From Clostridia bacterium (GTDB lineage Bacteria > Bacillota > Clostridia > Oscillospirales > CAG-272): a stretch of 64,000 bases of DNA. Numbering within the stretch: position 1 is the stretch's first letter; each line of letters starts with the position of its first letter. The position numbers and the translations under genes are program-made. The notes beneath the pieces are model-generated. The model saw nothing but the letters and a program-made list of their open reading frames with translations, was not told the DNA's origin and did not search any database. Shown piece by piece: positions 1-64,000 of the stretch. The DNA lies in the NCBI GenBank assembly GCA_017504625.1, contig JAFVQU010000008.1, positions 21,476 through 85,475 on the forward strand, written 5' to 3'.

Positions 1-3000
1 ATTGAAGCCCTTAGTTCCCATGTCAATTATGCCAATATGCCACTCGCCGTCAGCAACGAGAGGAGCTGTTACTACCGTGTTAGAGTTGCCGTCTATACGG
101 TTAAGTGTAAGAGTATTATTTGCGATAGTTCCAGGAACCTTGTACTTGAATACGAGGTACTGACCGGTTACCGCGCCGACATTGTTGAGCGGGAAGTATG
201 TTTCAGCCCATGTGCCGGTTCCGTTATTAGACGAAATAGCCGCATAGCCGATATTACCCTCAGTTCCGTTATACTGAGCGGAGTTCCACGCACCCTGACC
301 AATGGTCATATTTTCTGCCTCTGCGTAGATAGTTGAGCCGTAGTTATACTTTCCGTTACATACGGTACAAGTAGCTTCGTAATAGCCAAGCTCAGCGTTC
401 CATACACCGCAAGTAGCACCGGTGTGCTTCTCAGCTGTACCCTGCTTACCGCAAAGCGAACATACGGGAGCGTGTGTGTTGATATCAAGAGCAGTACCTA
501 CCTGCAAGAATCCATTGCAAGGACAGTAGCTCTGGTTGATATACTCAACACCTTCAATAGCCTTGATACCGTTAACAACGTCATCAGCAGTTGCCGCAAG
601 TGCGATGTAAGCGATTTCTGCAGTTGCAGAAGCGCCAGCATACAAATCATAGTCTACGGTGAGGTGCTGGAGGAGATACTGACCGTCTCCGTTAGCTACA
701 ACACCAGAGCTTGCAGTGGTTGTAAGGTCGAGGATAGCATACTGCCATCCACCCTCAACAAGTGTCTTGTTAAGGTAATAGGATCCATTAATGCCGGTCT
801 GCTTAGTAGAAGCAAAGAGACCAAGCTGGAATTGACCTTCAACCTTATATTTAATAATGAGGTATCTTGTGCTTATTGTGGGACTTCCGTTAGATATAAG
901 CTGAGTTCTGTAGTCGGAGCGTGTTACAGTATAAACACCGTATGCGCTACCGTCTGCAATGCCTACGTACGCACCGCCGTTAGGAACATTTGCGCCGCCC
1001 CAGAAGAAGTTGAAGTAATTGCTGGGATCAGCGTTTATAAATGTTCTACATACAGAACAGAATTCGCCGTCAGAGCCTGCTGCGGTGTGTCCTGTTGCAG
1101 GAACCTCTTCAGTAGTCTGGCTGACAACTGCGTTACATTCTGTACATCTAACTGTAAGCGCCTTTGTACCAGTAGCAGTACATGTAGGAGCAGTTATTAC
1201 CTCTTCTGCTGCCTCACCGGGAGTATGCTCGTGATACTTTACAGTAACAGTTGCGCTGTTCTTGTTTGCAACGTTAGCAATTCTCCATGTAAGAGTGGGA
1301 GCTGTGGGATCCTTTCTGAGCACAAGCTCGCAGGAAATGGTAACTGTGTCGCCGTTAAAGTCAACATCGTTAACGTTTGCCCAGTCTGCAATGGTAAGAT
1401 TGATGTTGATCCATGTTCTGTCTTCCCATGCACCAAGCTTTCCGGGCCAAGAATCATGAGCGTAAGTTGCCTGGCCGAAGGGCACTACGACAACTGCTGT
1501 TTCGGTAGGATCGTTAACGTTGGTGATAGTGAAGTGAGCTTCCTTAAATCCGCCCGCTACGCTGACCCAACCGGCTCCAACGGAAACGCCGTTTTCAACG
1601 GTCTCGCCGTCCTCGATCTGATTGTTCCAGAAGCCACCATAAATGGTGATCTTGCTTCTAAGCTTCACGCCACAAACAGCACACTTGGTAGCATACATTT
1701 CACCGGAGCCGTCTCCGATTACCTCGTATACGTCAAGATCTGTGCTAAGGCCGTGACCACAGCAATCTTCGATTTCATCGCCTGTATATGTAACGATAGA
1801 TTCAACGCTTGCAGCATATCCAACGTATGCGAATTCGATCCAAGAACCAGCCTCGCCCTCAGCGTCAATTCTGAGCTGCTTGACGAAGTACTTACCGTCC
1901 TCAGTGCCCTCAAGCTTGGGAACCTCAATGACAGCAATGTACCACTCACCGTCGTTAATAAGCGAGTGCATAAAGTTGTAGTCACCGCTAGCTACCGAAG
2001 CCTTGTCAGATGTGAACACCTGGAAGCTACCAATGCCTTCGGATCTGTACTTGAAGAAGAGGTACTTACCGGTTTCAACGTCGCCTTTGTTCTCGAAGAA
2101 GATGATGTTGGAGTCGGTATATGCCTTTTCAACGAACTTAACGCCGTCCTCGGTAACGGTGATCTCATATTTATCGTTAGTAGCAACGTCCTTGAGATTA
2201 TTCTTCTCAAATACTACATTGACGCCTCTGTCAGCGGTTTCGCCGCACGCACAAGCTGCAGTAAAGGGATCAAACGTATGTCCGGGTGCGGGATTAACTA
2301 TCTGATTACATACGGTACATACGCCGTCTTCGGTACAAGTAGCCTCGGGAGCATCATGTCCGGAAGCAACAATAACCTCCTGAGCCTTGATAACCATTCC
2401 ACAGTCCCTACATACGATACCATCAGTAAGTCCATCCTCGGCACAGGTCATTGCCTTTCCGGGAATAGTTTCAAAAATATGTCCCTTAATGGTTACCGTA
2501 GTACCAGACGACTGAATATTTTCAATAACCTGCTTCTCTACGTTAGTTGTATTGCCTTCGGTAGGCAGAGCCTTGAACTGATACGAGCCCTGCGAGCCCT
2601 CATGAATGTCTGCCTTCGTCTTAAGAGTTATCTGAACAACTATTTCGTCATATACATTGGCGATTGCGTTGTTATATGCAAAATATACTATCTTATTACC
2701 CTCAAGTCCGCACTCATACGTATCAAACATCGAACCGCTTGCTCCTACGAACTCGAATACGTTCGTATTAACAGGAATTTCGAATCTTGTCGCCCAGATA
2801 CCCGGGTTATTGATAAGACGTACGGTAAGAACTACGTTTTCGCCTGCTGTTGCATATACAGGGTCAATAGCAAAGGAAACGATGAGCTCTGCCTTAGTTG
2901 CGTTACACTCGTTACACGTATATGTTATCTTACCTGCGCCTATTACGCCCTCACCCCAGTCATGATCCTGACCGGAAGCTTCAGCGATAACCTGCTTACA

Positions 3001-4860
3001 TACGTAACAAACCTCGGGAGCCGTACAGGTCGCCTTGGTAGTCTTATGTCCAAGTGCCTCGCCCTTTGTAGCCTGACATACCGTACAGGTTGCAGGAGTA
3101 TCACAAGTTGCCTTAGAGTACTTGTGTCCGGTTGCGGGGATAGCCTGTTCTACTCCTTCTCCACAAACGGTACAGGTGGTATTAATAGAACCGGGAGTGT
3201 CACATGTAGGTTCTGTTCTTCCTTCTGCGCCGTACGTATGTCCAAGAGCAACTACAGCTTCAACCTTGGTTGCGGTACAACCCTCGTTGTTACAGTAGTA
3301 GGTTCTCTCGCCCGCGGTTGTACAGCCGGGCTCTGTGGTGATCTCGCTGTTTGCATAGTCAAAATCGTGTCCAAATGCAGGGATCACAATCTGTTCATCA
3401 GAAGCAGTGCCACAGAATTTACACTTTGCGGTCATAACACCGTCAGTAGTACAAGTAGCCTCGGTTACTACCTCTGCCTCATCCTCGAAGGAGTGATCAA
3501 GCATAGGAATGTTATCCATGGCCATAGTTGCATCGCAGTTGTCACACTTCTTGTGCTGTGTACCTTCTGCAGTACAGGTAGGAAGGGTGTCAACTACAGT
3601 AGAATACTTGTGCTCAGCCTTTGCAATCTGCTCCTCAGTACCCTCGATCTGTTCATCACAGAGCGAGCACACCTTTATCTGACGTCCTGCATGCTGACAA
3701 GTAGCAGGTGCAAGAACCTCGATATAGTAGTTGATCAGATTACCATCTGCGTCCTTATGCGAGCACTCCACGACCTCAACCTCGGGAGCTTCGCCCATAT
3801 AGCTCTTCATCGCCATGTGGAAGTTGTAGAGAGCCTGTGCAGTACGCACCGACTCAGGTTTAACACCCTCAGGAGTATTAACTATGAGGTTTTCAAAATA
3901 GTTGAGCATGCTGCAGGTCAACGATGCCTGGTTGTTATCGTTAACCTTGGCGGTAATGGTCATCTTTTTGTCAAGAAGGTGTGCGGGAATATTTCTGATA
4001 ACGATCTGATACCAGCCATCGTCAGAGTCCAAGCCTTCGCCAGGATTGAGCTTTATGATGTCCTTGCTACGAACAGTATAAGCCTCTTTATGCTCAAGCT
4101 CAACTGTTACAACAGGTTTTTCAAGGGGAGACTTGATGAAAACAAATGCATTTATCTCAGACTTGTACTGAGCCTGAATACCTGCAACCTGAACATCTCC
4201 AACCACCGTCTTTTCCGTGCCGGGAACATCCTTGAAGTGATCAGCGCCGACAACGTCCGCAGGGTTCTTATTGTCCTCGTTGCTATAAACGCCTTCGTTC
4301 GCCTTGTTGTCTGTGTTATAACCAAACTCGGTCTGTGCCATTGCACCGTAGTTCAGCATTGCCTTAAGGGGAATTGCTACCTCTTTGTATGCCGCCTGAT
4401 TTGCGTTATCATTATCCCTGGCAAGCTCCAACACCTTGTTGTTGTACTTGCTGACAGAGTAAGTAAATACCTTACCACTCCAGCTTGCTCCGGGAATGAT
4501 CAGCTGAACTGATATTGATTCAGTCTGCTGAGCAGCCGCAAGTCTTAATACGAGCACGTGTCGGTTTCCGTCCTCAATGAGATCGTCGGTCGTCATCTTG
4601 TGCACGCTGTAATTTCCGTGCTCGTCAGGAATTCTGACTGCAAGATATGCGCCCTCCACGTCATCAAGAGATCCGAGATCAGTAATGTAGAACTTCAAGT
4701 TGATCGAACCGTCGATAGAAAGGCTCGCAGATGAATACTTTACATCACTATACTCTTCGCCTGCCGCAACGAGCGATACCGAAGCCACAATCATAAGGGC
4801 AACGAGCATCAATGTCACAGCAAAGAAACCGATTTTCTTAAATACAGTTGATTTCTTCAT
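1..4860 (-). CDS. Large secreted modular surface protein with cohesin-like domain and Cys-x-x-Cys modules (C-terminus beyond window)
   Basis: The frame is open from the ATG at 4860 to the window edge (1620 codons, no stop). The ATG follows AAGGAGA at good spacing. Residues 1-33 are a Lys-rich start, hydrophobic core and AAG cleavage region, so it is exported. Residues 35-350 form an uncharacterised N-terminal region. About 360-660 and 800-875 hold repeated modules with CTVCG, CTVCQ, CYVCK and CNEC motifs followed by GH, possibly metal-binding. About 660-800 resembles a cohesin domain (AGENVVLTVRLINNPG, then IVVQITLKTK). From about 880 to the edge, beta-sandwich-like units carrying DGEW and QLRIDAEG alternate with more Cys pairs. 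The same units occur in the next gene upstream. Surface adhesion or scaffold is an inference; no catalytic domain, dockerin or wall anchor is visible in the part seen. Confidence 0.9.
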   Translation of the reverse strand, partial: MKKSTVFKKIGFFAVTLMLVALMIVASVSLVAAGEEYSDVKYSSASLSIDGSINLKFYITDLGSLDDVEGAYLAVRIPDEHGNYSVHKMTTDDLIEDGNRHVLVLRLAAAQQTESISVQLIIPGASWSGKVFTYSVSKYNNKVLELARDNDNANQAAYKEVAIPLKAMLNYGAMAQTEFGYNTDNKANEGVYSNEDNKNPADVVGADHFKDVPGTEKTVVGDVQVAGIQAQYKSEINAFVFIKSPLEKPVVTVELEHKEAYTVRSKDIIKLNPGEGLDSDDGWYQIVIRNIPAHLLDKKMTITAKVNDNNQASLTCSMLNYFENLIVNTPEGVKPESVRTAQALYNFHMAMKSYMGEAPEVEVVECSHKDADGNLINYYIEVLAPATCQHAGRQIKVCSLCDEQIEGTEEQIAKAEHKYSTVVDTLPTCTAEGTQHKKCDNCDATMAMDNIPMLDHSFEDEAEVVTEATCTTDGVMTAKCKFCGTASDEQIVIPAFGHDFDYANSEITTEPGCTTAGERTYYCNNEGCTATKVEAVVALGHTYGAEGRTEPTCDTPGSINTTCTVCGEGVEQAIPATGHKYSKATCDTPATCTVCQATKGEALGHKTTKATCTAPEVCYVCKQVIAEASGQDHDWGEGVIGAGKITYTCNECNATKAELIVSFAIDPVYATAGENVVLTVRLINNPGIWATRFEIPVNTNVFEFVGASGSMFDTYECGLEGNKIVYFAYNNAIANVYDEIVVQITLKTKADIHEGSQGSYQFKALPTEGNTTNVEKQVIENIQSSGTTVTIKGHIFETIPGKAMTCAEDGLTDGIVCRDCGMVIKAQEVIVASGHDAPEATCTEDGVCTVCNQIVNPAPGHTFDPFTAACACGETADRGVNVVFEKNNLKDVATNDKYEITVTEDGVKFVEKAYTDSNIIFFENKGDVETGKYLFFKYRSEGIGSFQVFTSDKASVASGDYNFMHSLINDGEWYIAVIEVPKLEGTEDGKYFVKQLRIDAEGEAGSWIEFAYVGYAASVESIVTYTGDEIEDCCGHGLSTDLDVYEVIGDGSGEMYATKCAVCGVKLRSKITIYGGFWNNQIEDGETVENGVSVGAGWVSVAGGFKEAHFTITNVNDPTETAVVVVPFGQATYAHDSWPGKLGAWEDRTWININLTIADWANVNDVDFNGDTVTISCELVLRKDPTAPTLTWRIANVANKNSATVTVKYHEHTPGEAAEEVITAPTCTATGTKALTVRCTECNAVVSQTTEEVPATGHTAAGSDGEFCSVCRTFINADPSNYFNFFWGGANVPNGGAYVGIADGSAYGVYTVTRSDYRTQLISNGSPTISTRYLIIKYKVEGQFQLGLFASTKQTGINGSYYLNKTLVEGGWQYAILDLTTTASSGVVANGDGQYLLQHLTVDYDLYAGASATAEIAYIALAATADDVVNGIKAIEGVEYINQSYCPCNGFLQVGTALDINTHAPVCSLCGKQGTAEKHTGATCGVWNAELGYYEATCTVCNGKYNYGSTIYAEAENMTIGQGAWNSAQYNGTEGNIGYAAISSNNGTGTWAETYFPLNNVGAVTGQYLVFKYKVPGTIANNTLTLNRIDGNSNTVVTAPLVADGEWHIGIIDMGTKGFN

Positions 4861-5099
4861 GAAACTTCTCCTTAATGTATTTTTTGTATATTCCAAATTT
4901 TAAAGACAAGATTTACGTTTTCGCACGGCACTTTGCAAAAATTAAACTCTGATCTTATGCAGTTGGAAATTAAACGAGGTGTCCCCATGCTTTAGAAGCC
5001 TCGGCGTTTGGACAAATCAAATCATCATAATGTCTGGAAGATATCCATAACAGCCGCGGGCATTTTTGTGCACAGTACGCCCATTTATATACATTATAT
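4861..5099 (-). promoter_or_regulatory. Long untranslated leader of the surface-protein gene
   Basis: About 230 nt separate the predicted transcription start from the ATG at 4860, long for this window. It contains a possible hairpin (CGAGG near 5007 pairing with CCTCG near 4979, with GCTT/AAGC inside). I compared it by eye with known riboswitch patterns and recognised none. No other gene is visible between 4861 and 5389. Confidence 0.4.
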
Positions 5100-5127
5100 A
5101 TTATACTACAACAGGAAAATTTGTCAA
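5100..5127 (-). promoter_or_regulatory. Sigma-A promoter of the surface-protein gene
   Basis: On the minus strand TTGACA (5127-5122) and TATAAT (5105-5100) are both perfect consensus with a 16-bp spacer. It points at the gene starting at 4860. Confidence 0.75.
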
Positions 5128-5264
5128 GTACGACATCATGTAGTCTTTTGCACAAAATATTCCAATCCGTTTTGTTGCATTTGACAAATTTATATACAAA
5201 TTATTGAAATATAAACAATTCATTTCTAATTGAAGCATCAAACATTGTAAAACTATGATATAAA

Positions 5265-5319
5265 ACAAGCAAAAAGCATTTCTTGCTCATTTGTGTGAGC
5301 TGAAATGCTTTTTGCTTGT
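5265..5319 (-). terminator. Terminator after the lipoprotein gene
   Basis: An 18-bp perfect inverted repeat (5265-5282 with 5302-5319) has a smaller GCTCA/TGAGC stem inside. It lies 70 bases past the stop at 5390 and is followed on the minus strand by GTTTTAT. Confidence 0.75.
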
Positions 5320-5389
5320 CAGCGATATCAAATTATCTCAATGCGTTCAATGTCGATCGATACGTCGTTTGAACGGACGACCTCTCATA

Positions 5390-8089
5390 TCATTCCGTCG
5401 CAGCAAAGCCATCGGGAATTCTTTCAAAGCTGTCTACACATCCCTCAAACGCAATTTCATACTTGATAAGGTTTTCATCTATGTAATTAAGGAACCAATG
5501 ATCTCCGGTCGAGTCAATCAGCCCATCCTCAGACATCACCAATTCACTAAGATCAACGTGGGCGATGTGCCAAGCGCCGTCCGCTATCATCTCAAGCTCC
5601 TGAATCTCATTATTAAATCTGATAATACACGTAGCCGTTTCGGCATCATTCGCAACCTCGACAACTCTATATTTAACAACGTAGTATTCACCAAGAGGAC
5701 CCGCTCCGTCAACACCAACCGAAAGTCCACCCCACACCGTATTACCGTCAGGAGTCATCACCAGCACTCCGTTTTCAATAGTGTGAGTCCTTCCTCCGCC
5801 AGTACAAGCAAACGTATGTCCATCCTCATATACGGAGTAGTCCCTGCACCACTGCCAATCCCGAGCAACAGCTCTGCCGCACGCGGTACACTCAGACTCG
5901 TATCTGCCCATAGAATCATTCCACGCGGCTCTTGCACCCGTGCTATGCTCAGCAGAATTACCGTAATTGCCGCACACTCCGCATGTGAGGACATGCAATT
6001 TATCATTAATAGCCGTTCCGCTTTGGAACTCGCTCGGATGAGAACAAACAGCCCGAAGAATATCCTCTGAATCATATTTCCTAGCGTATTTCACAATGTC
6101 AGCAATGTCTTCGGCATAACCAACGTACGCCATTTCCATCCACGCCCCCGCGCTTCCTTCAATATCCATCCTGAGATGCTTTGCGCAGTATCTGTCATTG
6201 ATATCCTTCGTGACGGTGCTTACAGTAATGATCGCGAGATGCCAGCCGCCATCAAGGTTGAGATCATAGGAGAGCTTATGGCTGCCATTGGGATTCGCAT
6301 ACGAAGATGAGGTAAAAATTTCAAAGCTAGAAGCCCCGCTCGCTCTATATTTAAAGAACAAAAGATTTCCGGTTTCATCGTTAAGGTTTGCAAAAAACGA
6401 AACATTCGCATCAGCTGCAGTCGCATTGGTAAGCTTTATCCCACGCGACGTTGTTTCAAGAGTCAACGCAGAATTAACTTTTGCACCTGCAAGCTTTTCT
6501 CCATCATAAACCATAAATGCAACCGATTCTTCGGGCTTTTCAGGCTCATATCCTTCAGGAACACGCGAAATATCATCAACGCAACCCTCAAAAGCCACCT
6601 CGTATCTTATAAGATTCGGGTCCACGTAATTAAGAAGCCAGTGGTCACCGTTAGAATCAATAAGACCATCCGTTGCCGTAACAGATCCAATTGTAGCGAT
6701 ATCTACAAGAGCAACATGCCATTCGCCGTCAGCCTTCATGTTAAGCGTGGCAGATCCGCCATTACCGCCCGTTCCACCGTTAAATCTTATGTCAATCTTA
6801 ACAGTCTCGACGCCGTTGGCTGCTCCACCGTCAGGAACCCTGTACTTAATAATGTAGTACCTGCCAAGCTTTCCCTCGCCGTCAACGCCAAGCGATAGTC
6901 CACCCCATACCGTATTTCCGTCAGGACTTACCTTAAGTACGCCGTTTTCAAGCATATGGACGATTCCCCCGCCGGTACAGGCAAAACGGTGGCCTTCACT
7001 ATACGTGGAATAGTCTCTACACCATTGCCACTCTCTCGTAACAGCACCTCCACAGACCTCACACTTCGCTTCGTATCTTTCGACCTCCTCATTCCAGAAC
7101 GCCTTCGATCCGATCTTGTGCGGAGCAACATCACCGAACGAAGCTCCGCAAAGCAAGCACGCCGTAGCATGAACCTCTTCATCCACAGGCGAGCCTCCAA
7201 CCAAGGCTTTAGAGTGATTGCAAAGTGCGCTTATCTCCTCTTCCGTTTCAGTCAGCTTAACGTAGTCAATAACATCTGCTATTTCGTCAGTAATTCCAAT
7301 ATATTCAAACTCAGTCCATGCGGGAGCAACACCCTGGACATCTATCCTGAGGTGTTTCACGTAATAATTGCCGTCTTCCGCAACTGGGAAGGTCGATATT
7401 TCTTTTGAAAGATCTATCACGACAACGTGCCACGCCTCATCGTCCATGAGATAATTATCAGCCGTCAACTTAATATAACGTCCGGCATTTGCGCTGGGCA
7501 AATCAGTTCCGGTGAAAATCTCAAGGTAGGCTCCGTTGGCGATCCTGTACTTCATAAAGAGATACTGTCCTGTAGCCTTTTCACCATCAATTCTGTTAGA
7601 AAAAAAGTTCAGATTCAAATCATCGTTTGCTTCATTTCGGAACATAACGCCATTGTCAGTCTTCTCAACAACGTATTCATTAGCACGAACACCGTTTAAA
7701 AGCTCATCTTTCCCATAGAACTCAAGGAAATCTCCAACAACCAGCTCTTCAGTGGGCTCTTCGGTAGGCTCTTCAGTAGGTTCCTCGGTAGGTGCCTCAG
7801 TAGGTTCCTCCGTGAGTGCTTCCGTAGGAGCCTCGGTAGGCTCTTCTGTAGGCTCTTCTGTGGGCTCTTCTGTGGGTTCTTCTGTGGGTTCTTCGGTAGG
7901 CTCCTCAGTCGGAGCTACGGTAGACTCTTTCGTATGGGCATCAACAGGTTCCTTGGTAGGTGCCTCGGTCAATGACGTCTCAGGCAAAGCCGTCGTGTCG
8001 GTGTTTTTGTTGCCGCACGCAAACATCGAGATCACCATTGCAAAAGCCATAGTAACAAGGCAAAATCTCAACCACGCAGTAGTTTTCAT
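5390..8089 (-). CDS. Modular lipoprotein with Pro-Thr-Glu linker and duplicated sandwich/Cys module
   Basis: Start chosen at the ATG at 8089, preceded by GGGAGA, giving 899 aa; an in-frame start 18 codons upstream would put charged residues before the signal. Residues 1-25 form a lipoprotein signal ending MFAC, so Cys25 is the predicted lipidation site. A (PTEE)n linker follows to about residue 120. Then comes a module of about 390 residues twice: sandwich A (HLRID or HLRMD), Cys pairs (CLLCG/CEVCG; CGVCG/CTACG), the sequence WQWCRDYS, and sandwich B (DGNTVWGGLS, ending FEGCVD). Sandwich A matches the neighbouring surface protein, so the two are paralogous in part. Cell-surface binding, perhaps of carbohydrate, is an inference. 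Confidence 0.9.
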   Translation of the reverse strand: MKTTAWLRFCLVTMAFAMVISMFACGNKNTDTTALPETSLTEAPTKEPVDAHTKESTVAPTEEPTEEPTEEPTEEPTEEPTEEPTEAPTEALTEEPTEAPTEEPTEEPTEEPTEELVVGDFLEFYGKDELLNGVRANEYVVEKTDNGVMFRNEANDDLNLNFFSNRIDGEKATGQYLFMKYRIANGAYLEIFTGTDLPSANAGRYIKLTADNYLMDDEAWHVVVIDLSKEISTFPVAEDGNYYVKHLRIDVQGVAPAWTEFEYIGITDEIADVIDYVKLTETEEEISALCNHSKALVGGSPVDEEVHATACLLCGASFGDVAPHKIGSKAFWNEEVERYEAKCEVCGGAVTREWQWCRDYSTYSEGHRFACTGGGIVHMLENGVLKVSPDGNTVWGGLSLGVDGEGKLGRYYIIKYRVPDGGAANGVETVKIDIRFNGGTGGNGGSATLNMKADGEWHVALVDIATIGSVTATDGLIDSNGDHWLLNYVDPNLIRYEVAFEGCVDDISRVPEGYEPEKPEESVAFMVYDGEKLAGAKVNSALTLETTSRGIKLTNATAADANVSFFANLNDETGNLLFFKYRASGASSFEIFTSSSYANPNGSHKLSYDLNLDGGWHLAIITVSTVTKDINDRYCAKHLRMDIEGSAGAWMEMAYVGYAEDIADIVKYARKYDSEDILRAVCSHPSEFQSGTAINDKLHVLTCGVCGNYGNSAEHSTGARAAWNDSMGRYESECTACGRAVARDWQWCRDYSVYEDGHTFACTGGGRTHTIENGVLVMTPDGNTVWGGLSVGVDGAGPLGEYYVVKYRVVEVANDAETATCIIRFNNEIQELEMIADGAWHIAHVDLSELVMSEDGLIDSTGDHWFLNYIDENLIKYEIAFEGCVDSFERIPDGFAATE
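7743..7912 (-). repeat. 12-bp tandem repeat coding for PTEE linker
   Basis: Degenerate 12-base units, seen on the plus strand as variants of GGCTCTTCGGTA, are repeated in tandem. They encode Pro-Thr-Glu-Glu with occasional Ala or Leu substitutions, making an extended acidic spacer between the lipid anchor and the folded modules. Confidence 0.9.
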
Positions 8090-8183
8090 ATTTGATTTCT
8101 CCCAAATATCAATTTCCAATGACAATCGGCAAGACTCGGACAATCAGAGTACGACTCTCAAAGTTTAACATTGGATCATTTTA

Positions 8184-8212
8184 ATTATACATCTTATAGG
8201 CTCATGAATCAA
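8184..8212 (-). promoter_or_regulatory. Probable promoter of the lipoprotein gene
   Basis: TTGATT (8212-8207) and TATAAT (8189-8184) with a 17-bp spacer, about 95 bases upstream of the ATG at 8089. The rest of 8213-8288 shows nothing recognisable. Confidence 0.5.
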
Positions 8213-8288
8213 GTGAAAACAACGCGCAAACTCATTTTTCGTACATTTGAACAAATCACGCATTGTTTTTTTGTTTAAAGAGTCCAGG

Positions 8289-8318
8289 AAAAACGTTTCC
8301 AATAAAAACGTTTCCAAT
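8289..8318. repeat. Tandem 15-bp duplication
   Basis: The 15-base unit containing AAACGTTTCCAAT occurs twice in tandem, just beyond the rsmF terminator stem. Confidence 0.7.
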
Positions 8319-8350
8319 AAAAATACCCCCTTCGCAACTGCACAAGGGGG
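8316..8350 (-). terminator. Terminator of the HAD-rsmF unit
   Basis: On the minus strand CCCCCTT and AAGGGGG (8350-8344 with 8332-8326) form the stem, followed by TATTTTTATT. Confidence 0.85.
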
Positions 8351-8421
8351 TTGAGCTTTTATTGCCCACTTTTCGCTTTTAAGTAAATTTTTGGTTTGTT
8401 TATTAATGTGTAGTTTATAAA

Positions 8422-9843
8422 TTAATTCCTCAAACCCTTGGGATAGTGGTTTTTACACACTTCTGCGCTTACCTTTCCACCACTTATCGCAACGCCCTCG
8501 CAAAGCACCGCCGCGAATCCCGACTGCTTAGCGCCGGGCTCGCACGTCATACCTAACGAGCTTATCTCAAGTCCGCGAAGATAGTCGGCGATTCTTGGGT
8601 CATCAACCGCAAGATCTATTGTTCGCTTGAAATCGCTTCCGTACGCCGAGAAGAGCTGATGATGAGGAATAAATCTTCCGCGCTCAAGCTCGCCTACACA
8701 AACGCCCGCCGAAAACACAGCATATTCCGGTAGAGATATGTCAGGAGCAAGAAAAACCTTGCCGTTCAAATATATCAGCTTTTTTTCGGGGATTTTCACG
8801 AGATTTTCTTCAATGAACGCCTTAGCCGCTGAAATTGCTTCAATTTCCTCGCTCGAGGTCTTCCCTTTTTGCGCTCCGCGTTCCCTTTTTGACTTTTCTT
8901 TTGCACTTGTTGAAATATCGCTTTCGTTGGTGTCACTTTCACATTCACGGTGTAAAAGCGCGATAAATTGCCCCTCACCCTTTGATACGTGCGGGTAAAA
9001 TCTATGGCAAAGCGTCATATCTGCGACCGCACCGTCAAAATTGATTCCATCCGCCGTTGCATTTGCGAGATCTTCATTGACCTTACAAAGAGAAAAGTCA
9101 CTATGCTCCCTTAAAAACCAATCGACGTTATATTCATTTTCCTCAAGCGAAAACGTGCAGGTCGAATAGATAAGATATCCGCCCTTCGCTACGCATTTTG
9201 CAACGTTTGTGAGTATTTCACGTTGCCTTTCGGCGCACATAATCACGTTTTCCTCACTCCATTCACTTATCGCAAGTTGATTTTTGCGGAACATGCCCTC
9301 ACCCGAGCAGGGCGCATCGCAAAGCACGACGTCAAAATAACCCTGATAGACCTCGGCAAGCACCGCGGTATCGTGATTCATAACAACCGTGTTGCGACAG
9401 CCCATTCTCTCGACGTTACCTTGCAAAATTCTGCACCGCTTGGTATCATACTCGTTTGCGACGACGATTCCGTCCTCTCCCACAAGCGCGGCAAGCTGAG
9501 TCGTCTTTCCTCCGGGTGCAGAGCACGAATCAAGCACCCTTGAGCCTTTTTTTATCTCAAGTGCGTGAGCCGTAGCCATGGCGGAGGGGTCTTGCATATA
9601 AATAAGTCCCGCGTGATGACAAGCAAGTGAACCGGGATGCTCCTCATTCGTGTAAAAGCACTCCGGCGGAAAATCGGCGCGTATTCCGTCTATATGTCCC
9701 TCGCCAAGTACTCCGTCCTCACGCTTTATCGCATTTACTCGGAACGATCTTACAGCAGAGCCGTTTTCAATCTCGAAAAAGAGCTTTTCCGCCTCATCTC
9801 CGAGCATTTTCCTCATTCTTTCCTTAAATTTTTCGGGTAACAT
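8422..9843 (-). CDS. rsmF: RsmF-like 16S rRNA m5C methyltransferase
   Basis: A 473-aa protein of the NOL1/NOP2/Sun family that transfers a methyl group from S-adenosylmethionine to C5 of a cytosine in rRNA. SAM-binding SAPGGKTTQLA is near residue 108. The two catalytic-cysteine motifs of the family are present: DAPCSGEGMF near 178 and YSTCTFSLEENE near 229. The region after about 300 is the shorter RsmF-type C-terminal part, probably PUA-like. The ATG overlaps the TAA of the upstream HAD gene (TAATG), so translation is likely coupled. The family assignment is firm; the exact target base is not shown by sequence. Confidence 0.88.
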   Translation of the reverse strand: MLPEKFKERMRKMLGDEAEKLFFEIENGSAVRSFRVNAIKREDGVLGEGHIDGIRADFPPECFYTNEEHPGSLACHHAGLIYMQDPSAMATAHALEIKKGSRVLDSCSAPGGKTTQLAALVGEDGIVVANEYDTKRCRILQGNVERMGCRNTVVMNHDTAVLAEVYQGYFDVVLCDAPCSGEGMFRKNQLAISEWSEENVIMCAERQREILTNVAKCVAKGGYLIYSTCTFSLEENEYNVDWFLREHSDFSLCKVNEDLANATADGINFDGAVADMTLCHRFYPHVSKGEGQFIALLHRECESDTNESDISTSAKEKSKRERGAQKGKTSSEEIEAISAAKAFIEENLVKIPEKKLIYLNGKVFLAPDISLPEYAVFSAGVCVGELERGRFIPHHQLFSAYGSDFKRTIDLAVDDPRIADYLRGLEISSLGMTCEPGAKQSGFAAVLCEGVAISGGKVSAEVCKNHYPKGLRN

Positions 9844-10544
9844 TATAAATCTCCAAAATTAATTCCCGTAAGTCTTGACAGCGCGTTCATCAGCTCACTC
9901 GCATCATTTGCCAATATTTCCGCGCCGTTTTCAATAAGAATTTGCCTATCGCGGAACCCCCACGTCATGATCACGGACGGAATTCCGGCATTTTTAGCAA
10001 CACGAACATCAACCTCGGAATCGCCAACGTAGATCGCGCCATCGCAACCGAGATCGTTAATTACGTTCAGCAAAACGGTCGGATCAGGCTTACGCTTTTG
10101 TCCTTCCTTATCGCCAATCGCAATTTTAACATATTTTTCAAAGTGATACTCACATAGCTCCTTGACCGTGGCGTCGGGTTTATTGGAAACCACCGCCATT
10201 GGAATACCGTTTACATAAAGCTTCTCGAGAACTGACGCAAGTCCCGCATAGGGCGCGGTTTTCACGTTTGAATTCTGGTTGTAATATTCTCTGAACTCAT
10301 TATAGCATCGCTCGACAAGATCAGGATCGGGCACGCACTCCACGTTGAGATTTCCATCTTGAGAATACATCGCTCTTTCAACGAGCTTCTTAGCACCGTT
10401 TCCGACGAAGCTTCTCACCTCGCCTTTAGTCCTTTGGACAAATCCGTGAGCAACCATAACGTAATTGATCGAATCGGTAATATCGTCAAGCGTATCAAGC
10501 AACGTACCGTCAAGATCGAACACTACCGCAATTTTTTTATCCAT
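9843..10544 (-). CDS. HAD-family phosphatase (phosphoglycolate phosphatase-like)
   Basis: A 233-aa haloacid dehalogenase-type hydrolase. Motif I is VFDLDGTLLDT, motif II VVSNKPD, the Lys lies in the KRKPDP segment and motif III is YVGDSEVDV. A helical cap follows motif I, as in phosphoglycolate phosphatases (Gph/PpaX). A GTG start five codons upstream is rejected because it lies inside the ribosome site GGAGGTGA; the ATG at 10544 has correct spacing. Substrate is unknown; removing phosphate from a small metabolite is the family role. It has its own promoter and is coupled to rsmF downstream. Confidence 0.85.
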   Translation of the reverse strand: MDKKIAVVFDLDGTLLDTLDDITDSINYVMVAHGFVQRTKGEVRSFVGNGAKKLVERAMYSQDGNLNVECVPDPDLVERCYNEFREYYNQNSNVKTAPYAGLASVLEKLYVNGIPMAVVSNKPDATVKELCEYHFEKYVKIAIGDKEGQKRKPDPTVLLNVINDLGCDGAIYVGDSEVDVRVAKNAGIPSVIMTWGFRDRQILIENGAEILANDASELMNALSRLTGINFGDL

Positions 10545-10569
10545 AAGGCTCACCTCCACTCAATAAATA

Positions 10570-10598
10570 ATTTTACACTTTCAAACACACTTTGTCAA
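10570..10598 (-). promoter_or_regulatory. Sigma-A promoter of the HAD-rsmF operon
   Basis: TTGACA (10598-10593), 17-bp spacer, TAAAAT (10575-10570). It starts right after the upstream NUDIX terminator stem. Confidence 0.75.
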
Positions 10599-10599
10599 T

Positions 10600-10635
10600 A
10601 CAAAAAACGACGTCCGCCATCGCAAAACGTCGTTT
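10600..10635 (-). terminator. Terminator of the NUDIX gene
   Basis: A 9-bp inverted repeat AAACGACGT/ACGTCGTTT (10605-10613 with 10627-10635) followed on the minus strand by TTTTTGT. The stem begins inside the stop codon of the NUDIX gene. Confidence 0.75.
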
Positions 10636-11068
10636 ATTGCTTATATTTGTCCTCAACGTACTTCATAGCAAGCTCAAGCACGTGCTTATCATTGCCGTGA
10701 GTGAGAAGTCCCATCGCGTTTTCAAGCGGTATCCACGCGACCTCCTCAACTTCACCCGGACGGGGATGTATCTCGGTATGTCTTGTGAATGCAAGGAAAT
10801 AAACCACTTCCTTTTTCACGCCGGGACGCGGCTTGTAATAAACGGGTTGACGGAATCTCTCGTTGATATGGATCTTGACCGAGGTTTCCTCAAGCACCTC
10901 GCGCTCCGCCGTCATAGTTTCGGTCTCTCCGACCTCAACGTGACCCTTAGGGAAGGAATAATGACCGCCCGAGGTGTGCTTTATCATAAGAACGTATCTT
11001 TTAAGTCCGCCCTTATCGTCACGCTCGTTATGTATAACGACCGCTCCACACGATTTTTCGTATATCAT
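10634..11068 (-). CDS. NUDIX hydrolase
   Basis: A 144-aa protein (if started at the ATG at 11068, which sits 9 bases after AGGGGG; an ATG three codons earlier abuts that site). The NUDIX box runs from GHVEVGETETMTAE through REVLEETSV; the usual Gly after EE-x is Ser here, while the metal-binding REVLEE core is kept. Such enzymes hydrolyse nucleoside diphosphates linked to another group. The SFPKGHVE lead-in resembles diadenosine tetraphosphatase-type members, but the substrate cannot be read from sequence. It stands alone between two terminators. Confidence 0.85.
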   Translation of the reverse strand: MIYEKSCGAVVIHNERDDKGGLKRYVLMIKHTSGGHYSFPKGHVEVGETETMTAEREVLEETSVKIHINERFRQPVYYKPRPGVKKEVVYFLAFTRHTEIHPRPGEVEEVAWIPLENAMGLLTHGNDKHVLELAMKYVEDKYKQ

Positions 11069-11094
11069 TTTTTTCATCCCCCTTTCAAAAATTT

Positions 11095-11134
11095 CTTTGC
11101 AGAGGGCGAACCACCACCGTGGCTCCCCCTCTGC
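11095..11134 (-). terminator. Terminator of the rimP-infB operon
   Basis: Inverted repeat GCAGAGGG/CCCTCTGC (11099-11106 with 11127-11134) with an inner CCAC/GTGG pair, followed on the minus strand by AAAGAAATTTTTG, 24 bases after the infB stop. Confidence 0.75.
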
Positions 11135-11157
11135 GATTTGTTTCAATTATAGGTTAA

Positions 11158-14100
11158 TTATCTTGCGATCTCTTCCATTACGAAGGCCTCGAGAATATCG
11201 CCTTCCTTGATGTCGTTGAATTTTTCAAGACCGACACCGCACTCATATCCCTGAGCAACTTCCTTAGCGTCGTCCTTGAATCTCTTAAGCGATGAGATCT
11301 TATCCTCGAATATAACTATACCGTCACGGACTACGCGGATCTGCGCGTGTCTTGCGATCTTACCGTCAAGGATATACGAGCCTGCGATAGTTCCGACACC
11401 GGGCACGTGAATAGTCTGTCTGACCTCCGCGTGACCAAGAAGGTTCTCTCTGAACTTGGGAGCGAGCATACCCTTCATAGCCGCCTCGATCTCCTCGATA
11501 CACTGGTAGATTACTCGGTAGGTTCTGAGGTCTACGCCCTGTCTTTCGGCGGAGTCGATAGCCGCCTTGTCGGGACGAACGTTAAAGCCAACGATAATAG
11601 CGTTGGATGCTGCTGCGAACATAACGTCGTTCTCGGTGATACCGCCGACCGCGCTGTGAATTACGTTAACTCTTACTTCCTCATTGGTGAGCTTAACGAG
11701 AGATGCCTTGACCGCCTCGGCAGAGCCTACAACGTCCGCCTTGACGATAACGTTAAGATCCTTGACACCCTCGCTGATCTGAGCAAAGAGGTCGTTAAGG
11801 TTAGCTCTGGCATTTGCCTTGAAGCCCTCCTCCTTAGCCTTATCCTTTCTCTGATCGGCAAGAGCTCTTGCCATTCTCTCGTCCTCAACCGCCGCGAACT
11901 CGTCACCTGCGGTGGGAACCTCTGCAAGGCCGATGATCTCAACAGGAACCGAGGGACCTGCGATCTTAAGCTGCTTACCGTTGTGGTCGGTCATAGCCCT
12001 TACACGGCCAACCGCAGTGCCCGCGATAACGATATCTCCGTTGTGGAGAGTACCGTTCTGAACAAGCACGGTCGCAACAGGGCCGCGTCCCTTATCAAGC
12101 TTAGCCTCGATAACGATACCCTTCGCGCGTCTGTTGGGATTAGCCTTAAGCTCCTTGACCTCCGCAACGAGAAGAACGTTCTCAAGAAGGTCCTCTATAC
12201 CCATTCTCGTGAGAGCGGATACGGGAACGCAGATAACGTCGCCGCCCCATTCCTCGGGAACGAGATCGTACTTGGTAAGCTCCTGCTTAACGTTATCGGG
12301 GTTAGCAGTGGGCTTATCCATCTTGTTGATTGCTACGATAATATCAACTCCCGCAGCCTTTGCGTGATTGATAGCCTCAACGGTCTGAGGCATGATTCCG
12401 TCGTCTGCCGCAACTACGAGGATCGCGATATCGGTCGCCTGAGCACCGCGGGCACGCATTGCGGTGAACGCCTCGTGGCCGGGGGTGTCAAGGAAGGTGA
12501 TATCCTGACCGTTTATCTTAACTCTGTAAGCACCGATATGCTGGGTAATACCGCCCGCCTCGCCGGTGGTTACGTTAGTGTGTCTGATTGCGTCAAGAAG
12601 CGAGGTCTTACCGTGGTCAACGTGACCCATTACGCAGACAACGGGAGCTCTGGGCTCGAGCTGCTCTGCGGTATCCTCACTCTCATCAAAGAGCTTTTCT
12701 TCAATAGTAACAACTACTGCCTTCTCAGGCTCAGCTCCGCACTCAACGGCAACGAGAGCGGCGGTGTCAAAGTCAATAGTCTGGTTGGCCGTCGCCATAG
12801 CGCCGAGAAGCATAAGCTTCTTGATGACCTCACCTACGGTGACCTTAAGCATCGAAGCCAAGTCGCTTACCATTATCTCCTCGGGAATCTGAACCTTAAG
12901 AGGACCCTTTACGATAGTAACGGGAGCCTTCTGCTCACCCTTCGCGCCCTTCTTATTGTTCTTGCCGCCCTTACCGAAGCCGCCCTCAGCTCTGTTCTGA
13001 TTCTGCTGCTTCTTGAGCTTCTGGTTGTTTCCGTTACGGAGATCTCTCTCGTTTTCGGATACGAAGCTGTCGAGCTTCTCGTCGTACTTTGAAAGGTCAA
13101 CGTTAGAGGAACGGATATCAACTGTCTTCGCCGCGCCCTTCTTGCTTGTACCGTCGCCGCCCTTGGGAGTCTGCGCACGGGTGATTATCTGGGGCTGGAA
13201 CTTTTCTCTGGGAGCAGATTGAACGAACTCGTCCTTATCCATTCCCGCACCGCCTCTGTTATTGTTATTGAACTGGGGCTTCTGAGGCTTTCTGTCATCT
13301 CTTCTCTGAGGAGCTGCCTGACGGTCAAAGTTAGGAGCTCCCATGCGCGAGAAGCGATCGCCTGACTGACCCTGTCCCTGAGACTGAGGCCTTGTTCCGT
13401 TATTGTTGGCGAAGGAATTATTTCTCTGTCCGCCGTCCTGACGGGGAGCAAACTGATTACTCTCTCGTCTATTATTTGCGTTATTGTTTACAGATGCGCG
13501 GTTGTCCTGTCTGGGCGCACCCTCACCTCTGTTTGCCGCCTTTTCGCGAGCCGCCTTTTCAATAGCAGCCGCTCTTGCGATTGCCTCTGCTCTGTCCACC
13601 TTAGGCTGAACCTTTACGGCGGGAGCCGCAGGCGCGCTCTGCTTATTTTCAGCTGCGGGAGCCTTGGTTTCCGTCTTGGCAGCGACGGGCTCCTTCTTCT
13701 CAGCAACTGCCTTTTCTGTATTGGCAGACTTTTCCTCCGCCTTCTTTTCGGGCGCAGCTACAGCTTCAGCTTTTTTAGCCTCGACCGTGGGCGCCTTTTC
13801 GTTTTTATTCTGCTTTTCGTCAGCCTTTTCCTCTGTTTCCTTTGCGACCTTTTCAGCCTCGGGAGCCTTCTTTTCAAGCTTTGAAGGAATAGTTGTGACA
13901 CCGTCGATATAGTCGTCGATTCCGTCTATCTGGTACGCCGACGTAAGAGCGTCAAAAAGGATGTTGAACTCACGGGGCTCAAGGGATTTCTGAGCCTTAA
14001 GCTCAATACCCTTCTCCGACATGATATCAACGATCTCCTTACTCTTGATTCCAAGGTCCTTTGCAAGTTGATTCGCTTTGATCTGAGGTTTTACTGCCAT
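11158..14100 (-). CDS. infB: Translation initiation factor IF-2
   Basis: A 980-aa GTPase that places initiator tRNA on the 30S subunit and promotes subunit joining. An N-terminal IF2N-like helical domain (about 1-60) is followed by about 330 low-complexity residues rich in Lys/Glu/Ala, then Asn/Arg/Gln. A second IF2N domain follows near 400, then the G domain: [14 protein letters not shown] (about 490), [14 protein letters not shown]. Domains II, III and IV complete the C-terminus. It is longer than many Firmicutes IF-2 proteins because of the linker. It is last in the operon; rbfA, often next in Firmicutes, is not adjacent. Confidence 0.97.
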
Positions 14101-14153
14101 AAATTATACCCATACCTTTCCGGTTTTCTGCGATTATTTAATGTAATTTGCGT

Positions 14154-14486
14154 TCAGCACGATAACTGCTTTTTCACCGCCGCAAAAAAGCCCTTGTCTG
14201 CTATCGCTACCGCCGCTACCGCGCTCTTTCCGAGCGCGTGGCCAAGCTCTTCACAGCCCGCCGCGATACGAACTGTCTCTACGCCATAATATGCGCATTT
14301 GTCGTTAATTTTCTTATGTGTGTTTTCCGAGGTGTCCGACGCCTCGATAACGATAACGTCCTTGACCTCCCCGCGTTTTTCGTGCGTGTTTCTGAGATGC
14401 TCGCATATCATAGGCACTCCCACGATCGCCTTACCCGCGCCGCGACAGAGTCCTATAACGCCGAGAAGCTTTTTTTCATCGTACAT
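14154..14486 (-). CDS. ylxQ: L7Ae/YlxQ-type RNA-binding protein
   Basis: A 110-aa protein of the L7Ae/L30e/S12e fold, found between ylxR and infB in Firmicutes. KLLGVIGLCRGAGK opens the protein and DVIVIEASDTSENT lies in the RNA-binding region. Start set at the ATG at 14486, preceded by GGAG; a longer frame upstream lacks a ribosome site and reads through an intergenic hairpin. Binding to kink-turn RNA is the family expectation, not shown here. Confidence 0.85.
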   Translation of the reverse strand: MYDEKKLLGVIGLCRGAGKAIVGVPMICEHLRNTHEKRGEVKDVIVIEASDTSENTHKKINDKCAYYGVETVRIAAGCEELGHALGKSAVAAVAIADKGFFAAVKKQLSC

Positions 14487-14532
14487 ATTAAACTCCATTC
14501 CGCCGCGCACGGCGGCACAAATAGCAATCAAT

Positions 14533-14557
14533 GAATTTTGCCCTTGTGGCAAAATTC
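14533..14557. repeat. Perfect intergenic hairpin between ylxR and ylxQ
   Basis: GAATTTTGCC and GGCAAAATTC (14533-14542 and 14548-14557) form a 10-bp perfect inverted repeat with a 5-base loop in the unusually wide 118-base ylxR-ylxQ gap. There is no T tract on the transcribed strand, so it is not an obvious terminator. Confidence 0.7.
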
Positions 14558-14604
14558 GCGCGTGAAAAAACATATTTACCTAGAAGAGAAATTCAACTTT
14601 CACG

Positions 14605-14889
14605 CTATTCACCCTCGGCTATGCGTTTTTCCATCTCGTCGTATATTTCCTCGGGGATAGCGCATTCAAGGATATTTGCTATCCTGTTTGACTTTCTCGC
14701 CTTCTTAAAGCAAGCTTCGGAGGGGCAAATATACGCGCCTCTGCCCGATTTCTTGCCGTTAAAGTCAAGAGATATCTCTCCCTCGGGGCTTCTTACTACT
14801 CTGATAAGCTCTTTTTTCGGTCTGTGCTCATTGCACCCTAAGCATTGGCGCATCGGGATCTTTTTTATTTTTTGCGTTTTACTATCCAT
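14605..14889 (-). CDS. ylxR: YlxR (DUF448) RNA-binding protein
   Basis: A 94-aa small basic protein of the YlxR family, encoded between nusA and infB in most Firmicutes. The family signature IPMRQCLGC is followed by KKELIRVVR and GRGAYICPS. The ATG at 14889 is preceded by GAGGTG; a GTG three codons upstream lies within that site and is rejected. A structural homologue binds RNA; a regulatory role has been proposed for the family. Confidence 0.9.
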   Translation of the reverse strand: MDSKTQKIKKIPMRQCLGCNEHRPKKELIRVVRSPEGEISLDFNGKKSGRGAYICPSEACFKKARKSNRIANILECAIPEEIYDEMEKRIAEGE

Positions 14890-14914
14890 AATAAGCACCT
14901 CGCCCTGATTTTGC

Positions 14915-15970
14915 TTACTGTACCGCGGGTCTTACCTTTTCAAGTCCCTCGGCGTTGATGTCGATCTTGATACCTGTAAGTCTTGCCGCAAGGCGAACGT
15001 TCTGTCCTTCCTTACCGATCGCAAGAGAAAGCTGATCGGGAGCAACTACCACGCGGCAGAATCTCTCGCTCTCCATCTCTGCGGAAATAACAGTTGCGGG
15101 AGAAAGAGCCGCCGTTACGTACTCCTCGGGGCTTTCGCTGTATTTTACGATATCGATCTTCTCGCCGCAGATCTCGTCAAGGATCGCGTCGATTCTCATT
15201 CCGTGAGCACCGATACATGCGCCGACCGCGTCAACGCTCTCGTCACGCGAGTAAACGGCGATCTTGGTTCTCGAGCCCGCCTCACGCGAAACGCCCTTGA
15301 TAACTACTACGCCGTCTGCGATCTCGGGTATCTCAAGCTCAAACATACGTCTGATAAAGCCGGGGTGAACTCTTGAAAGAGTTACAAGAGGACCTCGAAG
15401 CTCCTTGTTTACTTCCTGAATGAATACCTTTATTTTGTCGCCGACCTCGAAATACTCGCCGGGGATCTGCTCGGACTTGAGAAGAACCGCAGTTCCTGTT
15501 CCGGTGTCGAGAATTACGTTGCCGTTGTCGTAATCGATCTTAAGTACGGTAGCAGTGATGATCTCCTCGCGCTTGGACTCGTACGCCTCCTGCATTGCTC
15601 TGTGCTCGCCCTCGCGGATACCCTGAATGATAACCGATTTTGCCGCACCTGCGCTGAGTCTGCGGAAGAGCTTGGGCTTAACCTCGAACTCAACGGTTCC
15701 GCCAAGCACGTTTCTCTTGCTCATAGCCTTTGCGTCAACGAGAGAGATCTGAGTCATGGGATCCTCAACTACCTCAACGACCTCCTTCTGCTGATAAAGT
15801 CTTACGTCCTTCTTCGCGGGGTCGATATGCACTCTTACGTTGGTATTGTTTCCAAATTCCTTCTTGAACGCGGAAATAAGCGCCGCCTCGATCTTTTCGA
15901 TCATATAAGCCTGGGGAATACCCTTTTCCTTTTCAAGAAGCTCAAGTGCTGTAAAAAACTCTGTGTTCAT
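14915..15970 (-). CDS. nusA: Transcription termination/antitermination factor NusA
   Basis: A 351-aa RNA polymerase-associated factor that modulates pausing, termination and antitermination. The N-terminal polymerase-binding domain covers about 1-130, an S1 domain about 135-200 (ATVLKIDYDNGNVILDTG), and two KH domains about 230-345 (GACIGAHGMRIDAI and LAIGKEGQNVRLAARLTG). It lacks the acidic repeats of gamma-proteobacterial NusA, as usual in Firmicutes. It is the second gene of the operon, 42 bases after rimP. Confidence 0.97.
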   Translation of the reverse strand: MNTEFFTALELLEKEKGIPQAYMIEKIEAALISAFKKEFGNNTNVRVHIDPAKKDVRLYQQKEVVEVVEDPMTQISLVDAKAMSKRNVLGGTVEFEVKPKLFRRLSAGAAKSVIIQGIREGEHRAMQEAYESKREEIITATVLKIDYDNGNVILDTGTGTAVLLKSEQIPGEYFEVGDKIKVFIQEVNKELRGPLVTLSRVHPGFIRRMFELEIPEIADGVVVIKGVSREAGSRTKIAVYSRDESVDAVGACIGAHGMRIDAILDEICGEKIDIVKYSESPEEYVTAALSPATVISAEMESERFCRVVVAPDQLSLAIGKEGQNVRLAARLTGIKIDINAEGLEKVRPAVQ

Positions 15971-16012
15971 GATTTATAATCCTTTCAATTCAATACGTTT
16001 ATAGGAGTTACG

Positions 16013-16495
16013 TTAAATTTTTCCAAATTCAAAATAGGTTGCGATCTTTGCCACCTCGTCGGGCTTGAATGCGATCTTATTCTCGCCGACCTCAATTGCA
16101 ATGCTGCCATCCTCGTCGTATCCGACAAGCACTCCGCGGAAGAGCTTTGAGCCGTCGCGGGGCGCGTAAAGCTTAACCTCAACGTCCCAGCCCTCGCATG
16201 CCTCGATATGCTCGGGATATTTAAGCTCGCGCTCAATACCGGGCGAGGACACCTCAAGAATATAGGACTCAGCAATAGGATCAGCCTCGTCAAGAGGCGC
16301 ATCTATCGCGCGGTGGAATTTTTCGCAATCCTCAATGGTGATGCCCTCTTCGTTGTCGATCGTGATACGAAGATGCTTATCTGCGCCTTCCTTTACGAAC
16401 TCAACGTCCCAGATGTAATATCCAAGCTCGTCTGCCACGGGAGCGATTATCTCTCTTACGGTTGATGCAATGTTTTTTGTTCCGCCGTTCTTCAT
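16013..16495 (-). CDS. rimP: Ribosome maturation factor RimP
   Basis: A 160-aa protein needed for 30S subunit maturation. Family segments are LGYYIWDVEFVKEG, LRITIDNEEGITIEDCE and YILEVSSPGIERELK. It is the first gene of the rimP-nusA-ylxR-ylxQ-infB operon and has a leader of about 120 nt containing a strong hairpin. Confidence 0.95.
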   Translation of the reverse strand: MKNGGTKNIASTVREIIAPVADELGYYIWDVEFVKEGADKHLRITIDNEEGITIEDCEKFHRAIDAPLDEADPIAESYILEVSSPGIERELKYPEHIEACEGWDVEVKLYAPRDGSKLFRGVLVGYDEDGSIAIEVGENKIAFKPDEVAKIATYFEFGKI

Positions 16496-16548
16496 TTTCT
16501 GCCCTTTCGTGTAATTACAAATTTGTTTTTCGTCTTATTTCTCAATGC

Positions 16549-16605
16549 TTTTTGAAAAAAGCCTCAAACAAAACTTATGAGTGGATTTTGACAACCCACT
16601 CATAA
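16549..16605 (-). promoter_or_regulatory. Leader hairpin upstream of rimP (possible attenuator)
   Basis: A 10-bp perfect inverted repeat (TTATGAGTGG at 16575-16584 with CCACTCATAA at 16596-16605) lies between the promoter and rimP. On the transcribed strand it is followed by GTTTTGTTTG and then a second short hairpin, GCTTTTT/AAAAAGC. This is terminator-like placement in a leader. The remaining 16656-16775 is AT-rich with nothing recognisable. Confidence 0.5.
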
Positions 16606-16626
16606 TCTTGCTATACATTCTACCTG

Positions 16627-16655
16627 ATTATAACACATTATTGCGTCAATTGCAA
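16627..16655 (-). promoter_or_regulatory. Promoter of the rimP-nusA-infB operon
   Basis: TTGCAA (16655-16650), 17-bp spacer, TATAAT (16632-16627). Confidence 0.6.
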
Positions 16656-16775
16656 TACTTTTTTAAAATTTTTTATTATTTTTTAAAATTTTTGATAAAA
16701 ACACGCATTTTCGACATTTTTTTAGCACCTATAATAAAAAAAGGAAAACTTTAACGTAAAATTGCTCCAAATCTG

Positions 16776-16804
16776 TTTACAAAAGCCCAAACATATGATA
16801 TAAT
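16776..16804 (+). promoter_or_regulatory. Promoter of the DUF2232-gdpP-rplI-dnaB run
   Basis: TTTACA (16776-16781), 17-bp spacer, TATAAT (16799-16804). A long imperfect hairpin follows in the leader (GTGTA 16826-16830 with TACAC 16857-16861; TAGCC with GGCTA) before GGAGGAATTCA and the ATG at 16895. Confidence 0.65.
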
Positions 16805-16894
16805 GATATAATGCTATAGTGCGGGGTGTAGCCTTTTTTAGAAAAACGGCTATTCTTACACGGAATCATAGCAAATCCTATGCGGAGGAATTCA

Positions 16895-18100
16895 ATGAAC
16901 GATTACAGGCAAAAGCGCTCTCTTAACGATCAAAAACTGAATATCAAGGTCGCAAGAGGCGGTATGCTTTCTTCCCCCGCCACACCGTCGCTCGTATTGG
17001 GAGGCGCGGCAGTGATCTGCTCGCTCATATCGCCCGCACTCGTTTTACAGTCGGGACTGACCGAGCTTATCAGTCTGCTCGTCTGCGCTATATGCGCATT
17101 CTGCACGGTCATCTGTCTAAAAGGATTTCTTGCGCTGACAGCTCTTGCCGTGCTTGCATCCTTTATCGTGTCGCTTACAGGCTCGACCGTAACGCTTGCC
17201 TCGATCATCGGCCCGATATTCTCAATCGCCTTTATCTCGGCGGCAATGTCGAGAAAAAATCACAGTGCGGCGATACCCGCAATTATGATACCCTTGATCA
17301 GCTACGCGCTCTCACTCGCTATCACGCGCGACTTCATTCTTGCGCTCGCCTCACTTTATACTCTGCCGACCGCTCTCGCCCTTGGAATCATGAACAGACG
17401 CGAAAGCTCAAAATCATCGGCGGTGCTTACGGGCACGATAACATTCAGCGCGACGACCGTCGCTCTGCTTGCTGCAATCATATATCTGACGTATGGCTCG
17501 CTTACGCCCGACACGGTAAAGATCGCGTCGAATGACCTTGCGTATACGATATCCTACTACTGTGAGATCGCAATTGACGCCGCGGGTAACGTCATGACCC
17601 CCGAGATCAATCAGATCATATCCTCGTCGACCGATACCTTTATCAATATGCTCCCCGGAGCCGTTGTCGCATCGGCGTATATAGTTTCATATATTTGTCA
17701 GTCAATTTCGGTTACTCTCTCAGAGAGAATGGGCTATGAGGCACCCAAGGATAACTACATCACGGCGGATATTTATACTGCGATAGTTTTCGCGGCCGCT
17801 TACCTTGTTTCCTTTGCATCGGGCGCATCGGGCGGCACGTCACTTGCGGCGGTCGTGGGAAGCAATATATCTCTTATGCTCACACCCTGTCTTTTCATCG
17901 TCGGATTGAGATCACTCAAGCTTATGCCGTATAAGCTCGGCATTATAGGCATACTGTTCTCAATGGGCACGATAATCCTTATATTCGTTTCGTCATCCTC
18001 TGCCTTCACCGTGTTTGCCATTGCGGGAGCCGCGTATACGGTAATAAACTCGGTAGATGCATGGGCAAAGCAACATTACAGTAAAGGAGAAAACAAATGA
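16895..18100 (+). CDS. DUF2232 (YybS-like) membrane protein
   Basis: A 401-aa integral membrane protein with about eight hydrophobic segments, for example VICSLISPALVL, ALTALAVLASFIVSL and TLYIFV-type stretches near the end. Its position directly before gdpP, rplI and dnaB matches yybS-yybT-rplI-dnaC in Bacillus subtilis, which supports the DUF2232 assignment. The start at 16895 has GGAGG seven bases upstream; the in-frame ATG at 16880 overlaps that site. It overlaps gdpP by four bases (ATGA). Its biochemical role is unknown; the coupling suggests a function linked to GdpP. Confidence 0.8.
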   Translation: MNDYRQKRSLNDQKLNIKVARGGMLSSPATPSLVLGGAAVICSLISPALVLQSGLTELISLLVCAICAFCTVICLKGFLALTALAVLASFIVSLTGSTVTLASIIGPIFSIAFISAAMSRKNHSAAIPAIMIPLISYALSLAITRDFILALASLYTLPTALALGIMNRRESSKSSAVLTGTITFSATTVALLAAIIYLTYGSLTPDTVKIASNDLAYTISYYCEIAIDAAGNVMTPEINQIISSSTDTFINMLPGAVVASAYIVSYICQSISVTLSERMGYEAPKDNYITADIYTAIVFAAAYLVSFASGASGGTSLAAVVGSNISLMLTPCLFIVGLRSLKLMPYKLGIIGILFSMGTIILIFVSSSSAFTVFAIAGAAYTVINSVDAWAKQHYSKGENK

Positions 18101-20286
18101 GTAATAACCACAGCTTTACAAAGCAAAGCACGGCGGCGTCACGACGCACCGAAAGGTTTAATACCGACCTCACCTTCCCTTTGATATTCTGTGCCGTTGA
18201 GGCGACGGTTCTTCTTATATTCACCGCAGCACTCAACCTTTTCTTCAACGTCGACGGCAAGAGCAGCACGACGCGCGTTATCCTCCTTGCGATAATTCTC
18301 TTCTATATTTTCTCGGCGGGAACAGTATCCTTGCTTTACCTGCTCAGAGCAAGTAAGACAAAAAAAGCTCTCCACGAGGCGAATCAGATCCAGACCGAAA
18401 CATACGATATGTTCAAATACGTCATCGACCTTCCCTACGCCATCGTAAGCGCTGAAGGAAGCGTCAAGATCATGAACGGCGCGCTTCAGGATATTCTCGG
18501 ATACAAGAACGCGATAAGCGGAATCGGCTTTTCCGAAATATGCTCGATACCTATGAAGAACATCATTGCCGGAGCAAAGAACAAGGACGATTATCTTGCC
18601 GAAACGATCTACGATCTTCCCGGAGAATCGGCGGGCGGCGAATCGACCGTTGCAAGACTTGCGGACGCAAGACGCTACGAGGTTATATCCTACATTCTCA
18701 AGGTTCGCGGTGAAAATTACTACTTCACCGTTTTCAAGGACGTTGAGGACTACATGACCGCTCTCGAGCGCGAGGCTGACGAAAGCCCTGTTGTCGCTTA
18801 TATACTGCTTGACAACCTTCAAGAGCTTACTCAGTATATCAGAGCGGACTACCGCGCGGCTTCGGCTGAAATAGAAAACATCCTTCAATCCTGGGTAGCC
18901 GAGATGAACGGCTTTATCAGGGAATACGATAACGATAAATACGTTGCGGTCTTTTCCAAAAAGGAGCTTGACCGCCAGATGCACAACGATTTTGAGATCC
19001 AGCACAGAATAATGGATCTTGAGATCGGTGATAACAGCTTCCCCGTCACGATATCAATGGGTATCGCGTCACGAGGAGAGTCTATACGCGATATCGAGCG
19101 TGACGCTCACCACGCCCTCAACGTCGCTATAAAGCGCGGAGGAAACCAGGTAGCCGTCAAGCGAGAGGACTCAACGGGATACATCTTCTTTGGCGGAACT
19201 CACAAAACTATGGAAAAGAACACCGCTATCCAGTCAAGAGTAAGTAAGGATATACTTGAGGACAGAATAAAATCTGCTTCAAACGTGCTTATAATGGGTC
19301 ACGCTAATCCCGACTTCGACTCAATAGGCTCTTGCGTGGGCATGGCAAGATTTGCTATGTCGGTGCTTAAGCGCCACTCGAAGAGCAAGGCTCTCCCCGA
19401 GGAAAGAGTCAATATCGTGGTCAACAGAGATAGCGAAACCTTCTCACTCTGCTTCGAACAGCTCAGCCAGGCAAAAATATACGAGGATATATTCATCGGT
19501 CACGAGGCGGCTCGCGATCTCGTAACACCAGAAACGGTACTTATAATCTGTGACGTTAATAACCCCGCTATATACGAATCCCCCGAGCTTGCAGAGGCGG
19601 CCTCGCAGATCGCGGTAATCGACCACCACAGACTTGCTTCAACGCTTCCCTTTGAGCCCTTCCTTCAGTATATAGAAACCACAAAGTCGTCCGCATCCGA
19701 GATAGTTACCGAAATTCTTTTCAGCTCGGAATACAGCAACGATATACAAAAGGGAGAAGCAGAGCTTCTTTTGTCGGGCATTATGCTTGACACGAACAGC
19801 TTTACAAGAAATGCGGGCTCACAGACCTTTGATATGGTACACAATCTCTACTCAAAGGGTGCTCACACCGAGGTCGTGCGCGAGTTCTTCAACGAATCGG
19901 TCGAGGAGCTTATGCTATCCGGCGAATTCGAGTCACGCGCTCAGATCTACCGCAACAACGTTGCTATCACATGGATGACGCTTGACCGACCCGCCACACC
20001 CGAGGACAGAATAGTAGCCTCAAAGGTAGCGGATAAGCTTCTGAAGATCAAGGGTGTTCAGGCATCCTTCGCGCTTCTCAAGATCGACAACGACGTAGTT
20101 ATCTCGGGACGCTCCAAGGGCGACGTAAACGTTCAGCTCATTCTTGAAAGACTAAAGGGCGGCGGTCATTTTGACGCGGCTGGCGCGCAGGTGCGCGACG
20201 TAGGTCTTGGCGGAGCAAGAGAGATGCTTACCGACGCGATAGACAATTACTTTGAGTACGATCACCGTAACGAAGACGACAAATAA
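18097..20286 (+). CDS. gdpP: Cyclic di-AMP phosphodiesterase GdpP
   Basis: A 729-aa membrane-bound enzyme that hydrolyses c-di-AMP. Two N-terminal transmembrane segments (about 25-85) are followed by a PAS-like domain (about 110-210), a degenerate GGDEF domain (about 220-350, the signature replaced by YDNDK) and a DHH-DHHA1 catalytic unit. DHH motifs are [12 protein letters not shown] near residue 400, IICDVNNP near 485 and VIDHHR near 508; the DHHA1 signature [12 protein letters not shown] is near 690. All DHH metal-ligand motifs appear intact, so the enzyme should be active. It is translationally coupled to the DUF2232 gene. Confidence 0.95.
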
Positions 20287-20312
20287 ATTTCAAACGACAG
20301 GAGAACACAAAA

Positions 20313-20756
20313 ATGAAAGTATTACTTTTAGCAGACGTAAAGGGTCAGGGCAAAAAGGATCAGATAGTTGAGGTATCCGACGGATACGCGCGCAATTTTC
20401 TCTTCCCCAAGAAGCTCGCGGTAGTAGCGGACGCAAAGGTCATGTCCGAAACCAAGAGCAAGGAGGAGGCAAAGCAGTTCAGACTCAAGGAGGAGAAGGC
20501 GGCGGCGAAGGCGCTTTGCGAAAAGCTTGCTACCCTCACCGTGACCGTAACCGCAACCGCGGGAGCTGACGGCAGACTTTACGGCTCGGTAACCGCAAAG
20601 GATATCGCCGAGAAGCTTATGGCTCAGCACAAAATCGAGATCGACAAGAGAAAGCTTGTTCTGAACGAAAACATCAAGACCTTCGGAACCTACGAAATAG
20701 ACGTCAAGGTTTATCCCGAGATAAGCGGAAAGCTTAAGGTCAAGGTCACCGAGTAA
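20313..20756 (+). CDS. rplI: 50S ribosomal protein L9
   Basis: A 147-aa L9 protein of normal length. [20 protein letters not shown] opens the N-terminal globular domain that binds 23S rRNA. A charged connecting helix (about 40-75) leads to the C-terminal domain ([14 protein letters not shown]). It follows gdpP by 26 bases and precedes dnaB, the conserved order. Confidence 0.97.
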
Positions 20757-20817
20757 TTTTATTTCAACCGAGCAAAATGAAAATTGCCGCGTCACGCGGC
20801 GGAAATGAGAAAAACAA

Positions 20818-22173
20818 ATGGCTGAAGATATCATCAGAAAATTACCCTTCTCCGCAATAGCTGAGCAGTCGCTTCTCGGATCTATACTGATAGATCCCGA
20901 TTCTATAAATCAGATTGCGGATCTTATTTCTGCGGATGATTTCTATCTTGAAAATCACAGACAGATATATCTCGCTATGCACTCGCTCTATCTTACCAAC
21001 AATCAGATAGACGTCGTAACGCTTATTGACGAGCTTGTCAAAAAGGGTGTGTACTCAAAATCGGGCGGCGAGGACTACATAAAGGTCATTGCTCAGACCG
21101 TACCCAACTCTATCAACGTCAAGGATTATGCAAAGATAGTCAAGGACAAGAGCGTTTTGCGCCAGCTTATCGCGATGTGCGACGAGGTATCCGACGTATC
21201 CTACTCCGAGCAGGACGAGGTGCCCGCAATACTTGAATCGGCACAGAGCAAGCTTTACAGCATAACTCAAGGCAGAGAAACAAAGAACTTTAAGCATATA
21301 AGAGAGGTTCTTACCGACGTTTACGCACATTTAAAGGCGTTGGCTACCGATCCGAATGCCAATCATGGCACGGCGACGGGCTTCCGTTCGCTTGACCGCG
21401 TTCTTGCGGGAATGGGAAACGGCGACCTCGTTATTGTCGGAGCGCGTCCCGGTATGGGTAAGACCTCGTTCTGTCTTAATATAGGAACGAACGTAGCAAA
21501 GCAATCGGGAAAGGCAGTTGCCATCTTCTCGCTTGAAATGTCGGCAGATCAGCTTGTAAGCCGTATTATATCGAGCGAAGCTCTCGTTGACAGCTATTCG
21601 CTCAGAACGGGACAGCTCAAGCCTGAGGAATGGGATCACATCGCTCAGGCGGCGTCAAGCCTTGCGGGCTGCGACATACTTATTGACGACACTCCCGGCA
21701 TCAGCGTTACCGCAATGAAGGCAAAGCTCCGCCGCGTGCAGAATCTCGGACTCGTAGTTATCGACTACCTCCAGCTCATGCAGTCGGACAGAAGAATAGA
21801 AAACCGCGTGCAAGAGGTCAGCGAGATCTCGCGCTCACTCAAGATACTCGCAAAGGAGCTTAACGTTCCCGTTATCTGCTGCTCTCAGCTTTCCCGAGGA
21901 ACAGAGGCAAATAAGGACAAGCGTCCCATGCTCTCTCATCTTCGTGAATCGGGATCTATCGAGCAGGATGCCGACGTTATCATATTCCTTTACCGCGATG
22001 AATACTACAAGAATGCGGAGGGCGGTGACGCAGTTCCCTCTGACACAGAGCAGAACATTGCCGAAGTCATCGTGGCAAAGAACCGTCACGGCTCAACCGA
22101 TACCGTAAAGGTCGGCTGGACGGGAAGATACACGAGATTCCGCGAGATCGCCCAGGAAAGCACTCCGGTCTGA
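20818..22173 (+). CDS. dnaB: Replicative DNA helicase DnaB
   Basis: A 451-aa hexameric 5'-3' helicase of the replication fork (named DnaC in Bacillus). The N-terminal domain opens with PFSAIAEQSLLGSILID. The RecA-like ATPase has Walker A GARPGMGKTSF near residue 200 and Walker B LVVIDYLQLM near 320; CSQLSRGTEANKDKRP follows. The C-terminal DADVIIFLYRDEYY and AEVIVAKNRHGSTDTV segments are typical. No intein interrupts the motor. Confidence 0.97.
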   Translation: MAEDIIRKLPFSAIAEQSLLGSILIDPDSINQIADLISADDFYLENHRQIYLAMHSLYLTNNQIDVVTLIDELVKKGVYSKSGGEDYIKVIAQTVPNSINVKDYAKIVKDKSVLRQLIAMCDEVSDVSYSEQDEVPAILESAQSKLYSITQGRETKNFKHIREVLTDVYAHLKALATDPNANHGTATGFRSLDRVLAGMGNGDLVIVGARPGMGKTSFCLNIGTNVAKQSGKAVAIFSLEMSADQLVSRIISSEALVDSYSLRTGQLKPEEWDHIAQAASSLAGCDILIDDTPGISVTAMKAKLRRVQNLGLVVIDYLQLMQSDRRIENRVQEVSEISRSLKILAKELNVPVICCSQLSRGTEANKDKRPMLSHLRESGSIEQDADVIIFLYRDEYYKNAEGGDAVPSDTEQNIAEVIVAKNRHGSTDTVKVGWTGRYTRFREIAQESTPV

Positions 22174-22218
22174 TAATTACACCGGACAAGCAATACAAGG
22201 AAGAAAGGAGGATGCCAA

Positions 22219-23622
22219 ATGAAACGATTTCCCGATTTTTTTCGCGAGCCGCATAAGCTTTTGAATGTGGACGATACCGAGCCCGTGCTGGTCGCGCTTT
22301 CGGGCGGCGCCGATTCCCGCGCGCTTTTGCAGCTTCTTTATGAAGCGAGTCACAATCTTGGCTTCCCTCTTTACGCCGCTCACGTAAATCATAATATCAG
22401 AACTCAAGAATACGGAAACGAGGCCAAAAGGGACGAGCAATTTTGCAGTGAGCTATGCGCTTCCCTTGGAGTCAAGCTGTTTACCTTGAGCACGGACGTG
22501 CCAGGTCACGCGCGCGACACAAAAACCAGCATTGAAACCTCGGCAAGAGAGGTCAGATATTCCTTCTTTGAAAAAGTCATGCTGGAAAACGGAATCCGAA
22601 TACTTGCAACCGCGCACAATGCAGACGATAATCTTGAAACGCTGATATTCCGTCTTGCAAGAGGATGCGGAATTGAAGGAATGGGCGGAATTCCCGAAGT
22701 GCGCTCTATGCCGACTATTAACGGCGGCGTAGCCGTTCGTCCGTTGCTTACCGCAACCAAGGCGGAGATCCTTGACTTCTGCCGTGAGAACGATCTCGAA
22801 TACGTCAACGACAGCACGAATTTTGAGGACGATTGCACGCGCAACCGCATAAGACACAATATCATCCCCGAGCTTGTTGAGCTTTTCAGTGCTCCGCAAA
22901 AAGCGGCGACACGTCTTGCGCAGTTAGCAAGCTCAGATGCCGAATATCTTGATATGACCGCACGCGATCTTCTTTCAAAATCAGGCGGCGTGATCGAAAT
23001 CAAGAAGCTTAATTCCCTACACGTATCAATTGCATCGCGAGTTATCTCAATAGCGTACAGCGCTGTGGCGGACACTTATCTCGAGCAAACGCATATTGAC
23101 GCGGTGCTAAAGCTTGCACGCGAGGGTATTGCACACTCATCAGTATCTCTTCCCCGCAAAATTGCGGCAAGAATAGAGGAAAACAAGCTTATTTTCGTCC
23201 CCGATAAAACGAGAAGCGCATCGGAGGATTATTGCCAAACGCTCAAATCAGGTATCAACGTAATACCAAGTCAGGATTTTGCAATCCTTCTCGGCGACGC
23301 GACTGAGCATATTTCAGAAGCTGACGGTGTCAGTTATTCGTTTTTTTCGTCAGCGAAGCTTAAAATTGACGCAACCGATATTCTCGTTGCCCGAAATCGC
23401 CGCGAGGGTGATACGATCCGCGACGGCAGAATGACGAAAAAGGTCAAAAAGCTCTTGTGCGATAAGAAAATCGCACTTGACGATCGGGATACGCTCCCAT
23501 TCGTTTGTTGCGGCGATGAAATAATATATATCCCCGCCTGCGCCGTTGCCGACGCATATAAATCAGGCAAAAACGATGCTTTTACGCAAATAACTATATA
23601 CAAAAAGGATACACAGAGGTAA
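22219..23622 (+). CDS. tilS: tRNA(Ile)-lysidine synthetase TilS
   Basis: A 467-aa ATP-dependent enzyme that attaches lysine to C34 of the CAU-anticodon tRNA-Ile so that it reads AUA. The PP-loop ALSGGADSRALLQLL is near residue 30 and AHNADDNLETLIFRLARG near 130. The C-terminal TilS domain (IRDGRMTKKVKKLLCDKKI) follows. The ATG has AAAGGAGG upstream. It ends four bases before hpt, a pairing common in Firmicutes. Confidence 0.95.
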   Translation: MKRFPDFFREPHKLLNVDDTEPVLVALSGGADSRALLQLLYEASHNLGFPLYAAHVNHNIRTQEYGNEAKRDEQFCSELCASLGVKLFTLSTDVPGHARDTKTSIETSAREVRYSFFEKVMLENGIRILATAHNADDNLETLIFRLARGCGIEGMGGIPEVRSMPTINGGVAVRPLLTATKAEILDFCRENDLEYVNDSTNFEDDCTRNRIRHNIIPELVELFSAPQKAATRLAQLASSDAEYLDMTARDLLSKSGGVIEIKKLNSLHVSIASRVISIAYSAVADTYLEQTHIDAVLKLAREGIAHSSVSLPRKIAARIEENKLIFVPDKTRSASEDYCQTLKSGINVIPSQDFAILLGDATEHISEADGVSYSFFSSAKLKIDATDILVARNRREGDTIRDGRMTKKVKKLLCDKKIALDDRDTLPFVCCGDEIIYIPACAVADAYKSGKNDAFTQITIYKKDTQR

Positions 23623-23626
23623 AGAA

Positions 23627-24172
23627 ATGCTTAAAGACGTTGAAAGAATACTTATTGATGAAAAAGAGCTTGACGAGATAACCTCCCGACTTGCAGACAA
23701 AATAAATCACGATTATAAGGACTCTGATAAGCCGCTTATTCTGCTTATCATACTCAAGGGCTCTCTCGTATTTGCATCCGATCTTATGAAAAAGATCAAT
23801 CTTCCCCTTGAGCTTGAATTTATGAAGGTTTCTTCATACGGCGCGGGCACTAAAACCTCGGGCGAGATCAAGATACATCTTGATCTTATGCGCGACCACC
23901 TCGAACAGTACGATCTTCTCATCATCGAGGACATAGTTGACAGCGGAAGAACCCTTTCAAGACTGACCCAGCTCCTCAAAAACAGAAACGCCAACAGCGT
24001 GCGCACCTGCACTCTGCTTGACAAGCCCTCTCGCCGAGAGGTAGATTTTGCGCCCGATTATTGCGGCGCTCAGATAGCTGACGAGTTCGTTATAGGTTAC
24101 GGACTTGACTACAACGAAAAATACAGAAATCTCCCCTTCGTAGGAATTCTCAAGCGTGAGATATACTCGTAA
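23627..24172 (+). CDS. hpt: Hypoxanthine phosphoribosyltransferase
   Basis: A 181-aa purine salvage enzyme that joins hypoxanthine or guanine to PRPP. The PRPP-binding loop is LLIIEDIVDSGRTLSRL (about 99-115), the flexible-loop segment MKVSSYGAGTKTSGEI (about 66-81), and the purine-binding region FVIGYGLDYNEKYRNLP. Length is normal. The tilS-hpt-ftsH order is conserved in Firmicutes. Confidence 0.95.
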   Translation: MLKDVERILIDEKELDEITSRLADKINHDYKDSDKPLILLIILKGSLVFASDLMKKINLPLELEFMKVSSYGAGTKTSGEIKIHLDLMRDHLEQYDLLIIEDIVDSGRTLSRLTQLLKNRNANSVRTCTLLDKPSRREVDFAPDYCGAQIADEFVIGYGLDYNEKYRNLPFVGILKREIYS

Positions 24173-24187
24173 AATTCGGACAAACAT

Positions 24188-24228
24188 TACAAGGACTTCA
24201 CCTTGTATTAACATAAAAATGCTATAAT
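24188..24228 (+). promoter_or_regulatory. Extended -10 promoter and small hairpin upstream of ftsH
   Basis: TGCTATAAT (extended -10; TATAAT at 24223-24228) has a weak upstream TTGTAT only 14 bp away. A 7-bp hairpin TACAAGG/CCTTGTA (24188-24207) lies just upstream and may weakly terminate hpt or act as an operator. A second inverted repeat, TGCGGC/GCCGCA (24259-24298), lies in the leader. Confidence 0.45.
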
Positions 24229-24326
24229 ATAGCGAAATTTCAACGTAAGATATATTTGTGCGGCTTTATTTGGCATATAATCATTAAAGAATGCCGCAAA
24301 CAGTAAAACACCATTGGAGGAAATAA

Positions 24327-26390
24327 ATGAAGAAAAAATCCAAGCACCTGCTTTTGTACCTCGTACTTATAGCAGCAGTTATCGCAATCTGCGTTATGCT
24401 CTTCCGCCAGTCAAACGAGGACATTAAATACTCAAACGTCGTATCCGCCTTCAAGGCAGGCGAGGTTGAGAGCTTTGAGGTCGACAAGAATAACACCCTT
24501 CATCTTGTTCTTAAGGACGGATCTGCTACCGCAGAAAAATTCGGAGTGAAAAACGGCGACGGCAAATATACCGTTGAATACCGTCTGGCAAGCCTCAGCA
24601 TATTCCACGCAGATCTCGGCGACGATATTGAGTCACAGATCGAGGCGGGAACTCTTGAGGGAGAATACGTCGCGCCTACCCAGTATTCGGCGTGGGTTTC
24701 GTTCCTTCCCACGATACTGATAGTTGTTGCGCTCATCGTCATCTACGTTATCATGATGCGTCAGATGTCCGGTGGTGGAGGCGGCATCGGCAAGATGAAC
24801 AGCTTTGGTAAATCCACGGCTAAAATGGCAACACCCTCTGACAAGGACAAGGTCACCTTCCGCGACGTTGCGGGTGCTGACGAGGAAAAGGAAGAGCTCG
24901 TTGAGATCGTTGAATTCCTCAAAGCTCCCGAGAAATTCCAGAAGCTTGGCGCAAAGATACCTCACGGCGTACTCCTTATGGGCCCTCCCGGTACCGGTAA
25001 GACCTTGCTCGCAAAGGCGGTTGCGGGAGAAGCGGGCGTTCCATTCTTCTCTATCTCGGGCTCCGATTTCGTTGAAATGTACGTCGGTGTCGGCGCTTCG
25101 CGTGTGCGCGACCTCTTCGACACCGCAAGAAAAGCGCCTGCGGCAATTATCTTCATAGACGAGATCGACGCTGTCGGCCGTCACAGAGGCGCAGGTCTTG
25201 GCGGCGGTCACGATGAAAGAGAGCAGACGCTCAACCAGCTTCTCGTTGAAATGGACGGCTTTGGCTCGCACGAGGGTATTATCGTTATCGCGGCAACTAA
25301 CCGCCCCGATATACTTGACCCCGCGCTTCTCCGTCCCGGCCGTTTTGACAGACAGATAACCGTAAACTATCCCGATATAAACGGACGAATTGAAATCCTC
25401 AAAGTCCACGCTCGAAAGAAGCCTCTTGAGCCCTCGGTAGATTTCAAGGAAATCGCAAGAATGACCGTCGGCTTTACGGGCGCAGATCTTGCAAACCTTC
25501 TTAACGAGGCGGCGCTTCTTGCTACTAGAAGAGATAAGTCGCTTATCGGCATGGACGATATCGCCGACGCGTTCATCAGAGTAATAGCAGGCCCTAAGAA
25601 GAAGGCAAGAGCTATGAAGGACGAGGAAAAGAAGAAGACCGCGTACCACGAGGCAGGACATGCCGTTGTGGCTCACAGACTTGATCTCGACCCCGTTCAG
25701 CAGATCTCCATCATTCCCTCCGGTCGCGCTCTCGGCTACACTCTCAATCCTCCCACCGAGGACAAATACAGCGAATATAAGAGCGAGCTTCAGAAGGAAA
25801 TTTCAATGCTTCTCGGTGGTCGTGCCGCTGAGGAGATCATCTACGGCGACGTAACCGGTGGCGCATCCAACGATATCGAACGCGCGACCAAGATTGCAAA
25901 GAAGATGATAACAAGACTTGGTATGTCCGACGTGCTCGGTCCCCGTTGCTTCGGCACAAATCAGGGCGAGGTATTCCTTGGCCGTGACTTCTCCTCCTCT
26001 CAGGATTACTCCGAGGAGATCGCCGCTAAGATCGACAACGAGATTCACGAGATAATCTCGGCGGCATACCAGAAGGCAAAGGACATTATCACAGAAGACA
26101 TCGCAAAGATGCACTTTATAGCCGACTTCCTTATGAAGCACGAGGTTATGGACGGCGATCAGTTCAAGGCAATAATGGAAAGCGACGAGCCCACCATGGA
26201 AGCAATTGAGGCTATCACCGAGGAAAAGCGCAGGGCAAGCGAGCGTGCAAACGCCGAGCGCGCGCAAAAGCTCGCCGAGGAAGCCGAAGCGGCTCGCGAG
26301 GCAGAGGAAGAGGCAAGAGCCAAGGCGCAAGCTGAGGCAAGCAATGAAAGCCATACCGACTCTGACAACACAGATACCCCCGCACAGTAA
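24327..26390 (+). CDS. ftsH: ATP-dependent zinc metalloprotease FtsH
   Basis: A 687-aa membrane-anchored AAA+ protease that degrades misfolded membrane and selected cytosolic proteins. Two transmembrane segments (about 7-26 and 125-145) flank an extracytoplasmic domain. The AAA domain has Walker A GPPGTGKT (about 218), Walker B IIFIDEID, and the SRH segment [14 protein letters not shown]. The zinc-protease signature HEAGH is near residue 439. The C-terminus is an unusual long Ala/Glu/Arg-rich, probably coiled, tail (about 625-687). Confidence 0.97.
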
Positions 26391-26395
26391 TACAA

Positions 26396-26431
26396 AAACA
26401 AACGGTGAGCGAAAGCTCACCGTTTGTTTTT
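26396..26431. terminator. Bidirectional terminator between ftsH and the carboxypeptidase gene
   Basis: A 12-bp perfect stem (26399-26410 with 26415-26426), GAAA tetraloop, and T-rich tracts on both strands. Confidence 0.9.
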
Positions 26432-27269
26432 ATTTGCCAAGGTATTCCTCAAGCGTGATACCCTGCATATAAATATCCGTAGCGGCATCAATTCCGACGA
26501 ATCTGTAATGCCACGATTCGTAAGAATAGCCGGTGATATCGGTCTTGTTTTCGGGATAACGGAGGATAAAACCAAACTTATGCGCGTTATCCTTGAGCCA
26601 TTCAAACTCATCAGTTTCGGCAAAGCCCTTATCGTAGGGATTGTTTTGCGTTTCGCTTCCGTAGTTCCAAAGTCCCGACATTTCACTTGTTATAAGGTCA
26701 ACGCAAAGCCCCGTCTGATGCTCGCTCGTGCCGGGATATGCCGAGTAGGTAAGCACCTGTTTCTTTATTTGCTCGTCTGACCAATCGGGATGCGCCGCCT
26801 TTTCCTGCTCAAAATATCTGTTGTAGAGTGTGGTCTGATAATCGTAGCTCCTATATGCGCTGGTAATAGATATATCAAATCCAAGCGCTCTCATCTCGCG
26901 GATAAGCGCCTCGGCGGCAAATGCCGCATTGCCCGAAAGCAGATATGTCCTGTCGTCAACGCAGTATTTTCTCGCTACCTCGACAAGCTCGTCGGGCAAA
27001 AAGTCCGCGCCTATGTTATATGATTTGTTTGCAAGGGTAAGATAATATCCGTCCGTCGTGTTGAGCGCGTCTGCAACTGCGGAAATGTCGGTCTTATACG
27101 TGTAGTCCGCGCTGGTTGCTATGCTTCCGTCACCGTTGTGTGTATTGCCCTTTTTGTCATCAGGTTCATCTTTATCACAAGCAGCAAGACAAAGCGCGAG
27201 AGTGACCGAAACAACGAAAAGCAATATTGTAAATATCGCCGTCTTTTTCGGCGTGAGCTTAAATTTCAT
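26430..27269 (-). CDS. VanY-like D-alanyl-D-alanine carboxypeptidase lipoprotein (M15)
   Basis: A 279-aa lipoprotein with signal peptide and lipobox LAAC near residue 30, so it is anchored outside the membrane. The M15 peptidase domain carries the zinc and catalytic motifs SAYRSYDYQ, GTSEHQTGLCVDL and SWHYRFVG. The family removes the terminal D-Ala from peptidoglycan stem peptides. It starts two bases after mnmM. There is no van regulatory or ligase gene nearby, so a general wall-remodelling role is more likely than glycopeptide resistance. Confidence 0.9.
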   Translation of the reverse strand: MKFKLTPKKTAIFTILLFVVSVTLALCLAACDKDEPDDKKGNTHNGDGSIATSADYTYKTDISAVADALNTTDGYYLTLANKSYNIGADFLPDELVEVARKYCVDDRTYLLSGNAAFAAEALIREMRALGFDISITSAYRSYDYQTTLYNRYFEQEKAAHPDWSDEQIKKQVLTYSAYPGTSEHQTGLCVDLITSEMSGLWNYGSETQNNPYDKGFAETDEFEWLKDNAHKFGFILRYPENKTDITGYSYESWHYRFVGIDAATDIYMQGITLEEYLGK

Positions 27270-27271
27270 AA

Positions 27272-27835
27272 TTAACCTTTCTTCGCCTTGGTTTCTATCA
27301 TAAAGAAATAAGGCGAGCTTTCGGAGTTTACTATCTTTACCTTAGTCGCGCAGACCTTGAAGCGACTGATACCCGAAAGCAGCTCCTCTATCATTTTTCC
27401 CTCAGCATCTCCCTCGGGGTGACCGGGATAGACTGCGATGTTGAGTATCGCGTCGTCACCGAGAAGCTCTATTGCAGCTTCGATTGCGGGAATCGTGGTT
27501 TCTCTCATCGTGGTTATGGTCTTATCGCCACCGGGAAGCCAACCGAGATTGAACATTCCCGCCTTGATAGGCCCCTCAACGTACTTTTTGACGTTGTGAT
27601 GCGAATCGCAGATAAGCGTGTAGTTCTTCGGGCAATTGACCTCCTCAAGTCTTTTTGCCGTCGAATCGACCGCCTCCTGTTGAATATCAAAGGCGTAGAC
27701 GTGACCGCTCTCGCCAACCGTTCTTGCAAGGAACTCGGTATCATATCCGTTACCCATAGTAAAATCTACGGCAACGTCGCCCTCCTTAAGATGCGTAAGT
27801 ATAAACTGCTTATGCAGATCAAGCAAATCTATCAT
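27272..27835 (-). CDS. mnmM: MnmM-like tRNA methyltransferase (YtqB family)
   Basis: A 187-aa class I SAM methyltransferase of the family formerly called rRNA methylase YtqB. DFTMGNGYDTEFLA (about 24-37) is the SAM loop and VYAFDIQQEAVD the acidic strand. MNLGWLPGGDK-type segment (FNLGWLPGGDKTITT) and the late IAVYPGHPEGD match this family. In Bacillus, MnmM methylates the 5-aminomethyl-2-thiouridine of tRNA wobble bases; that role is taken from the family. Confidence 0.85.
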   Translation of the reverse strand: MIDLLDLHKQFILTHLKEGDVAVDFTMGNGYDTEFLARTVGESGHVYAFDIQQEAVDSTAKRLEEVNCPKNYTLICDSHHNVKKYVEGPIKAGMFNLGWLPGGDKTITTMRETTIPAIEAAIELLGDDAILNIAVYPGHPEGDAEGKMIEELLSGISRFKVCATKVKIVNSESSPYFFMIETKAKKG

Positions 27836-27849
27836 TTTATTTTCGTCCT

Positions 27850-28557
27850 TTATTTCCCTTGTTTATGTATGTCCGAGCGCAAAAATTTCATCGAGCGCTC
27901 AACCGAGTCCTTGGAATTATACCATGGCTCGTCGTTATATCTGTAATCAAATTTCTTACAGAACCAGCTCACGTCCTCATTGAGCTCCTCGATGTAAGCG
28001 TTCTGTATCTCCTCGCACTGCGAAACGAAGCTCTTGAGATCACGTTTAGGCAATCTCGACTGCGCGTAGCTGAGCATTCTCTTGTAATGGGGCAGGCAGA
28101 AATAGGGCTGAGATCTGAGCTTGGGTACAAAATTTTCGTCGCTCTGCCAAAGCAATACCGCAGTCTCTATCATATGCTCGAAATTGAACTCTATCCTCTC
28201 GCAAACGTAGCAGGTCTTCTCAAGCTCGCCGATCCTCTTTATCGGCTTATTTCCCGTACCGCCGCCAAGTCCCGAATCACGAAGCTCCTTTTTCAGCTCG
28301 TCAAGGTGGCTTTCAAGCGTAAGCGCCATTCCAAGTCTGTTCTTACGCACGAACATCATATCGTAATGAGTGCGGCAAAATCCCTTCTTATTGGTCTTAA
28401 TTCTTACGTCGGGCTCCATCATAGACGCGCCGAGAATAAGGTCAAGCTCGTCGCCCTCAAGCTTATTGTAAAGCGTGCAGAACGCACAGCCGCAGGCCTT
28501 GTCCGCCGCCGATTTTTCAAACGCCTCGTTTACAGGTATTGTATAGATCTGTTCCAC
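27850..28557 (-). CDS. DUF6062 family protein
   Basis: A 235-aa soluble protein of unknown function. Conserved Cys/His features are CGCAFC near residue 22, GFCRTHYDMM near 60, CYVCERI near 115 and CLPHYKRML near 155. Together they could bind metal. It is the first gene of the minus-strand unit with mnmM and the carboxypeptidase. The family name is from recall of the Cys pattern in clostridial genomes; no role can be stated. Confidence 0.75.
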   Translation of the reverse strand: MEQIYTIPVNEAFEKSAADKACGCAFCTLYNKLEGDELDLILGASMMEPDVRIKTNKKGFCRTHYDMMFVRKNRLGMALTLESHLDELKKELRDSGLGGGTGNKPIKRIGELEKTCYVCERIEFNFEHMIETAVLLWQSDENFVPKLRSQPYFCLPHYKRMLSYAQSRLPKRDLKSFVSQCEEIQNAYIEELNEDVSWFCKKFDYRYNDEPWYNSKDSVERSMKFLRSDIHKQGK

Positions 28558-28589
28558 AAAAATTACCTCGTATATTATTGTTTTTTCTC

Positions 28590-28618
28590 TTGAAAAAGAA
28601 CCTATTTACTGATATAAT
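28590..28618 (+). promoter_or_regulatory. Promoter of the glycosylase gene
   Basis: TTGAAA (28590-28595), 17-bp spacer, TATAAT (28613-28618). It faces a minus-strand promoter only a few bases away. Confidence 0.65.
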
Positions 28619-28634
28619 ATAATTTAGTATTATA

Positions 28635-28663
28635 ATTTTAACATATTTCACTCCTCTTTTCAA
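28635..28663 (-). promoter_or_regulatory. Promoter of the DUF6062-mnmM-carboxypeptidase unit
   Basis: TTGAAA (28663-28658), 17-bp spacer, TAAAAT (28640-28635) on the minus strand. Confidence 0.6.
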
Positions 28664-28692
28664 GAGGATTTTGATAACACGGAGCATTTTTT

Positions 28693-29628
28693 ATGGTTTA
28701 CTTGAAAGAGAGAGCAACTGAATATCGCGAGGGCGCGCTTTCCGTCGTAAAAATAGAAAACGCGACTCTTTTCGACGTTGAAAAGGTATTTGACTGCGGT
28801 CAGAGCTTCCGCTTTGACAGGGTTGAACACTCCGCTCACGAAAAGGAATTTTCAGGCGCGGCAATGGGAAGATACATTTCGGTAGCTCAGGACGGCGATA
28901 CCGTCTACATATACAACTCAACGCTTGAGGACTATGAAAGCATATGGTGTCGCTATCTCGCGCTTGATCGCGATTATGAGGCAATAAATGACGAGATCTT
29001 ATCACTCTCTGATAACCACGCGCTTATCGACGCGGTGAGCTGCTCGTCGGGAATAAGAATACTCAAACAGGACGAGTGGGAGGCTATATGTTCCTTTATA
29101 ATCTCGCAAAACAACAATATTCCCAGAATTAAAAAGCTCGTCGCGGCACTGTCGGAAAAATGCGGCGAAAGAATCGACGTTTCGGCTATGGCAGGACATA
29201 TAAGCGAGCTTCATCTTGAAAACACGGGCAATCTTTATTCATTCCCCACTCCCCAAGCCGTCATGGCTCTCGGCATCGACGGACTTGCCGCGCTTAAAAC
29301 CGGCTTCCGCGCAAAATACATATTCGACGCGGCAGAAAGGCTTTGCACGGGTAAGCTTGATCTTGAAGGTGTCAAATTCTGCAACGATACTCAAGATGCG
29401 ATAGATATGCTCTGCTCTGTTAAGGGCATAGGGCTTAAGGTCGCAAGCTGCGCTCTGCTTTTCGGCTTTGCGCGACTTGACGCGTTCCCCATCGACGTCT
29501 GGATCAAAAAAGTAATGGCAAAATACTTCAGCGCAGACTTTGACCACACAACGCTCGGTCAGTACGCGGGAATTGCCCAGCAGTATCTTTTCTATTACGA
29601 AAGATACCTCAAATCAAAGGAAGAATAA
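28693..29628 (+). CDS. OGG1-type 8-oxoguanine DNA glycosylase/lyase
   Basis: A 311-aa base-excision repair enzyme. The N-terminal OGG domain contains FDCGQSFRFDRVE (about 26-38). The HhH-GPD domain includes ICSFIISQNNNIPRIKKL (about 137-154). The helix-hairpin-helix VKGIGLKVASCALLFG carries the presumptive catalytic Lys, and the following FPIDVWIKKVM carries the conserved Asp. The family removes 8-oxoguanine paired with C and nicks the backbone. ATG preceded by GGAG. It heads a plus-strand unit with an unknown gene and a MATE transporter. Confidence 0.88.
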   Translation: MVYLKERATEYREGALSVVKIENATLFDVEKVFDCGQSFRFDRVEHSAHEKEFSGAAMGRYISVAQDGDTVYIYNSTLEDYESIWCRYLALDRDYEAINDEILSLSDNHALIDAVSCSSGIRILKQDEWEAICSFIISQNNNIPRIKKLVAALSEKCGERIDVSAMAGHISELHLENTGNLYSFPTPQAVMALGIDGLAALKTGFRAKYIFDAAERLCTGKLDLEGVKFCNDTQDAIDMLCSVKGIGLKVASCALLFGFARLDAFPIDVWIKKVMAKYFSADFDHTTLGQYAGIAQQYLFYYERYLKSKEE

Positions 29629-29643
29629 GCAAGGAGAGACCTT

Positions 29644-30141
29644 ATGACTGTTGAAGAAAAGGTCAGATACATAACCCAAAGATATCCCGATTTTGCCAAG
29701 AAAACGATTCGCGACGAGGACTCACGCGGCAACGTTTTTTACGACATGATAATTGAAAACGAGAAAAATCCATCAATGCCGCTGACTCTTTCGGTAAGTG
29801 ACGAGGGCTGCACCATTTCGGTCGGCATTATAGGAAACATCACGGGTGGCAAGCCTATCTCTCACGAGGCGGCTCTCTCTGCCGTAGATGACGTTATTTC
29901 AGGCAAGATCCTCTTTGTTACGGGATATAGAGGCAAAGACACCTACGGGGTGGATACGCCCTTTATGACGCAAATTTTCGCCCTTACGGGACGTGAGGAC
30001 GACATGACCGAGGAATATGAGAGCTTTAAAAACACACTTTCAAAGCCACTCTCAAAATTCGGGCGACTGTTTACCTCTATCAAGGGGAAATTCATTATAA
30101 CCGACTACTTTGGCAACGTCAGACTTGAAATAACGAGATAA
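29644..30141 (+). CDS. Uncharacterised 165-aa cytosolic protein
   Basis: I do not recognise this gene. It has a clear ribosome site (AAGGAGAG) and lies 15 bases after the glycosylase stop, so it is very likely translated from the same transcript. There is no signal or membrane segment. The composition is mixed alpha/beta, with a conserved-looking C-terminus (GRLFTSIKGKFIITDYFGN). Confidence 0.75.
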   Translation: MTVEEKVRYITQRYPDFAKKTIRDEDSRGNVFYDMIIENEKNPSMPLTLSVSDEGCTISVGIIGNITGGKPISHEAALSAVDDVISGKILFVTGYRGKDTYGVDTPFMTQIFALTGREDDMTEEYESFKNTLSKPLSKFGRLFTSIKGKFIITDYFGNVRLEITR

Positions 30142-30157
30142 AGCAAGGAACGCAGAA

Positions 30158-31558
30158 ATGAACGCACAGCAACCAAAACCAAAATCATACCGTAACACGC
30201 GCGATATGACGACGGGCAATATATCATCACAAATGATAGCCTTTGCTCTACCGATATTTTTAAGCCAGGTATTCCAACAATTATATAACACCGCCGACGC
30301 ATTTATCGTCGGAAAATTTCTCGGCACCGAGGCGCTCGGCGCGGTAACCTCGTCGGGTACGCTGATATTTCTTCTGACCAGCTTCTTTATAGGAACGACT
30401 ATGGGAGCAGGCATCGTTATCTCGCGATATTTCGGTGAAGGAAACGCCGACAAGGTGTCGCGCGCGATACATACGAACATTGCATTCGGCCTTGCCTGCG
30501 GAGTTGTTCTCACCGTCGTCGGAGTTATATTCACACCAACCTTCCTGCGTTGGATGAACACCGACGAGGTAATACTCCCCTTTGCGGTAGAATATTTCAG
30601 ATATTACTTCCTTGGCGGTCTTGCGCTCGTTATGTATAATATATGCCGCAGTATAATGAACGCGCTTGGCGACAGCAAGCGCCCGCTTTATTATCTCATT
30701 TTTTCGTCCGTGCTCAACATCGTTCTCGACGTTTTGTTCGTCGGTGTTATAGGATGGGGCGTATGGTCTGCCGCTCTTGCGACGGTTATCTCGCAGATGG
30801 CAAGCGTTGTGCTTTGTCTGATATATCTTTGCAAAAAGGGCAATATTTTCACGGTCGAATTCAAAAAAATACGTTTTCACCTTGATATGCTCGGCGAGAT
30901 AATCAAATACGGCTTGCCCTCGGGCGTGCAAAACTCGGTCATAGCTCTGGCAAACGTTGTGGTACAGTCGCAGATAAATTCGTTCGGATATTTCGCAACC
31001 ACAGCATACGGCGTTCACGCTAAGGTCGAGGGCTTCGGATTCTTGCCGATAACCAGCTTCAATATGGCGACCACGACCTTTATAAGCCAGAATCTCGGCG
31101 CAAAGCAGTACGGCCGCGCGAAAAAAGGCGCGAAATTCGGAATTCTTGCGGCAGTTATCGCCGCCGAGGTGGTAGGTATCCTTACCTATATATTCGCGCC
31201 TCACCTTATAGGCTTTTTCGATAAAACACCCGAGGTCATCGCTCTCGGAGTTCAGCAATCGAGAACAGTAACGCTTTTCTACTGCTTGCTTGCTCTCTCG
31301 CACGCTATCGCGGCAGTCTGCCGAGGCGCAGGAAAGGCATTTGTTCCCATGTTCGTAATGCTCTCTGTCTGGTGCGGAATCCGCGTTGCCTACATTGCCC
31401 TTGTTATGCATTTTATCGGTCAGATCGAATTCATTTACTGGGCGTATCCTATCACCTGGGCAATAAGCTCGGTGATCTATCTGCTCTATTACTTCTGCTC
31501 CGACTGGGTACACGGATTTGAGCATAAATCACTGCGCGCGATCAAAAAGGTCGCGTAA
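30158..31558 (+). CDS. MATE family multidrug efflux transporter
   Basis: A 466-aa membrane protein with about twelve hydrophobic helices in two halves. MATE signatures include QLYNTADAFIVGKFLG (about 41-56) and the repeat FGFLPITSFNMATTTFISQN (about 288-307). It exports cationic compounds in exchange for Na+ or H+. It follows the unknown gene by 16 bases. Substrate unknown. Confidence 0.93.
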   Translation: MNAQQPKPKSYRNTRDMTTGNISSQMIAFALPIFLSQVFQQLYNTADAFIVGKFLGTEALGAVTSSGTLIFLLTSFFIGTTMGAGIVISRYFGEGNADKVSRAIHTNIAFGLACGVVLTVVGVIFTPTFLRWMNTDEVILPFAVEYFRYYFLGGLALVMYNICRSIMNALGDSKRPLYYLIFSSVLNIVLDVLFVGVIGWGVWSAALATVISQMASVVLCLIYLCKKGNIFTVEFKKIRFHLDMLGEIIKYGLPSGVQNSVIALANVVVQSQINSFGYFATTAYGVHAKVEGFGFLPITSFNMATTTFISQNLGAKQYGRAKKGAKFGILAAVIAAEVVGILTYIFAPHLIGFFDKTPEVIALGVQQSRTVTLFYCLLALSHAIAAVCRGAGKAFVPMFVMLSVWCGIRVAYIALVMHFIGQIEFIYWAYPITWAISSVIYLLYYFCSDWVHGFEHKSLRAIKKVA

Positions 31559-31562
31559 AACT

Positions 31563-31598
31563 AAAAAAATAACGGCTCATCGAGCCGTTATTTTCTTT
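31563..31598. terminator. Bidirectional terminator between MATE gene and glgB
   Basis: A 13-bp stem (31566-31578 with 31582-31594), 3-base loop, with A and T tracts on both sides. Confidence 0.88.
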
Positions 31599-33581
31599 TT
31601 ATTTAACCTTTGTTAAGCACATAGCCGTTCTTGCGGGAAGATATATCGGGAACTCGTATCCGCCCTTGCACTTTTTAGCCTCGTAGATATACTCGGTCGA
31701 TATTCTGTCGTAGCCTCCGAATTTTGATTCGTCGCTCGACAAGGTCACGCGGTAATTGCCCTTCGGCACCTTGATCTTATAATCAACGTACGCATTATGG
31801 GGGCTGAAGTTAAACGCAAACACAACTCCGCCGCGCTCGTATACCATTACCTGATTGTTTTCGTCTATCTGCAATACCTTGGGAGCCTTTTTGAATATCT
31901 TATTCTGCTTTGCAAACTCAACCATATCGCGATCAAAATCGAGCAAATAGCTATATTTGAGGGTTTTATCATCCGCAAGATGCCACTGGCGACGGCAGTA
32001 GAAATAGCTCCAACCGTTGCCCTCGCGCGGAAAATCTATCCACTCGGGGTGGCCGAATTCGTTACCCATAAAGTTGAGGTAACCCTCACCGCCGAGAGAG
32101 AGCGTTACAAGTCTTATCATCTTATGAAGCGCGATTCCGCGCTCGATAACGTAATCGTTCTCGCCCTCCTTTGACATACCCGTATACATGTGACTGTCGC
32201 AAAGGCGGAACATTATAGTTTTATCTCCAACAAGAGCCTGATCGTGCGACTCTGCATAGCCTATATATTTTTCCTTGGGACGACGGCTGGCAAGCTCGCT
32301 CCAGATATGCCACATATTCCAGAATTCATCCCTCTGTTCCTTTATGAGCTTGATCCAGAGATCAGGCGCGCCCATGGCAAGTCGGTAGTCAAAGCCGATA
32401 CCGCCGTCCTCAATGGGCAAGCACATACCGGGCATTGCCGACATATCCTCCGCAATCGTGATAGCATTGGGGTTGACCTCACGGATAAGCTTATTGGCAA
32501 GCTGAAGATAGGTGATCGCCTCGGTGTCGGTATTGAGCGAGAAGTATTTTGAATACTCGGTAAACGCCGTACCAAGACCGTGATCGTGATATATCATTGA
32601 GGTCACGCCGTCAAAGCGGAAGCCGTCAAAGTGATATTCCTCAAGCCAGAATTTAAGGTTTGAGAGCAGGAAATGAATGACCTCGGGCTTATCGTAATTG
32701 AAGAGCTTAGTTCCCCATGCGGGATGCTCTCCGCGTCCTCCCTCGTGGAAGAACTGATAGGTCGTGCCGTCAAACTCATTTATTCCCTCTGCGGTATTTC
32801 TTACCGCATGCGAATGAACAACGTCAAGAAGCACGGCAATTCCCATCTTGTGAGCCGTATCAATGAGATATTTCAGATCGTTGGGGGTTCCAAACTTTGA
32901 GGACGCCGAGAAGAAGGACGACACCTGATAGCCAAACGAGCCGTAATAAGGATGCTCCATTATAGCCATTATCTGTATCGTGTTGTATCCGAGGTCGGCA
33001 ACGCGAGGGAGAATAAAGTCAGCAAACTCACGGTAAGTTCCAAGCCCCTCCTTCTCCTGCGCCATACCGATATGGCACTCGTAAATGAAAAGCTCCTTTT
33101 TAGGCTTGAACTTCTTTACCTCCCACTCGTATTCGGGCTCGTCAACAACGACACCACACCACGAATAGTCGTTCTTATCTTGCTCAACTCGCTTGATATA
33201 AAGAGGAATCCTCTGCAAAAATTTGCCGTTGCTTTTTACTATAGTCTGCACGTGACAGCCGTTGTAAAGAAAATCGCGTCCTTGCATCTTTACTTCAAAT
33301 ATACCGTTGCCGAGAGCTTCCATGGGAAGATCAAACCATCTCCAGCCTACCATGTCGCCCGTCAACCAAAGCTCGTCCGCGGCAGGAGCCCATTCGCGAT
33401 ATACCCAACCGTCCTCGGTCTTATGGAAACCGAAATATTCGTGTCCGTTTGCAAAATCGCAAAGCTTTCCGCCGTCACCTACAAGAGAATTGAGTTTTTT
33501 CTCATAATTCTCCATGCGAAGCTCGATATCAGCCTCAAAGGGCAGCAAATATTTATCATATTCAAAGATTTTGTAGCTCAT
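31599..33581 (-). CDS. glgB: 1,4-alpha-glucan branching enzyme (GH13)
   Basis: A 660-aa enzyme that introduces alpha-1,6 branches into glycogen. An N-terminal CBM48-like region (about 40-150) precedes the GH13 barrel. Conserved regions: DVVHSHAVRN, the nucleophile in DGFRFDGVTSM (about 330), the acid/base Glu in TIAEDMSAMPG, and the transition-state Asp in GYAESHDQALVGDK. The sequence resembles the eukaryotic-like branch of these enzymes more than E. coli GlgB. It is a single gene with its own promoter; no other glycogen genes are in the window. Confidence 0.93.
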   Translation of the reverse strand: MSYKIFEYDKYLLPFEADIELRMENYEKKLNSLVGDGGKLCDFANGHEYFGFHKTEDGWVYREWAPAADELWLTGDMVGWRWFDLPMEALGNGIFEVKMQGRDFLYNGCHVQTIVKSNGKFLQRIPLYIKRVEQDKNDYSWCGVVVDEPEYEWEVKKFKPKKELFIYECHIGMAQEKEGLGTYREFADFILPRVADLGYNTIQIMAIMEHPYYGSFGYQVSSFFSASSKFGTPNDLKYLIDTAHKMGIAVLLDVVHSHAVRNTAEGINEFDGTTYQFFHEGGRGEHPAWGTKLFNYDKPEVIHFLLSNLKFWLEEYHFDGFRFDGVTSMIYHDHGLGTAFTEYSKYFSLNTDTEAITYLQLANKLIREVNPNAITIAEDMSAMPGMCLPIEDGGIGFDYRLAMGAPDLWIKLIKEQRDEFWNMWHIWSELASRRPKEKYIGYAESHDQALVGDKTIMFRLCDSHMYTGMSKEGENDYVIERGIALHKMIRLVTLSLGGEGYLNFMGNEFGHPEWIDFPREGNGWSYFYCRRQWHLADDKTLKYSYLLDFDRDMVEFAKQNKIFKKAPKVLQIDENNQVMVYERGGVVFAFNFSPHNAYVDYKIKVPKGNYRVTLSSDESKFGGYDRISTEYIYEAKKCKGGYEFPIYLPARTAMCLTKVK

Positions 33582-33609
33582 AGGCGCTCTCCTCTCGATT
33601 GATACTTTT

Positions 33610-33638
33610 ATTATACTATTTTCTCACCTGTATGTCAA
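33610..33638 (-). promoter_or_regulatory. Sigma-A promoter of glgB
   Basis: TTGACA (33638-33633), 17-bp spacer, TATAAT (33615-33610); both boxes are perfect. Confidence 0.8.
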
Positions 33639-33670
33639 GGAGAGTTTTGTCGCAATATGCGACTGCACTG

Positions 33671-33850
33671 TCAGATGGGCGTGTGCGCTCGGTTAGGCAC
33701 TGGAGGATCGGGAATCTGGGGATTTGGCTCGGATTGCGGCGTATATATCTCAAATTCGTCGATCTTCTTATCCTCAACCGTGCTTCTCTTGTCTGCCTTC
33801 TTGAACTCCTTTTCCTTCGGTACTTTTAAATATTTTTTTGTTTCACTCAT
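33671..33850 (-). CDS. Small uncharacterised protein (59 aa)
   Basis: The ATG at 33850 follows AAGGAG with eight bases between, a strong ribosome site, so translation is likely. The protein is highly charged and Lys-rich (SETKKYLKVPKEKEFKKADK), followed by a Pro-rich tail (PQSEPNPQIPDPPVPN). It has no signal or membrane segment and I do not recognise it. A longer reading upstream would run through a perfect inverted repeat and is rejected. Confidence 0.55.
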   Translation of the reverse strand: MSETKKYLKVPKEKEFKKADKRSTVEDKKIDEFEIYTPQSEPNPQIPDPPVPNRAHTPI

Positions 33851-33941
33851 AATAAAAATCTCCTTTTCTTTTTTATTATTATGAGCAAAAAAAATGAGAG
33901 CATACCCTGCTCTCCTTTCTTTTTTGAGTTTTTGAAGGTAT

Positions 33942-34003
33942 GAGGGGGCGTGGGGGAGAAAGGAAACTTTTTCCCAAAAAGTTTCCTTTCTCCCCCACAT
34001 ATT
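33942..34003 (-). repeat. Perfect 23-bp inverted repeat, terminator-like
   Basis: Arms 33950-33972 and 33976-33998 are perfect complements (GTGGGGGAGAAAGG... and its mirror) around a 3-base loop, just after the stop at 34009. It resembles the element at 35896-35927 and probably terminates the aconitase X unit. Confidence 0.8.
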
Positions 34004-34008
34004 CCCCT

Positions 34009-34452
34009 TTATTCAACCACAACCACGCCGTCGTCCTTAACGGTGATAGTCATGCCGTCCTTGACGTAATCAAGGAACTCGTCGCCAAGGCAATCAACAA
34101 CGGGCATAGACACGTCGTCAAGCCAAACGTCAGCAAGTATAGCACCTGCCGCAGCGAGCGAGTCGATATGCTCGGAAAAGAGCATGCAAGCAGGCTGACG
34201 CTTCATAGCCGCGGCGCAGTAAAGCACCAAGCCGCCCGTGGTCGAGCCTATCGTCATCGGAAGGCACAGAGCCTTGCCCGCGGTGGGCTTTCCGAAAAGA
34301 TCGGGATTGTTCTGATCCTTGCAGGTCGCGGTCTTGTCGCCGAACTGAAGCGCGCCCTGAAGTGACGCAAGCGTATTGAATCCGCCGTGTGTAACGACCG
34401 CCTCAGCGGTAACGTTACCGGGTGTTACTACTCTACCTTTAAATTCTTTCAT
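34009..34452 (-). CDS. Aconitase X small (swivel) subunit
   Basis: A 147-aa protein of the DUF126/AcnX swivel-domain family. FKGRVVTPGNVTAEAVVTHG opens the domain; IGSTTGGLVLYCAAAMKR is the most conserved stretch. Its ATG overlaps the TAA of the large-subunit gene (TAATG), so the two are translated together. In many bacteria the two parts are fused; here they are separate. Characterised bacterial AcnX enzymes dehydrate cis-3-hydroxy-L-proline, and archaeal ones dehydrate phosphomevalonate; which substrate applies here is not known. Confidence 0.88.
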   Translation of the reverse strand: MKEFKGRVVTPGNVTAEAVVTHGGFNTLASLQGALQFGDKTATCKDQNNPDLFGKPTAGKALCLPMTIGSTTGGLVLYCAAAMKRQPACMLFSEHIDSLAAAGAILADVWLDDVSMPVVDCLGDEFLDYVKDGMTITVKDDGVVVVE

Positions 34453-35729
34453 TACTTTGTACCTCCTACCGTAAGAGCGTGAAGTATCTCGTCATCAGTG
34501 TAATAACGCGCTGTCGTGTAAGTACGAAGCTTGTTCGACGAGGTGATAACGGGCATCTTCTTGCAAAGAGGATTGTTCATATACATAAGAGGGCAGATAT
34601 ACGAGGTGATAACACCTGTAGCCTTAAGTCTGACCGCATAGCCCGTATTGTTGAACTCCTTAAGCACTGCGGGAGATGCGGTAAAGACGGTGGGAATAAG
34701 CACCTTCTTGTTACCCGATGCCGCAAGTCCTGCCTCTATCTTGTCGGTCCAGTCCTTGAGCTGCTTGAGCGTCATATGAGGACAACCCATAAAGCAAAGC
34801 TTGGGCTTTGCGTCGGCATTCTTCCACATTACAGGATAGCTTGCCTTTACTCTTTCAAGCTCGGCATCGTCAATTACGTAAACCTCCGCGCCCTCTGCGA
34901 TGAGCGAGTCGCCAACCTCAACTGCCTCGGGAGTAAGTCCGTCAATATGATAAAGACCAACCGCGCCGTTGGATGCGGTTGCCGCACCGAAGTCCTTCAA
35001 ATATGTGCAAGCGTCATCGTTAAGCTCGTTACCGATCCACTTGTCAAGTCCGTAAACGTAAGGAACTGCCTCCATTACCTTCATACCGATAGCAGATCCC
35101 AACAGCTGCGCCTCGGGCTTCTTTTCGGTTTCGATCTTGACGATCCAGGTAGCCTTTCTTCCCTCGTCGGTGAGAAGTCCGAAATAAGGAACGTAGCCGA
35201 CGATAGAGCCCATAATGTCCATAATACCCGAGTTACGGTTGCATCTTGCTCCGAGAACCGAGTTCGCGTAAACGACTGCGCTCGACTCTGCCCAGGAAAG
35301 CACCTCGCCCTTCTTCGGCTTGTTGCCTACCTCGTCAAGATAGCAAGTGCAGGTAAAAGCATCGTCATTCATAAGTCCGAGCTCCTTGAGCTGCTTTTCG
35401 TAGCTCTCCTGCGTCGCGTACATAAACTTGTTGAATACAAAATTCTGCAACACGTTTGCAGGAACGTTCTTGTCAAGAGGACGGGGGTCAACCGAGAACT
35501 CCTGCTTTGAGATCGCGCCCGCGTCGATAAGCTGCTGCATAAGATCGAATACGGGTGTCATCATCTTAAGTCCGAACGAGGTTACAAGATGATTATATTT
35601 GCTCGTTACGGGAACCATCTTTTCTGCTCCGAAAGCGTCACCGTACATAACGAGCGTCTTCATGACCTTCGATAAGGTTTCTCCCTTCTCACCGTCAAGT
35701 ATCGCTTGCTGTTCTTTAGTTAATATCAT
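34452..35729 (-). CDS. Aconitase X catalytic subunit (hydro-lyase)
   Basis: A 425-aa protein of the DUF521/AcnX catalytic family. It opens with LTKEQQAILDGEKGETLSKV and MVPVTSKYNHLVTSFG. SSAVVYANSVLGARCNRNSG (about 150-169) is the cluster- and substrate-binding core, and CFMGCPHMTLKQL follows near 312. It assembles with the swivel subunit around an Fe-S cluster or other metal to catalyse dehydration. Start ATG at 35729 with AAGGAAGG upstream. A proline-derivative dehydratase is the most likely role by family; that is inference. Confidence 0.88.
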   Translation of the reverse strand: MILTKEQQAILDGEKGETLSKVMKTLVMYGDAFGAEKMVPVTSKYNHLVTSFGLKMMTPVFDLMQQLIDAGAISKQEFSVDPRPLDKNVPANVLQNFVFNKFMYATQESYEKQLKELGLMNDDAFTCTCYLDEVGNKPKKGEVLSWAESSAVVYANSVLGARCNRNSGIMDIMGSIVGYVPYFGLLTDEGRKATWIVKIETEKKPEAQLLGSAIGMKVMEAVPYVYGLDKWIGNELNDDACTYLKDFGAATASNGAVGLYHIDGLTPEAVEVGDSLIAEGAEVYVIDDAELERVKASYPVMWKNADAKPKLCFMGCPHMTLKQLKDWTDKIEAGLAASGNKKVLIPTVFTASPAVLKEFNNTGYAVRLKATGVITSYICPLMYMNNPLCKKMPVITSSNKLRTYTTARYYTDDEILHALTVGGTK

Positions 35730-35749
35730 AAAACTAATCCTTCCTTTCC

Positions 35750-35801
35750 TCAGGGCTTTGCCCTGAAACCCACTAAAGAAACTTTTGAAAAAGTTTCTTT
35801 A
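35750..35801 (-). repeat. Paired intergenic hairpins upstream of the aconitase X genes
   Basis: TCAGGGC/GCCCTGA (35750-35756 with 35760-35766) and a 13-bp stem (35774-35786 with 35789-35801). They lie between the oxidoreductase terminator and the AcnX start, so they may fold in its leader. I believe similar paired hairpins occur in related genomes, but this is recall, not a search. Confidence 0.65.
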
Positions 35802-35837
35802 GAATCTTCAAAACCCTCAAAATTTTTTCTATCCCCA

Positions 35838-35852
35838 TTAAGTTCAACTTAA
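35838..35852. promoter_or_regulatory. 15-bp palindrome, candidate operator for the aconitase X genes
   Basis: TTAAGTTCAACTTAA is a perfect palindrome about a central C, 109 bases upstream of the AcnX ATG. It looks like a dimeric regulator site. No convincing promoter could be fitted next to it. Confidence 0.45.
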
Positions 35853-35895
35853 CTGGTGAAACCAAATCCTTTTTTCTGAAAGTTTTTGCGGGGGC

Positions 35896-35927
35896 GCGGG
35901 GGAGCTTTTTTCAAAAAGCTTCCCCGC
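35896..35927 (-). terminator. Terminator-like inverted repeat after the oxidoreductase gene
   Basis: A 15-bp stem with one G-U pair (35896-35910 with 35913-35927), 13 bases past the stop at 35940. It is related in sequence to the element at 33942-34003. Confidence 0.7.
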
Positions 35928-35939
35928 ACGCTTCCCCTC

Positions 35940-38006
35940 TTATATCTTCATCGCAACGTCCCACGCGCCCCAAATGACCGTGCGGAGATTTCCGACAGCC
36001 TTTGCGTCACCGATAACGTGCACGCCCTTGGTCGCAATAGGAGCGGGATTATAACCGACCGACATAATGACGGAATCACCGTCGATTTTGAATATCTTTC
36101 CATCCTTGCCCTTGACCATAACGCCGCCGTCAACGATCTCGCAAAGCGCAGTTTCAAGATGAACGGGAACGTTGTTTGTCTTGAAGCAATCGCGGAGATA
36201 GCTGGTGTTTGCGAGGCAGATGCCGGGAGTGACAACGAGGTCGTCCATCATCTCAACGATGGTAGGCTTCTTGCCCTGAAGGAAGAGATCGTACGCGATC
36301 TCGCAGCCGGTAAGACCGCCGCCGATGATAGTAACTCTCTCGCCAACTTCCTTATTACCAAGGAGATAATCAACCGCCTCAATCGCGTTCTCAACGCCCT
36401 TGACGGGAATTCTCTTGGCAACAGCACCCGTAGCAACGATAACCTCGTCTGCATCAAGCGCCTTAACGTCGGTTACAGCGGTGTTAAGCTTAACCTCAAT
36501 GGCAGGATACTTTGCAATCTCGCGGATATACCAAGCGATAAGCGCTCTGTCCTTTTCCTTAAAGGAGGGAGCCGCCGCCGCGACAAATACGCCTCCGAGC
36601 TTGTCGGTCTTTTCGTAAAGCGTTACGCTGTGACCTCTCTTTGCACAAACAAGCGCCGCCTCCATACCACCGATACCGCCGCCGACGATTGCAACCTTTT
36701 TAGCCTTTTTCGCGGGCTGAAGCTTATATTTTTTAGACTGCATAGTCTCGGGATTAAGCGCGCAACGCGCAAGTCCCATGGTGTCCTTAAGGTCCTGAGT
36801 ATTCGCATGTCCCTTGCTCGACGAGAAGTTGAAGCAACCCGAGTGACAGCAGATACAGGGCTTGATGTCCTCAAGTCTGTCCTCGATCATCTTGGTGATC
36901 CATTCGGGGTCGGTAAGGAACTGACGAGCAACGCCCATACCGTCGATTCTGCCCTCAGCGATAGCCTTTGCGGCTACCTCGGCATCCATTCTACCCGCGC
37001 AAACGACGGGAATATCAACAAACTTCTTGATGTGCGCTACGTCCTCGAGGTTGCAGTTCTCGGGCATATACATCGGGGGATGAGCCCAGTACCAGGAGTC
37101 ATAAGTGCCGTTATCGGCATTAAGCATGTCATAGCCTGCATCCTGAAGGTACTTTGCCGCCTTCTCGGACTCTGCCATATTTCTGCCGACCTCAACGTAG
37201 TCCTCACCGGGCATAGCGCCCTCGCAGAAGCCCTTCATCTTCGATTCTACAGAGTAACGGAGCGATACGGGATAATCCTCGCCGCAAGCCTCTTTAATTG
37301 CCTTTACGACCTCTGCCGCAAAGCGATAGCGGTTTTCAAAAGAGCCGCCGTACTCGTCCTCTCTCTTGTTGAAGAACTCTATTGCAAACTGGTCAAGAAG
37401 ATAACCCTCGTGAACCGCGTGAACCTCAACGCCGTCAACGCCTGCGTCGCGGCAGAGCTTTGCGGTCTTTGCAAATGCCTCAATGATCTCGTGTATCTGC
37501 TCCTTGGTCATCTCGGGGCACTCGATATCGTGCGCCCAACGAGAAGGCTGGGGAGAAGGAGATGCAAGCTCGTGGCTCGTGTCAATGATAGGCTTTACAA
37601 GCGCGCGGGTGAACTTATTCTTATGAAGCGGAGCGACAAGCTCTGTGATCGCCCAAGAGCGTCCCATACCCGCAGTCAGCTGAACGAAAAGCTTTGCTCC
37701 CGTCTTATGTATCTCATCCATAAAGACCTTAAGCTCCTTGAACATCTTTTCATTCTGCCAGAGCCACTTGCCCCAGAAGGTGTCGCGCAGGGGCGCGATG
37801 CCGGGGATGATAAGACCGACGTTATTGTTTGCTCTCTCAAGGAAGAGCTTTGCCGCCTCCTTGTCAAAGTGACAGCCGCCAAGCTCAAACCAACCGAAAA
37901 GCGACGTGCCTCCCATAGGACACATAACTATTCTGTTCTTGATCTCAACATTTCCGATCTTCCACGGGGTAAATAAAGCCTCGTATTTAGGATTCATCTT
38001 TTCCAT
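35940..38006 (-). CDS. Old-yellow-enzyme-type NADH:flavin oxidoreductase with Fe-S and FAD/NAD domains
   Basis: A 688-aa protein of the 2,4-dienoyl-CoA reductase/enoate reductase class. An FMN-binding TIM barrel (about 1-365) contains VEVHAVHEGYLLDQFAIEFF. Cysteines for a 4Fe-4S cluster follow (CICCHSGCF near 372, then ARCALNP). The FAD/NAD part begins with VAIVGGGIGGMEAALVCAKRG near 425, and VTIIGGGLTGCEIAYDL is the second Rossmann site. Such enzymes pass electrons from NADH through FAD and Fe-S to FMN to reduce C=C bonds. The substrate is unknown. ATG at 38006 has AAAGGAG upstream. Confidence 0.9.
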   Translation of the reverse strand: MEKMNPKYEALFTPWKIGNVEIKNRIVMCPMGGTSLFGWFELGGCHFDKEAAKLFLERANNNVGLIIPGIAPLRDTFWGKWLWQNEKMFKELKVFMDEIHKTGAKLFVQLTAGMGRSWAITELVAPLHKNKFTRALVKPIIDTSHELASPSPQPSRWAHDIECPEMTKEQIHEIIEAFAKTAKLCRDAGVDGVEVHAVHEGYLLDQFAIEFFNKREDEYGGSFENRYRFAAEVVKAIKEACGEDYPVSLRYSVESKMKGFCEGAMPGEDYVEVGRNMAESEKAAKYLQDAGYDMLNADNGTYDSWYWAHPPMYMPENCNLEDVAHIKKFVDIPVVCAGRMDAEVAAKAIAEGRIDGMGVARQFLTDPEWITKMIEDRLEDIKPCICCHSGCFNFSSSKGHANTQDLKDTMGLARCALNPETMQSKKYKLQPAKKAKKVAIVGGGIGGMEAALVCAKRGHSVTLYEKTDKLGGVFVAAAAPSFKEKDRALIAWYIREIAKYPAIEVKLNTAVTDVKALDADEVIVATGAVAKRIPVKGVENAIEAVDYLLGNKEVGERVTIIGGGLTGCEIAYDLFLQGKKPTIVEMMDDLVVTPGICLANTSYLRDCFKTNNVPVHLETALCEIVDGGVMVKGKDGKIFKIDGDSVIMSVGYNPAPIATKGVHVIGDAKAVGNLRTVIWGAWDVAMKI

Positions 38007-38046
38007 AAAATTCTCCTTTTATGTTATTTATTTTATTCCATATATA

Positions 38047-38075
38047 ATTTTACTACATTTCTTCCTCCCCGTCAA
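38047..38075 (-). promoter_or_regulatory. Promoter of the oxidoreductase gene
   Basis: TTGACG (38075-38070), 17-bp spacer, TAAAAT (38052-38047). Confidence 0.6.
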
Positions 38076-38183
38076 GCAAACAACGATCAAAAAAGCCTTT
38101 TTGGGAAAAAGAATTTTATTTGCTTGTGCAAAGGACACAAAGCGCATAACGTATATTTGTGCAGTATTCTTTACACACGACCA

Positions 38184-38212
38184 TTGACAATCATTTGACC
38201 GCGTGATATAAT
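38184..38212 (+). promoter_or_regulatory. Consensus promoter of the unknown membrane-protein gene
   Basis: TTGACA (38184-38189), 17-bp spacer, TATAAT (38207-38212), both perfect, 36 bases before the ATG. Confidence 0.8.
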
Positions 38213-38247
38213 TATATTATAACAAACGGCATCTATAGGAGGTAACA

Positions 38248-39510
38248 ATGAAAAGAAACCCAATCGCAATATTAAGAAACTCGATTTTCAGCATTCTTGG
38301 CACCTTCATTACCTACATGTCGTCAATTTCCTTTTATATGATGTTCAGCACGGTCATAAACGAAACTAAAACAGCATTCAGAGATAGCGTATGGCTTTAC
38401 ATCGTACATTTTCTCCCTGCCATATCCGCTACGGCTTTTTCAATATTGATCTACTATTACATCGATAATCTTGACCTTTTCAACAAGCGCGATTATTACT
38501 ATAGCAAAAACAGGAGGACACTCATTTCCGAGCCTCAATACCTCGTCGCATTTCTTATCGGACTTGTCTTCAGCGCAGCCCTTTTTGAAACTCCCATAAA
38601 TTACGCGTTGTCGATTTTCAATTTTAAGAGCTCACTTGTTTCAAGAGGCGCATCTGTTCTTATCTATTCGGCAATCAGACTTGTCCAGCTTTACCTGCTC
38701 AGATCGAAATGGGATCTTGAATTTGAATCGCCAATTTTTGTTCAAAAGGCAGCATTCAGTCGCAACCGCGATTTTGACAACTTCAAGACTCGTCAGCTTA
38801 TATTCCAACCTCTCGGATTCTTCACTCTTCTGTTTATAGTTCTTGCTTTTTTTGCAAGATGGGGTGCTCCGATCGTACTTGCCCTGATAATTATTTTCAA
38901 GGATCTTGGTTGGCTTATTACTCCGATAATCCTTATTCTTTGTCTGATTCCTATGATAGTATCGGCTATCTGTGGACTTCGTGCAAGAAGAAAGCTTATC
39001 TCCCGACTGAAAAAGATCGAAAAGCTGGGATACGCCAAAATAACCTACGAGGGTAACAAATATCTCTCGGCCCTATTCCCGAAAAGATTATTTTCGTTTA
39101 CACTTGAAGATAGAAACGGTAGAAAATACAACTGTATCGTCATATCCTGCGGCAAGATGAACTCGCCGATATATTTTAAGGAAAATGAATTTTTGATCGA
39201 GAGAAGCGTGCGTCTGAATAACGGCGCTCTGATCTCACGCGGCGGCGCCTACGCGCAGATCGTCAATATAAACGAGATTGGCGGCGACCAAAATCCCACA
39301 AACGCGCTTGCGGGCTATTTTTTAGTCTTACCAATTGATTTCCCCATACACGAGGGCAAAAAGACCGTCATTGTCAATCCAATCCCCTCAAAAATATTCG
39401 TTATGGACAACGTCAAGGCAAAGCCTATTGACACGGGAGAGCAAATTTTCAACTACACGGTCTATAACACCACGGGATTTTGTAATATGATAGAAAGAGA
39501 TAACGATTAA
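38248..39510 (+). CDS. Uncharacterised membrane protein (420 aa)
   Basis: I do not recognise this gene. It has about six hydrophobic segments in the first 250 residues (for example SILGTFITYMSSISFYMMF and TPIILILCLIPMIVSAICGL), then a basic stretch (ARRKLISRLKKIEK) and a soluble domain of about 150 residues, probably cytosolic and beta-rich. GGAGG precedes the ATG and a perfect sigma-A promoter precedes that, so it should be well expressed in growing cells. It is monocistronic between two terminated units. Confidence 0.8.
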   Translation: MKRNPIAILRNSIFSILGTFITYMSSISFYMMFSTVINETKTAFRDSVWLYIVHFLPAISATAFSILIYYYIDNLDLFNKRDYYYSKNRRTLISEPQYLVAFLIGLVFSAALFETPINYALSIFNFKSSLVSRGASVLIYSAIRLVQLYLLRSKWDLEFESPIFVQKAAFSRNRDFDNFKTRQLIFQPLGFFTLLFIVLAFFARWGAPIVLALIIIFKDLGWLITPIILILCLIPMIVSAICGLRARRKLISRLKKIEKLGYAKITYEGNKYLSALFPKRLFSFTLEDRNGRKYNCIVISCGKMNSPIYFKENEFLIERSVRLNNGALISRGGAYAQIVNINEIGGDQNPTNALAGYFLVLPIDFPIHEGKKTVIVNPIPSKIFVMDNVKAKPIDTGEQIFNYTVYNTTGFCNMIERDND

Positions 39511-39514
39511 AAAG

Positions 39515-39550
39515 AAAAGAATCCCCTGCTCATTGAGCAAGGGCTTCTTT
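39515..39550. terminator. Bidirectional terminator between the membrane-protein gene and sigF
   Basis: Arms AAAAGAA-x-CCC-x-TGCTCA pair across a short loop with two mismatches; T and A tracts lie on both sides, directly against the sigF stop. Confidence 0.75.
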
Positions 39551-40327
39551 TCACGTTGCCATCTCTCCGCGCAAAAATGACATTATCTTCTTTTCCTCGC
39601 GAGATATCTTCACCTGCGAAAGTCCCATAAGGTTTGCGACCTGCTGCTGCGTCATATCTCTGTAATAGCGAAGCAAAACGATCTTTCTCCATTCGGGCGG
39701 CATTTTTGAGATTGCCTGAGTAAGCGAAATTCGGTCATTGAGATTCTCAAGCTCGTCGGCAGACTCTCTGTCGGGTATGACGGAATCAAGCGTTCGTGAA
39801 TCCTCGCCGTAAACGTTGTCCGAAAGCGACGCTATCGGCGATACTGCGTCTATTGCCACTGCCGCATCTTCAATGCTGACTCCCGCTGCCTCAGCAAGCT
39901 CACCGATACCTGCCTCTCTGCCCTCCTCGGTCATGATGCGGTTCTTCTCGCGCATGATGATCATTCCCGTGCGCTTATATCCACGGCTTACTCGGATAAG
40001 TCCGTCATCTCGCAGATGCCGTCTTATCTCTCCTACGATAAGCGGCACGGCATAGGTTGAAAAAGCAGTTCCGCGCTCAATGTCAAAGCTTCTGATCGCT
40101 TTTATCATCCCTATCGTGCCTATTTGCATCAGATCCTCAAATTCAGTTCCTCTGTCACGGAATTTAAGCGCGATGCTCTTAACAAGCGCGACGTTCTCAA
40201 CTATAAGCGTTTCGGTCGCGCTCTCATCTCCGCTTTGCGCGAGTGAAATAAGCTCTCTGTTTCGTACAAACCGCTCATCACGGCTTTCTATATTCAAGCA
40301 ATCGACGTTTTTCTCTCGGTTTTCCAT
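39551..40327 (-). CDS. sigF: Sporulation sigma factor SigF
   Basis: A 258-aa forespore-specific sigma factor (SpoIIAC). Region 2: ENVALVKSIALKFRDRG, EDLMQIGTIGMIKAIRSFD and the -10 recognition segment TYAVPLIVGEIRRHLRDDG. Region 4 ends with MTQQQVANLMGLSQVKISRE. The start is the ATG at 40327, five bases after GGAGG; a TTG four codons earlier lies within that site. It is third in the spoIIAA-spoIIAB-sigF operon, whose other products control its release. Confidence 0.96.
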   Translation of the reverse strand: MENREKNVDCLNIESRDERFVRNRELISLAQSGDESATETLIVENVALVKSIALKFRDRGTEFEDLMQIGTIGMIKAIRSFDIERGTAFSTYAVPLIVGEIRRHLRDDGLIRVSRGYKRTGMIIMREKNRIMTEEGREAGIGELAEAAGVSIEDAAVAIDAVSPIASLSDNVYGEDSRTLDSVIPDRESADELENLNDRISLTQAISKMPPEWRKIVLLRYYRDMTQQQVANLMGLSQVKISREEKKIMSFLRGEMAT

Positions 40328-40359
40328 CAAGACCTCCAAAAAGCACCGAAAAATCGGTT

Positions 40360-40821
40360 TTATGTATCACTCCGTCCTCCGAAAACCTTATACATAACTA
40401 TGCTCGTGCCCTTGCCGACTCGGGACGTCACCTTCAAGCAATCGGTAAAGCTCTCCATAACCGTAAAGCCCATTCCGCTTCGCTCCCCTGCCGCATCCGT
40501 CGTAAAAAGCGGCTGGCGCGCCTCGCTCACGTCCTCAATTCCGCAGCCTCTGTCCTTTATCTCTATTTTGGCAATTCTGCCCTCAAGAAGCGATACGGTT
40601 ATGTAAATTATTCCCTCTTTGTCACGGTATCCGTGAACTATACAGTTGGTTACCGCCTCGCTTACCGCGCATTTTACGTCCGCTATCTCGACCGCCATCG
40701 GATCAAGCTGGGCGCAAAACGCCGCTACCGCGGCGCGCGCCATTCCCTCGTTTGCCGAGAGCGCGGGGAGCTTTAATTGCATTTTATTTATCACTTTTCC
40801 GCCAAATCTCGATCTTTTCAT
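40360..40821 (-). CDS. spoIIAB: Anti-sigma F factor SpoIIAB
   Basis: A 153-aa GHKL-fold kinase that binds SigF and phosphorylates SpoIIAA. N-box CAVSEAVTNCIVHGY (about 50-64), G1 box DRGCGIEDV, and G2 region ERSGMGFTVMESF are intact. About 14 extra residues precede the usual start MQLKLPALSANEGMAR, but the ATG at 40821 has AAAGGAAGC at good spacing and overlaps the spoIIAA stop (ATGA), so it was kept. Confidence 0.95.
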   Translation of the reverse strand: MKRSRFGGKVINKMQLKLPALSANEGMARAAVAAFCAQLDPMAVEIADVKCAVSEAVTNCIVHGYRDKEGIIYITVSLLEGRIAKIEIKDRGCGIEDVSEARQPLFTTDAAGERSGMGFTVMESFTDCLKVTSRVGKGTSIVMYKVFGGRSDT

Positions 40822-41267
40822 TTTATGCTTCCTTTCTTCTTGTGATTGCTCTGCGCCGTATTAGTCGACATGGTTGCCGACGCTATACGCTCGGCATGCC
40901 CGCGCGACTCCTTATTTTCCACCGTCTGCTTGGTATACTCTACTCTCACTATCCTCTCAAGCCCCGCAAGCGACATTATTTTTTCAACTCGCGGCGAGGG
41001 ATCAAGCACGACGGTCTGCCCGCCCAGCTCCTTCATAAGCGCGTATCTGCCCATAATAAGACCAAGCCCCGAGCTGTCCATAAGCTCGATCGCCGACATA
41101 TCGATGACGAGCTTTATAGGTCTTTTTTGCTTTATCATATCGTCAATTGCAGTCCTTACCGCCACAGCGCTGTGATGGTCGATCTCGCCTCTCAGCTTTA
41201 TTTTCAATATCTCTCCCGTAAATTCACTGTCAAATCCCGGCTTTCTATCTCTCGCTGCCGCGCACAT
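40818..41267 (-). CDS. spoIIAA: Anti-anti-sigma factor SpoIIAA
   Basis: A 149-aa STAS-domain protein. Dephosphorylated SpoIIAA frees SigF from SpoIIAB in the forespore. The conserved phosphorylation site is in LVIDMSAIELMDSSGLGLIM, with the double Ser. The C-terminal about 30 residues are an extra charged tail relative to the usual length. GGGAGG lies upstream of the ATG. No clear sigma-H promoter could be recognised in the 110 bases upstream. Confidence 0.94.
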   Translation of the reverse strand: MCAAARDRKPGFDSEFTGEILKIKLRGEIDHHSAVAVRTAIDDMIKQKRPIKLVIDMSAIELMDSSGLGLIMGRYALMKELGGQTVVLDPSPRVEKIMSLAGLERIVRVEYTKQTVENKESRGHAERIASATMSTNTAQSNHKKKGSIK

Positions 41268-41370
41268 TTATTCTTTTCCTCCCTTTCCCCCGCACTCATG
41301 CGGACAAGCACACTTTTTATTAATTTTATCATGTCAAAAGCGAGAATTTTGTCACAGTGTAGTGTCGAAA

Positions 41371-41413
41371 ATAAAAAATAAAAAGGCGATGAAGCTTTCA
41401 CTTCATCGCCTTG
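41371..41413 (-). terminator. Terminator of the EF-G-like gene
   Basis: A 12-bp perfect stem (41384-41395 with 41402-41413) followed on the minus strand by TTTTTATTTTT. Confidence 0.9.
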
Positions 41414-41426
41414 AATTTTTGTTTGA

Positions 41427-43472
41427 TTATGCCTTTGCAACGATCTTCTGAGCAACGTTCTGGGGAACTGTATCGTAACCGGTTACGTTGTACTCGAAGG
41501 ATCCGCGTCCCTGCGTCATTGCGCGAAGAACGATCGGGTAGTCTGCAAGCTCTGCCTTGGGAGCCATAGCGTGAACTACGGTGTAGCCTGCCTTGTCCTC
41601 GCAAGCATCCATACCCATAACTGCCGCACGGCGCTTGTTAAGGTCACCCATAACGTCACCTACCATGTATTCGGGAACGAGAACGTCAAGGTCACCAACC
41701 GGCTCGAGAAGCACGGGACCTGCCTGCTCAAGACACTTCTTGTATGCAAGAGAAGCCGCGGTCTTGAAGGAAAGCTCATCCGAGTCAACGTCGTGATACG
41801 ATCCGTCGTGGAGGTCAGCCGCAAGTCTGGTCATAGGATAGCCGTAAGCACCCTTGAGCATTGCGTCCTGAAGTCCCTTTTCAACTGCGGGGTTGAAGTT
41901 CTTGGGAACTGCGCCGCCGACAACAGATACCGTAAAGGTAAGTCCTTCTTCCTCGGAGGGAGAGAACTTGATCCAAACGTGACCGTACTGACCGGAACCG
42001 CCGTTCTGCTTCTTATGCTTACCTTCAACGTCAACGGTCTTTGTGATCTTCTCTCTGTACGCGATAGCGGGAGTATCGTACTTGATGTTAACGCCGAACT
42101 TGTTCTTAAGGTTAGCCGCGAGAACCGAAAGATGCATATCACCCATAGCGTAGATGAGCTGCTGCTTGGTCTCGGGGTTGTTTTCATACTTAAGGGTCAT
42201 ATCTTCCTCGGTCATTCTCGCAATAGCCTGGGAGATCTTGCTCTCGTCCTTTGCGGTGAGAGGATACATAGCCTTGCAGAAGTAAGGAGTGGGATATGTG
42301 ACCTTCTTATACTCTACCTTGCCGGAGCGAGAGAGTGTGTCGTTGGTGTTGGTATCAGTAAGCTTGGATACCATACCGATATCTCCGCAAGCAAGCTCGT
42401 CAACCTCTACCTGCTTGTTACCCTTCATAATGTAGATGTGCGCGAACTTTTCCTCCGCACCGGTTCTTGCATTCTTAAGTATCCAATCCTTCTTGATCGA
42501 GCCGTTCATTACCTTGAAGAAGGACATCTTTCCAACGAACGGGTCAGCAACGGTCTTGAATACGAAGATAGCGGGATCGCCCTCAACGTCGATAGCAACG
42601 TCAGCGCCCTCGTTGTCCTTTTCCACCTTCTTTGCGGTGTGTCTGGGGAAGGAAGCGGCGATAGAATCCATCATTGCAACAACGCCCCAAAGTCTGGTAG
42701 CCGCGCCGCAATATACGGGAGTAATGGTACCGTCGATAATTCCCTGGTGAAGACCGTCAACGCACTCCTCCTTGGTGAAGGGCTCGCCGTCAAAGAACTT
42801 CATCATAAGATCTTCGCTTGTACCTGCAACAGCCTCCCAAAGAACTTCCTTATATCTTTCAGCAGCCTCCTCAAGCTCAGGAGTAGTGTCAGTAGGAATT
42901 CTCTTTCCGGAGTCATCGTACACGTAGGACTGCATATCGAGAAGGTCGATCATCGTAATGTCCTTACCGTTCTTACCTACGGGGATAAATACGGGACAAA
43001 GCGACTTACCGAATCTCTCACGAAGCTGGTCAAAGGTTGCGTTAAAGTGTGCGTCGTAGTTGTCGCACTTGTTGATAAAGAACGCGCGAGGAATACCCGC
43101 GTTTACTGCCTTATCCCAAGCAAGCTCCGTACCAACTTCCATACCCGCCTTACCGTCTACGCAAATTACGCAGGAGTCGGCAACGCGCGCGCCCTGACCG
43201 ACCTCGCCCTCAAAGTCAAGGTATCCGGGGGTATCTATAATATTGATCTTAACGTCCTTCCAGAAAACGTGTGCCAACGATGCCGAAAGCGAGAACTTTC
43301 TTACCTGCTCCTCTGCGTCGTAGTCGCAAACGGTGTTACCATCGGGAACGTTACCGAGTCTGTCGGTTCCGCCGCTGACGAAAAGCATAGCCTCTGCAAG
43401 AGACGTCTTACCCGAGCCGCCGTGGCCCGCAAGGGCAATGTTTCTGATCTGTTTGGTGCTGTACTGAGCCAT
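41427..43472 (-). CDS. EF-G-like GTPase (EF-G2 type)
   Basis: A 681-aa protein with the full EF-G domain set: G domain (about 1-270), domain II, domains III, IV and V. The P-loop is GHGGSGKTSLAEAM instead of the AHIDAGKT of canonical EF-G, the DTPGYLDFEGEV switch II is changed, and the guanine motif is NKCD. These are marks of the EF-G2 paralogues found beside a separate true EF-G. Domain IV retains KKQNGGSGQYGHVWIKFSP. Translocation activity is not assured; paralogues act in recycling or remain uncharacterised. Single gene with its own promoter. Confidence 0.9.
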   Translation of the reverse strand: MAQYSTKQIRNIALAGHGGSGKTSLAEAMLFVSGGTDRLGNVPDGNTVCDYDAEEQVRKFSLSASLAHVFWKDVKINIIDTPGYLDFEGEVGQGARVADSCVICVDGKAGMEVGTELAWDKAVNAGIPRAFFINKCDNYDAHFNATFDQLRERFGKSLCPVFIPVGKNGKDITMIDLLDMQSYVYDDSGKRIPTDTTPELEEAAERYKEVLWEAVAGTSEDLMMKFFDGEPFTKEECVDGLHQGIIDGTITPVYCGAATRLWGVVAMMDSIAASFPRHTAKKVEKDNEGADVAIDVEGDPAIFVFKTVADPFVGKMSFFKVMNGSIKKDWILKNARTGAEEKFAHIYIMKGNKQVEVDELACGDIGMVSKLTDTNTNDTLSRSGKVEYKKVTYPTPYFCKAMYPLTAKDESKISQAIARMTEEDMTLKYENNPETKQQLIYAMGDMHLSVLAANLKNKFGVNIKYDTPAIAYREKITKTVDVEGKHKKQNGGSGQYGHVWIKFSPSEEEGLTFTVSVVGGAVPKNFNPAVEKGLQDAMLKGAYGYPMTRLAADLHDGSYHDVDSDELSFKTAASLAYKKCLEQAGPVLLEPVGDLDVLVPEYMVGDVMGDLNKRRAAVMGMDACEDKAGYTVVHAMAPKAELADYPIVLRAMTQGRGSFEYNVTGYDTVPQNVAQKIVAKA

Positions 43473-43578
43473 TGTTCTGTTCCTTAAACCCGCAATATTT
43501 CACGGGTCCCTTTCAATTTATCTTATTAATTATGTTTTCGTTCATAAAATTGGAAGAAAAAACAACTAACATATAAAT

Positions 43579-43607
43579 ATTATACAACATTCCACTTAAA
43601 ATTTCAA
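43579..43607 (-). promoter_or_regulatory. Promoter of the EF-G-like gene
   Basis: TTGAAA (43607-43602), 17-bp spacer, TATAAT (43584-43579). The leader of about 100 nt and the remaining 43608-43714 show nothing else recognisable. Confidence 0.65.
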
Positions 43608-43714
43608 TAATTTTGTACACTTTTTTATATGTCCGATTTGTAGAAACTGCGGCGCGGATTTTGTATATTTATCACAATTATATCGCGATTTCCCTTTTAA
43701 ACTCTGCTTTTTCA

Positions 43715-43745
43715 AGAAAAAACACCCGACGGGATGCCGTCGGGC
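43715..43745 (-). terminator. Terminator of the phosphoribosyltransferase gene
   Basis: CCCGACGG/CCGTCGGG (43725-43732 with 43737-43744), GATG loop, then TTTTTTCTTG on the minus strand. Confidence 0.88.
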
Positions 43746-43764
43746 GTTAAATCAAATTATCTAA

Positions 43765-44406
43765 TTAAAGCTTTGAGAAGCCGAAGCTGTTTACAAGCGC
43801 GTCTATCTTTTCTCCACGCTTACACATCGGGCACTCGTGAGAGGGCTTAATAGTATAGTCCTGAAGGTCATTGGGGTCGAATGCGGAGCGCACAGGAATA
43901 CCCTGACACTCCTCGGCTGTCGCAAATATTGCCGCAATACCCGTAACAGTGCCGCCGTAGTACTGCACCGCCTCGATAGCCGCCTTTGCGGTATGTCCCG
44001 TATTGACCGACGCCGCGAGAATAAGCACGTGCTTACCCTTGATCATGGGAACAAGTCCGTCACGGAAGATCAACTGACTTCCCGCAGTATGCTCGGGAGT
44101 GACGACGTAGATAGTCCGATGCGCGTTCATATTCATAAATTCGCCGCTTGTAAGCTCGTTAGCCATACAAGTGCCGATGACCTGAGTTTCGTCAAGACAG
44201 AGGATAGTGTCAACTATCGTGTTTTTCTTGTAGTAGACGGAAAGCTCCTTTGCGATCGCGTTAGCCTCGGAAAGACGCGATTTCTGAACCGTTACGTCTA
44301 CGTAGTAATTCATATGCGAGTTGCTCGTTGCAAAGTGGCCCTTTACAACTCGGAGATGAAGGTTTTTGCCCTTCGTGCTTATTTTATACGTCGCTAAGGT
44401 TGGCAT
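43765..44406 (-). CDS. Phosphoribosyltransferase-family protein (orotate PRT-like)
   Basis: A 213-aa type I phosphoribosyltransferase fold. The PRPP-loop equivalent is GKHVLILAASVNTGHTAKAA (about 124-143), in which the usual acidic pair before the loop is replaced by AlaAla. LCLDETQVIGTCMANELT (about 70-87) matches a family seen in Clostridia and annotated as orotate phosphoribosyltransferase-like. The C-terminus carries a short ECPMCKRGEKID segment with two Cys. The altered loop makes catalytic activity uncertain; a PRPP- or nucleotide-sensing role is possible. Single gene with its own promoter nested in the upstream terminator. Confidence 0.75.
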   Translation of the reverse strand: MPTLATYKISTKGKNLHLRVVKGHFATSNSHMNYYVDVTVQKSRLSEANAIAKELSVYYKKNTIVDTILCLDETQVIGTCMANELTSGEFMNMNAHRTIYVVTPEHTAGSQLIFRDGLVPMIKGKHVLILAASVNTGHTAKAAIEAVQYYGGTVTGIAAIFATAEECQGIPVRSAFDPNDLQDYTIKPSHECPMCKRGEKIDALVNSFGFSKL

Positions 44407-44436
44407 AGATTTATCCTCCGTTCTTTAACTGATTCC

Positions 44437-44465
44437 ATTTTACACCAAAAATGCAGACCTGTCAA
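44437..44465 (-). promoter_or_regulatory. Promoter of the phosphoribosyltransferase gene
   Basis: TTGACA (44465-44460), 17-bp spacer, TAAAAT (44442-44437). The -35 box lies inside the loop of the tatD terminator hairpin. Confidence 0.7.
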
Positions 44466-44486
44466 GTAAAAAAACAAGGTCTGCAT
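44443..44486 (-). terminator. Terminator of the hflX-yigZ-tatD unit
   Basis: ATGCAGACC/GGTCTGCAT (44451-44459 with 44478-44486), 18-base loop, then TTTTTGG on the minus strand. Confidence 0.7.
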
Positions 44487-44505
44487 TTCTATATTTATCG
44501 TGATT

Positions 44506-45309
44506 TCAAATTTTAAAGAATGCCTTGGCATTTTCCATCGTTTTTCTTGCCATTTCGTCAAACGAAAGCTTGTGAAGCTCTGCAGCCTCGGCTGCGGTCG
44601 ACTGCATATAAACCGAATTGTTCAACTTTCCTCTGTGTGGCACGGGGGAAAGATAGGGCGCATCGGTTTCAATTAAAAGTCTGTCAAGCGGAGTTGCAAG
44701 GCATGCTTCCTTTACGTTGGCGGCATTTTTGTAGGTCAAGACTCCCGAAAATGATATATACCAACCAAGCTTGACCATTTCCCTGACCATTTCGGCACTC
44801 ATGGAGCAGCTGTGAAGCACGCCCTTAACCTTTGGAAATCTTTTGATCATATCAAAGGTATCTCCGTGCGCCTCTCGGTCGTGGATTATAACGGGAAGGT
44901 CAAATTCCTCGGCAAGCATCATCTGCCGCTCGAAATACTCGTACTGAAGCTCCTTATTGACGGGCTTCCAGTAGTAATCAAAGCCGATCTCACCAATGGC
45001 GACTATCTTGTTCTCTTTTCTTAATTTTTCGTCGGAAACAAGCGATCTTATGCGCTCGATCTCTTCATCAATCGAAAGCTTGCAATCATTCTGCGCGTCG
45101 GAGGGATGAATTCCCACCGCGACATACATATTCTCGTGTTTTTTAGCCTGCTCAATCGCCTTGAGTGAATTTTCATATCGCGTTCCGACGTTCACAACGC
45201 CGCAAACCGCATTCCAAAAATCCTCCCCCGACAAAAAGGTGTCCGCGCTACCTATCTCACCGTATTTGCGGTCAAAATAATGCGCGTGTGTATCAAATAT
45301 CTTTTCCAT
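44506..45309 (-). CDS. tatD: TatD family metal-dependent hydrolase
   Basis: A 267-aa TIM-barrel hydrolase; family members act as DNases or on D-aminoacyl substrates. Metal ligands: FDTHAHYFD (about 5-13), GEIGFDYYW (about 105-113), VIIHDREAHGD and LHSCSMS, with LLIETDAPYLSP (about 210-221). Length is normal. It follows yigZ by 14 bases. Confidence 0.93.
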   Translation of the reverse strand: MEKIFDTHAHYFDRKYGEIGSADTFLSGEDFWNAVCGVVNVGTRYENSLKAIEQAKKHENMYVAVGIHPSDAQNDCKLSIDEEIERIRSLVSDEKLRKENKIVAIGEIGFDYYWKPVNKELQYEYFERQMMLAEEFDLPVIIHDREAHGDTFDMIKRFPKVKGVLHSCSMSAEMVREMVKLGWYISFSGVLTYKNAANVKEACLATPLDRLLIETDAPYLSPVPHRGKLNNSVYMQSTAAEAAELHKLSFDEMARKTMENAKAFFKI

Positions 45310-45323
45310 AAAATTTCTCGCTC

Positions 45324-45962
45324 TTATTTATAGTCAAAGCGCTCTCCCACGACCTCGGGCTTATCTCTTCCTCCCGACATCTCTGTTATTTTGCTTCCAA
45401 GCGCGTCCGCAACAGCTTCCTTTACGGCGAATTTTATTACCACTCTGTCCGAAAAATCGGTATCGTCTATTATCGCGCCAAAAGTAGGCAGAACTACCGA
45501 ATACTTCTGATAATCCGAATAAGTACAATCAAGCTTAAGCTCAGTATACTTTTCATAGGTAACTATCTTTGCCGCGTCAAGCGCGATCTTCGTTCCGTGT
45601 GAATATGCTCTGACAAGGCCGCCCGCGCCAAGCAATATGCCGCCGAAATATCTCGTTACGACTACGACACAGTCACTCACCCCGCTCTTGCGTATCGCCT
45701 CAAGCATAGGAACTCCCGCAGTTCCCTGCGGCTCGCCGTCGTCGGAATAGCGCGCGACTATTCCTCCCTTGAGCAAGTACGCCCAGCAGTTATGAGTTGC
45801 GTCGGAATATTCTTTTTTCTTTTGCTTGACGAACTCCGCCGCCTCTTCCTCGCTGGTCACGTGCTTTGCATGGCCGATAAAGAGCGAGCGCTTTTCCTCA
45901 AATTCATCGACTCCCTCACCCGCAAGTGTGGTGTAAAGCTCGACCTTTGCGTCTGTGCTCAT
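45324..45962 (-). CDS. yigZ: YigZ/IMPACT family protein
   Basis: A 212-aa protein of the IMPACT family. The signature region is CWAYLLKGGIVARYSDDGEP followed by GTAGVPMLEAI and VVVVTRYFGGILLGAGGLVRAYS. A C-terminal ferredoxin-like domain follows. The eukaryotic relative modulates GCN2; the bacterial role is uncertain, probably ribosome- or RNA-related. It sits between hflX and tatD in one unit. Confidence 0.93.
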   Translation of the reverse strand: MSTDAKVELYTTLAGEGVDEFEEKRSLFIGHAKHVTSEEEAAEFVKQKKKEYSDATHNCWAYLLKGGIVARYSDDGEPQGTAGVPMLEAIRKSGVSDCVVVVTRYFGGILLGAGGLVRAYSHGTKIALDAAKIVTYEKYTELKLDCTYSDYQKYSVVLPTFGAIIDDTDFSDRVVIKFAVKEAVADALGSKITEMSGGRDKPEVVGERFDYK

Positions 45963-45979
45963 AATTTAAATTCCTTTTA

Positions 45980-47275
45980 TCAATACTCCTCAGCCTTTGG
46001 CGGATCGGTATCGTATTTTTTAAGCATTCCCCTTACCTTCACGTCGACTATCGCCTTTACCGTAACGTATTCGGGGCCGTAATCAACGTCCTCGATCGTC
46101 GCCTCTCGGTAAAGAATATTCATAGCTCCCTGCTCGGCATTGGGTATTTTAAAGGTCACGGAGGTCTTACCGCCGTTGACTATCTCCTGCAATTTAAGCG
46201 CAAGTTCCTCGCATCCCGCACCTGTTAAGGCAGAGATGCATACGACGTCACGTCTTGTCTGTGTGCGGTCGATAATAGGATCGTCATACGCGCCCTTATC
46301 GCACTTGTTAAAGACGTAAAGCGTCGGCTTTTCGCCCGCCCCAAGACTTTGGAGCGTTTCCTCGGTGCATTCGAGCTGAGAAAGATACTCGGGGTCGCTG
46401 GCATCACTCACTATCATAATGACGTCAGCAAACACCGCCTCGTCAAGAGTTGAACGGAACGCGTTTACAAGATGGTGAGGAAGCTTTCTGATAAATCCGA
46501 CCGTGTCGGTAAGCAATATTACCTCGCCGCCCGGTAACGTAAACTTTCTCGTCGTAGGATCAAGCGTTGCAAAAAGCTTATCCTCGGCAAGTATTCCCGC
46601 ATCGGTGAGCTTGTTGAGAAGCGTAGATTTGCCCGCGTTGGTATAGCCTACGATAGCTATCTTTTTAAGACCGCTTCGGTCGCGCGCCGCCCTCATGGTT
46701 CTTCTCGTCGACGCCATTTTTTCAATTTCTTCTTCAAGAGCCATAATTCTTCTCTTGATGTGTCGGCGGTCAGACTCAAGCTTTGACTCACCCGGGCCTC
46801 GCGTACCGATACCGCCTCCAAGTCGCGAAAGCTCTGTTCCCTTACCGATAAGTCTGGGTGCGGTGTACTTCAACTGCGCAAGCTCGACCTGAAGCTTACC
46901 CTCGCCGCTTACCGCGTGGAGAGCAAAAATATCAAGTATCAGCATTGAACGGTCGATAACGCTTACTCCGTCACCGATATCGTCCTCAAGATTTCTGATC
47001 TGCGCGGGGGAAAGCTCAATATCGAATATTACGAGCTTAACTCCGTTATTTCTGCAAAGCTCGGCGATCTCCTGCACCTTACCGCTTCCGATAAGCGTTC
47101 TCGGGTCGGGTGTACTCTTATTCTGAAGCACGGTGCAGAAAACCTCACCGCCCGCGGTATCGAGCAGTTGACCAAGCTCGTAAAGCGACTTTTCCTCAGC
47201 CTCAACCGTCGAGCCGTCCATGACTATGCCGACGAGTATCGCCTTGGATCTTATTTCTTCTTTATTTACGTTCAT
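45980..47275 (-). CDS. hflX: Ribosome-associated GTPase HflX
   Basis: A 431-aa GTPase that can split stalled ribosomes. The N-terminal HflX domain (GSGKVQEIAELC) and Gly-rich linker (ELSRLGGGIGTRGPGESKLE) precede the G domain: GYTNAGKSTLLNKLTDAG (about 208-225), DTVGFIRKLPHHLVNAFRST and NKCDKG. The ribosome site AAAGGAGG lies in a hairpin with an upstream CCTCCTTT (see findings). It heads the hflX-yigZ-tatD unit. Confidence 0.94.
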   Translation of the reverse strand: MNVNKEEIRSKAILVGIVMDGSTVEAEEKSLYELGQLLDTAGGEVFCTVLQNKSTPDPRTLIGSGKVQEIAELCRNNGVKLVIFDIELSPAQIRNLEDDIGDGVSVIDRSMLILDIFALHAVSGEGKLQVELAQLKYTAPRLIGKGTELSRLGGGIGTRGPGESKLESDRRHIKRRIMALEEEIEKMASTRRTMRAARDRSGLKKIAIVGYTNAGKSTLLNKLTDAGILAEDKLFATLDPTTRKFTLPGGEVILLTDTVGFIRKLPHHLVNAFRSTLDEAVFADVIMIVSDASDPEYLSQLECTEETLQSLGAGEKPTLYVFNKCDKGAYDDPIIDRTQTRRDVVCISALTGAGCEELALKLQEIVNGGKTSVTFKIPNAEQGAMNILYREATIEDVDYGPEYVTVKAIVDVKVRGMLKKYDTDPPKAEEY

Positions 47276-47281
47276 ATTAAA

Positions 47282-47310
47282 ACCTCCTTTTTATTATGAT
47301 ATCAAAGGAG
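47282..47310 (-). promoter_or_regulatory. Hairpin occluding the hflX ribosome site
   Basis: CCTCCTTT and AAAGGAGG (47282-47289 and 47303-47310) are perfect complements 13 bases apart. On the transcript, CCTCCTTT comes first and can pair with the AAAGGAGG that lies seven bases before the hflX ATG. It could also act as a weak terminator (TTTTAAT follows). Confidence 0.55.
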
Positions 47311-47318
47311 GCATGAGA

Positions 47319-48338
47319 TCAACCGAGATTCATCGTCTTTGCGATGACGTCGCCGATATAATCTGCCATTCTCCTCTGTCCGTCGTCGGTAGGATGACAA
47401 CGGTCAACGGTCACGTCGGACATGGGAAGCCCGTTAAAAAATGCTGAACCGTCGATAAAATAAACCTTTCTATCCCCTTTATTATACGCCTTAAGATAGC
47501 TTTCCATAACCACAGCGCGACGCGCAATGCAATCGGGCTCGTATCTGAAATCGGGCTTTGTTATCATATAGTAAGGAATATTGGGGTGCTTTTCACGTAT
47601 TTTTTCGTAAAGCTTATGGTGGGTATTTCGAAGATGCTCGGGTGTGGGAGCATTGTGATCGTAGTCTGATACGAACGCCGCCATATCAAGAGAAGCAAGA
47701 TACTCAATCATTGCATCCTCCGCCTTTGCAGAGCCCGAGAAGCCAAGACAGGTAAAATTATGGTCAAACTTTCTCGAAATGATGGCAGAATACACCTTGC
47801 CGGGACGCGAAACGCATCCGCCCTGGGTTATTGACGAACCGTAAAAAACGATAGGCTTTTCAAACTTATAATCTCTGTGCTCACCGACAAAAGCACCCTC
47901 GGCAAGACCTATTTCCACACTTATCACGTTGCCGTAAAGGGGCATATTTACGGTTATTTCCTTCATTCCCTTAGGAATGGCTACCTCGATATTATAATCG
48001 GTACACTTGCTGAGCTGCACCTTCGTGCTGTCAAAATACACAGGTCCACGATCAAGAGTATCCACGTACACGTCAAATCCGGTCTGCGCCATGAGCGACG
48101 AATGGATCGAGCTGTCCTCGATCTCGGTCTTTGCCTTGATATACATAACGTCGGAATCGGTCTTGAACCTGATACGACCTCCCGCTGTGTTTTTTGAAAG
48201 CATGACTACGTTTGCGCTCGTTGCCTCTGCCACACTTGCGGGGATTCTGCGGAATTCACCGTTTTGGAGCGCATCCTTATCAAGACCGTAGATCTTGAAC
48301 GGCGCCTTTTTCACGTCATAATAAACCACGTTGCTCAT
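47319..48338 (-). CDS. SGNH/GDSL-family hydrolase with N-terminal sandwich domain
   Basis: A 339-aa protein started at the ATG at 48338 (GAGAGG upstream). An N-terminal beta-rich domain (about 1-155) precedes an SGNH esterase domain: block I IVFYGSSITQGG (about 163-174), block III-like DYDHNAPTPEHL, and block V DVTVDRCHPTDDGQRRMAD with the catalytic Asp-x-x-His arrangement. No signal peptide, so it is cytosolic. It probably removes acyl groups from a carbohydrate. Lies 43 bases before hflX. Confidence 0.85.
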   Translation of the reverse strand: MSNVVYYDVKKAPFKIYGLDKDALQNGEFRRIPASVAEATSANVVMLSKNTAGGRIRFKTDSDVMYIKAKTEIEDSSIHSSLMAQTGFDVYVDTLDRGPVYFDSTKVQLSKCTDYNIEVAIPKGMKEITVNMPLYGNVISVEIGLAEGAFVGEHRDYKFEKPIVFYGSSITQGGCVSRPGKVYSAIISRKFDHNFTCLGFSGSAKAEDAMIEYLASLDMAAFVSDYDHNAPTPEHLRNTHHKLYEKIREKHPNIPYYMITKPDFRYEPDCIARRAVVMESYLKAYNKGDRKVYFIDGSAFFNGLPMSDVTVDRCHPTDDGQRRMADYIGDVIAKTMNLG

Positions 48339-48369
48339 TTTTATATACCTCTCTTTTGTTAAATTCAAA

Positions 48370-48416
48370 AAGCAAAAGGACCGCATACCACATAGAGTGA
48401 ATACGCGATCCTTTTA
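48370..48416 (-). terminator. Imperfect terminator after rpmE
   Basis: AAAAGGA-x-CGC arms (48374-48386 with 48403-48415) pair with mismatches, followed by GCTTTTTG on the minus strand. Confidence 0.6.
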
Positions 48417-48470
48417 TCTGCGGAGCAATTTCTTGCCCTGTGCGGTTATATCGGTTTTTTTAAAACGATA

Positions 48471-48680
48471 TTACTTCTTGAAGTTTTCAAGTCTCTTCTT
48501 GAACTTGTCAACACGTCCGCCTGCATCAACGAACTTCTGCTTACCGGTGAAGAAGGGGTGGCACTTGGAACAAACTTCAACTCTGATCTCAGAACCCTTT
48601 GTGGATCTGGTCTTAACGGTTTCACCGCATGCGCATCTGATCACGCACTCTTCGTACTTGGGCTGAATAGCTTCTTTCAT
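48471..48680 (-). CDS. rpmE: 50S ribosomal protein L31
   Basis: A 69-aa zinc-type L31. Zinc-ligand cysteines appear as CVIRCACGE and [28 protein letters not shown] is the family signature. Start set at MKEAIQP (48680), nine bases after GAGG; an ATG two codons upstream is too close to that site. It is the Cys-containing form. Confidence 0.96.
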
Positions 48681-48740
48681 TTTCATTTACCTCACAAAAT
48701 TATTTCGCTGTTCTTTGACAGCGATTTCACAAGTAGAGTC

Positions 48741-48769
48741 ATTATATCACTTTTATATCGTCTTGTCAA
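48741..48769 (-). promoter_or_regulatory. Sigma-A promoter of rpmE
   Basis: TTGACA (48769-48764), 17-bp spacer, TATAAT (48746-48741); both perfect. Confidence 0.8.
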
Positions 48770-48844
48770 GAGATTTTTTTAATTATTCGTGCAAAATTTT
48801 CATATATTAATAAAATTAACTCAGTAGCAAGTCGGCTATCTGCC

Positions 48845-48871
48845 GCATACCTTACTTGTAGGGCATACAAT
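48845..48871 (+). promoter_or_regulatory. Possible sigma-E-type sporulation promoter
   Basis: CATACAAT (48864-48871) matches the mother-cell sigma-E -10 box exactly; GCATACC (48845-48851) could be the -35 with its ATA core, but the spacer is about 12 rather than 13-15. No sigma-A boxes fit here. Tentative. Confidence 0.4.
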
Positions 48872-48907
48872 TTTGGCTCTCAACTTAAAATGGGAGGTTA
48901 CTTTAAT

Positions 48908-49375
48908 ATGAACAGTCAAGAAATGAATGCGGGCTACGGATATATCATAGTCCGTGTTTCGACCGCGCGAGGTGCGATCCCGCTTGAGGGCGCGACGGTG
49001 ACGGTCAGAAATCACGATCCCGAATTCGAGGTCGGCAGGGGCGATATTATCGCGGTGTATACGACCAATTCCTCGGGACTTACAGAGCGCTTCGCGCTCC
49101 CAGCGCCACCGCGTGAGCTTTCGATGTCACCCGGCAACGGCAAATCCTACGAGTCCTACAACCTCACGGTAACAAAGGAGGGATTTTCCGATCAGGAATA
49201 CATAAACGTACCCGTCTTCGAGGGTATAACTGCGGTACAGAATGCCGATATGGTTCCGCTCCCCGAAAACGGACAGACCGACCGCGAGCAATATGGCTCG
49301 GGACGTTTTTTTGAGAGTGAGAATCCAAAGCTTGAAGCTACGGCAAAACCTATGCCGCGAGAACGGGAGGATTAA
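48908..49375 (+). CDS. Signal-less beta-sandwich protein of the peptidoglycan-binding operon
   Basis: A 155-aa protein started at the ATG at 48908 (GGGAGG upstream; an earlier ATG overlaps that site). Residues 10-110 resemble a carboxypeptidase-regulatory/CnaB-like sandwich (GAIPLEGATVTVRNHD, NSSGLTERFALPAPP, ESYNLTVTKEGFSDQEYINV). The C-terminus is charged and probably disordered. It has no signal peptide or membrane segment. It is first of three tightly spaced genes, so a structural partner of the next two is likely. Function unknown. Confidence 0.75.
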   Translation: MNSQEMNAGYGYIIVRVSTARGAIPLEGATVTVRNHDPEFEVGRGDIIAVYTTNSSGLTERFALPAPPRELSMSPGNGKSYESYNLTVTKEGFSDQEYINVPVFEGITAVQNADMVPLPENGQTDREQYGSGRFFESENPKLEATAKPMPRERED

Positions 49376-49378
49376 GCT

Positions 49379-50776
49379 ATGCCCGAAACACCAACCATAC
49401 CCGAATTCATAACCGTACACCTCGGCCCACCCGATAGCCCCGCCGAGAACGTGACAGTTCCCTTTGCCGACTACATAGCCAACGTCGCGTCAAGCGAGGT
49501 CTATCCTACCTGGCCCGAAAACGCCATCAGGGCAAACGTCTACGCGCAGACCTCTTTCGCCCTCAACCGTATTTTCACCGAATATTATCGCTCGCGCGGA
49601 TACGATTTCGACATAACCAACTCGATAGCAATTGACCAATCCTTCGTGCGTGGCAGAGATATTTTTGAGAACGTCAACGAGATAGTCCGAGATATATTCA
49701 CCGATTATATCGTGCGTCAGGGCTCGGTCGAGCCATTGGCGGCAAAATACTGCGACGGTATTGAGGTCACCTGCAACGGTCTTTCTCAATGGGGTAGCCT
49801 TTCACTTGCCGAGCAGGGACTTTCACCCTATGAGATACTCACCTACTATTACGGCAATAACATAGACATAGTCACCGACGCGCCCATTCAGAACAATCCA
49901 TCAAGCGCCCCGCCCTTCCCCTTGCGGCTCGGTAGCACTGGTGACGACGTGAGAACGCTCCAGCTCCGTCTTAACCGAATATCCGATAACTACCCCGCAA
50001 TTCCTAAAATCTCTCCCCCTCTTGGCGTATTCTCGTACGACACCGAGGAGGCAGTCAAGGAATTTCAGCGCGTTTTCGGTCTTACGCCCGACGGAGTCGT
50101 TGGCAACTCAACGTGGTATAACGTATTGCAGATATACAGCAGTGTCAAAAGGCTTTCCGACCTCAACAGCGAAGGCTTAAGTCTTGAGGACGTCACCAAG
50201 CAATTCCCTTCAACGCTTGAAGAAGGCGATCGCAATATCGGCGTCAGCAGTCTGCAATATTATCTTTCCTATCTCTCCGATTACTACGACTCTATCCCGC
50301 GCGTTAGTATTGACGGCATATTTGGCGCTACCACGCGCGACGCCGTTATCGCGGCACAAAACACGTTTGGTCTTACACCCGACGGTGTCGTCGGCGAGGG
50401 CACGTGGAACGCAATATACAACGCCTATCTCGGAATAGTCGCAACTATTCCGCTTGAATACACAGAGGGAAACGTAGTACCCTTCCCCGGCGTGTTTCTG
50501 CGCATTGGAGTTGAATCCGACGAGGTGCGTCTTCTTCAGGAGTACCTGAATTTCATCTCGCAATACTACCCCGAGGTGCCCTCCGTCAATCCAACTGGAT
50601 ATTTCGGCACGAGAACACAGGAGGCAGTGGTAGCATTCCAAAATCTCTACGGAATACCTGCGACCGGCGTGGTCGGACCTGTCGCATGGAATGGGATCAC
50701 AAGCCTTTACACAGATATTTATAACGGAACTCGCCACAATGAAGGTCAGTTCCCCGGCTACACAGTCGGCGCGTGA
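49379..50776 (+). CDS. SpoIID-like protein with three peptidoglycan-binding domains
   Basis: A 465-aa protein. Residues about 20-165 match the SpoIID/LytB domain: VPFADYIANVASSEVYPTWP with the conserved Glu, then GLSQWGSLSLAEQGLSPYEI and YYYGNNIDI. Three PG_binding_1 domains follow (about 180-255, 270-345 and 365-445), each with the F-x-x-x-T-x-x-A-V pattern, FQ or QN, and DGVVG/TGVVG. It starts directly with MPETPTIPEF and has no signal peptide, odd for a wall-binding protein. Starts three bases after the previous stop with GGAGG. Confidence 0.88.
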   Translation: MPETPTIPEFITVHLGPPDSPAENVTVPFADYIANVASSEVYPTWPENAIRANVYAQTSFALNRIFTEYYRSRGYDFDITNSIAIDQSFVRGRDIFENVNEIVRDIFTDYIVRQGSVEPLAAKYCDGIEVTCNGLSQWGSLSLAEQGLSPYEILTYYYGNNIDIVTDAPIQNNPSSAPPFPLRLGSTGDDVRTLQLRLNRISDNYPAIPKISPPLGVFSYDTEEAVKEFQRVFGLTPDGVVGNSTWYNVLQIYSSVKRLSDLNSEGLSLEDVTKQFPSTLEEGDRNIGVSSLQYYLSYLSDYYDSIPRVSIDGIFGATTRDAVIAAQNTFGLTPDGVVGEGTWNAIYNAYLGIVATIPLEYTEGNVVPFPGVFLRIGVESDEVRLLQEYLNFISQYYPEVPSVNPTGYFGTRTQEAVVAFQNLYGIPATGVVGPVAWNGITSLYTDIYNGTRHNEGQFPGYTVGA

Positions 50777-50792
50777 TAAGGAGGAGATAACC

Positions 50793-51314
50793 ATGCCAGA
50801 GAAACAAAATGAACGCGAGGCAATACGAAACATACAAAAATATCTCCGTCAGCTATCATATCACGATGATGCGATAAACCCCGTTCCAATAGACGGAATA
50901 TGGGAAAGCGACACGGCGCGCGCCGTTGCGACGTTTCAATCTCAAAACGGCTTGAACGTCACCGGTACGGTAGACCGCGCGACCTGGGATGCTCTTAAAG
51001 CCGCGTACGACGAATCGGTTGCGCAAAATTCGCCCCCTCAACCGATATATCTCTTTCCGAGAATGCCGCAGGACTACTCTCTCGGCATTGGTGAGAGCGG
51101 TTTTCTCAACGACGCCGTTCAATATATGCTTTCCGAGCTTTCAAGCATATATTTCTTCCCAAATTATAAGATAAACGATACCTACAACGAAAATACCGCT
51201 GACGCGGTAAGGGATTTTCAAAGGCGCAACAGCATCACCCCAACGGGAATGGTAAACCGTGAGACCTGGGATGCTTTGGCAGTTCAGCACAATATTCTCG
51301 TCAGCAATCAATAA
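50793..51314 (+). CDS. Small protein with two peptidoglycan-binding domains
   Basis: A 173-aa protein made of two PG_binding_1 domains (about 8-75 and 95-165): PIDGIWESDTARAVATFQSQ and NENTADAVRDFQRRNSITPT. AAGGAGGAG precedes the ATG at 50793; a longer upstream frame overlaps the previous gene and is rejected. No signal peptide. It ends the three-gene operon before a strong bidirectional terminator. Confidence 0.85.
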   Translation: MPEKQNEREAIRNIQKYLRQLSYHDDAINPVPIDGIWESDTARAVATFQSQNGLNVTGTVDRATWDALKAAYDESVAQNSPPQPIYLFPRMPQDYSLGIGESGFLNDAVQYMLSELSSIYFFPNYKINDTYNENTADAVRDFQRRNSITPTGMVNRETWDALAVQHNILVSNQ

Positions 51315-51356
51315 AAAAATCGGAACGCGTTCACTTCACGCGTTCCGATTTTTTGT
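51313..51356. terminator. Bidirectional terminator between the peptidoglycan-binding operon and glpP
   Basis: A 16-bp stem (51315-51330 with 51339-51354), 8-base loop, A/T tracts on both sides. Confidence 0.92.
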
Positions 51357-51901
51357 TATTCCCAAAGCTCCGCTCTGCCCGTCGATACACCCGACGCGCC
51401 TGAGGAAAGAGCCTTTATTACCTCATCCTTATGGTCAATAAGTCCGCCTGCAATTATCGGTATGCGGACGCTTTTCTTTATCTTTTCGATAGATTTATAA
51501 GCTATGCCCGGCATAATCTCGACCATCTCAGCGCGTGAGCTTTTAAGCGTGTCAAGCGCGGTCTTCTCAGACCTTGAATCTATCATAAAGAATCTCTGCA
51601 CGGAGCCGATTCCGCACTCGTGCGCAACCGAAATAATATTTGCTCTCGTGCTTATAACCCCGTCGATACCCTTGCCCGCAAGATATTTTACTCCTGCTGC
51701 ATCGTTGCTTATTCCCTGCACGAAATCCATGTGCAGATAAAGCAATTTATTATTTTCGTGAGCGCGCTCAACACAGCTCTCGACCGTCAGAATGCTTGAA
51801 TCAAGCAAAAAGATGGCTTGTATATCTGCCGCAAGCGCAGAATTAAAATCTTCTTCGTTTCTTACCGCCGCGATTATCGGATAAATATCAAAATCAAGCA
51901 T
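51356..51901 (-). CDS. glpP: Glycerol-3-phosphate-responsive antiterminator GlpP
   Basis: A 181-aa TIM-barrel-like RNA-binding regulator. Signature segments: YPIIAAVRNEEDFNSAL, IFLLDSSILTVESCV, LLYLHMDFVQGISNDAAGVKYL, GIDGVISTRANII and PIIAGGLIDHKDEV. With glycerol-3-phosphate bound, GlpP of Bacillus prevents early termination in glp leaders. It is divergent from a glp-type operon whose leader has a terminator-like hairpin. Confidence 0.93.
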   Translation of the reverse strand: MLDFDIYPIIAAVRNEEDFNSALAADIQAIFLLDSSILTVESCVERAHENNKLLYLHMDFVQGISNDAAGVKYLAGKGIDGVISTRANIISVAHECGIGSVQRFFMIDSRSEKTALDTLKSSRAEMVEIMPGIAYKSIEKIKKSVRIPIIAGGLIDHKDEVIKALSSGASGVSTGRAELWE

Positions 51902-51933
51902 ACTGACACCATCTTTCCTTTTTCTTGTTTACA

Positions 51934-51962
51934 ATTATACCTTAAAACTGTCTTTATGTCAA
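51934..51962 (-). promoter_or_regulatory. Sigma-A promoter of glpP
   Basis: TTGACA (51962-51957), 17-bp spacer, TATAAT (51939-51934). Confidence 0.8.
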
Positions 51963-51980
51963 GTTTTTTTCTTTATTCGC

Positions 51981-52009
51981 TTGACAATACGTATATATCG
52001 TGGTATACT
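51981..52009 (+). promoter_or_regulatory. Sigma-A promoter of the glycerol-3-phosphate operon
   Basis: TTGACA (51981-51986), 17-bp spacer, TATACT (52004-52009). The leader to the first ATG is about 125 nt. Confidence 0.8.
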
Positions 52010-52059
52010 TAAAGATGTAAATAAATTTTATGCTAGAGATTTTGAGATGCATAAAGATG

Positions 52060-52084
52060 CGGGATTTTTCGTTCCGTGTTTTTG
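52060..52084 (+). promoter_or_regulatory. Leader terminator-like hairpin of the glp operon (probable GlpP target)
   Basis: CGGGA/TTCCG (52060-52064 with 52072-52076) followed by TGTTTTTG, inside a weaker outer pairing AAGATGC/GCGTCTT. Placement in the leader of a glp operon next to glpP fits antitermination control. Confidence 0.5.
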
Positions 52085-52140
52085 TTGCGTCTTATTTTCT
52101 ACAAAAAATAAAAATAAATTATAAATTTAAGGAGAGTAAA

Positions 52141-53571
52141 ATGTTCGACATCGTGATTATCGGTGCGGGAGTTGTTGGCGGTCTTGTTGCCGAAACGCTC
52201 GCAAAATACGACAAAAAGGTCTGCATTCTTGACAAGGCAAGCGACGTCGCTATGGGTGCAACGAGAGCAAACAGTGCTATCGTTCACGCAGGCTTTGACG
52301 CAAAGGAGGGCAGCCTCAAGGCACAGCTCAACGTGCGTGGCTCTGTTCTTATGGAGGACGTATGCCGCCGCCTTGGTGTCAAGTACCAGAACAACGAAGC
52401 ACTCGTAGTCGGCTTTGAAAACGAAAGAGCCGAGGTTGAAGCACTCTACGAAAGAGGCGTTAAGAACGGAGTTCAGGGCCTTCGCGTAATTGAAAAGGAC
52501 GAAATGCTCGCTCTTGAGCCTAACCTCAATCCCGAGCTTGCCTGCGCGCTTCTCGCAACCACCAGCTCTATCGTTTGCCCTTACGAGCTTTGTCTTGCCG
52601 CTATCGGTAACGCTATGGACAACGGAGTCGAGCTTACTCTTGATTTTGAGGTCACCTCGATTGAAAAGGCTGACGGTAAATATATCATCAAGTCCGCAGA
52701 CGGACGTAAGGTTGAGGCAACATACGTCATCAACAGCGCAGGTCTTTACTCAGATGAGATCGCAAAGATGACCGGTGACGGCGACTTCACCGTAAACGCT
52801 CGCCGCGGTGAGTACATGCTTCTCGACAAGGACTGCGGCACGTTCACTCAGAGAACTATTTTCCACACTCCCACCAAGATGGGTAAGGGTATCCTTATCT
52901 CCCCCACCGTTGACGGAAACCTCCTCGTAGGTCCTACCTCGGTTGACATTGACGACAAGGAAGACAACTCGACCACCGCAGAGGGCTTTGCTACCCTCTT
53001 TGCAAAGTCGGCAGAAAACGTCGCAAACCTTCCCTTCAACAAGGTTATCACCTCGTTCTGCGGTCTTCGTTCGACCGGTAGCACGGGCGACTTCATCATC
53101 AAGGAGCGTGACGGCGTAATCACTCTCGGTGGAATTGAATCTCCCGGACTTTCCTCCGCTCCCGCGATTGCAGAGTACGTTGAGAACATTCTTAACGGTC
53201 TCGGCGCACTTGGCGAGAAGAAGGCAAGCTTTAAGGCAGAGAGAAAGCCCGCTCACTACTTCAGAGAGCTTTCCATGGAAGAGAAGAACGAGATCATCAA
53301 GAAGGATCCCGCATACGGACGCATCGTTTGCCGTTGCGAAGGCATCACCGAGGGCGAGATCGTTGAAGCTCTTACCACCAATCCCTGCGCACGCGACCTT
53401 GACGGTGTCAAGAGAAGAACCAGAAGCGGCATGGGTAGATGTCAGGGTGGCTTCTGCTCTCCCACAGTTGTTGAGCTTATCGCAAAAGAGAGAAATATTC
53501 CCTTCGAGAGCGTAACGAAGTTCGGCAAGGGCTCTATCATTAACTACGGAAAGACCAAGGGGGACAACTAA
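52141..53571 (+). CDS. GlpA-like FAD-dependent glycerol-3-phosphate dehydrogenase with BFD-type Fe-S domain
   Basis: A 476-aa flavoprotein. FAD-binding MFDIVIIGAGVVGGLVAETL opens the protein and ATRANSAIVHAGFDAKEGSL follows; residues to about 370 form the DAO-type oxidoreductase. The C-terminal BFD-like 2Fe-2S domain has VCRCEG (about 400) and GRCQGGFC (about 438). The likely reaction is oxidation of glycerol-3-phosphate to dihydroxyacetone phosphate. AAGGAGAG precedes the ATG at 52141; an upstream in-frame start lies in the leader. First of three coupled genes. Confidence 0.88.
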   Translation: MFDIVIIGAGVVGGLVAETLAKYDKKVCILDKASDVAMGATRANSAIVHAGFDAKEGSLKAQLNVRGSVLMEDVCRRLGVKYQNNEALVVGFENERAEVEALYERGVKNGVQGLRVIEKDEMLALEPNLNPELACALLATTSSIVCPYELCLAAIGNAMDNGVELTLDFEVTSIEKADGKYIIKSADGRKVEATYVINSAGLYSDEIAKMTGDGDFTVNARRGEYMLLDKDCGTFTQRTIFHTPTKMGKGILISPTVDGNLLVGPTSVDIDDKEDNSTTAEGFATLFAKSAENVANLPFNKVITSFCGLRSTGSTGDFIIKERDGVITLGGIESPGLSSAPAIAEYVENILNGLGALGEKKASFKAERKPAHYFRELSMEEKNEIIKKDPAYGRIVCRCEGITEGEIVEALTTNPCARDLDGVKRRTRSGMGRCQGGFCSPTVVELIAKERNIPFESVTKFGKGSIINYGKTKGDN

Positions 53572-53572
53572 T

Positions 53573-54832
53573 ATGGCAATCAAAGCAGATCTTGTTATAA
53601 TCGGTGGCGGCCCCGCAGGTATGAGCGCCGCAGTTGCCGCATACGACGCAGGCATTCGCGATATCATCATTCTTGAGCGTGACAAGAGCCTTGGCGGTAT
53701 CCTCCGTCAGTGCATTCACAACGGCTTCGGTCTTCACAGATTCAAGGAAGAGTTGACCGGTCCTGAGTACGCTTACCGCTATGAAATGCAGGTAAGAGAG
53801 AAAAACATTCCCTTCAAGCTTAACACAATGGTGCTTGATATCACCTCTGACAAGGTAGTAACCGCTATGAACAGCGAGGACGGACTTTTCCAGATCGAAG
53901 CAAAGTCTATCATTCTCGCTATGGGCTGCCGTGAGAGATCGAAGGGCGCTCTTAACATCGCAGGCTACCGTCCCGCAGGTATCTTCACCGCAGGTACGGC
54001 GCAGAAGTTCGTCAACATCGACGGCTATATGCCCGGTCGTGAGGTAGTAATTCTCGGCTCGGGTGACATCGGACTTATCATGGCAAGAAGAATGACGCTT
54101 GAGGGCGCAAAGGTAAAGGCTGTTTGTGAGCTTATGCCTTACTCGGGCGGTCTTGCAAGAAATATCGAGCAGTGTCTTAACGACTTCAACATTCCCCTTC
54201 ACCTCTCGCACACCGTTGTCGAGGTTCACGGTAAGGAAAGAGTTACCGGCGTTACTATCGCAAAGGTTGACGAGCGCAGAAAGCCTATTCCCGAAACACG
54301 TCAGTTTATCGAGTGCGACACGCTTCTCCTCTCGGTTGGACTTCTCCCCGAGAACGAGCTTACCAAGTGCGCTGACATCGCTCTTGACAGAATCACGGGC
54401 GGCGCAGTTGTTGACCAGAACAGACAGACCGAGATCGAAGGCGTATTTGCTTGCGGTAACGTTCTCCACGTTCACGACCTCGTTGACTACGTTTCCGAGG
54501 AATCCGAGATCGCAGGTAAGGCTGCTGCTGAGTACATTCTCGGAAACAAGAAGCCTGCAACTGACATCAACCTCGTAACCGACGGCAAGGTAAGATACAC
54601 CGTTCCCCAGAAGATCAGCGCAGAGGAAAACGTAACCGTTTACTTCCGTGTTGCAGACGTTTACAGAGACGTTGCTATCGTTGTACGCGACGGCGAGAAC
54701 GTTCTTATAAACAAGAAGAAGCAGAAGGTCGCTCCCGGTGAAATGGAAGCTATCACGATCACCGCTGAGATGATCAAAAATCTTGAAGGAAAGACACTTT
54801 CCTTCTCTATAGAGCAGAAGGAGGGTAAATAA
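53573..54832 (+). CDS. FAD/NAD-dependent oxidoreductase of the glycerol-3-phosphate operon
   Basis: A 419-aa pyridine-nucleotide-disulfide-type flavoprotein. FAD site LVIIGGGPAGMSAAVAAYDA (about 6-25), NAD site VVILGSGDIGLIMARRMTLE (about 158-177), and GVFACGNVLHVHDLVDYVSE near 285. The CRQCIHNGFG-like segment (ILRQCIHNGFG) matches the subunit that accompanies GlpA-like proteins in Firmicutes. It probably passes electrons from the dehydrogenase. Spaced one base from the previous gene. Confidence 0.88.
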   Translation: MAIKADLVIIGGGPAGMSAAVAAYDAGIRDIIILERDKSLGGILRQCIHNGFGLHRFKEELTGPEYAYRYEMQVREKNIPFKLNTMVLDITSDKVVTAMNSEDGLFQIEAKSIILAMGCRERSKGALNIAGYRPAGIFTAGTAQKFVNIDGYMPGREVVILGSGDIGLIMARRMTLEGAKVKAVCELMPYSGGLARNIEQCLNDFNIPLHLSHTVVEVHGKERVTGVTIAKVDERRKPIPETRQFIECDTLLLSVGLLPENELTKCADIALDRITGGAVVDQNRQTEIEGVFACGNVLHVHDLVDYVSEESEIAGKAAAEYILGNKKPATDINLVTDGKVRYTVPQKISAEENVTVYFRVADVYRDVAIVVRDGENVLINKKKQKVAPGEMEAITITAEMIKNLEGKTLSFSIEQKEGK

Positions 54833-55186
54833 ATGATACGCGAATTAACTTGTATAGTTTGCCCCAAGGGCTGTCAGCTCAAGGTCGAGCTTGACGGCAA
54901 AAAGGTAGTCAGTGTTGAAGGCTACACCTGTAAAAGAGGTCTTGCATACGCCGAGAGCGAGTGCGTAGCTCCTATGAGAACTCTTACAACCACCGCACCC
55001 GTTGAGGGCGGCGGAGTTGTTCCCGTAAAGACCAACAAGCCCGTACCCAAGGAGCTTCTCTTCGAGTGCATGGCAGAGGTCAACAAGGCACGCGTTCCCG
55101 CTGACGCAAAGCTTGGCGAGGTTGTTATTGAGAACATCCTCGGCACCGGCGCAGACGTTGTTACCACAAGAAACGTGAAGATCTAA
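54833..55186 (+). CDS. DUF1667 protein of the glycerol-3-phosphate operon
   Basis: A 117-aa small protein with Cys pairs LTCIVCPKGCQL near residue 6 and EGYTCKRGLAYAESE near 31, possibly binding metal or an Fe-S cluster. DUF1667 genes regularly follow the two flavoprotein genes of this locus. The ATG directly follows the previous stop. Exact role unknown; third subunit is likely. Confidence 0.88.
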   Translation: MIRELTCIVCPKGCQLKVELDGKKVVSVEGYTCKRGLAYAESECVAPMRTLTTTAPVEGGGVVPVKTNKPVPKELLFECMAEVNKARVPADAKLGEVVIENILGTGADVVTTRNVKI

Positions 55187-55191
55187 AATAC

Positions 55192-55227
55192 ATAAAAAGT
55201 CCACCGCACGCGGTGGACTTTTTTTGT
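55192..55227. terminator. Bidirectional terminator between the glp operon and the HAD gene
   Basis: A 13-bp perfect stem (55194-55206 with 55211-55223), 4-base loop, T-rich tail on both strands. Confidence 0.92.
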
Positions 55228-55231
55228 TGAG

Positions 55232-56053
55232 TTATTTGAACATAACCTCATTTACTTCAAGAAGCGAGGGGAAGACGAAGTCGGGTTTATCGGCAAGCTC
55301 TGCCGCGTCGACGTCGGCGGGCTGAGTTTCGCCCGAGAGGACGAGGATCGAGGTCACACCGAACCTTTTGCCGAGTGCTATGTCGGTGTAAAGTCTGTCG
55401 CCGAATATGCACATCTCCTCGCGCGCAAATCCCGTTGCCTCGGATATCATCTCGATGGTTTCCTGATACGGCTTCCCGAAATATGTCGGCACCTTGCCCG
55501 TCGATGCGGTAACAAGTGCCGCGATAGCGCCGCTGTCGGGGATAAATCCCGTTTCGGTCGGGCAGTTCATATCGGGATGAGTGGACAAATATTCCGCACC
55601 GCCTCGGATAAGTCGGCAAGCGTCGTCCAGCTTCTTATATGTCAAGCTCGTGTCAAAGCTCGTGATTACGATATCAGCGCTCTCCTCGTCGCCCGTGAGG
55701 AGATTAATGCCCTTCTCGCGATATTCCTCTACAAGCTCGTCGGTCGCAACGAGATAGACCGATTTGCCCTCGCGAAATCTCTTTAAAAACTCAAGCGTAA
55801 CGTCGCCCGAGGTCATGATCTCATCCTCGCGCGGCTCAAATCCGAGTCTTGCGAGCTTTTTCATATAGAATGGCGTAGTGTGCGAGGCGTTATTGGTAAA
55901 GAAAAGCACCTTTTTACCATTTTTACGGAGATTTTTGATAAACTCGATGGCAAAATCAAAGGGCTTGCCGCCAAGATATATCGTGCCATCCATATCGAAG
56001 ATATAGAGCTTTTTATCATTGATCGCGTTAGTGTTTGGGTTTACAAAATTCAT
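55232..56053 (-). CDS. HAD-IIA family hydrolase (NagD-like)
   Basis: A 273-aa phosphatase. Motif I YIFDMDGTIYLGG (about 17-29), motif II FFTNNAS (about 51-57), and motif III MCIFGDRLYTDIALGKRFG (about 214-232). The C2-type cap lies between, as in NagD and AraL. The substrate is a small phosphorylated metabolite, not identifiable here. It is last of the four-gene unit behind the promoter at 59025. Confidence 0.9.
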   Translation of the reverse strand: MNFVNPNTNAINDKKLYIFDMDGTIYLGGKPFDFAIEFIKNLRKNGKKVLFFTNNASHTTPFYMKKLARLGFEPREDEIMTSGDVTLEFLKRFREGKSVYLVATDELVEEYREKGINLLTGDEESADIVITSFDTSLTYKKLDDACRLIRGGAEYLSTHPDMNCPTETGFIPDSGAIAALVTASTGKVPTYFGKPYQETIEMISEATGFAREEMCIFGDRLYTDIALGKRFGVTSILVLSGETQPADVDAAELADKPDFVFPSLLEVNEVMFK

Positions 56054-56077
56054 TTCCAGTCCTCTTTTGGTATAATT

Positions 56078-57055
56078 TCAGCGAACATCGCAATAAATAT
56101 GCTCAACCGAGAAGCTTTTGCCCTCAATCGTTATCAATGTGCCACCCATCGCATCGCCGTGGAAATAATCGTACGTACCGGTCTTTAGTCCAAAAGTAAA
56201 TCTTATCCCCTCGCAAACAATGCTCGTGTTGATACAGTGGCAGTGTCCGGTAAAAATACCGTCCGCACCGATCTTCTTGAAGGTGGGCATAAGCTCGACC
56301 TGACCACCCGCCTCAAGGCGCTCTATCTTTCTGCCAAAATCAGCTTTTTTGTCGTCGGTTTCGCGGCAAATAGTGTAATTATGCACGTCACCTGGCACGT
56401 CAGGTGCACTCTGATAGCCCTTAGCAATAGAAACGTTAGTAAAATCGGCTGTAGGTATATGATAGCAAACGAACGCCGGAGCATCGTCTGCCTTACCGTA
56501 TTCCTCAAGCCATTTGATCTGATCTTCTCTTATTCCCTGCGACACTCCCGCGCCGTGACAGCCGTTAGAGTCAACCATACAAAGTCTGCGGATAAGCTCG
56601 CCATTCTGCACGATATCAACAGTATAATTGCCGTTTCCAAAAACATTTCCCTTTGCAAAAAGGCAATATTTCGAGTCAATAAACTGCTGATTCTGCCATT
56701 CAACCCCCATTCTGCTCTCGTTGTCGTGATTTCCATACACCGGAGCCCACGGAATCTTGTAGGAATCCATGTGCGCAACAAACTCTACCATAGATCTGCC
56801 GCTGTCGTCAAACTCGCCGTAGATTATGTCACCTGTTATAATTATTAGGTCGGGATTTGCTCTTTCAATAAGCTCGTCCATATACTGATAAAGGTTATTA
56901 TAGTGCTTTTCGGGCACCCAGTTTACAAGCGATGAGCCGCCAAGACGCTCCGGATATCTCATTTGCGTAGCGTCAATAACTTGCATATCGGTAAGCTGCA
57001 GTATTCTTATCTCACCCTCACGGTCAACATTAACTGTAAAATCAGCCTTTTTCAT
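56078..57055 (-). CDS. Calcineurin-like metallophosphoesterase
   Basis: A 325-aa phosphoesterase. Metal motifs: ILQLTDMQVID (about 18-28; the usual Asp-x-His is changed to Asp-x-Gln), IITGDIIYGEFDDS, VYGNHDNESRMG, CYHIP and GHCHCIN. No signal peptide. Similar proteins are often annotated as purple acid phosphatase-like; the substrate is unknown. The ATG is 24 bases after the M28 pseudogene frame. Confidence 0.88.
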   Translation of the reverse strand: MKKADFTVNVDREGEIRILQLTDMQVIDATQMRYPERLGGSSLVNWVPEKHYNNLYQYMDELIERANPDLIIITGDIIYGEFDDSGRSMVEFVAHMDSYKIPWAPVYGNHDNESRMGVEWQNQQFIDSKYCLFAKGNVFGNGNYTVDIVQNGELIRRLCMVDSNGCHGAGVSQGIREDQIKWLEEYGKADDAPAFVCYHIPTADFTNVSIAKGYQSAPDVPGDVHNYTICRETDDKKADFGRKIERLEAGGQVELMPTFKKIGADGIFTGHCHCINTSIVCEGIRFTFGLKTGTYDYFHGDAMGGTLITIEGKSFSVEHIYCDVR

Positions 57056-57078
57056 AACAATGTCCTTTGAATTGAAGA

Positions 57079-58305
57079 TTATTTTTTTCTCTTTCTGAGC
57101 AAATATTCGTCAAGCTTTTCCTTGATGTTATCGGGAATTTGGCGTGGAACAGGACAATGCACAGCGTTAGCCATACGCGAAGCAAACGCAGTTATAAACG
57201 CGATGTCCTTCTGCATATGCTCGGTCTTCATTACCGCCGCAGTGTCATAGCTGTTGTGAATAGGCGCAGTGTTTCCACCCGCAAGTCGAGCAAACGAGAT
57301 TGCGGGAACACCCTTGTCCGCAAAGGGTGTCGAATCACTCGAGTAAACGTCCTGATTAGTCTTTACTTGGAAGCCAAGCTCATCGCCAAGGTAGCTTACT
57401 TAGCTTGCAAGTGAGTTGTCCGCGGTTGCACAAGCGATGAATTTACCCATAATACAACCAATCATATCAAGATTGATGCAAAGCACGGTGTTTTTAAGCT
57501 CCTCACCGTGAGCCTCGCAATAAGCCTTTGAGCCAAGAAGTCCTCTCTCTTCACTTCCGCAGAAGATAAACTTCATACCGTAGCGGTGAGGGTTCTTTGA
57601 GAAATGCTCTGCCATGCCGATAAGTCCGACACAGCCCGACATATTGTCATACGCGCCTTGAGAAAGCGAGGTCGAATCGTAGTGCGCGGTGAAAGCTATA
57701 TATTCATCTATCTCACCGGGAAGCTCAACTACGACGTTATGCGACTTGCCAACGTATTCTTCCTGATCAATAGTGATCTTTGCCATCTTTGCGTCGGAAT
57801 TGATAAGCTCAACGGCATCCTTCGCGTTGATATTTACGCCGAGGATCTTCGCGTAATCTCCAACAGCCGCGGCGCGAAGCTCTCTCTGGTCGATGTCGTG
57901 ATCTGCAAAATTAACATTTCCGTCGTAGGTGATAAATCCAACCGCGCCATTCTCAACCATGTCGCGATATCTCCACGCGCCGAGATAGCCGTCGATCATA
58001 ACGATGTTATCACGGCAGCAGGAAAGAGAGTATTTATCGTCGGAGGTAAGGTAATAAAGAGGCGCCTCAATCTCGCCCGATCCCGCGCAGAAATATCCCT
58101 TGCACTCAATCTCCTTGCCGTCAACGGTAAGGGTTGCGTTATTTATATTAGCCATAGGAACCTCAAAGTCCTCAAGGTGCGCGTCAAGTCCAAACTCGCC
58201 GCATATATCCTTTAAATAGTTAGCCGCGCGAAGCTCAGATTCGCTTCCACCCATTCTCACGTAAGCGGTTTCTGCAAAAATTCTTTCAATAAGCTGTGAT
58301 TTCAT
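57079..58305 (-). pseudogene. M28 family aminopeptidase interrupted by one in-frame stop
   Basis: The frame from the ATG at 58305 codes 301 residues of an M28 zinc peptidase, then meets TAA at 57402-57400. It continues in the same frame for another 106 residues to a second TAA at 57081-57079, with clear family sequence. Zinc and catalytic residues before the stop: AHYDST, GAYDNMSG, GSEERGLLG and INLDMIG. The last zinc ligand, the His of APIHNSYDT, lies after the stop, so the truncated product should be inactive. A single-base nonsense change, a sequencing error or stop-codon readthrough could explain it. The domain without a signal suggests a cytosolic peptidase. Confidence 0.85.
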
Positions 58306-58338
58306 AAATTTTTCCTTTCAAAATCTATCATTTCATTG

Positions 58339-58989
58339 TTATTTATTTTCATAGACCGCAAGGACCTGATCACAGATCTCCGCCATTCCCTTGACAGTCG
58401 GGTGACCCTCGATCTTATCAATGTCATGCAGTCTTACCGTTTTCACACCAAAATGATTGCCCGCAAACTCGATGCAATCTCCGATCTCGGCTCTCAATTC
58501 GGTATTAATAATGAAGCAGATCTCGGCATCGGGCAGCTCTGCTTTCAGTGCGCTCATAAAGTGACAAAAAGCCGGCAAAACGCAATAAAGATCGTCCTCT
58601 GACCAATCCGAGAGCTTTACCTCGCCAAGCGGCGCAAACGACCAATAATCGTTCGTACCACCAAAGACAAACACTGTATCAACTTTATTTTTCTCAAAAA
58701 ATCCTTGTCTTACGTATTCTCTGAATCGATAGATAAACGAACTTGAGCCCGAGCAATCGGTATTGTTGTATCCAGTATAGCAGACGGTCGATCCCGACCA
58801 GCTATCGTTTAAAAGCAAGTTATCGCCCGTTTTTGCCAAAAACCTGCCCCACCATGTTTCTTCTCGCTCCATTTTTGAGGGCGCGTGATCCGGAGTGCCC
58901 GACTTTGCGTAATATGTAGGATATCCGGCGGGTATACTGCCCTCGTATGTAGAATAGCTGTCACCGAAGATTACAATGTTTTTTGACAT
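58339..58989 (-). CDS. SGNH/GDSL-family hydrolase
   Basis: A 216-aa esterase-fold protein. Block I IVIFGDSYSTYEG (about 5-17) has the nucleophile Ser, GSTVCYTGYNN is in the block II region, block III is VFGGTNDYWSF (about 107-117), and DKIEGHPTVKGMAEI (about 190) supplies the catalytic His. No signal peptide. Heads the minus-strand unit with the M28, metallophosphoesterase and HAD genes, all possible hydrolases of one salvage pathway. Substrate unknown. Confidence 0.88.
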   Translation of the reverse strand: MSKNIVIFGDSYSTYEGSIPAGYPTYYAKSGTPDHAPSKMEREETWWGRFLAKTGDNLLLNDSWSGSTVCYTGYNNTDCSGSSSFIYRFREYVRQGFFEKNKVDTVFVFGGTNDYWSFAPLGEVKLSDWSEDDLYCVLPAFCHFMSALKAELPDAEICFIINTELRAEIGDCIEFAGNHFGVKTVRLHDIDKIEGHPTVKGMAEICDQVLAVYENK

Positions 58990-59024
58990 AGCCTTTCCTC
59001 CGCAAAAACATCATATTTATCATT

Positions 59025-59053
59025 ATTGTAGCACCTAAATCATGTTTTGTCAA
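59025..59053 (-). promoter_or_regulatory. Sigma-A promoter of the SGNH-M28-phosphoesterase-HAD unit
   Basis: TTGACA (59053-59048), 17-bp spacer, TACAAT (59030-59025). Confidence 0.7.
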
Positions 59054-59062
59054 TTATATCAA

Positions 59063-59093
59063 GGAAAAAAGCAAGCCTTAAGACTTGCTTTTT
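59063..59093 (-). terminator. Terminator of the 130-aa unknown gene
   Basis: AAAAAGCAAG/CTTGCTTTTT (59066-59075 with 59084-59093), 8-base loop, T tract on the minus strand. Confidence 0.8.
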
Positions 59094-59097
59094 GTAT

Positions 59098-59490
59098 TTA
59101 TAATTTCTTAAAACGTTTTTCAGACATAACATTTACAAAGCACTTGTCAAATTTGTTTGCGGAGCGAAAAATCCCCTCGTCAAGCCCCCAAATGCTTCTC
59201 GGTCTCCCCTTTACAACGAACACGGTGGTACAGCCCTTGTCGATCGCAACTGGAATATTTTGAATGATCTCGCCGCGACCACGCTCGTTATAACGCAAAT
59301 AAAGGAATGGAATCTGCTCCCACACTACCGTTCTTCCGCTACAACGAATCAGTGAAAGCTTATTAGCACGTTTTCTCGTCATAATAACTCGATAGTTCTG
59401 ACCGTCATACTCAAATGACACAGAAGTAGTGTTTTTATCACTTACCGCATTTTTACGGTTGTTCAAATATGCCTTGTAAAGCTCTCCCAT
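59098..59490 (-). CDS. Uncharacterised 130-aa protein
   Basis: I do not recognise this gene. It has a ribosome site (AAGGAGG), its own consensus promoter and its own terminator, so it is expressed. It is basic, with no signal or membrane segment. The middle (SVSFEYDGQNYRVIMTRKRA) looks beta-rich; a Lys/Arg-rich C-terminus ends the protein. Confidence 0.75.
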   Translation of the reverse strand: MGELYKAYLNNRKNAVSDKNTTSVSFEYDGQNYRVIMTRKRANKLSLIRCSGRTVVWEQIPFLYLRYNERGRGEIIQNIPVAIDKGCTTVFVVKGRPRSIWGLDEGIFRSANKFDKCFVNVMSEKRFKKL

Positions 59491-59518
59491 AGAAGCACCT
59501 CCTTTATATTACATTTTC

Positions 59519-59547
59519 ATTATAGCAAGGTTTTCTTGGCGTGTCAA
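59519..59547 (-). promoter_or_regulatory. Sigma-A promoter of the 130-aa unknown gene
   Basis: TTGACA (59547-59542), 17-bp spacer, TATAAT (59524-59519); both perfect. Confidence 0.8.
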
Positions 59548-59551
59548 GTAT

Positions 59552-59602
59552 GGAACCCGCAAGGCGTTGCCTTGTCTAGCAGGTTCTGAGTCGTGAGATA
59601 TA
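59552..59602. repeat. Partial copy of the tRNA-adjacent inverted-repeat element
   Basis: GGAACC (59552-59557), inner hairpin CAAGGC-GTT-GCCTTG (59560-59574), then GGTTCTGAGTCGTG. The tail matches the copies at 63.4-63.7 kb; the left arm region is absent. Confidence 0.75.
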
Positions 59603-59612
59603 CAAGATAAAG

Positions 59613-59642
59613 AAAAAAGAGTAGCTCTGCTACTCTTTTTCC
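59613..59642 (-). terminator. Terminator of the kinase-nucleoside hydrolase operon
   Basis: GAGTAGC/GCTACTC (59619-59625 with 59629-59635) with A and T tracts. Confidence 0.88.
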
Positions 59643-59654
59643 TTTTCGAGCCTT

Positions 59655-60563
59655 TTACGCAGTAATTTTATTTATCAGATCGATCATCAAAGCGTCTCTT
59701 TTTATATGATAAACGTATGCCATGGGATATCCATCAGCATCTGCTTCATATAATCCGTCGTAAGCAGGATTTTTAGTGGAAATAATTCTCGACAGCATAA
59801 ATTGTTCATCATCATTCAAAAGCCACGCAACTGCCGTCACATCCCATATCGTTCTTGTCCATGCCAGACCCTTTGCATAGCTGTTAGCCTCAGAGATTGT
59901 GTTTTCTCCCAAATAGGTAGCCAACTCATTCTTGCCGATAAACCAGAAGTTAAGCTCGGGCTCAGAAATTTTGAAGTTTCCGACAACGCCCTCGCACGGC
60001 AACTGCACGAAGGGTACTCCGCTTTGCATAACCACCCTGGCTGCAGCTATATCCTGCTTCATATTAAATTCTATCGTGTCACAATAATGATGCGCGTGAC
60101 CTCCAAGCCATACTACGACAACGTTATCCTTCATTTTGGGATTCAGGAGCAGTGCAGAAGCAACGTTCGTTATAGCTCCGATTGCAACTATGTAAAGAGG
60201 CTTTTCGGGGGAATATTTTTCTGAAAGCTCTGCCATCATTTTTGCCGCATCGGAAATGACCGGTGTTTTTTCATCTTCAAGATACTTTTCCGATCCCTTG
60301 AATACATCCACCTCTTCTTTCATCATCGAAAGAAGCCTCAAAATCTCGTCATAGCTTTTCTCCATACCGTCCTTTGGACCGCCTGAACGACCATTGTGAA
60401 ACGGTGCGGCACATATCGCCTTAACGTTAAGCTTATACTTTGATTTCAACATATAAGCGATAGCAAACTGATCGTCGATCTCGTTATATGCATCGGTATC
60501 CAAAACCACATCAATTTTTCCGCAAGGCACAGATAAATTCTTTATTCTCTGCTCGATATTCAT
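59655..60563 (-). CDS. Inosine-uridine-type nucleoside hydrolase
   Basis: A 302-aa enzyme that splits nucleosides into base and ribose. The calcium-binding signature VVLDTDAYNEIDDQFAIAYM lies at about 18-37, and NVVVVWLGGHAHHYCDTIEF near 150 matches the family. Start set at the ATG at 60563, which has AAGGAAGG upstream and lies one base after the kinase stop; a longer frame into the kinase gene is rejected. Coupling to a ribokinase-like gene fits use of the released ribose. Confidence 0.9.
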   Translation of the reverse strand: MNIEQRIKNLSVPCGKIDVVLDTDAYNEIDDQFAIAYMLKSKYKLNVKAICAAPFHNGRSGGPKDGMEKSYDEILRLLSMMKEEVDVFKGSEKYLEDEKTPVISDAAKMMAELSEKYSPEKPLYIVAIGAITNVASALLLNPKMKDNVVVVWLGGHAHHYCDTIEFNMKQDIAAARVVMQSGVPFVQLPCEGVVGNFKISEPELNFWFIGKNELATYLGENTISEANSYAKGLAWTRTIWDVTAVAWLLNDDEQFMLSRIISTKNPAYDGLYEADADGYPMAYVYHIKRDALMIDLINKITA

Positions 60564-60564
60564 T

Positions 60565-61797
60565 TTACTTAACCTTCCTTTTTCTATAGTTAAGCGGTGT
60601 TGTACCGTATTTTCCTTTAAACATTTTTCTAAAAAAGCTCGCATTTTCGTATCCGACGCGCTTTATTATTTCATCGACTGATAGCTCGGTCTGCGTCAAC
60701 AGCTCTTGCGCAAGCTTCAGTCTCTTTTTCTGCAAATAGCTTTTGAAGTTTTGTCCCGTTATTTTCTTTACCAACGCACCGGTGTAAATGATGGAGTATC
60801 CAAGAAAATCTGCCAATTCATTCAATGCCGCCTCGGATAAGTTTCCATCGATATACTCGTCAATCTTTACACGAAGCATTTCATTTTTCACGTCTGCATC
60901 GTTTGTTTCCATGTGCGGCATCTTTTCCATGACCTCGTTGATATACGGAATAGACACTGCCGCGCCTTCCCTTGTAACGCTGATTGCCGAAGCGCAGGAA
61001 GCAGTCTTTAATATTTTATCTATTTCCACCCCGTTTGCAATTCCCGACACAAAATATCCGGTAAATGCATCCCCAGCACCTGTCGTGTCAACAACGTCAA
61101 CCTTAAATATGGGGAAGGATTTTTGACTCGCACTGTCCTGATAAACACAGCCTCTGCTGCCAAGCGTCAACATTATTTTAAGATGCGGATACTCTTCTTT
61201 AAAATAGTCCAAGGCCTTTTGAACGGTTTCACAGCCTGATATTTCTTTCGCTTCTATCTCATTCAAAATCAAGTATGAAAGCATATTAAAATCAATTCTG
61301 CGTATTCTCTCATTGAACGGAGAAGGATTGAGAATAATTTTCATTCCCGATTGATATGCTTTCTCTATAATATACTCAAAATTGCTGGTCTCATTTTGCA
61401 AAAGCAATATGTCACCCTTGTCAAAAAACGATATGACTCTGTCAACCTGTTCTGTTGATATCATATGGTTTGAGCCGGGGTACAAAAATATCGCGTTGTC
61501 ACCCTCCTTGTTGACCTGAATAATGGCATGTCCGCTTTTTTCGTCCACGCGATCAATAAACGACACGTCAACTCCGTTTGCCTCTAAGAGCTCGAAGAGG
61601 AATTCTCCGCCTTCGCCAATACAACCCGCATGGTAGACAGTGCTTCCCGCTCGCGCGATAGCAATCGACTGATTTAATCCCTTTCCACCCGGAAAAACGT
61701 TCAGCGCATATGTAGTTTCGGTTTCTCCGACTGCCACCATGTGATCAAGTGAATATACGTAATCCACGTTACACGAGCCGAAATTCAATATTTTCAA
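60565..61797 (-). CDS. PfkB (ribokinase-type) kinase fused to an AraC-type DNA-binding domain
   Basis: A 410-aa fusion. Residues 1-300 are a PfkB-family sugar kinase: NFGSCNVDYVYSLDHMV, NVFPGGKGLNQSIAIARAGS (about 36-55), ILNPSP, and the ATP/anion-hole signature DTTGAGDAFTGYFVSG (about 240-255). Residues about 310-410 are an AraC/XylS double helix-turn-helix domain: LADFLGYSIIYTGALVKKIT, QKKRLKLAQELL and IIKRVGYENASFFRKMFKGK. Start at TTG 61797, eight bases after GGAGG. A sugar-sensing regulator or a bifunctional kinase is inferred; ribose is likely from the neighbour. Confidence 0.9.
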   Translation of the reverse strand: MKILNFGSCNVDYVYSLDHMVAVGETETTYALNVFPGGKGLNQSIAIARAGSTVYHAGCIGEGGEFLFELLEANGVDVSFIDRVDEKSGHAIIQVNKEGDNAIFLYPGSNHMISTEQVDRVISFFDKGDILLLQNETSNFEYIIEKAYQSGMKIILNPSPFNERIRRIDFNMLSYLILNEIEAKEISGCETVQKALDYFKEEYPHLKIMLTLGSRGCVYQDSASQKSFPIFKVDVVDTTGAGDAFTGYFVSGIANGVEIDKILKTASCASAISVTREGAAVSIPYINEVMEKMPHMETNDADVKNEMLRVKIDEYIDGNLSEAALNELADFLGYSIIYTGALVKKITGQNFKSYLQKKRLKLAQELLTQTELSVDEIIKRVGYENASFFRKMFKGKYGTTPLNYRKRKVK

Positions 61798-61819
61798 GCA
61801 TATCACCTCCATTAATTTT

Positions 61820-61848
61820 ATTATAACAAAGGGATAAAGAAAATACAA
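61820..61848 (-). promoter_or_regulatory. Promoter of the kinase-nucleoside hydrolase operon
   Basis: TTGTAT (61848-61843), 17-bp spacer, TATAAT (61825-61820). The expected start is only about 16 nt before the TTG codon. Confidence 0.6.
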
Positions 61849-61925
61849 GGTTCTTTTTTTAATTAAAACAGACCGAATTAATGATTTGCGCTTCAAAGTC
61901 CTCTCTAAATTCATACTAAAGAACA

Positions 61926-61962
61926 TAAAAAAACAGAGTAGAAATGCTACTCCGTTTTTCTC
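61926..61962 (-). terminator. Terminator of the PHP-domain gene
   Basis: GAGTAG/CTACTC inside AAC/GTT flanks (about 61932-61956) with a T run on the minus strand. Confidence 0.75.
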
Positions 61963-61998
61963 TTTGGTCTTCACATCAAAATGAAGACTTAAATATTT

Positions 61999-63228
61999 TT
62001 ATAATTCCTTTGATTTTTCCTCTACCCATATAGGTGACGTCCATCCGAAGCGTCCGTCGGCAAGCTCCACACGAATATAATAACAATCCGTGGAATTTTC
62101 TTGTTTATAATCAAGTATTATCTCCGAACAACAATTAAGCGAAATATAATTGCGGCAGTTTTTAACAAGTGTAACCCTTTTGATCGGCACATCCGCCTTT
62201 ACGTTGTAATAAATATAAAGGTCACAATTGTCGGGACGCGAGATCGTCTCTCCCATGTAATGACCGTTTATGCGAAAATCTATCTCCATGCGACCGCGCA
62301 TATCTCCGTCGGAACTGCCCATCATAAACGCATATGTACGTTTAGCCTTGAGAGCCTCAAAAATAGCCTCGGGAGAATTTTCGGTTGCCCAAACTCCTGT
62401 AACTCCCGGATATTTTTGCGGATATGGCCACCATTCTATCACACGACCGTTCATTGCGTTGTGGTCATCGCTACCACCTATAACACCCATTTTTGCACCA
62501 CGACGCAGAGCATCCTGCCAATATCCGCCCTCACAGCAGGCATAATCAGCCTCTACGGGATTTCCCATATATTCGGCAGAATCTCCCCTGGAGATTATCT
62601 CTATAAATGGTGTAAGTAGCTCTGGCGGCATAGCGAGGAAATCGGCGTTTGATGTAAAAGAATACGTGTCGTGAGGACAAGCGATCACATCCTCGCGTGC
62701 GAACAAATCCCGAAGCTCGTCAGCAGTGATCTCTCCGTCACGCGTGCCGCGAACCATCTCTGCATCGTCATCGCGGAAATAGAGCACGAGGTTATTATAA
62801 AAGGGATAAGAATCGCGTTCGTATCCGAGAAGCGTAGAAAACTTACCTTCCACACGATATTCAACCGTTTTTTGACGGATCAAATCCCATTTTGACGGAC
62901 TTCCCGCCCACAAAGTGGGTTTGTCCACTCCTCCGTGGTCATGGTCGGTCAGCACAGCAAAATCCAATTTAGCCAGATCGCGAATATTAGAAAAATATGT
63001 ATCTATGTCAGGCTCACCGTCGGACAGATTTGAGTGACCGTGCATCTCACCGACCAATGGAACAAGCTCGGGAGCAGGGGGATCAAGACTTCTTTGGACA
63101 GAATCGAGATTCGACCATATCGCAGCCTTCGTTTCATCAGTTTCACTACGATATACTATATCAGTAAAAGCTTTTGACCGATTTGGAGTGTCGTATCGCT
63201 TAGCAACGTATTTATCGGGATGGTTCAT
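61999..63228 (-). CDS. PHP-domain metallohydrolase (CehA/McbA-like)
   Basis: A 409-aa protein with a polymerase-and-histidinol-phosphatase metal fold. Metal motifs: GEMHGHSNLSDGEPDIDTYF (about 61-80), FAVLTDHDHGGVD, ACPHDTYSF and IGGSDDHNAMNG. A C-terminal beta domain follows (about 310-405). No signal peptide. Start at the ATG at 63228, seven bases after AGGAGA. The family hydrolyses phospho- or carboxylesters; the substrate here is unknown. Confidence 0.88.
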   Translation of the reverse strand: MNHPDKYVAKRYDTPNRSKAFTDIVYRSETDETKAAIWSNLDSVQRSLDPPAPELVPLVGEMHGHSNLSDGEPDIDTYFSNIRDLAKLDFAVLTDHDHGGVDKPTLWAGSPSKWDLIRQKTVEYRVEGKFSTLLGYERDSYPFYNNLVLYFRDDDAEMVRGTRDGEITADELRDLFAREDVIACPHDTYSFTSNADFLAMPPELLTPFIEIISRGDSAEYMGNPVEADYACCEGGYWQDALRRGAKMGVIGGSDDHNAMNGRVIEWWPYPQKYPGVTGVWATENSPEAIFEALKAKRTYAFMMGSSDGDMRGRMEIDFRINGHYMGETISRPDNCDLYIYYNVKADVPIKRVTLVKNCRNYISLNCCSEIILDYKQENSTDCYYIRVELADGRFGWTSPIWVEEKSKEL

Positions 63229-63317
63229 AAAAATTCTCCTAAAACTGTCTTGTAAATTTTCAAAAAAGCTTGTTTCACTAATCATTCTCAATTTTAATGC
63301 ACTTTTTCTCTTTTTGT

Positions 63318-63347
63318 ATTATAACACAGAACAAAAATGCGTGTCAA
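63318..63347 (-). promoter_or_regulatory. Sigma-A promoter of the PHP-domain gene
   Basis: TTGACA (63347-63342), 18-bp spacer, TATAAT (63323-63318). Confidence 0.75.
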
Positions 63348-63402
63348 TGGGCAATATCAGCTTTTCTTATCGTATTCTGTCGCAAAATAACTAATTGATA
63401 CT

Positions 63403-63462
63403 TATGCGCACGTCGAACACCACTGCTTCGCAGGGTGGCGAGTTCTGAGTCGTGGAATATAT
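63403..63462. repeat. Partial inverted-repeat element, copy 1 of the tRNA-adjacent cluster
   Basis: GCGCACGTCGAAC, inner hairpin centred on CTGC-TTC-GCAG (63423-63433), then GAGTTCTGAGTCGTGGAATAT. The left outer arm and the left half of arm 1 are missing. Confidence 0.75.
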
Positions 63463-63473
63463 ACTTTAAAGGG

Positions 63474-63585
63474 CTTCAGGGAGCTCTGAACCCTCACGTG
63501 CGTCAACATCAAATTGAAATCGAAAAACATTTAACGCACGTGGGAACCAATCGCAAGCGATTGGCGCGGGTTCGGTCGTGAACAA
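63474..63585. repeat. Full three-stem inverted-repeat element, copy 2
   Basis: Outer GAACCC (63488-63493) with GGGTTC (63568-63573). Arm 1: CACGTGCGT (63495-63503) with ACGCACGTG (63534-63542). Arm 2: CCAATCGC (63547-63554) with GCGATTGG (63557-63564). Ends GGGTTCGGTCGTGAAC. Confidence 0.85.
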
Positions 63586-63589
63586 AGCG

Positions 63590-63710
63590 GATTCAGGGAC
63601 TCTGAACCCTTATGCGCGCAAAGGTATATATAAAGCGAAGGGTTTCAAGCGCGCATCGAACAGGCAAGGCGGTGCCTTGCCTAGCGGGTTCAGAGTCGTG
63701 GAGTATGAAC
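63590..63710. repeat. Full three-stem inverted-repeat element, copy 3
   Basis: Outer GACTCTGAACCC (63598-63609) with GGGTTCAGAGTC (63686-63697), a 12-bp perfect stem. Arm 1: ATGCGCGC (63612-63619) with GCGCGCAT (63649-63656). Arm 2: GGCAAGGC (63663-63670) with GCCTTGCC (63674-63681). Confidence 0.88.
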
Positions 63711-63718
63711 GATAAAAG

Positions 63719-63750
63719 AAAAGACCGTGTCATTGACACGGTCTTTTCTT
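63719..63750 (-). terminator. Terminator of the tRNA-Asn/tRNA-Lys unit
   Basis: A 13-bp perfect stem (63719-63731 with 63735-63747), 3-base loop, T-rich on both sides, directly after tRNA-Lys. Confidence 0.9.
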
Positions 63751-63753
63751 TTA

Positions 63754-63829
63754 TGGTGCACCTTCAGGGACTCGAACCCGGGACCCACTGATTAAGAGTC
63801 AGTTGCTCTACCAACTGAGCTAAAGGTGC
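63754..63829 (-). tRNA. tRNA-Lys (anticodon CTT)
   Basis: Minus-strand 76 nt with encoded CCA. Acceptor GCACCTT pairs with AAGGTGC, discriminator A. D arm GCTC-AGTTGGTA-GAGC, anticodon stem ACTGA/TCAGT around CTCTTAA, T loop TTCGAGT. The T stem CCGGG/CCCTG has one C-T mismatch. Confidence 0.95.
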
Positions 63830-63832
63830 AAA

Positions 63833-63908
63833 TGGCTCCCCCTGTTGGGCTTGAACCAACGACCCCATGATTAACAGTCATGTGCTCTACCGACTGAGCT
63901 AAGGAGGA
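63833..63908 (-). tRNA. tRNA-Asn (anticodon GTT)
   Basis: Minus-strand 76 nt with encoded CCA, three bases upstream of tRNA-Lys. Acceptor TCCTCCT pairs with AGGGGGA (one G-U), discriminator G. D arm GCTC-AGTCGGTA-GAGC, anticodon stem CATGA/TCATG around CTGTTAA, T arm GTTGG-TTCAAGC-CCAAC. Confidence 0.97.
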
Positions 63909-64000
63909 ATATGAACGAAGTGAATATTTCTCCTTGTGCGAAGTCGGTAACGATTCGGCTTGCCGAATTAAAACGACATGAGCTAAGGAGGAATATGAAC
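63895..64000 (-). repeat. Direct repeat of the tRNA-Asn 5' end, 84 bp apart
   Basis: The 22 bases at 63895-63916 (tRNA-Asn nucleotides 1-14 plus eight upstream bases) recur exactly at 63979-64000. Between them are hairpins GGAG-x-AATAT/ATATT-x-CTCC and ATTCGGC/GCCGAAT. The window edge cuts the unit. Confidence 0.8.

Follow-up and report, generated by a model that had tools for sequence, protein, structure and literature searches.

Uncultured gut bacteria of the group that includes the host of this DNA carry folded units of about 100 nt behind many of their tRNA genes, and the arms of each unit follow the tRNA upstream. From sequence comparison we give about even weight to the reading that these units are gene-free mobile DNA, with a core of about 75–90 nt between two arms, occupying the T loop of tRNA and tmRNA genes. 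Mobile DNA using the T loop is favoured because of the position of the break in the tRNA copy, the displaced tRNA copy itself and the apparent exchange of cores. A sequence-only reading of the same DNA had proposed a conserved folded element with tRNA-derived arms, which the present analysis supports. That reading saw the tRNA likeness for tRNA-Lys only, and the general rule as it emerges from the sequences compared here is new: arms that follow whichever tRNA stands upstream, an extra T-loop base and a start 44–59 nt behind the tRNA. Of its three options, a structured RNA, a miniature mobile element or a recombination site, mobile or recombining DNA is now favoured, and an RNA is neither shown nor excluded.

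Units in the window and their fold

The window, which is the whole stretch of 64,000 nt that was analysed, belongs to a draft genome of 1.96 Mb in 30 contigs and ends where its contig ends. The units read naturally on the minus strand, which places them behind tRNA-Lys. On that strand tRNA-Asn comes first, then tRNA-Lys and a long terminator-like repeat; units 1 and 2 follow, and a partial unit closes the series (Table 1). Two full and two partial units, at 63.40–63.71 kb and 59.55 kb, were found in the sequence where the sequence-only reading had placed them. On the minus strand a full unit consists of a 5′ arm antisense to the T arm, hairpin 1 with a short loop, hairpin 2 with a loop of about 30 nt and, in most copies, a stem around TGCGC/GCGCA, and a 3′ arm that repeats the tRNA in sense from around nt 51 onward, with a single base added in the T loop. 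The one-base difference reported earlier between the left arm and the antisense of the tRNA-Lys T arm is correct.

Table 1 Positions of the units and their flanking features in the window
Feature	Position	Strand	Evidence
Full unit 1	63595..63700	(-)	Sequence, fold z -6.60, covariance-model matches
Unit 1 parts: 5′ arm (antisense T arm); hairpin 1; hairpin 2	63686-63697; 63663-63681; 63612-63619 with 63649-63656	(-)	
Unit 1 3′ arm (sense T arm plus one extra base)	63598-63609	(-)	
Full unit 2	63479..63582	(-)	Sequence, fold z -4.37, covariance-model matches
Unit 2 parts: 5′ arm; hairpin 1; hairpin 2; 3′ arm	63568-63580; 63547-63564; 63495-63503 with 63534-63542; ~63483-63493	(-)	
Distal partial unit (5′ arm, hairpin 1, first strand of hairpin 2; remainder absent)	63403..63460	(-)	88% identity over 48 columns to unit c at second tRNA-Lys
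Long A/T-flanked inverted repeat right behind tRNA-Lys, terminator-like in both directions	63713..63753	(-)	Sequence
tRNA-Lys (CTT); units copy its T arm and acceptor end	63754..63829	(-)	ARAGORN, Rfam RF00005
tRNA-Asn (GTT)	63833..63908	(-)	ARAGORN, Rfam RF00005
Partial copy away from any tRNA (5′ arm and hairpin 1, without hairpin 2)	59548..59600	(-)	Sequence, exact tail
Mirror element ahead of tRNA-Asn, to window and contig end	63909..64000	(-)	Sequence, fold, two-part scan

The tail GTTCxGAGTCGTG, earlier described as nearly constant, has exactly three exact occurrences in the window (59583, 63442 and 63688); it is thus exact in three of the four units, and unit 2 deviates with GTTCGGTCGTG. 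Searched alone with two mismatches allowed, the tail shows no excess over chance in the window (5 against 4.25 expected). Upstream of the partial copy at 59.55 kb, on the minus strand, lie a terminator-like repeat and a nucleoside hydrolase gene (59655-60644, Pfam PF01156), and a similar repeat separates the tRNA from the first unit in the other unit-bearing loci inspected. The same genome holds further copies behind a second tRNA-Lys (three units and a fragment), tRNA-Thr, tRNA-Ser and tRNA-Val.

Both full units fold better than shuffled sequence: 63590-63710 reaches -53.1 kcal/mol against -32.6 for shuffles (z = -6.60, 0 of 200 shuffles as good) and 63474-63585 reaches -39.1 against -26.4 kcal/mol (z = -4.37, 1 of 200). 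The three-way fold proposed earlier thus holds for the full units; the two partial units taken alone fold no better than chance (z -0.20 and -1.93) and are recognised by sequence. Inspection of the sequences confirms that the stem changes claimed between copies are genuine. In an alignment of 136 distinct sequences, which was fitted to the model, contains one antisense duplicate and has counts inflated by related rows, 92.5% of cells pair compared with 67.8% after shuffling, two-sided changes occur at 26 of 28 pairs, and the covariation score of 0.602 compares with 0.149 after shuffling and no more than 0.097 with slid partners. The sequence-only reading would have been given up had there been no further copies or had their stems drifted; copies recur in the genome and its relatives with complementarity kept. 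Ordinary terminators and chance palindromes are ruled out by the shuffled folds and the covariation. Nor are the units a known RNA family, as the two tRNAs alone exceed the Rfam gathering score in the window and a permissive scan of 63300-64000 adds none, or a tRNA gene or pseudogene, as no cloverleaf covers them and neither ARAGORN nor Rfam reports any tRNA in the window beyond the flanking pair.

Siting behind tRNA and tmRNA genes and likeness of the arms to the tRNA

Stretches around further copies were fetched in sets of 20 and then 100, with some places omitted, many of these near contig ends, and model searches over the resulting 127 sources gave 190 rows, or 187 matches once three antisense duplicates were dropped. 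Exactly 100 of the 187 begin 44–59 nt behind a tRNA gene on the same strand, covering 26 anticodons, a count that retains some near copies (for example L139 and L140). A further 49 matches lie less than 1 kb from a tRNA in the same sense and are presumably additional array members; no match among the 187 is within 150 nt of a tRNA that is placed or oriented differently, and 38 have no same-strand tRNA within 1 kb. Among these 38, the units at six loci stand behind a tmRNA gene, beginning 51–53 nt from it.

The arms match their own tRNA far better than other tRNAs. Across 99 of the 100 tRNA loci (one tRNA cut by a contig end was omitted), with 2000 shuffled tRNA assignments as control, nt 57–64 of the second copy agree with the adjacent tRNA at 7.60 of 8 positions, compared with 5.25 after shuffling (s.d. 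0.09, largest 5.58), and at all eight in 78 loci; the offset was chosen on the own tRNA, which gives that tRNA a slight advantage for these positions. Agreement at nt 51–53 is 2.78 of 3 (shuffled 2.12, largest 2.29; all three in 82 of 99), and the 5′ arm matches the antisense of nt 51–56 at 5.75 of 6 positions (shuffled 4.94, largest 5.10; all six in 74 of 99). Between C56 and R57 a single base is added to the copy in 86 loci; 10 loci have two, 1 has three and 2 have none, and A (44) and T (39) are the most frequent. Opposite this insertion the 5′ arm takes several states: in 31 of 99 loci it is antisense to the tRNA itself, leaving the extra base bulged; in 25 it has an added facing base, forming A-T or T-A in 23; in 28, nt 57–61 are incompletely matched, many with GA facing GA; and the remainder have another insertion length (13) or a weak anchor (2). 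Counted over 178 distinct units, the 5′-arm GA faces the T-loop GA in 27, where tandem G.A pairs on the tRNA strand are possible. The displaced 3′ copy of the tRNA varies in length among loci. Because an intact tRNA stands ahead of the core and the altered second copy, the tRNA gene stays whole.

Several units that lack a tRNA are preceded by what appear to be only its last bases, some of them at contig ends. At three loci (L051, L168 and L186) a large serine recombinase gene ends beside a tRNA 3′ remnant, followed by terminator and unit, which suggests an integrated element in the tRNA gene. Two viral contigs share one stretch in which an amidase-type gene and others are followed by a tRNA-Lys 3′ remnant and then a unit; a phage-borne element was rejected, this stretch from one viral pattern scan (two contigs) being read as a prophage end. 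Our reading of such loci is that integrated elements probably split the unit from its tRNA. At L056, L120 and L141 the recognisable tRNA before terminator and unit is a 3′ half only, and prophage ends or split tRNA genes are both possible. Hairpin-rich stretches that lack hairpin 2 occur at L014 (1–500) and, behind tRNA-Lys, at L366. They are flanked by an extended antisense tRNA-Lys end on one side and, on the other, by a sense T arm carrying an added base, and are possibly a related second type.

Arrays, likeness of cores and taxonomic spread

The 187 matches make up 134 arrays: 96 single, 28 double, 7 triple, one of four units and two of five, so that 38 of the 134 hold two to five units. 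Distal fragments occur in 28 of the 129 arrays with enough flank, 18 keeping the left side, 6 the right, 3 both and 1 the middle; the distal partial unit in the window misses its right side, the commoner loss (18 of 28). Some tandem units (L011, L045 and L053) include the complete end of the tRNA together with CCA and terminator. The two tRNA-Lys arrays of the window genome hold the same types in different order, B-A-C′ in the window and A-B-C-D′ at the second locus (C12), where matching types are 86% (B), 92% (A) and 88% (C, over 48 columns) alike and non-matching full types 56–79%.

Cores were compared without their arms, with loci assigned to genomes by a table compiled by hand. Between genera their likeness averages 0.598 behind other tRNAs (4314 pairs) and 0.601 behind the same tRNA; within a genus it is 0.627 behind other tRNAs and 0.715 behind the same tRNA (34 pairs), and within a genome behind other tRNAs it is 0.652 (150 pairs). 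Much of the presence of units may be inherited in place, as the same-tRNA, same-genus average suggests; inheritance in place and spread within a genome are both visible, the latter weakly by these averages. Among the within-genome pairs, 3 of 150 exceed 80%, one joining tRNA-Met and tRNA-Ala and two joining two kinds of tRNA-Glu. In the first case (genome G178) the Met and Ala cores are 95% alike, and each has the tail and terminator of the tRNA that it stands behind. The likeness begins just behind the two differing terminators and stops at the 3′ arm, beyond which each copy agrees first with the tRNA in front of it and then with the end portion of that tRNA's terminator. In the second (genome G018) three tRNA-Glu genes, two TTC and one CTC, have units that are 94–95% alike; the terminators are alike as well, so that gene duplication could account for these units. 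No clean empty site was found; the nearest (L356, the tRNA-Lys of genome G010) keeps an apparent worn 5′ arm.

Two covariance models were used to follow the units through related genomes. R1, built from 8 copies, matches 12 of 39 genomes at E 0.1, a count that includes the window's own; in ten of the 12 the match reaches E 0.001 or better. R2, built from 46 copies, gives matches at E 0.001 in 44 of 196 genomes and 20 of 71 genera of the family (own genome counted), in 4 of 295 order-sample genomes and in 1 of 291 class-sample genomes; the own genome is in each sample, so that the order adds three and the class none, and the large R2 searches used stricter filters that lose weak matches. Within the family the distribution is patchy, with 152 of 196 genomes giving no R2 match at E 0.001. 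A pattern scan of a genome collection returned 105 stretches; among the 80 listed with names, 77 are Clostridia, Clostridiales or Oscillospiraceae assemblies, many of the listed assemblies bear herbivore gut names, and the other three, from Pseudovibrio or Methylomonas, are at about chance level by our own estimate.

Proposed mobile DNA, competing explanations and known systems

If the units are mobile DNA, a single strand would fold into a three-way junction whose base stem pairs the antisense T arm with the T arm, and it would be in this folded state that an enzyme supplied from elsewhere in the cell recombines the element or copies it into a further T loop, rather like integron attC sites, which act when folded. 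The fold is conserved and therefore probably has a part in the reaction, as it does for integron attC. The sequences themselves show a core with hairpins 1 and 2 after the 5′ arm, and next to it another copy of the neighbouring tRNA, starting at about nt 51 and slightly changed, that is broken at, or has an insertion at, C56/R57. The match of the 5′ arm and of nt 51–53 to a new tRNA could come from re-copying from the target or from later correction within the hairpin; a simple cut-and-join at the T loop leaves it unexplained. This match is one of the weakest points of the mobile reading, together with the absence of a clean empty site and of an enzyme among the candidates searched. In its boldest form the mobile reading would have a folded strand entering the T loops (or, for the mirror type below, the D loops) of any tRNA or tmRNA gene, with the elbow of the tRNA as its address, and rebuilding both arms from the target, one scaffold colonising all and breaking none; we regard that form as conceivable but doubtful.

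The search for an enzyme covered 501 neighbouring open reading frames of at least 90 amino acids from 127 loci (the 60–64 kb part in the case of the window), grouped into 434 clusters. Among the 25 largest, no recombinase or transposase recurs beside the units. The largest, of a helix-turn-helix protein kind with 11 reading frames in 10 of 127 loci (for example L130 1070-2155, minus strand), may simply be a common family; others are SmpB (five loci, beside tmRNA), serine recombinase (three) and ABC transporter (four), each identified by comparing one member with Pfam. Four enzyme families were compared between 12 unit-rich genomes (7–17 matches) and 12 unit-free ones, all incomplete assemblies, and none of the four tracks the units. 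Y1_Tnp is found in 8 of 12 unit-rich and 5 of 12 unit-free genomes, and among these incomplete assemblies four unit-rich ones, the window's own included, have no match; Phage_integrase is present in all 24; RVT_1 occurs in 2 of 12 unit-rich and 4 of 12 unit-free genomes, and a reverse transcriptase was rejected with 10 of 12 unit-rich genomes unmatched; integron integrase (TIGR02249) exceeds its cut-off in 0 of 24, with weak matches in all 24.

We consider it rather unlikely that the units instead act in cis as RNA, in which an antisense T arm made by read-through would pair either with the decoy T arm of the same unit or with the tRNA, and so tune tRNA folding, end formation or supply. The constant distance, strand and order behind the tRNA, the strong covariation and the 31 of 99 loci in which the 5′ arm is antisense to the tRNA itself would suit such a role, but a strong terminator-like repeat precedes the unit, most genomes of the family (152 of 196) give no match, copy number ranges from one to five per array and certain copies have no tRNA ahead. 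Evidence on the folded strand is mixed. Mismatches on the tRNA-sense strand (180 sequences) comprise 122 G.T against 85 A.C and 155 G.A against 41 C.T, as expected if that strand folds; the constant T-loop GA confounds this lean, and G.T pairs make up only about 2.5% of cells (122 of 4910). Predicted folding energy favours the tRNA strand in 107 of 178 units by RNA parameters, a slight strand preference, and in 87 of 178 by DNA parameters, which is none.

An origin as an enzyme-free product of replication also strikes us as fairly improbable. A stalled strand would switch template from the T arm to an existing unit and return through the near-universal T-arm GTTC, copying the core behind a new tRNA, and the hairpins would promote more stalling. 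This explanation fits the Met–Ala pair, where each core gives way on its right to the T arm of the tRNA that it stands behind and then to the closing stretch of that tRNA's terminator, as if synthesis had returned to the target; it also suits the variable length of the copied tRNA tail, the excess of left-kept over right-kept distal fragments (18 against 6 of 28) and the four enzyme families that do not track the units. Yet chance alone would not keep a three-helix design, extra bases at one loop position (97 of 99) and a fixed distance across many genera, and selection would have to be added. Highly improbable, in our judgement, is a decoy or landing pad shielding the tRNA from phages or integrative elements that use tRNA 3′ ends. 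The units do re-create the usual attachment region, and at some loci a recombinase gene or phage-type end stands in the place of the tRNA; these same loci suggest that mobile elements still enter the tRNA, and a decoy would need neither the extra loop base nor the inverted arm.

Several known systems resemble the units in part. MITE and REP/BIME repeats are likewise small, gene-free, palindromic, dispersed and sometimes tandem, but the units are strictly sited behind tRNA genes with ends matched to each target. No full-length transposon matching the units was found among the neighbouring reading-frame clusters and four enzyme families, and a REP element with its RAYT is a poor fit with Y1_Tnp unmatched in 4 of 12 unit-rich genomes (incomplete assemblies). 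The attC core-site consensus is RYYYAAC and GTTRRRY; the 3′ arms of the units, judged by eye, are mostly GTTC and some ATTC, followed by the extra base, and do not conform to it. That the units work like attC would be a proposal about mechanism; on this analysis they would not count as integron attC sites, the tests of membership having failed. Integron attC sites are treated in PMC2727003 and PMC3053210. The units resemble them as short imperfect inverted repeats whose single strand acts folded, with inner hairpins that vary, a base stem that is imperfect and an arrangement in tandem arrays; they differ in that they hold no gene cassette and their arms follow the neighbouring tRNA. Islander-type genomic islands in tRNA or tmRNA genes (PMC4383910) also have a whole tRNA at one end and a displaced 3′ copy at the other. 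A regenerated tRNA gene with a displaced 3′ fragment was found across the 99 loci compared; the units differ in being about 100 bp, gene-free and built on one scaffold for 26 anticodons with an inverted T-arm copy, and no integrase lies inside these roughly 100-nt units or recurs beside them in the 25 largest reading-frame clusters. Phage Ms6 likewise recombines within a T loop, that of tRNA-Ala, but is a full phage using tRNA-Ala genes, in contrast to gene-free units behind many tRNAs (PMC1762012). Dada elements of fish also target tRNA genes as mobile DNA; they are eukaryotic DNA transposons (PMC8869645), and the units differ in carrying no gene. Such units are undescribed in the literature searched, which was covered at abstract level with subscription papers outside coverage.

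Elements that land in tRNA genes are usually bound to particular tRNAs through their integrase. Here one folded scaffold stands behind 26 anticodons and tmRNA, carrying the arm of each gene. If the units move, some process must carry target sequence into both ends of the element, in what would amount to a new mode of site choice; if they do not, they are a structured element of tRNA gene ends that is absent from the abstract-level literature searched. Either way, a covariance model now exists for finding and testing them.

In a small number of cases mirror elements stand in front of tRNA genes. The one ahead of tRNA-Asn in the window repeats, in sense orientation, roughly the opening 18 nt of the tRNA, with a single base added in the D loop; a hairpin, an antisense D arm and a spacer come next. 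By inspection, others copying about 18–20 nt stand ahead of tRNA-Thr(CGT) at L045, L080/L167, L171 and L282, and L170 and L061 lack one. A simple scan for tRNA 5′ copies ahead of tRNAs gave no excess (12 own against 12 swapped of 196 at 15 or more of 20 positions), and a stricter two-part scan found 2 of 268 against 0 of 268 in the control. The D loop and T loop touch in the folded tRNA. Ahead of tRNA-Pro(CGG) at L099, the opening 20 nt of the tRNA recur about 194 nt upstream with 19 of 20 positions matching, and a long hairpin-rich stretch follows.
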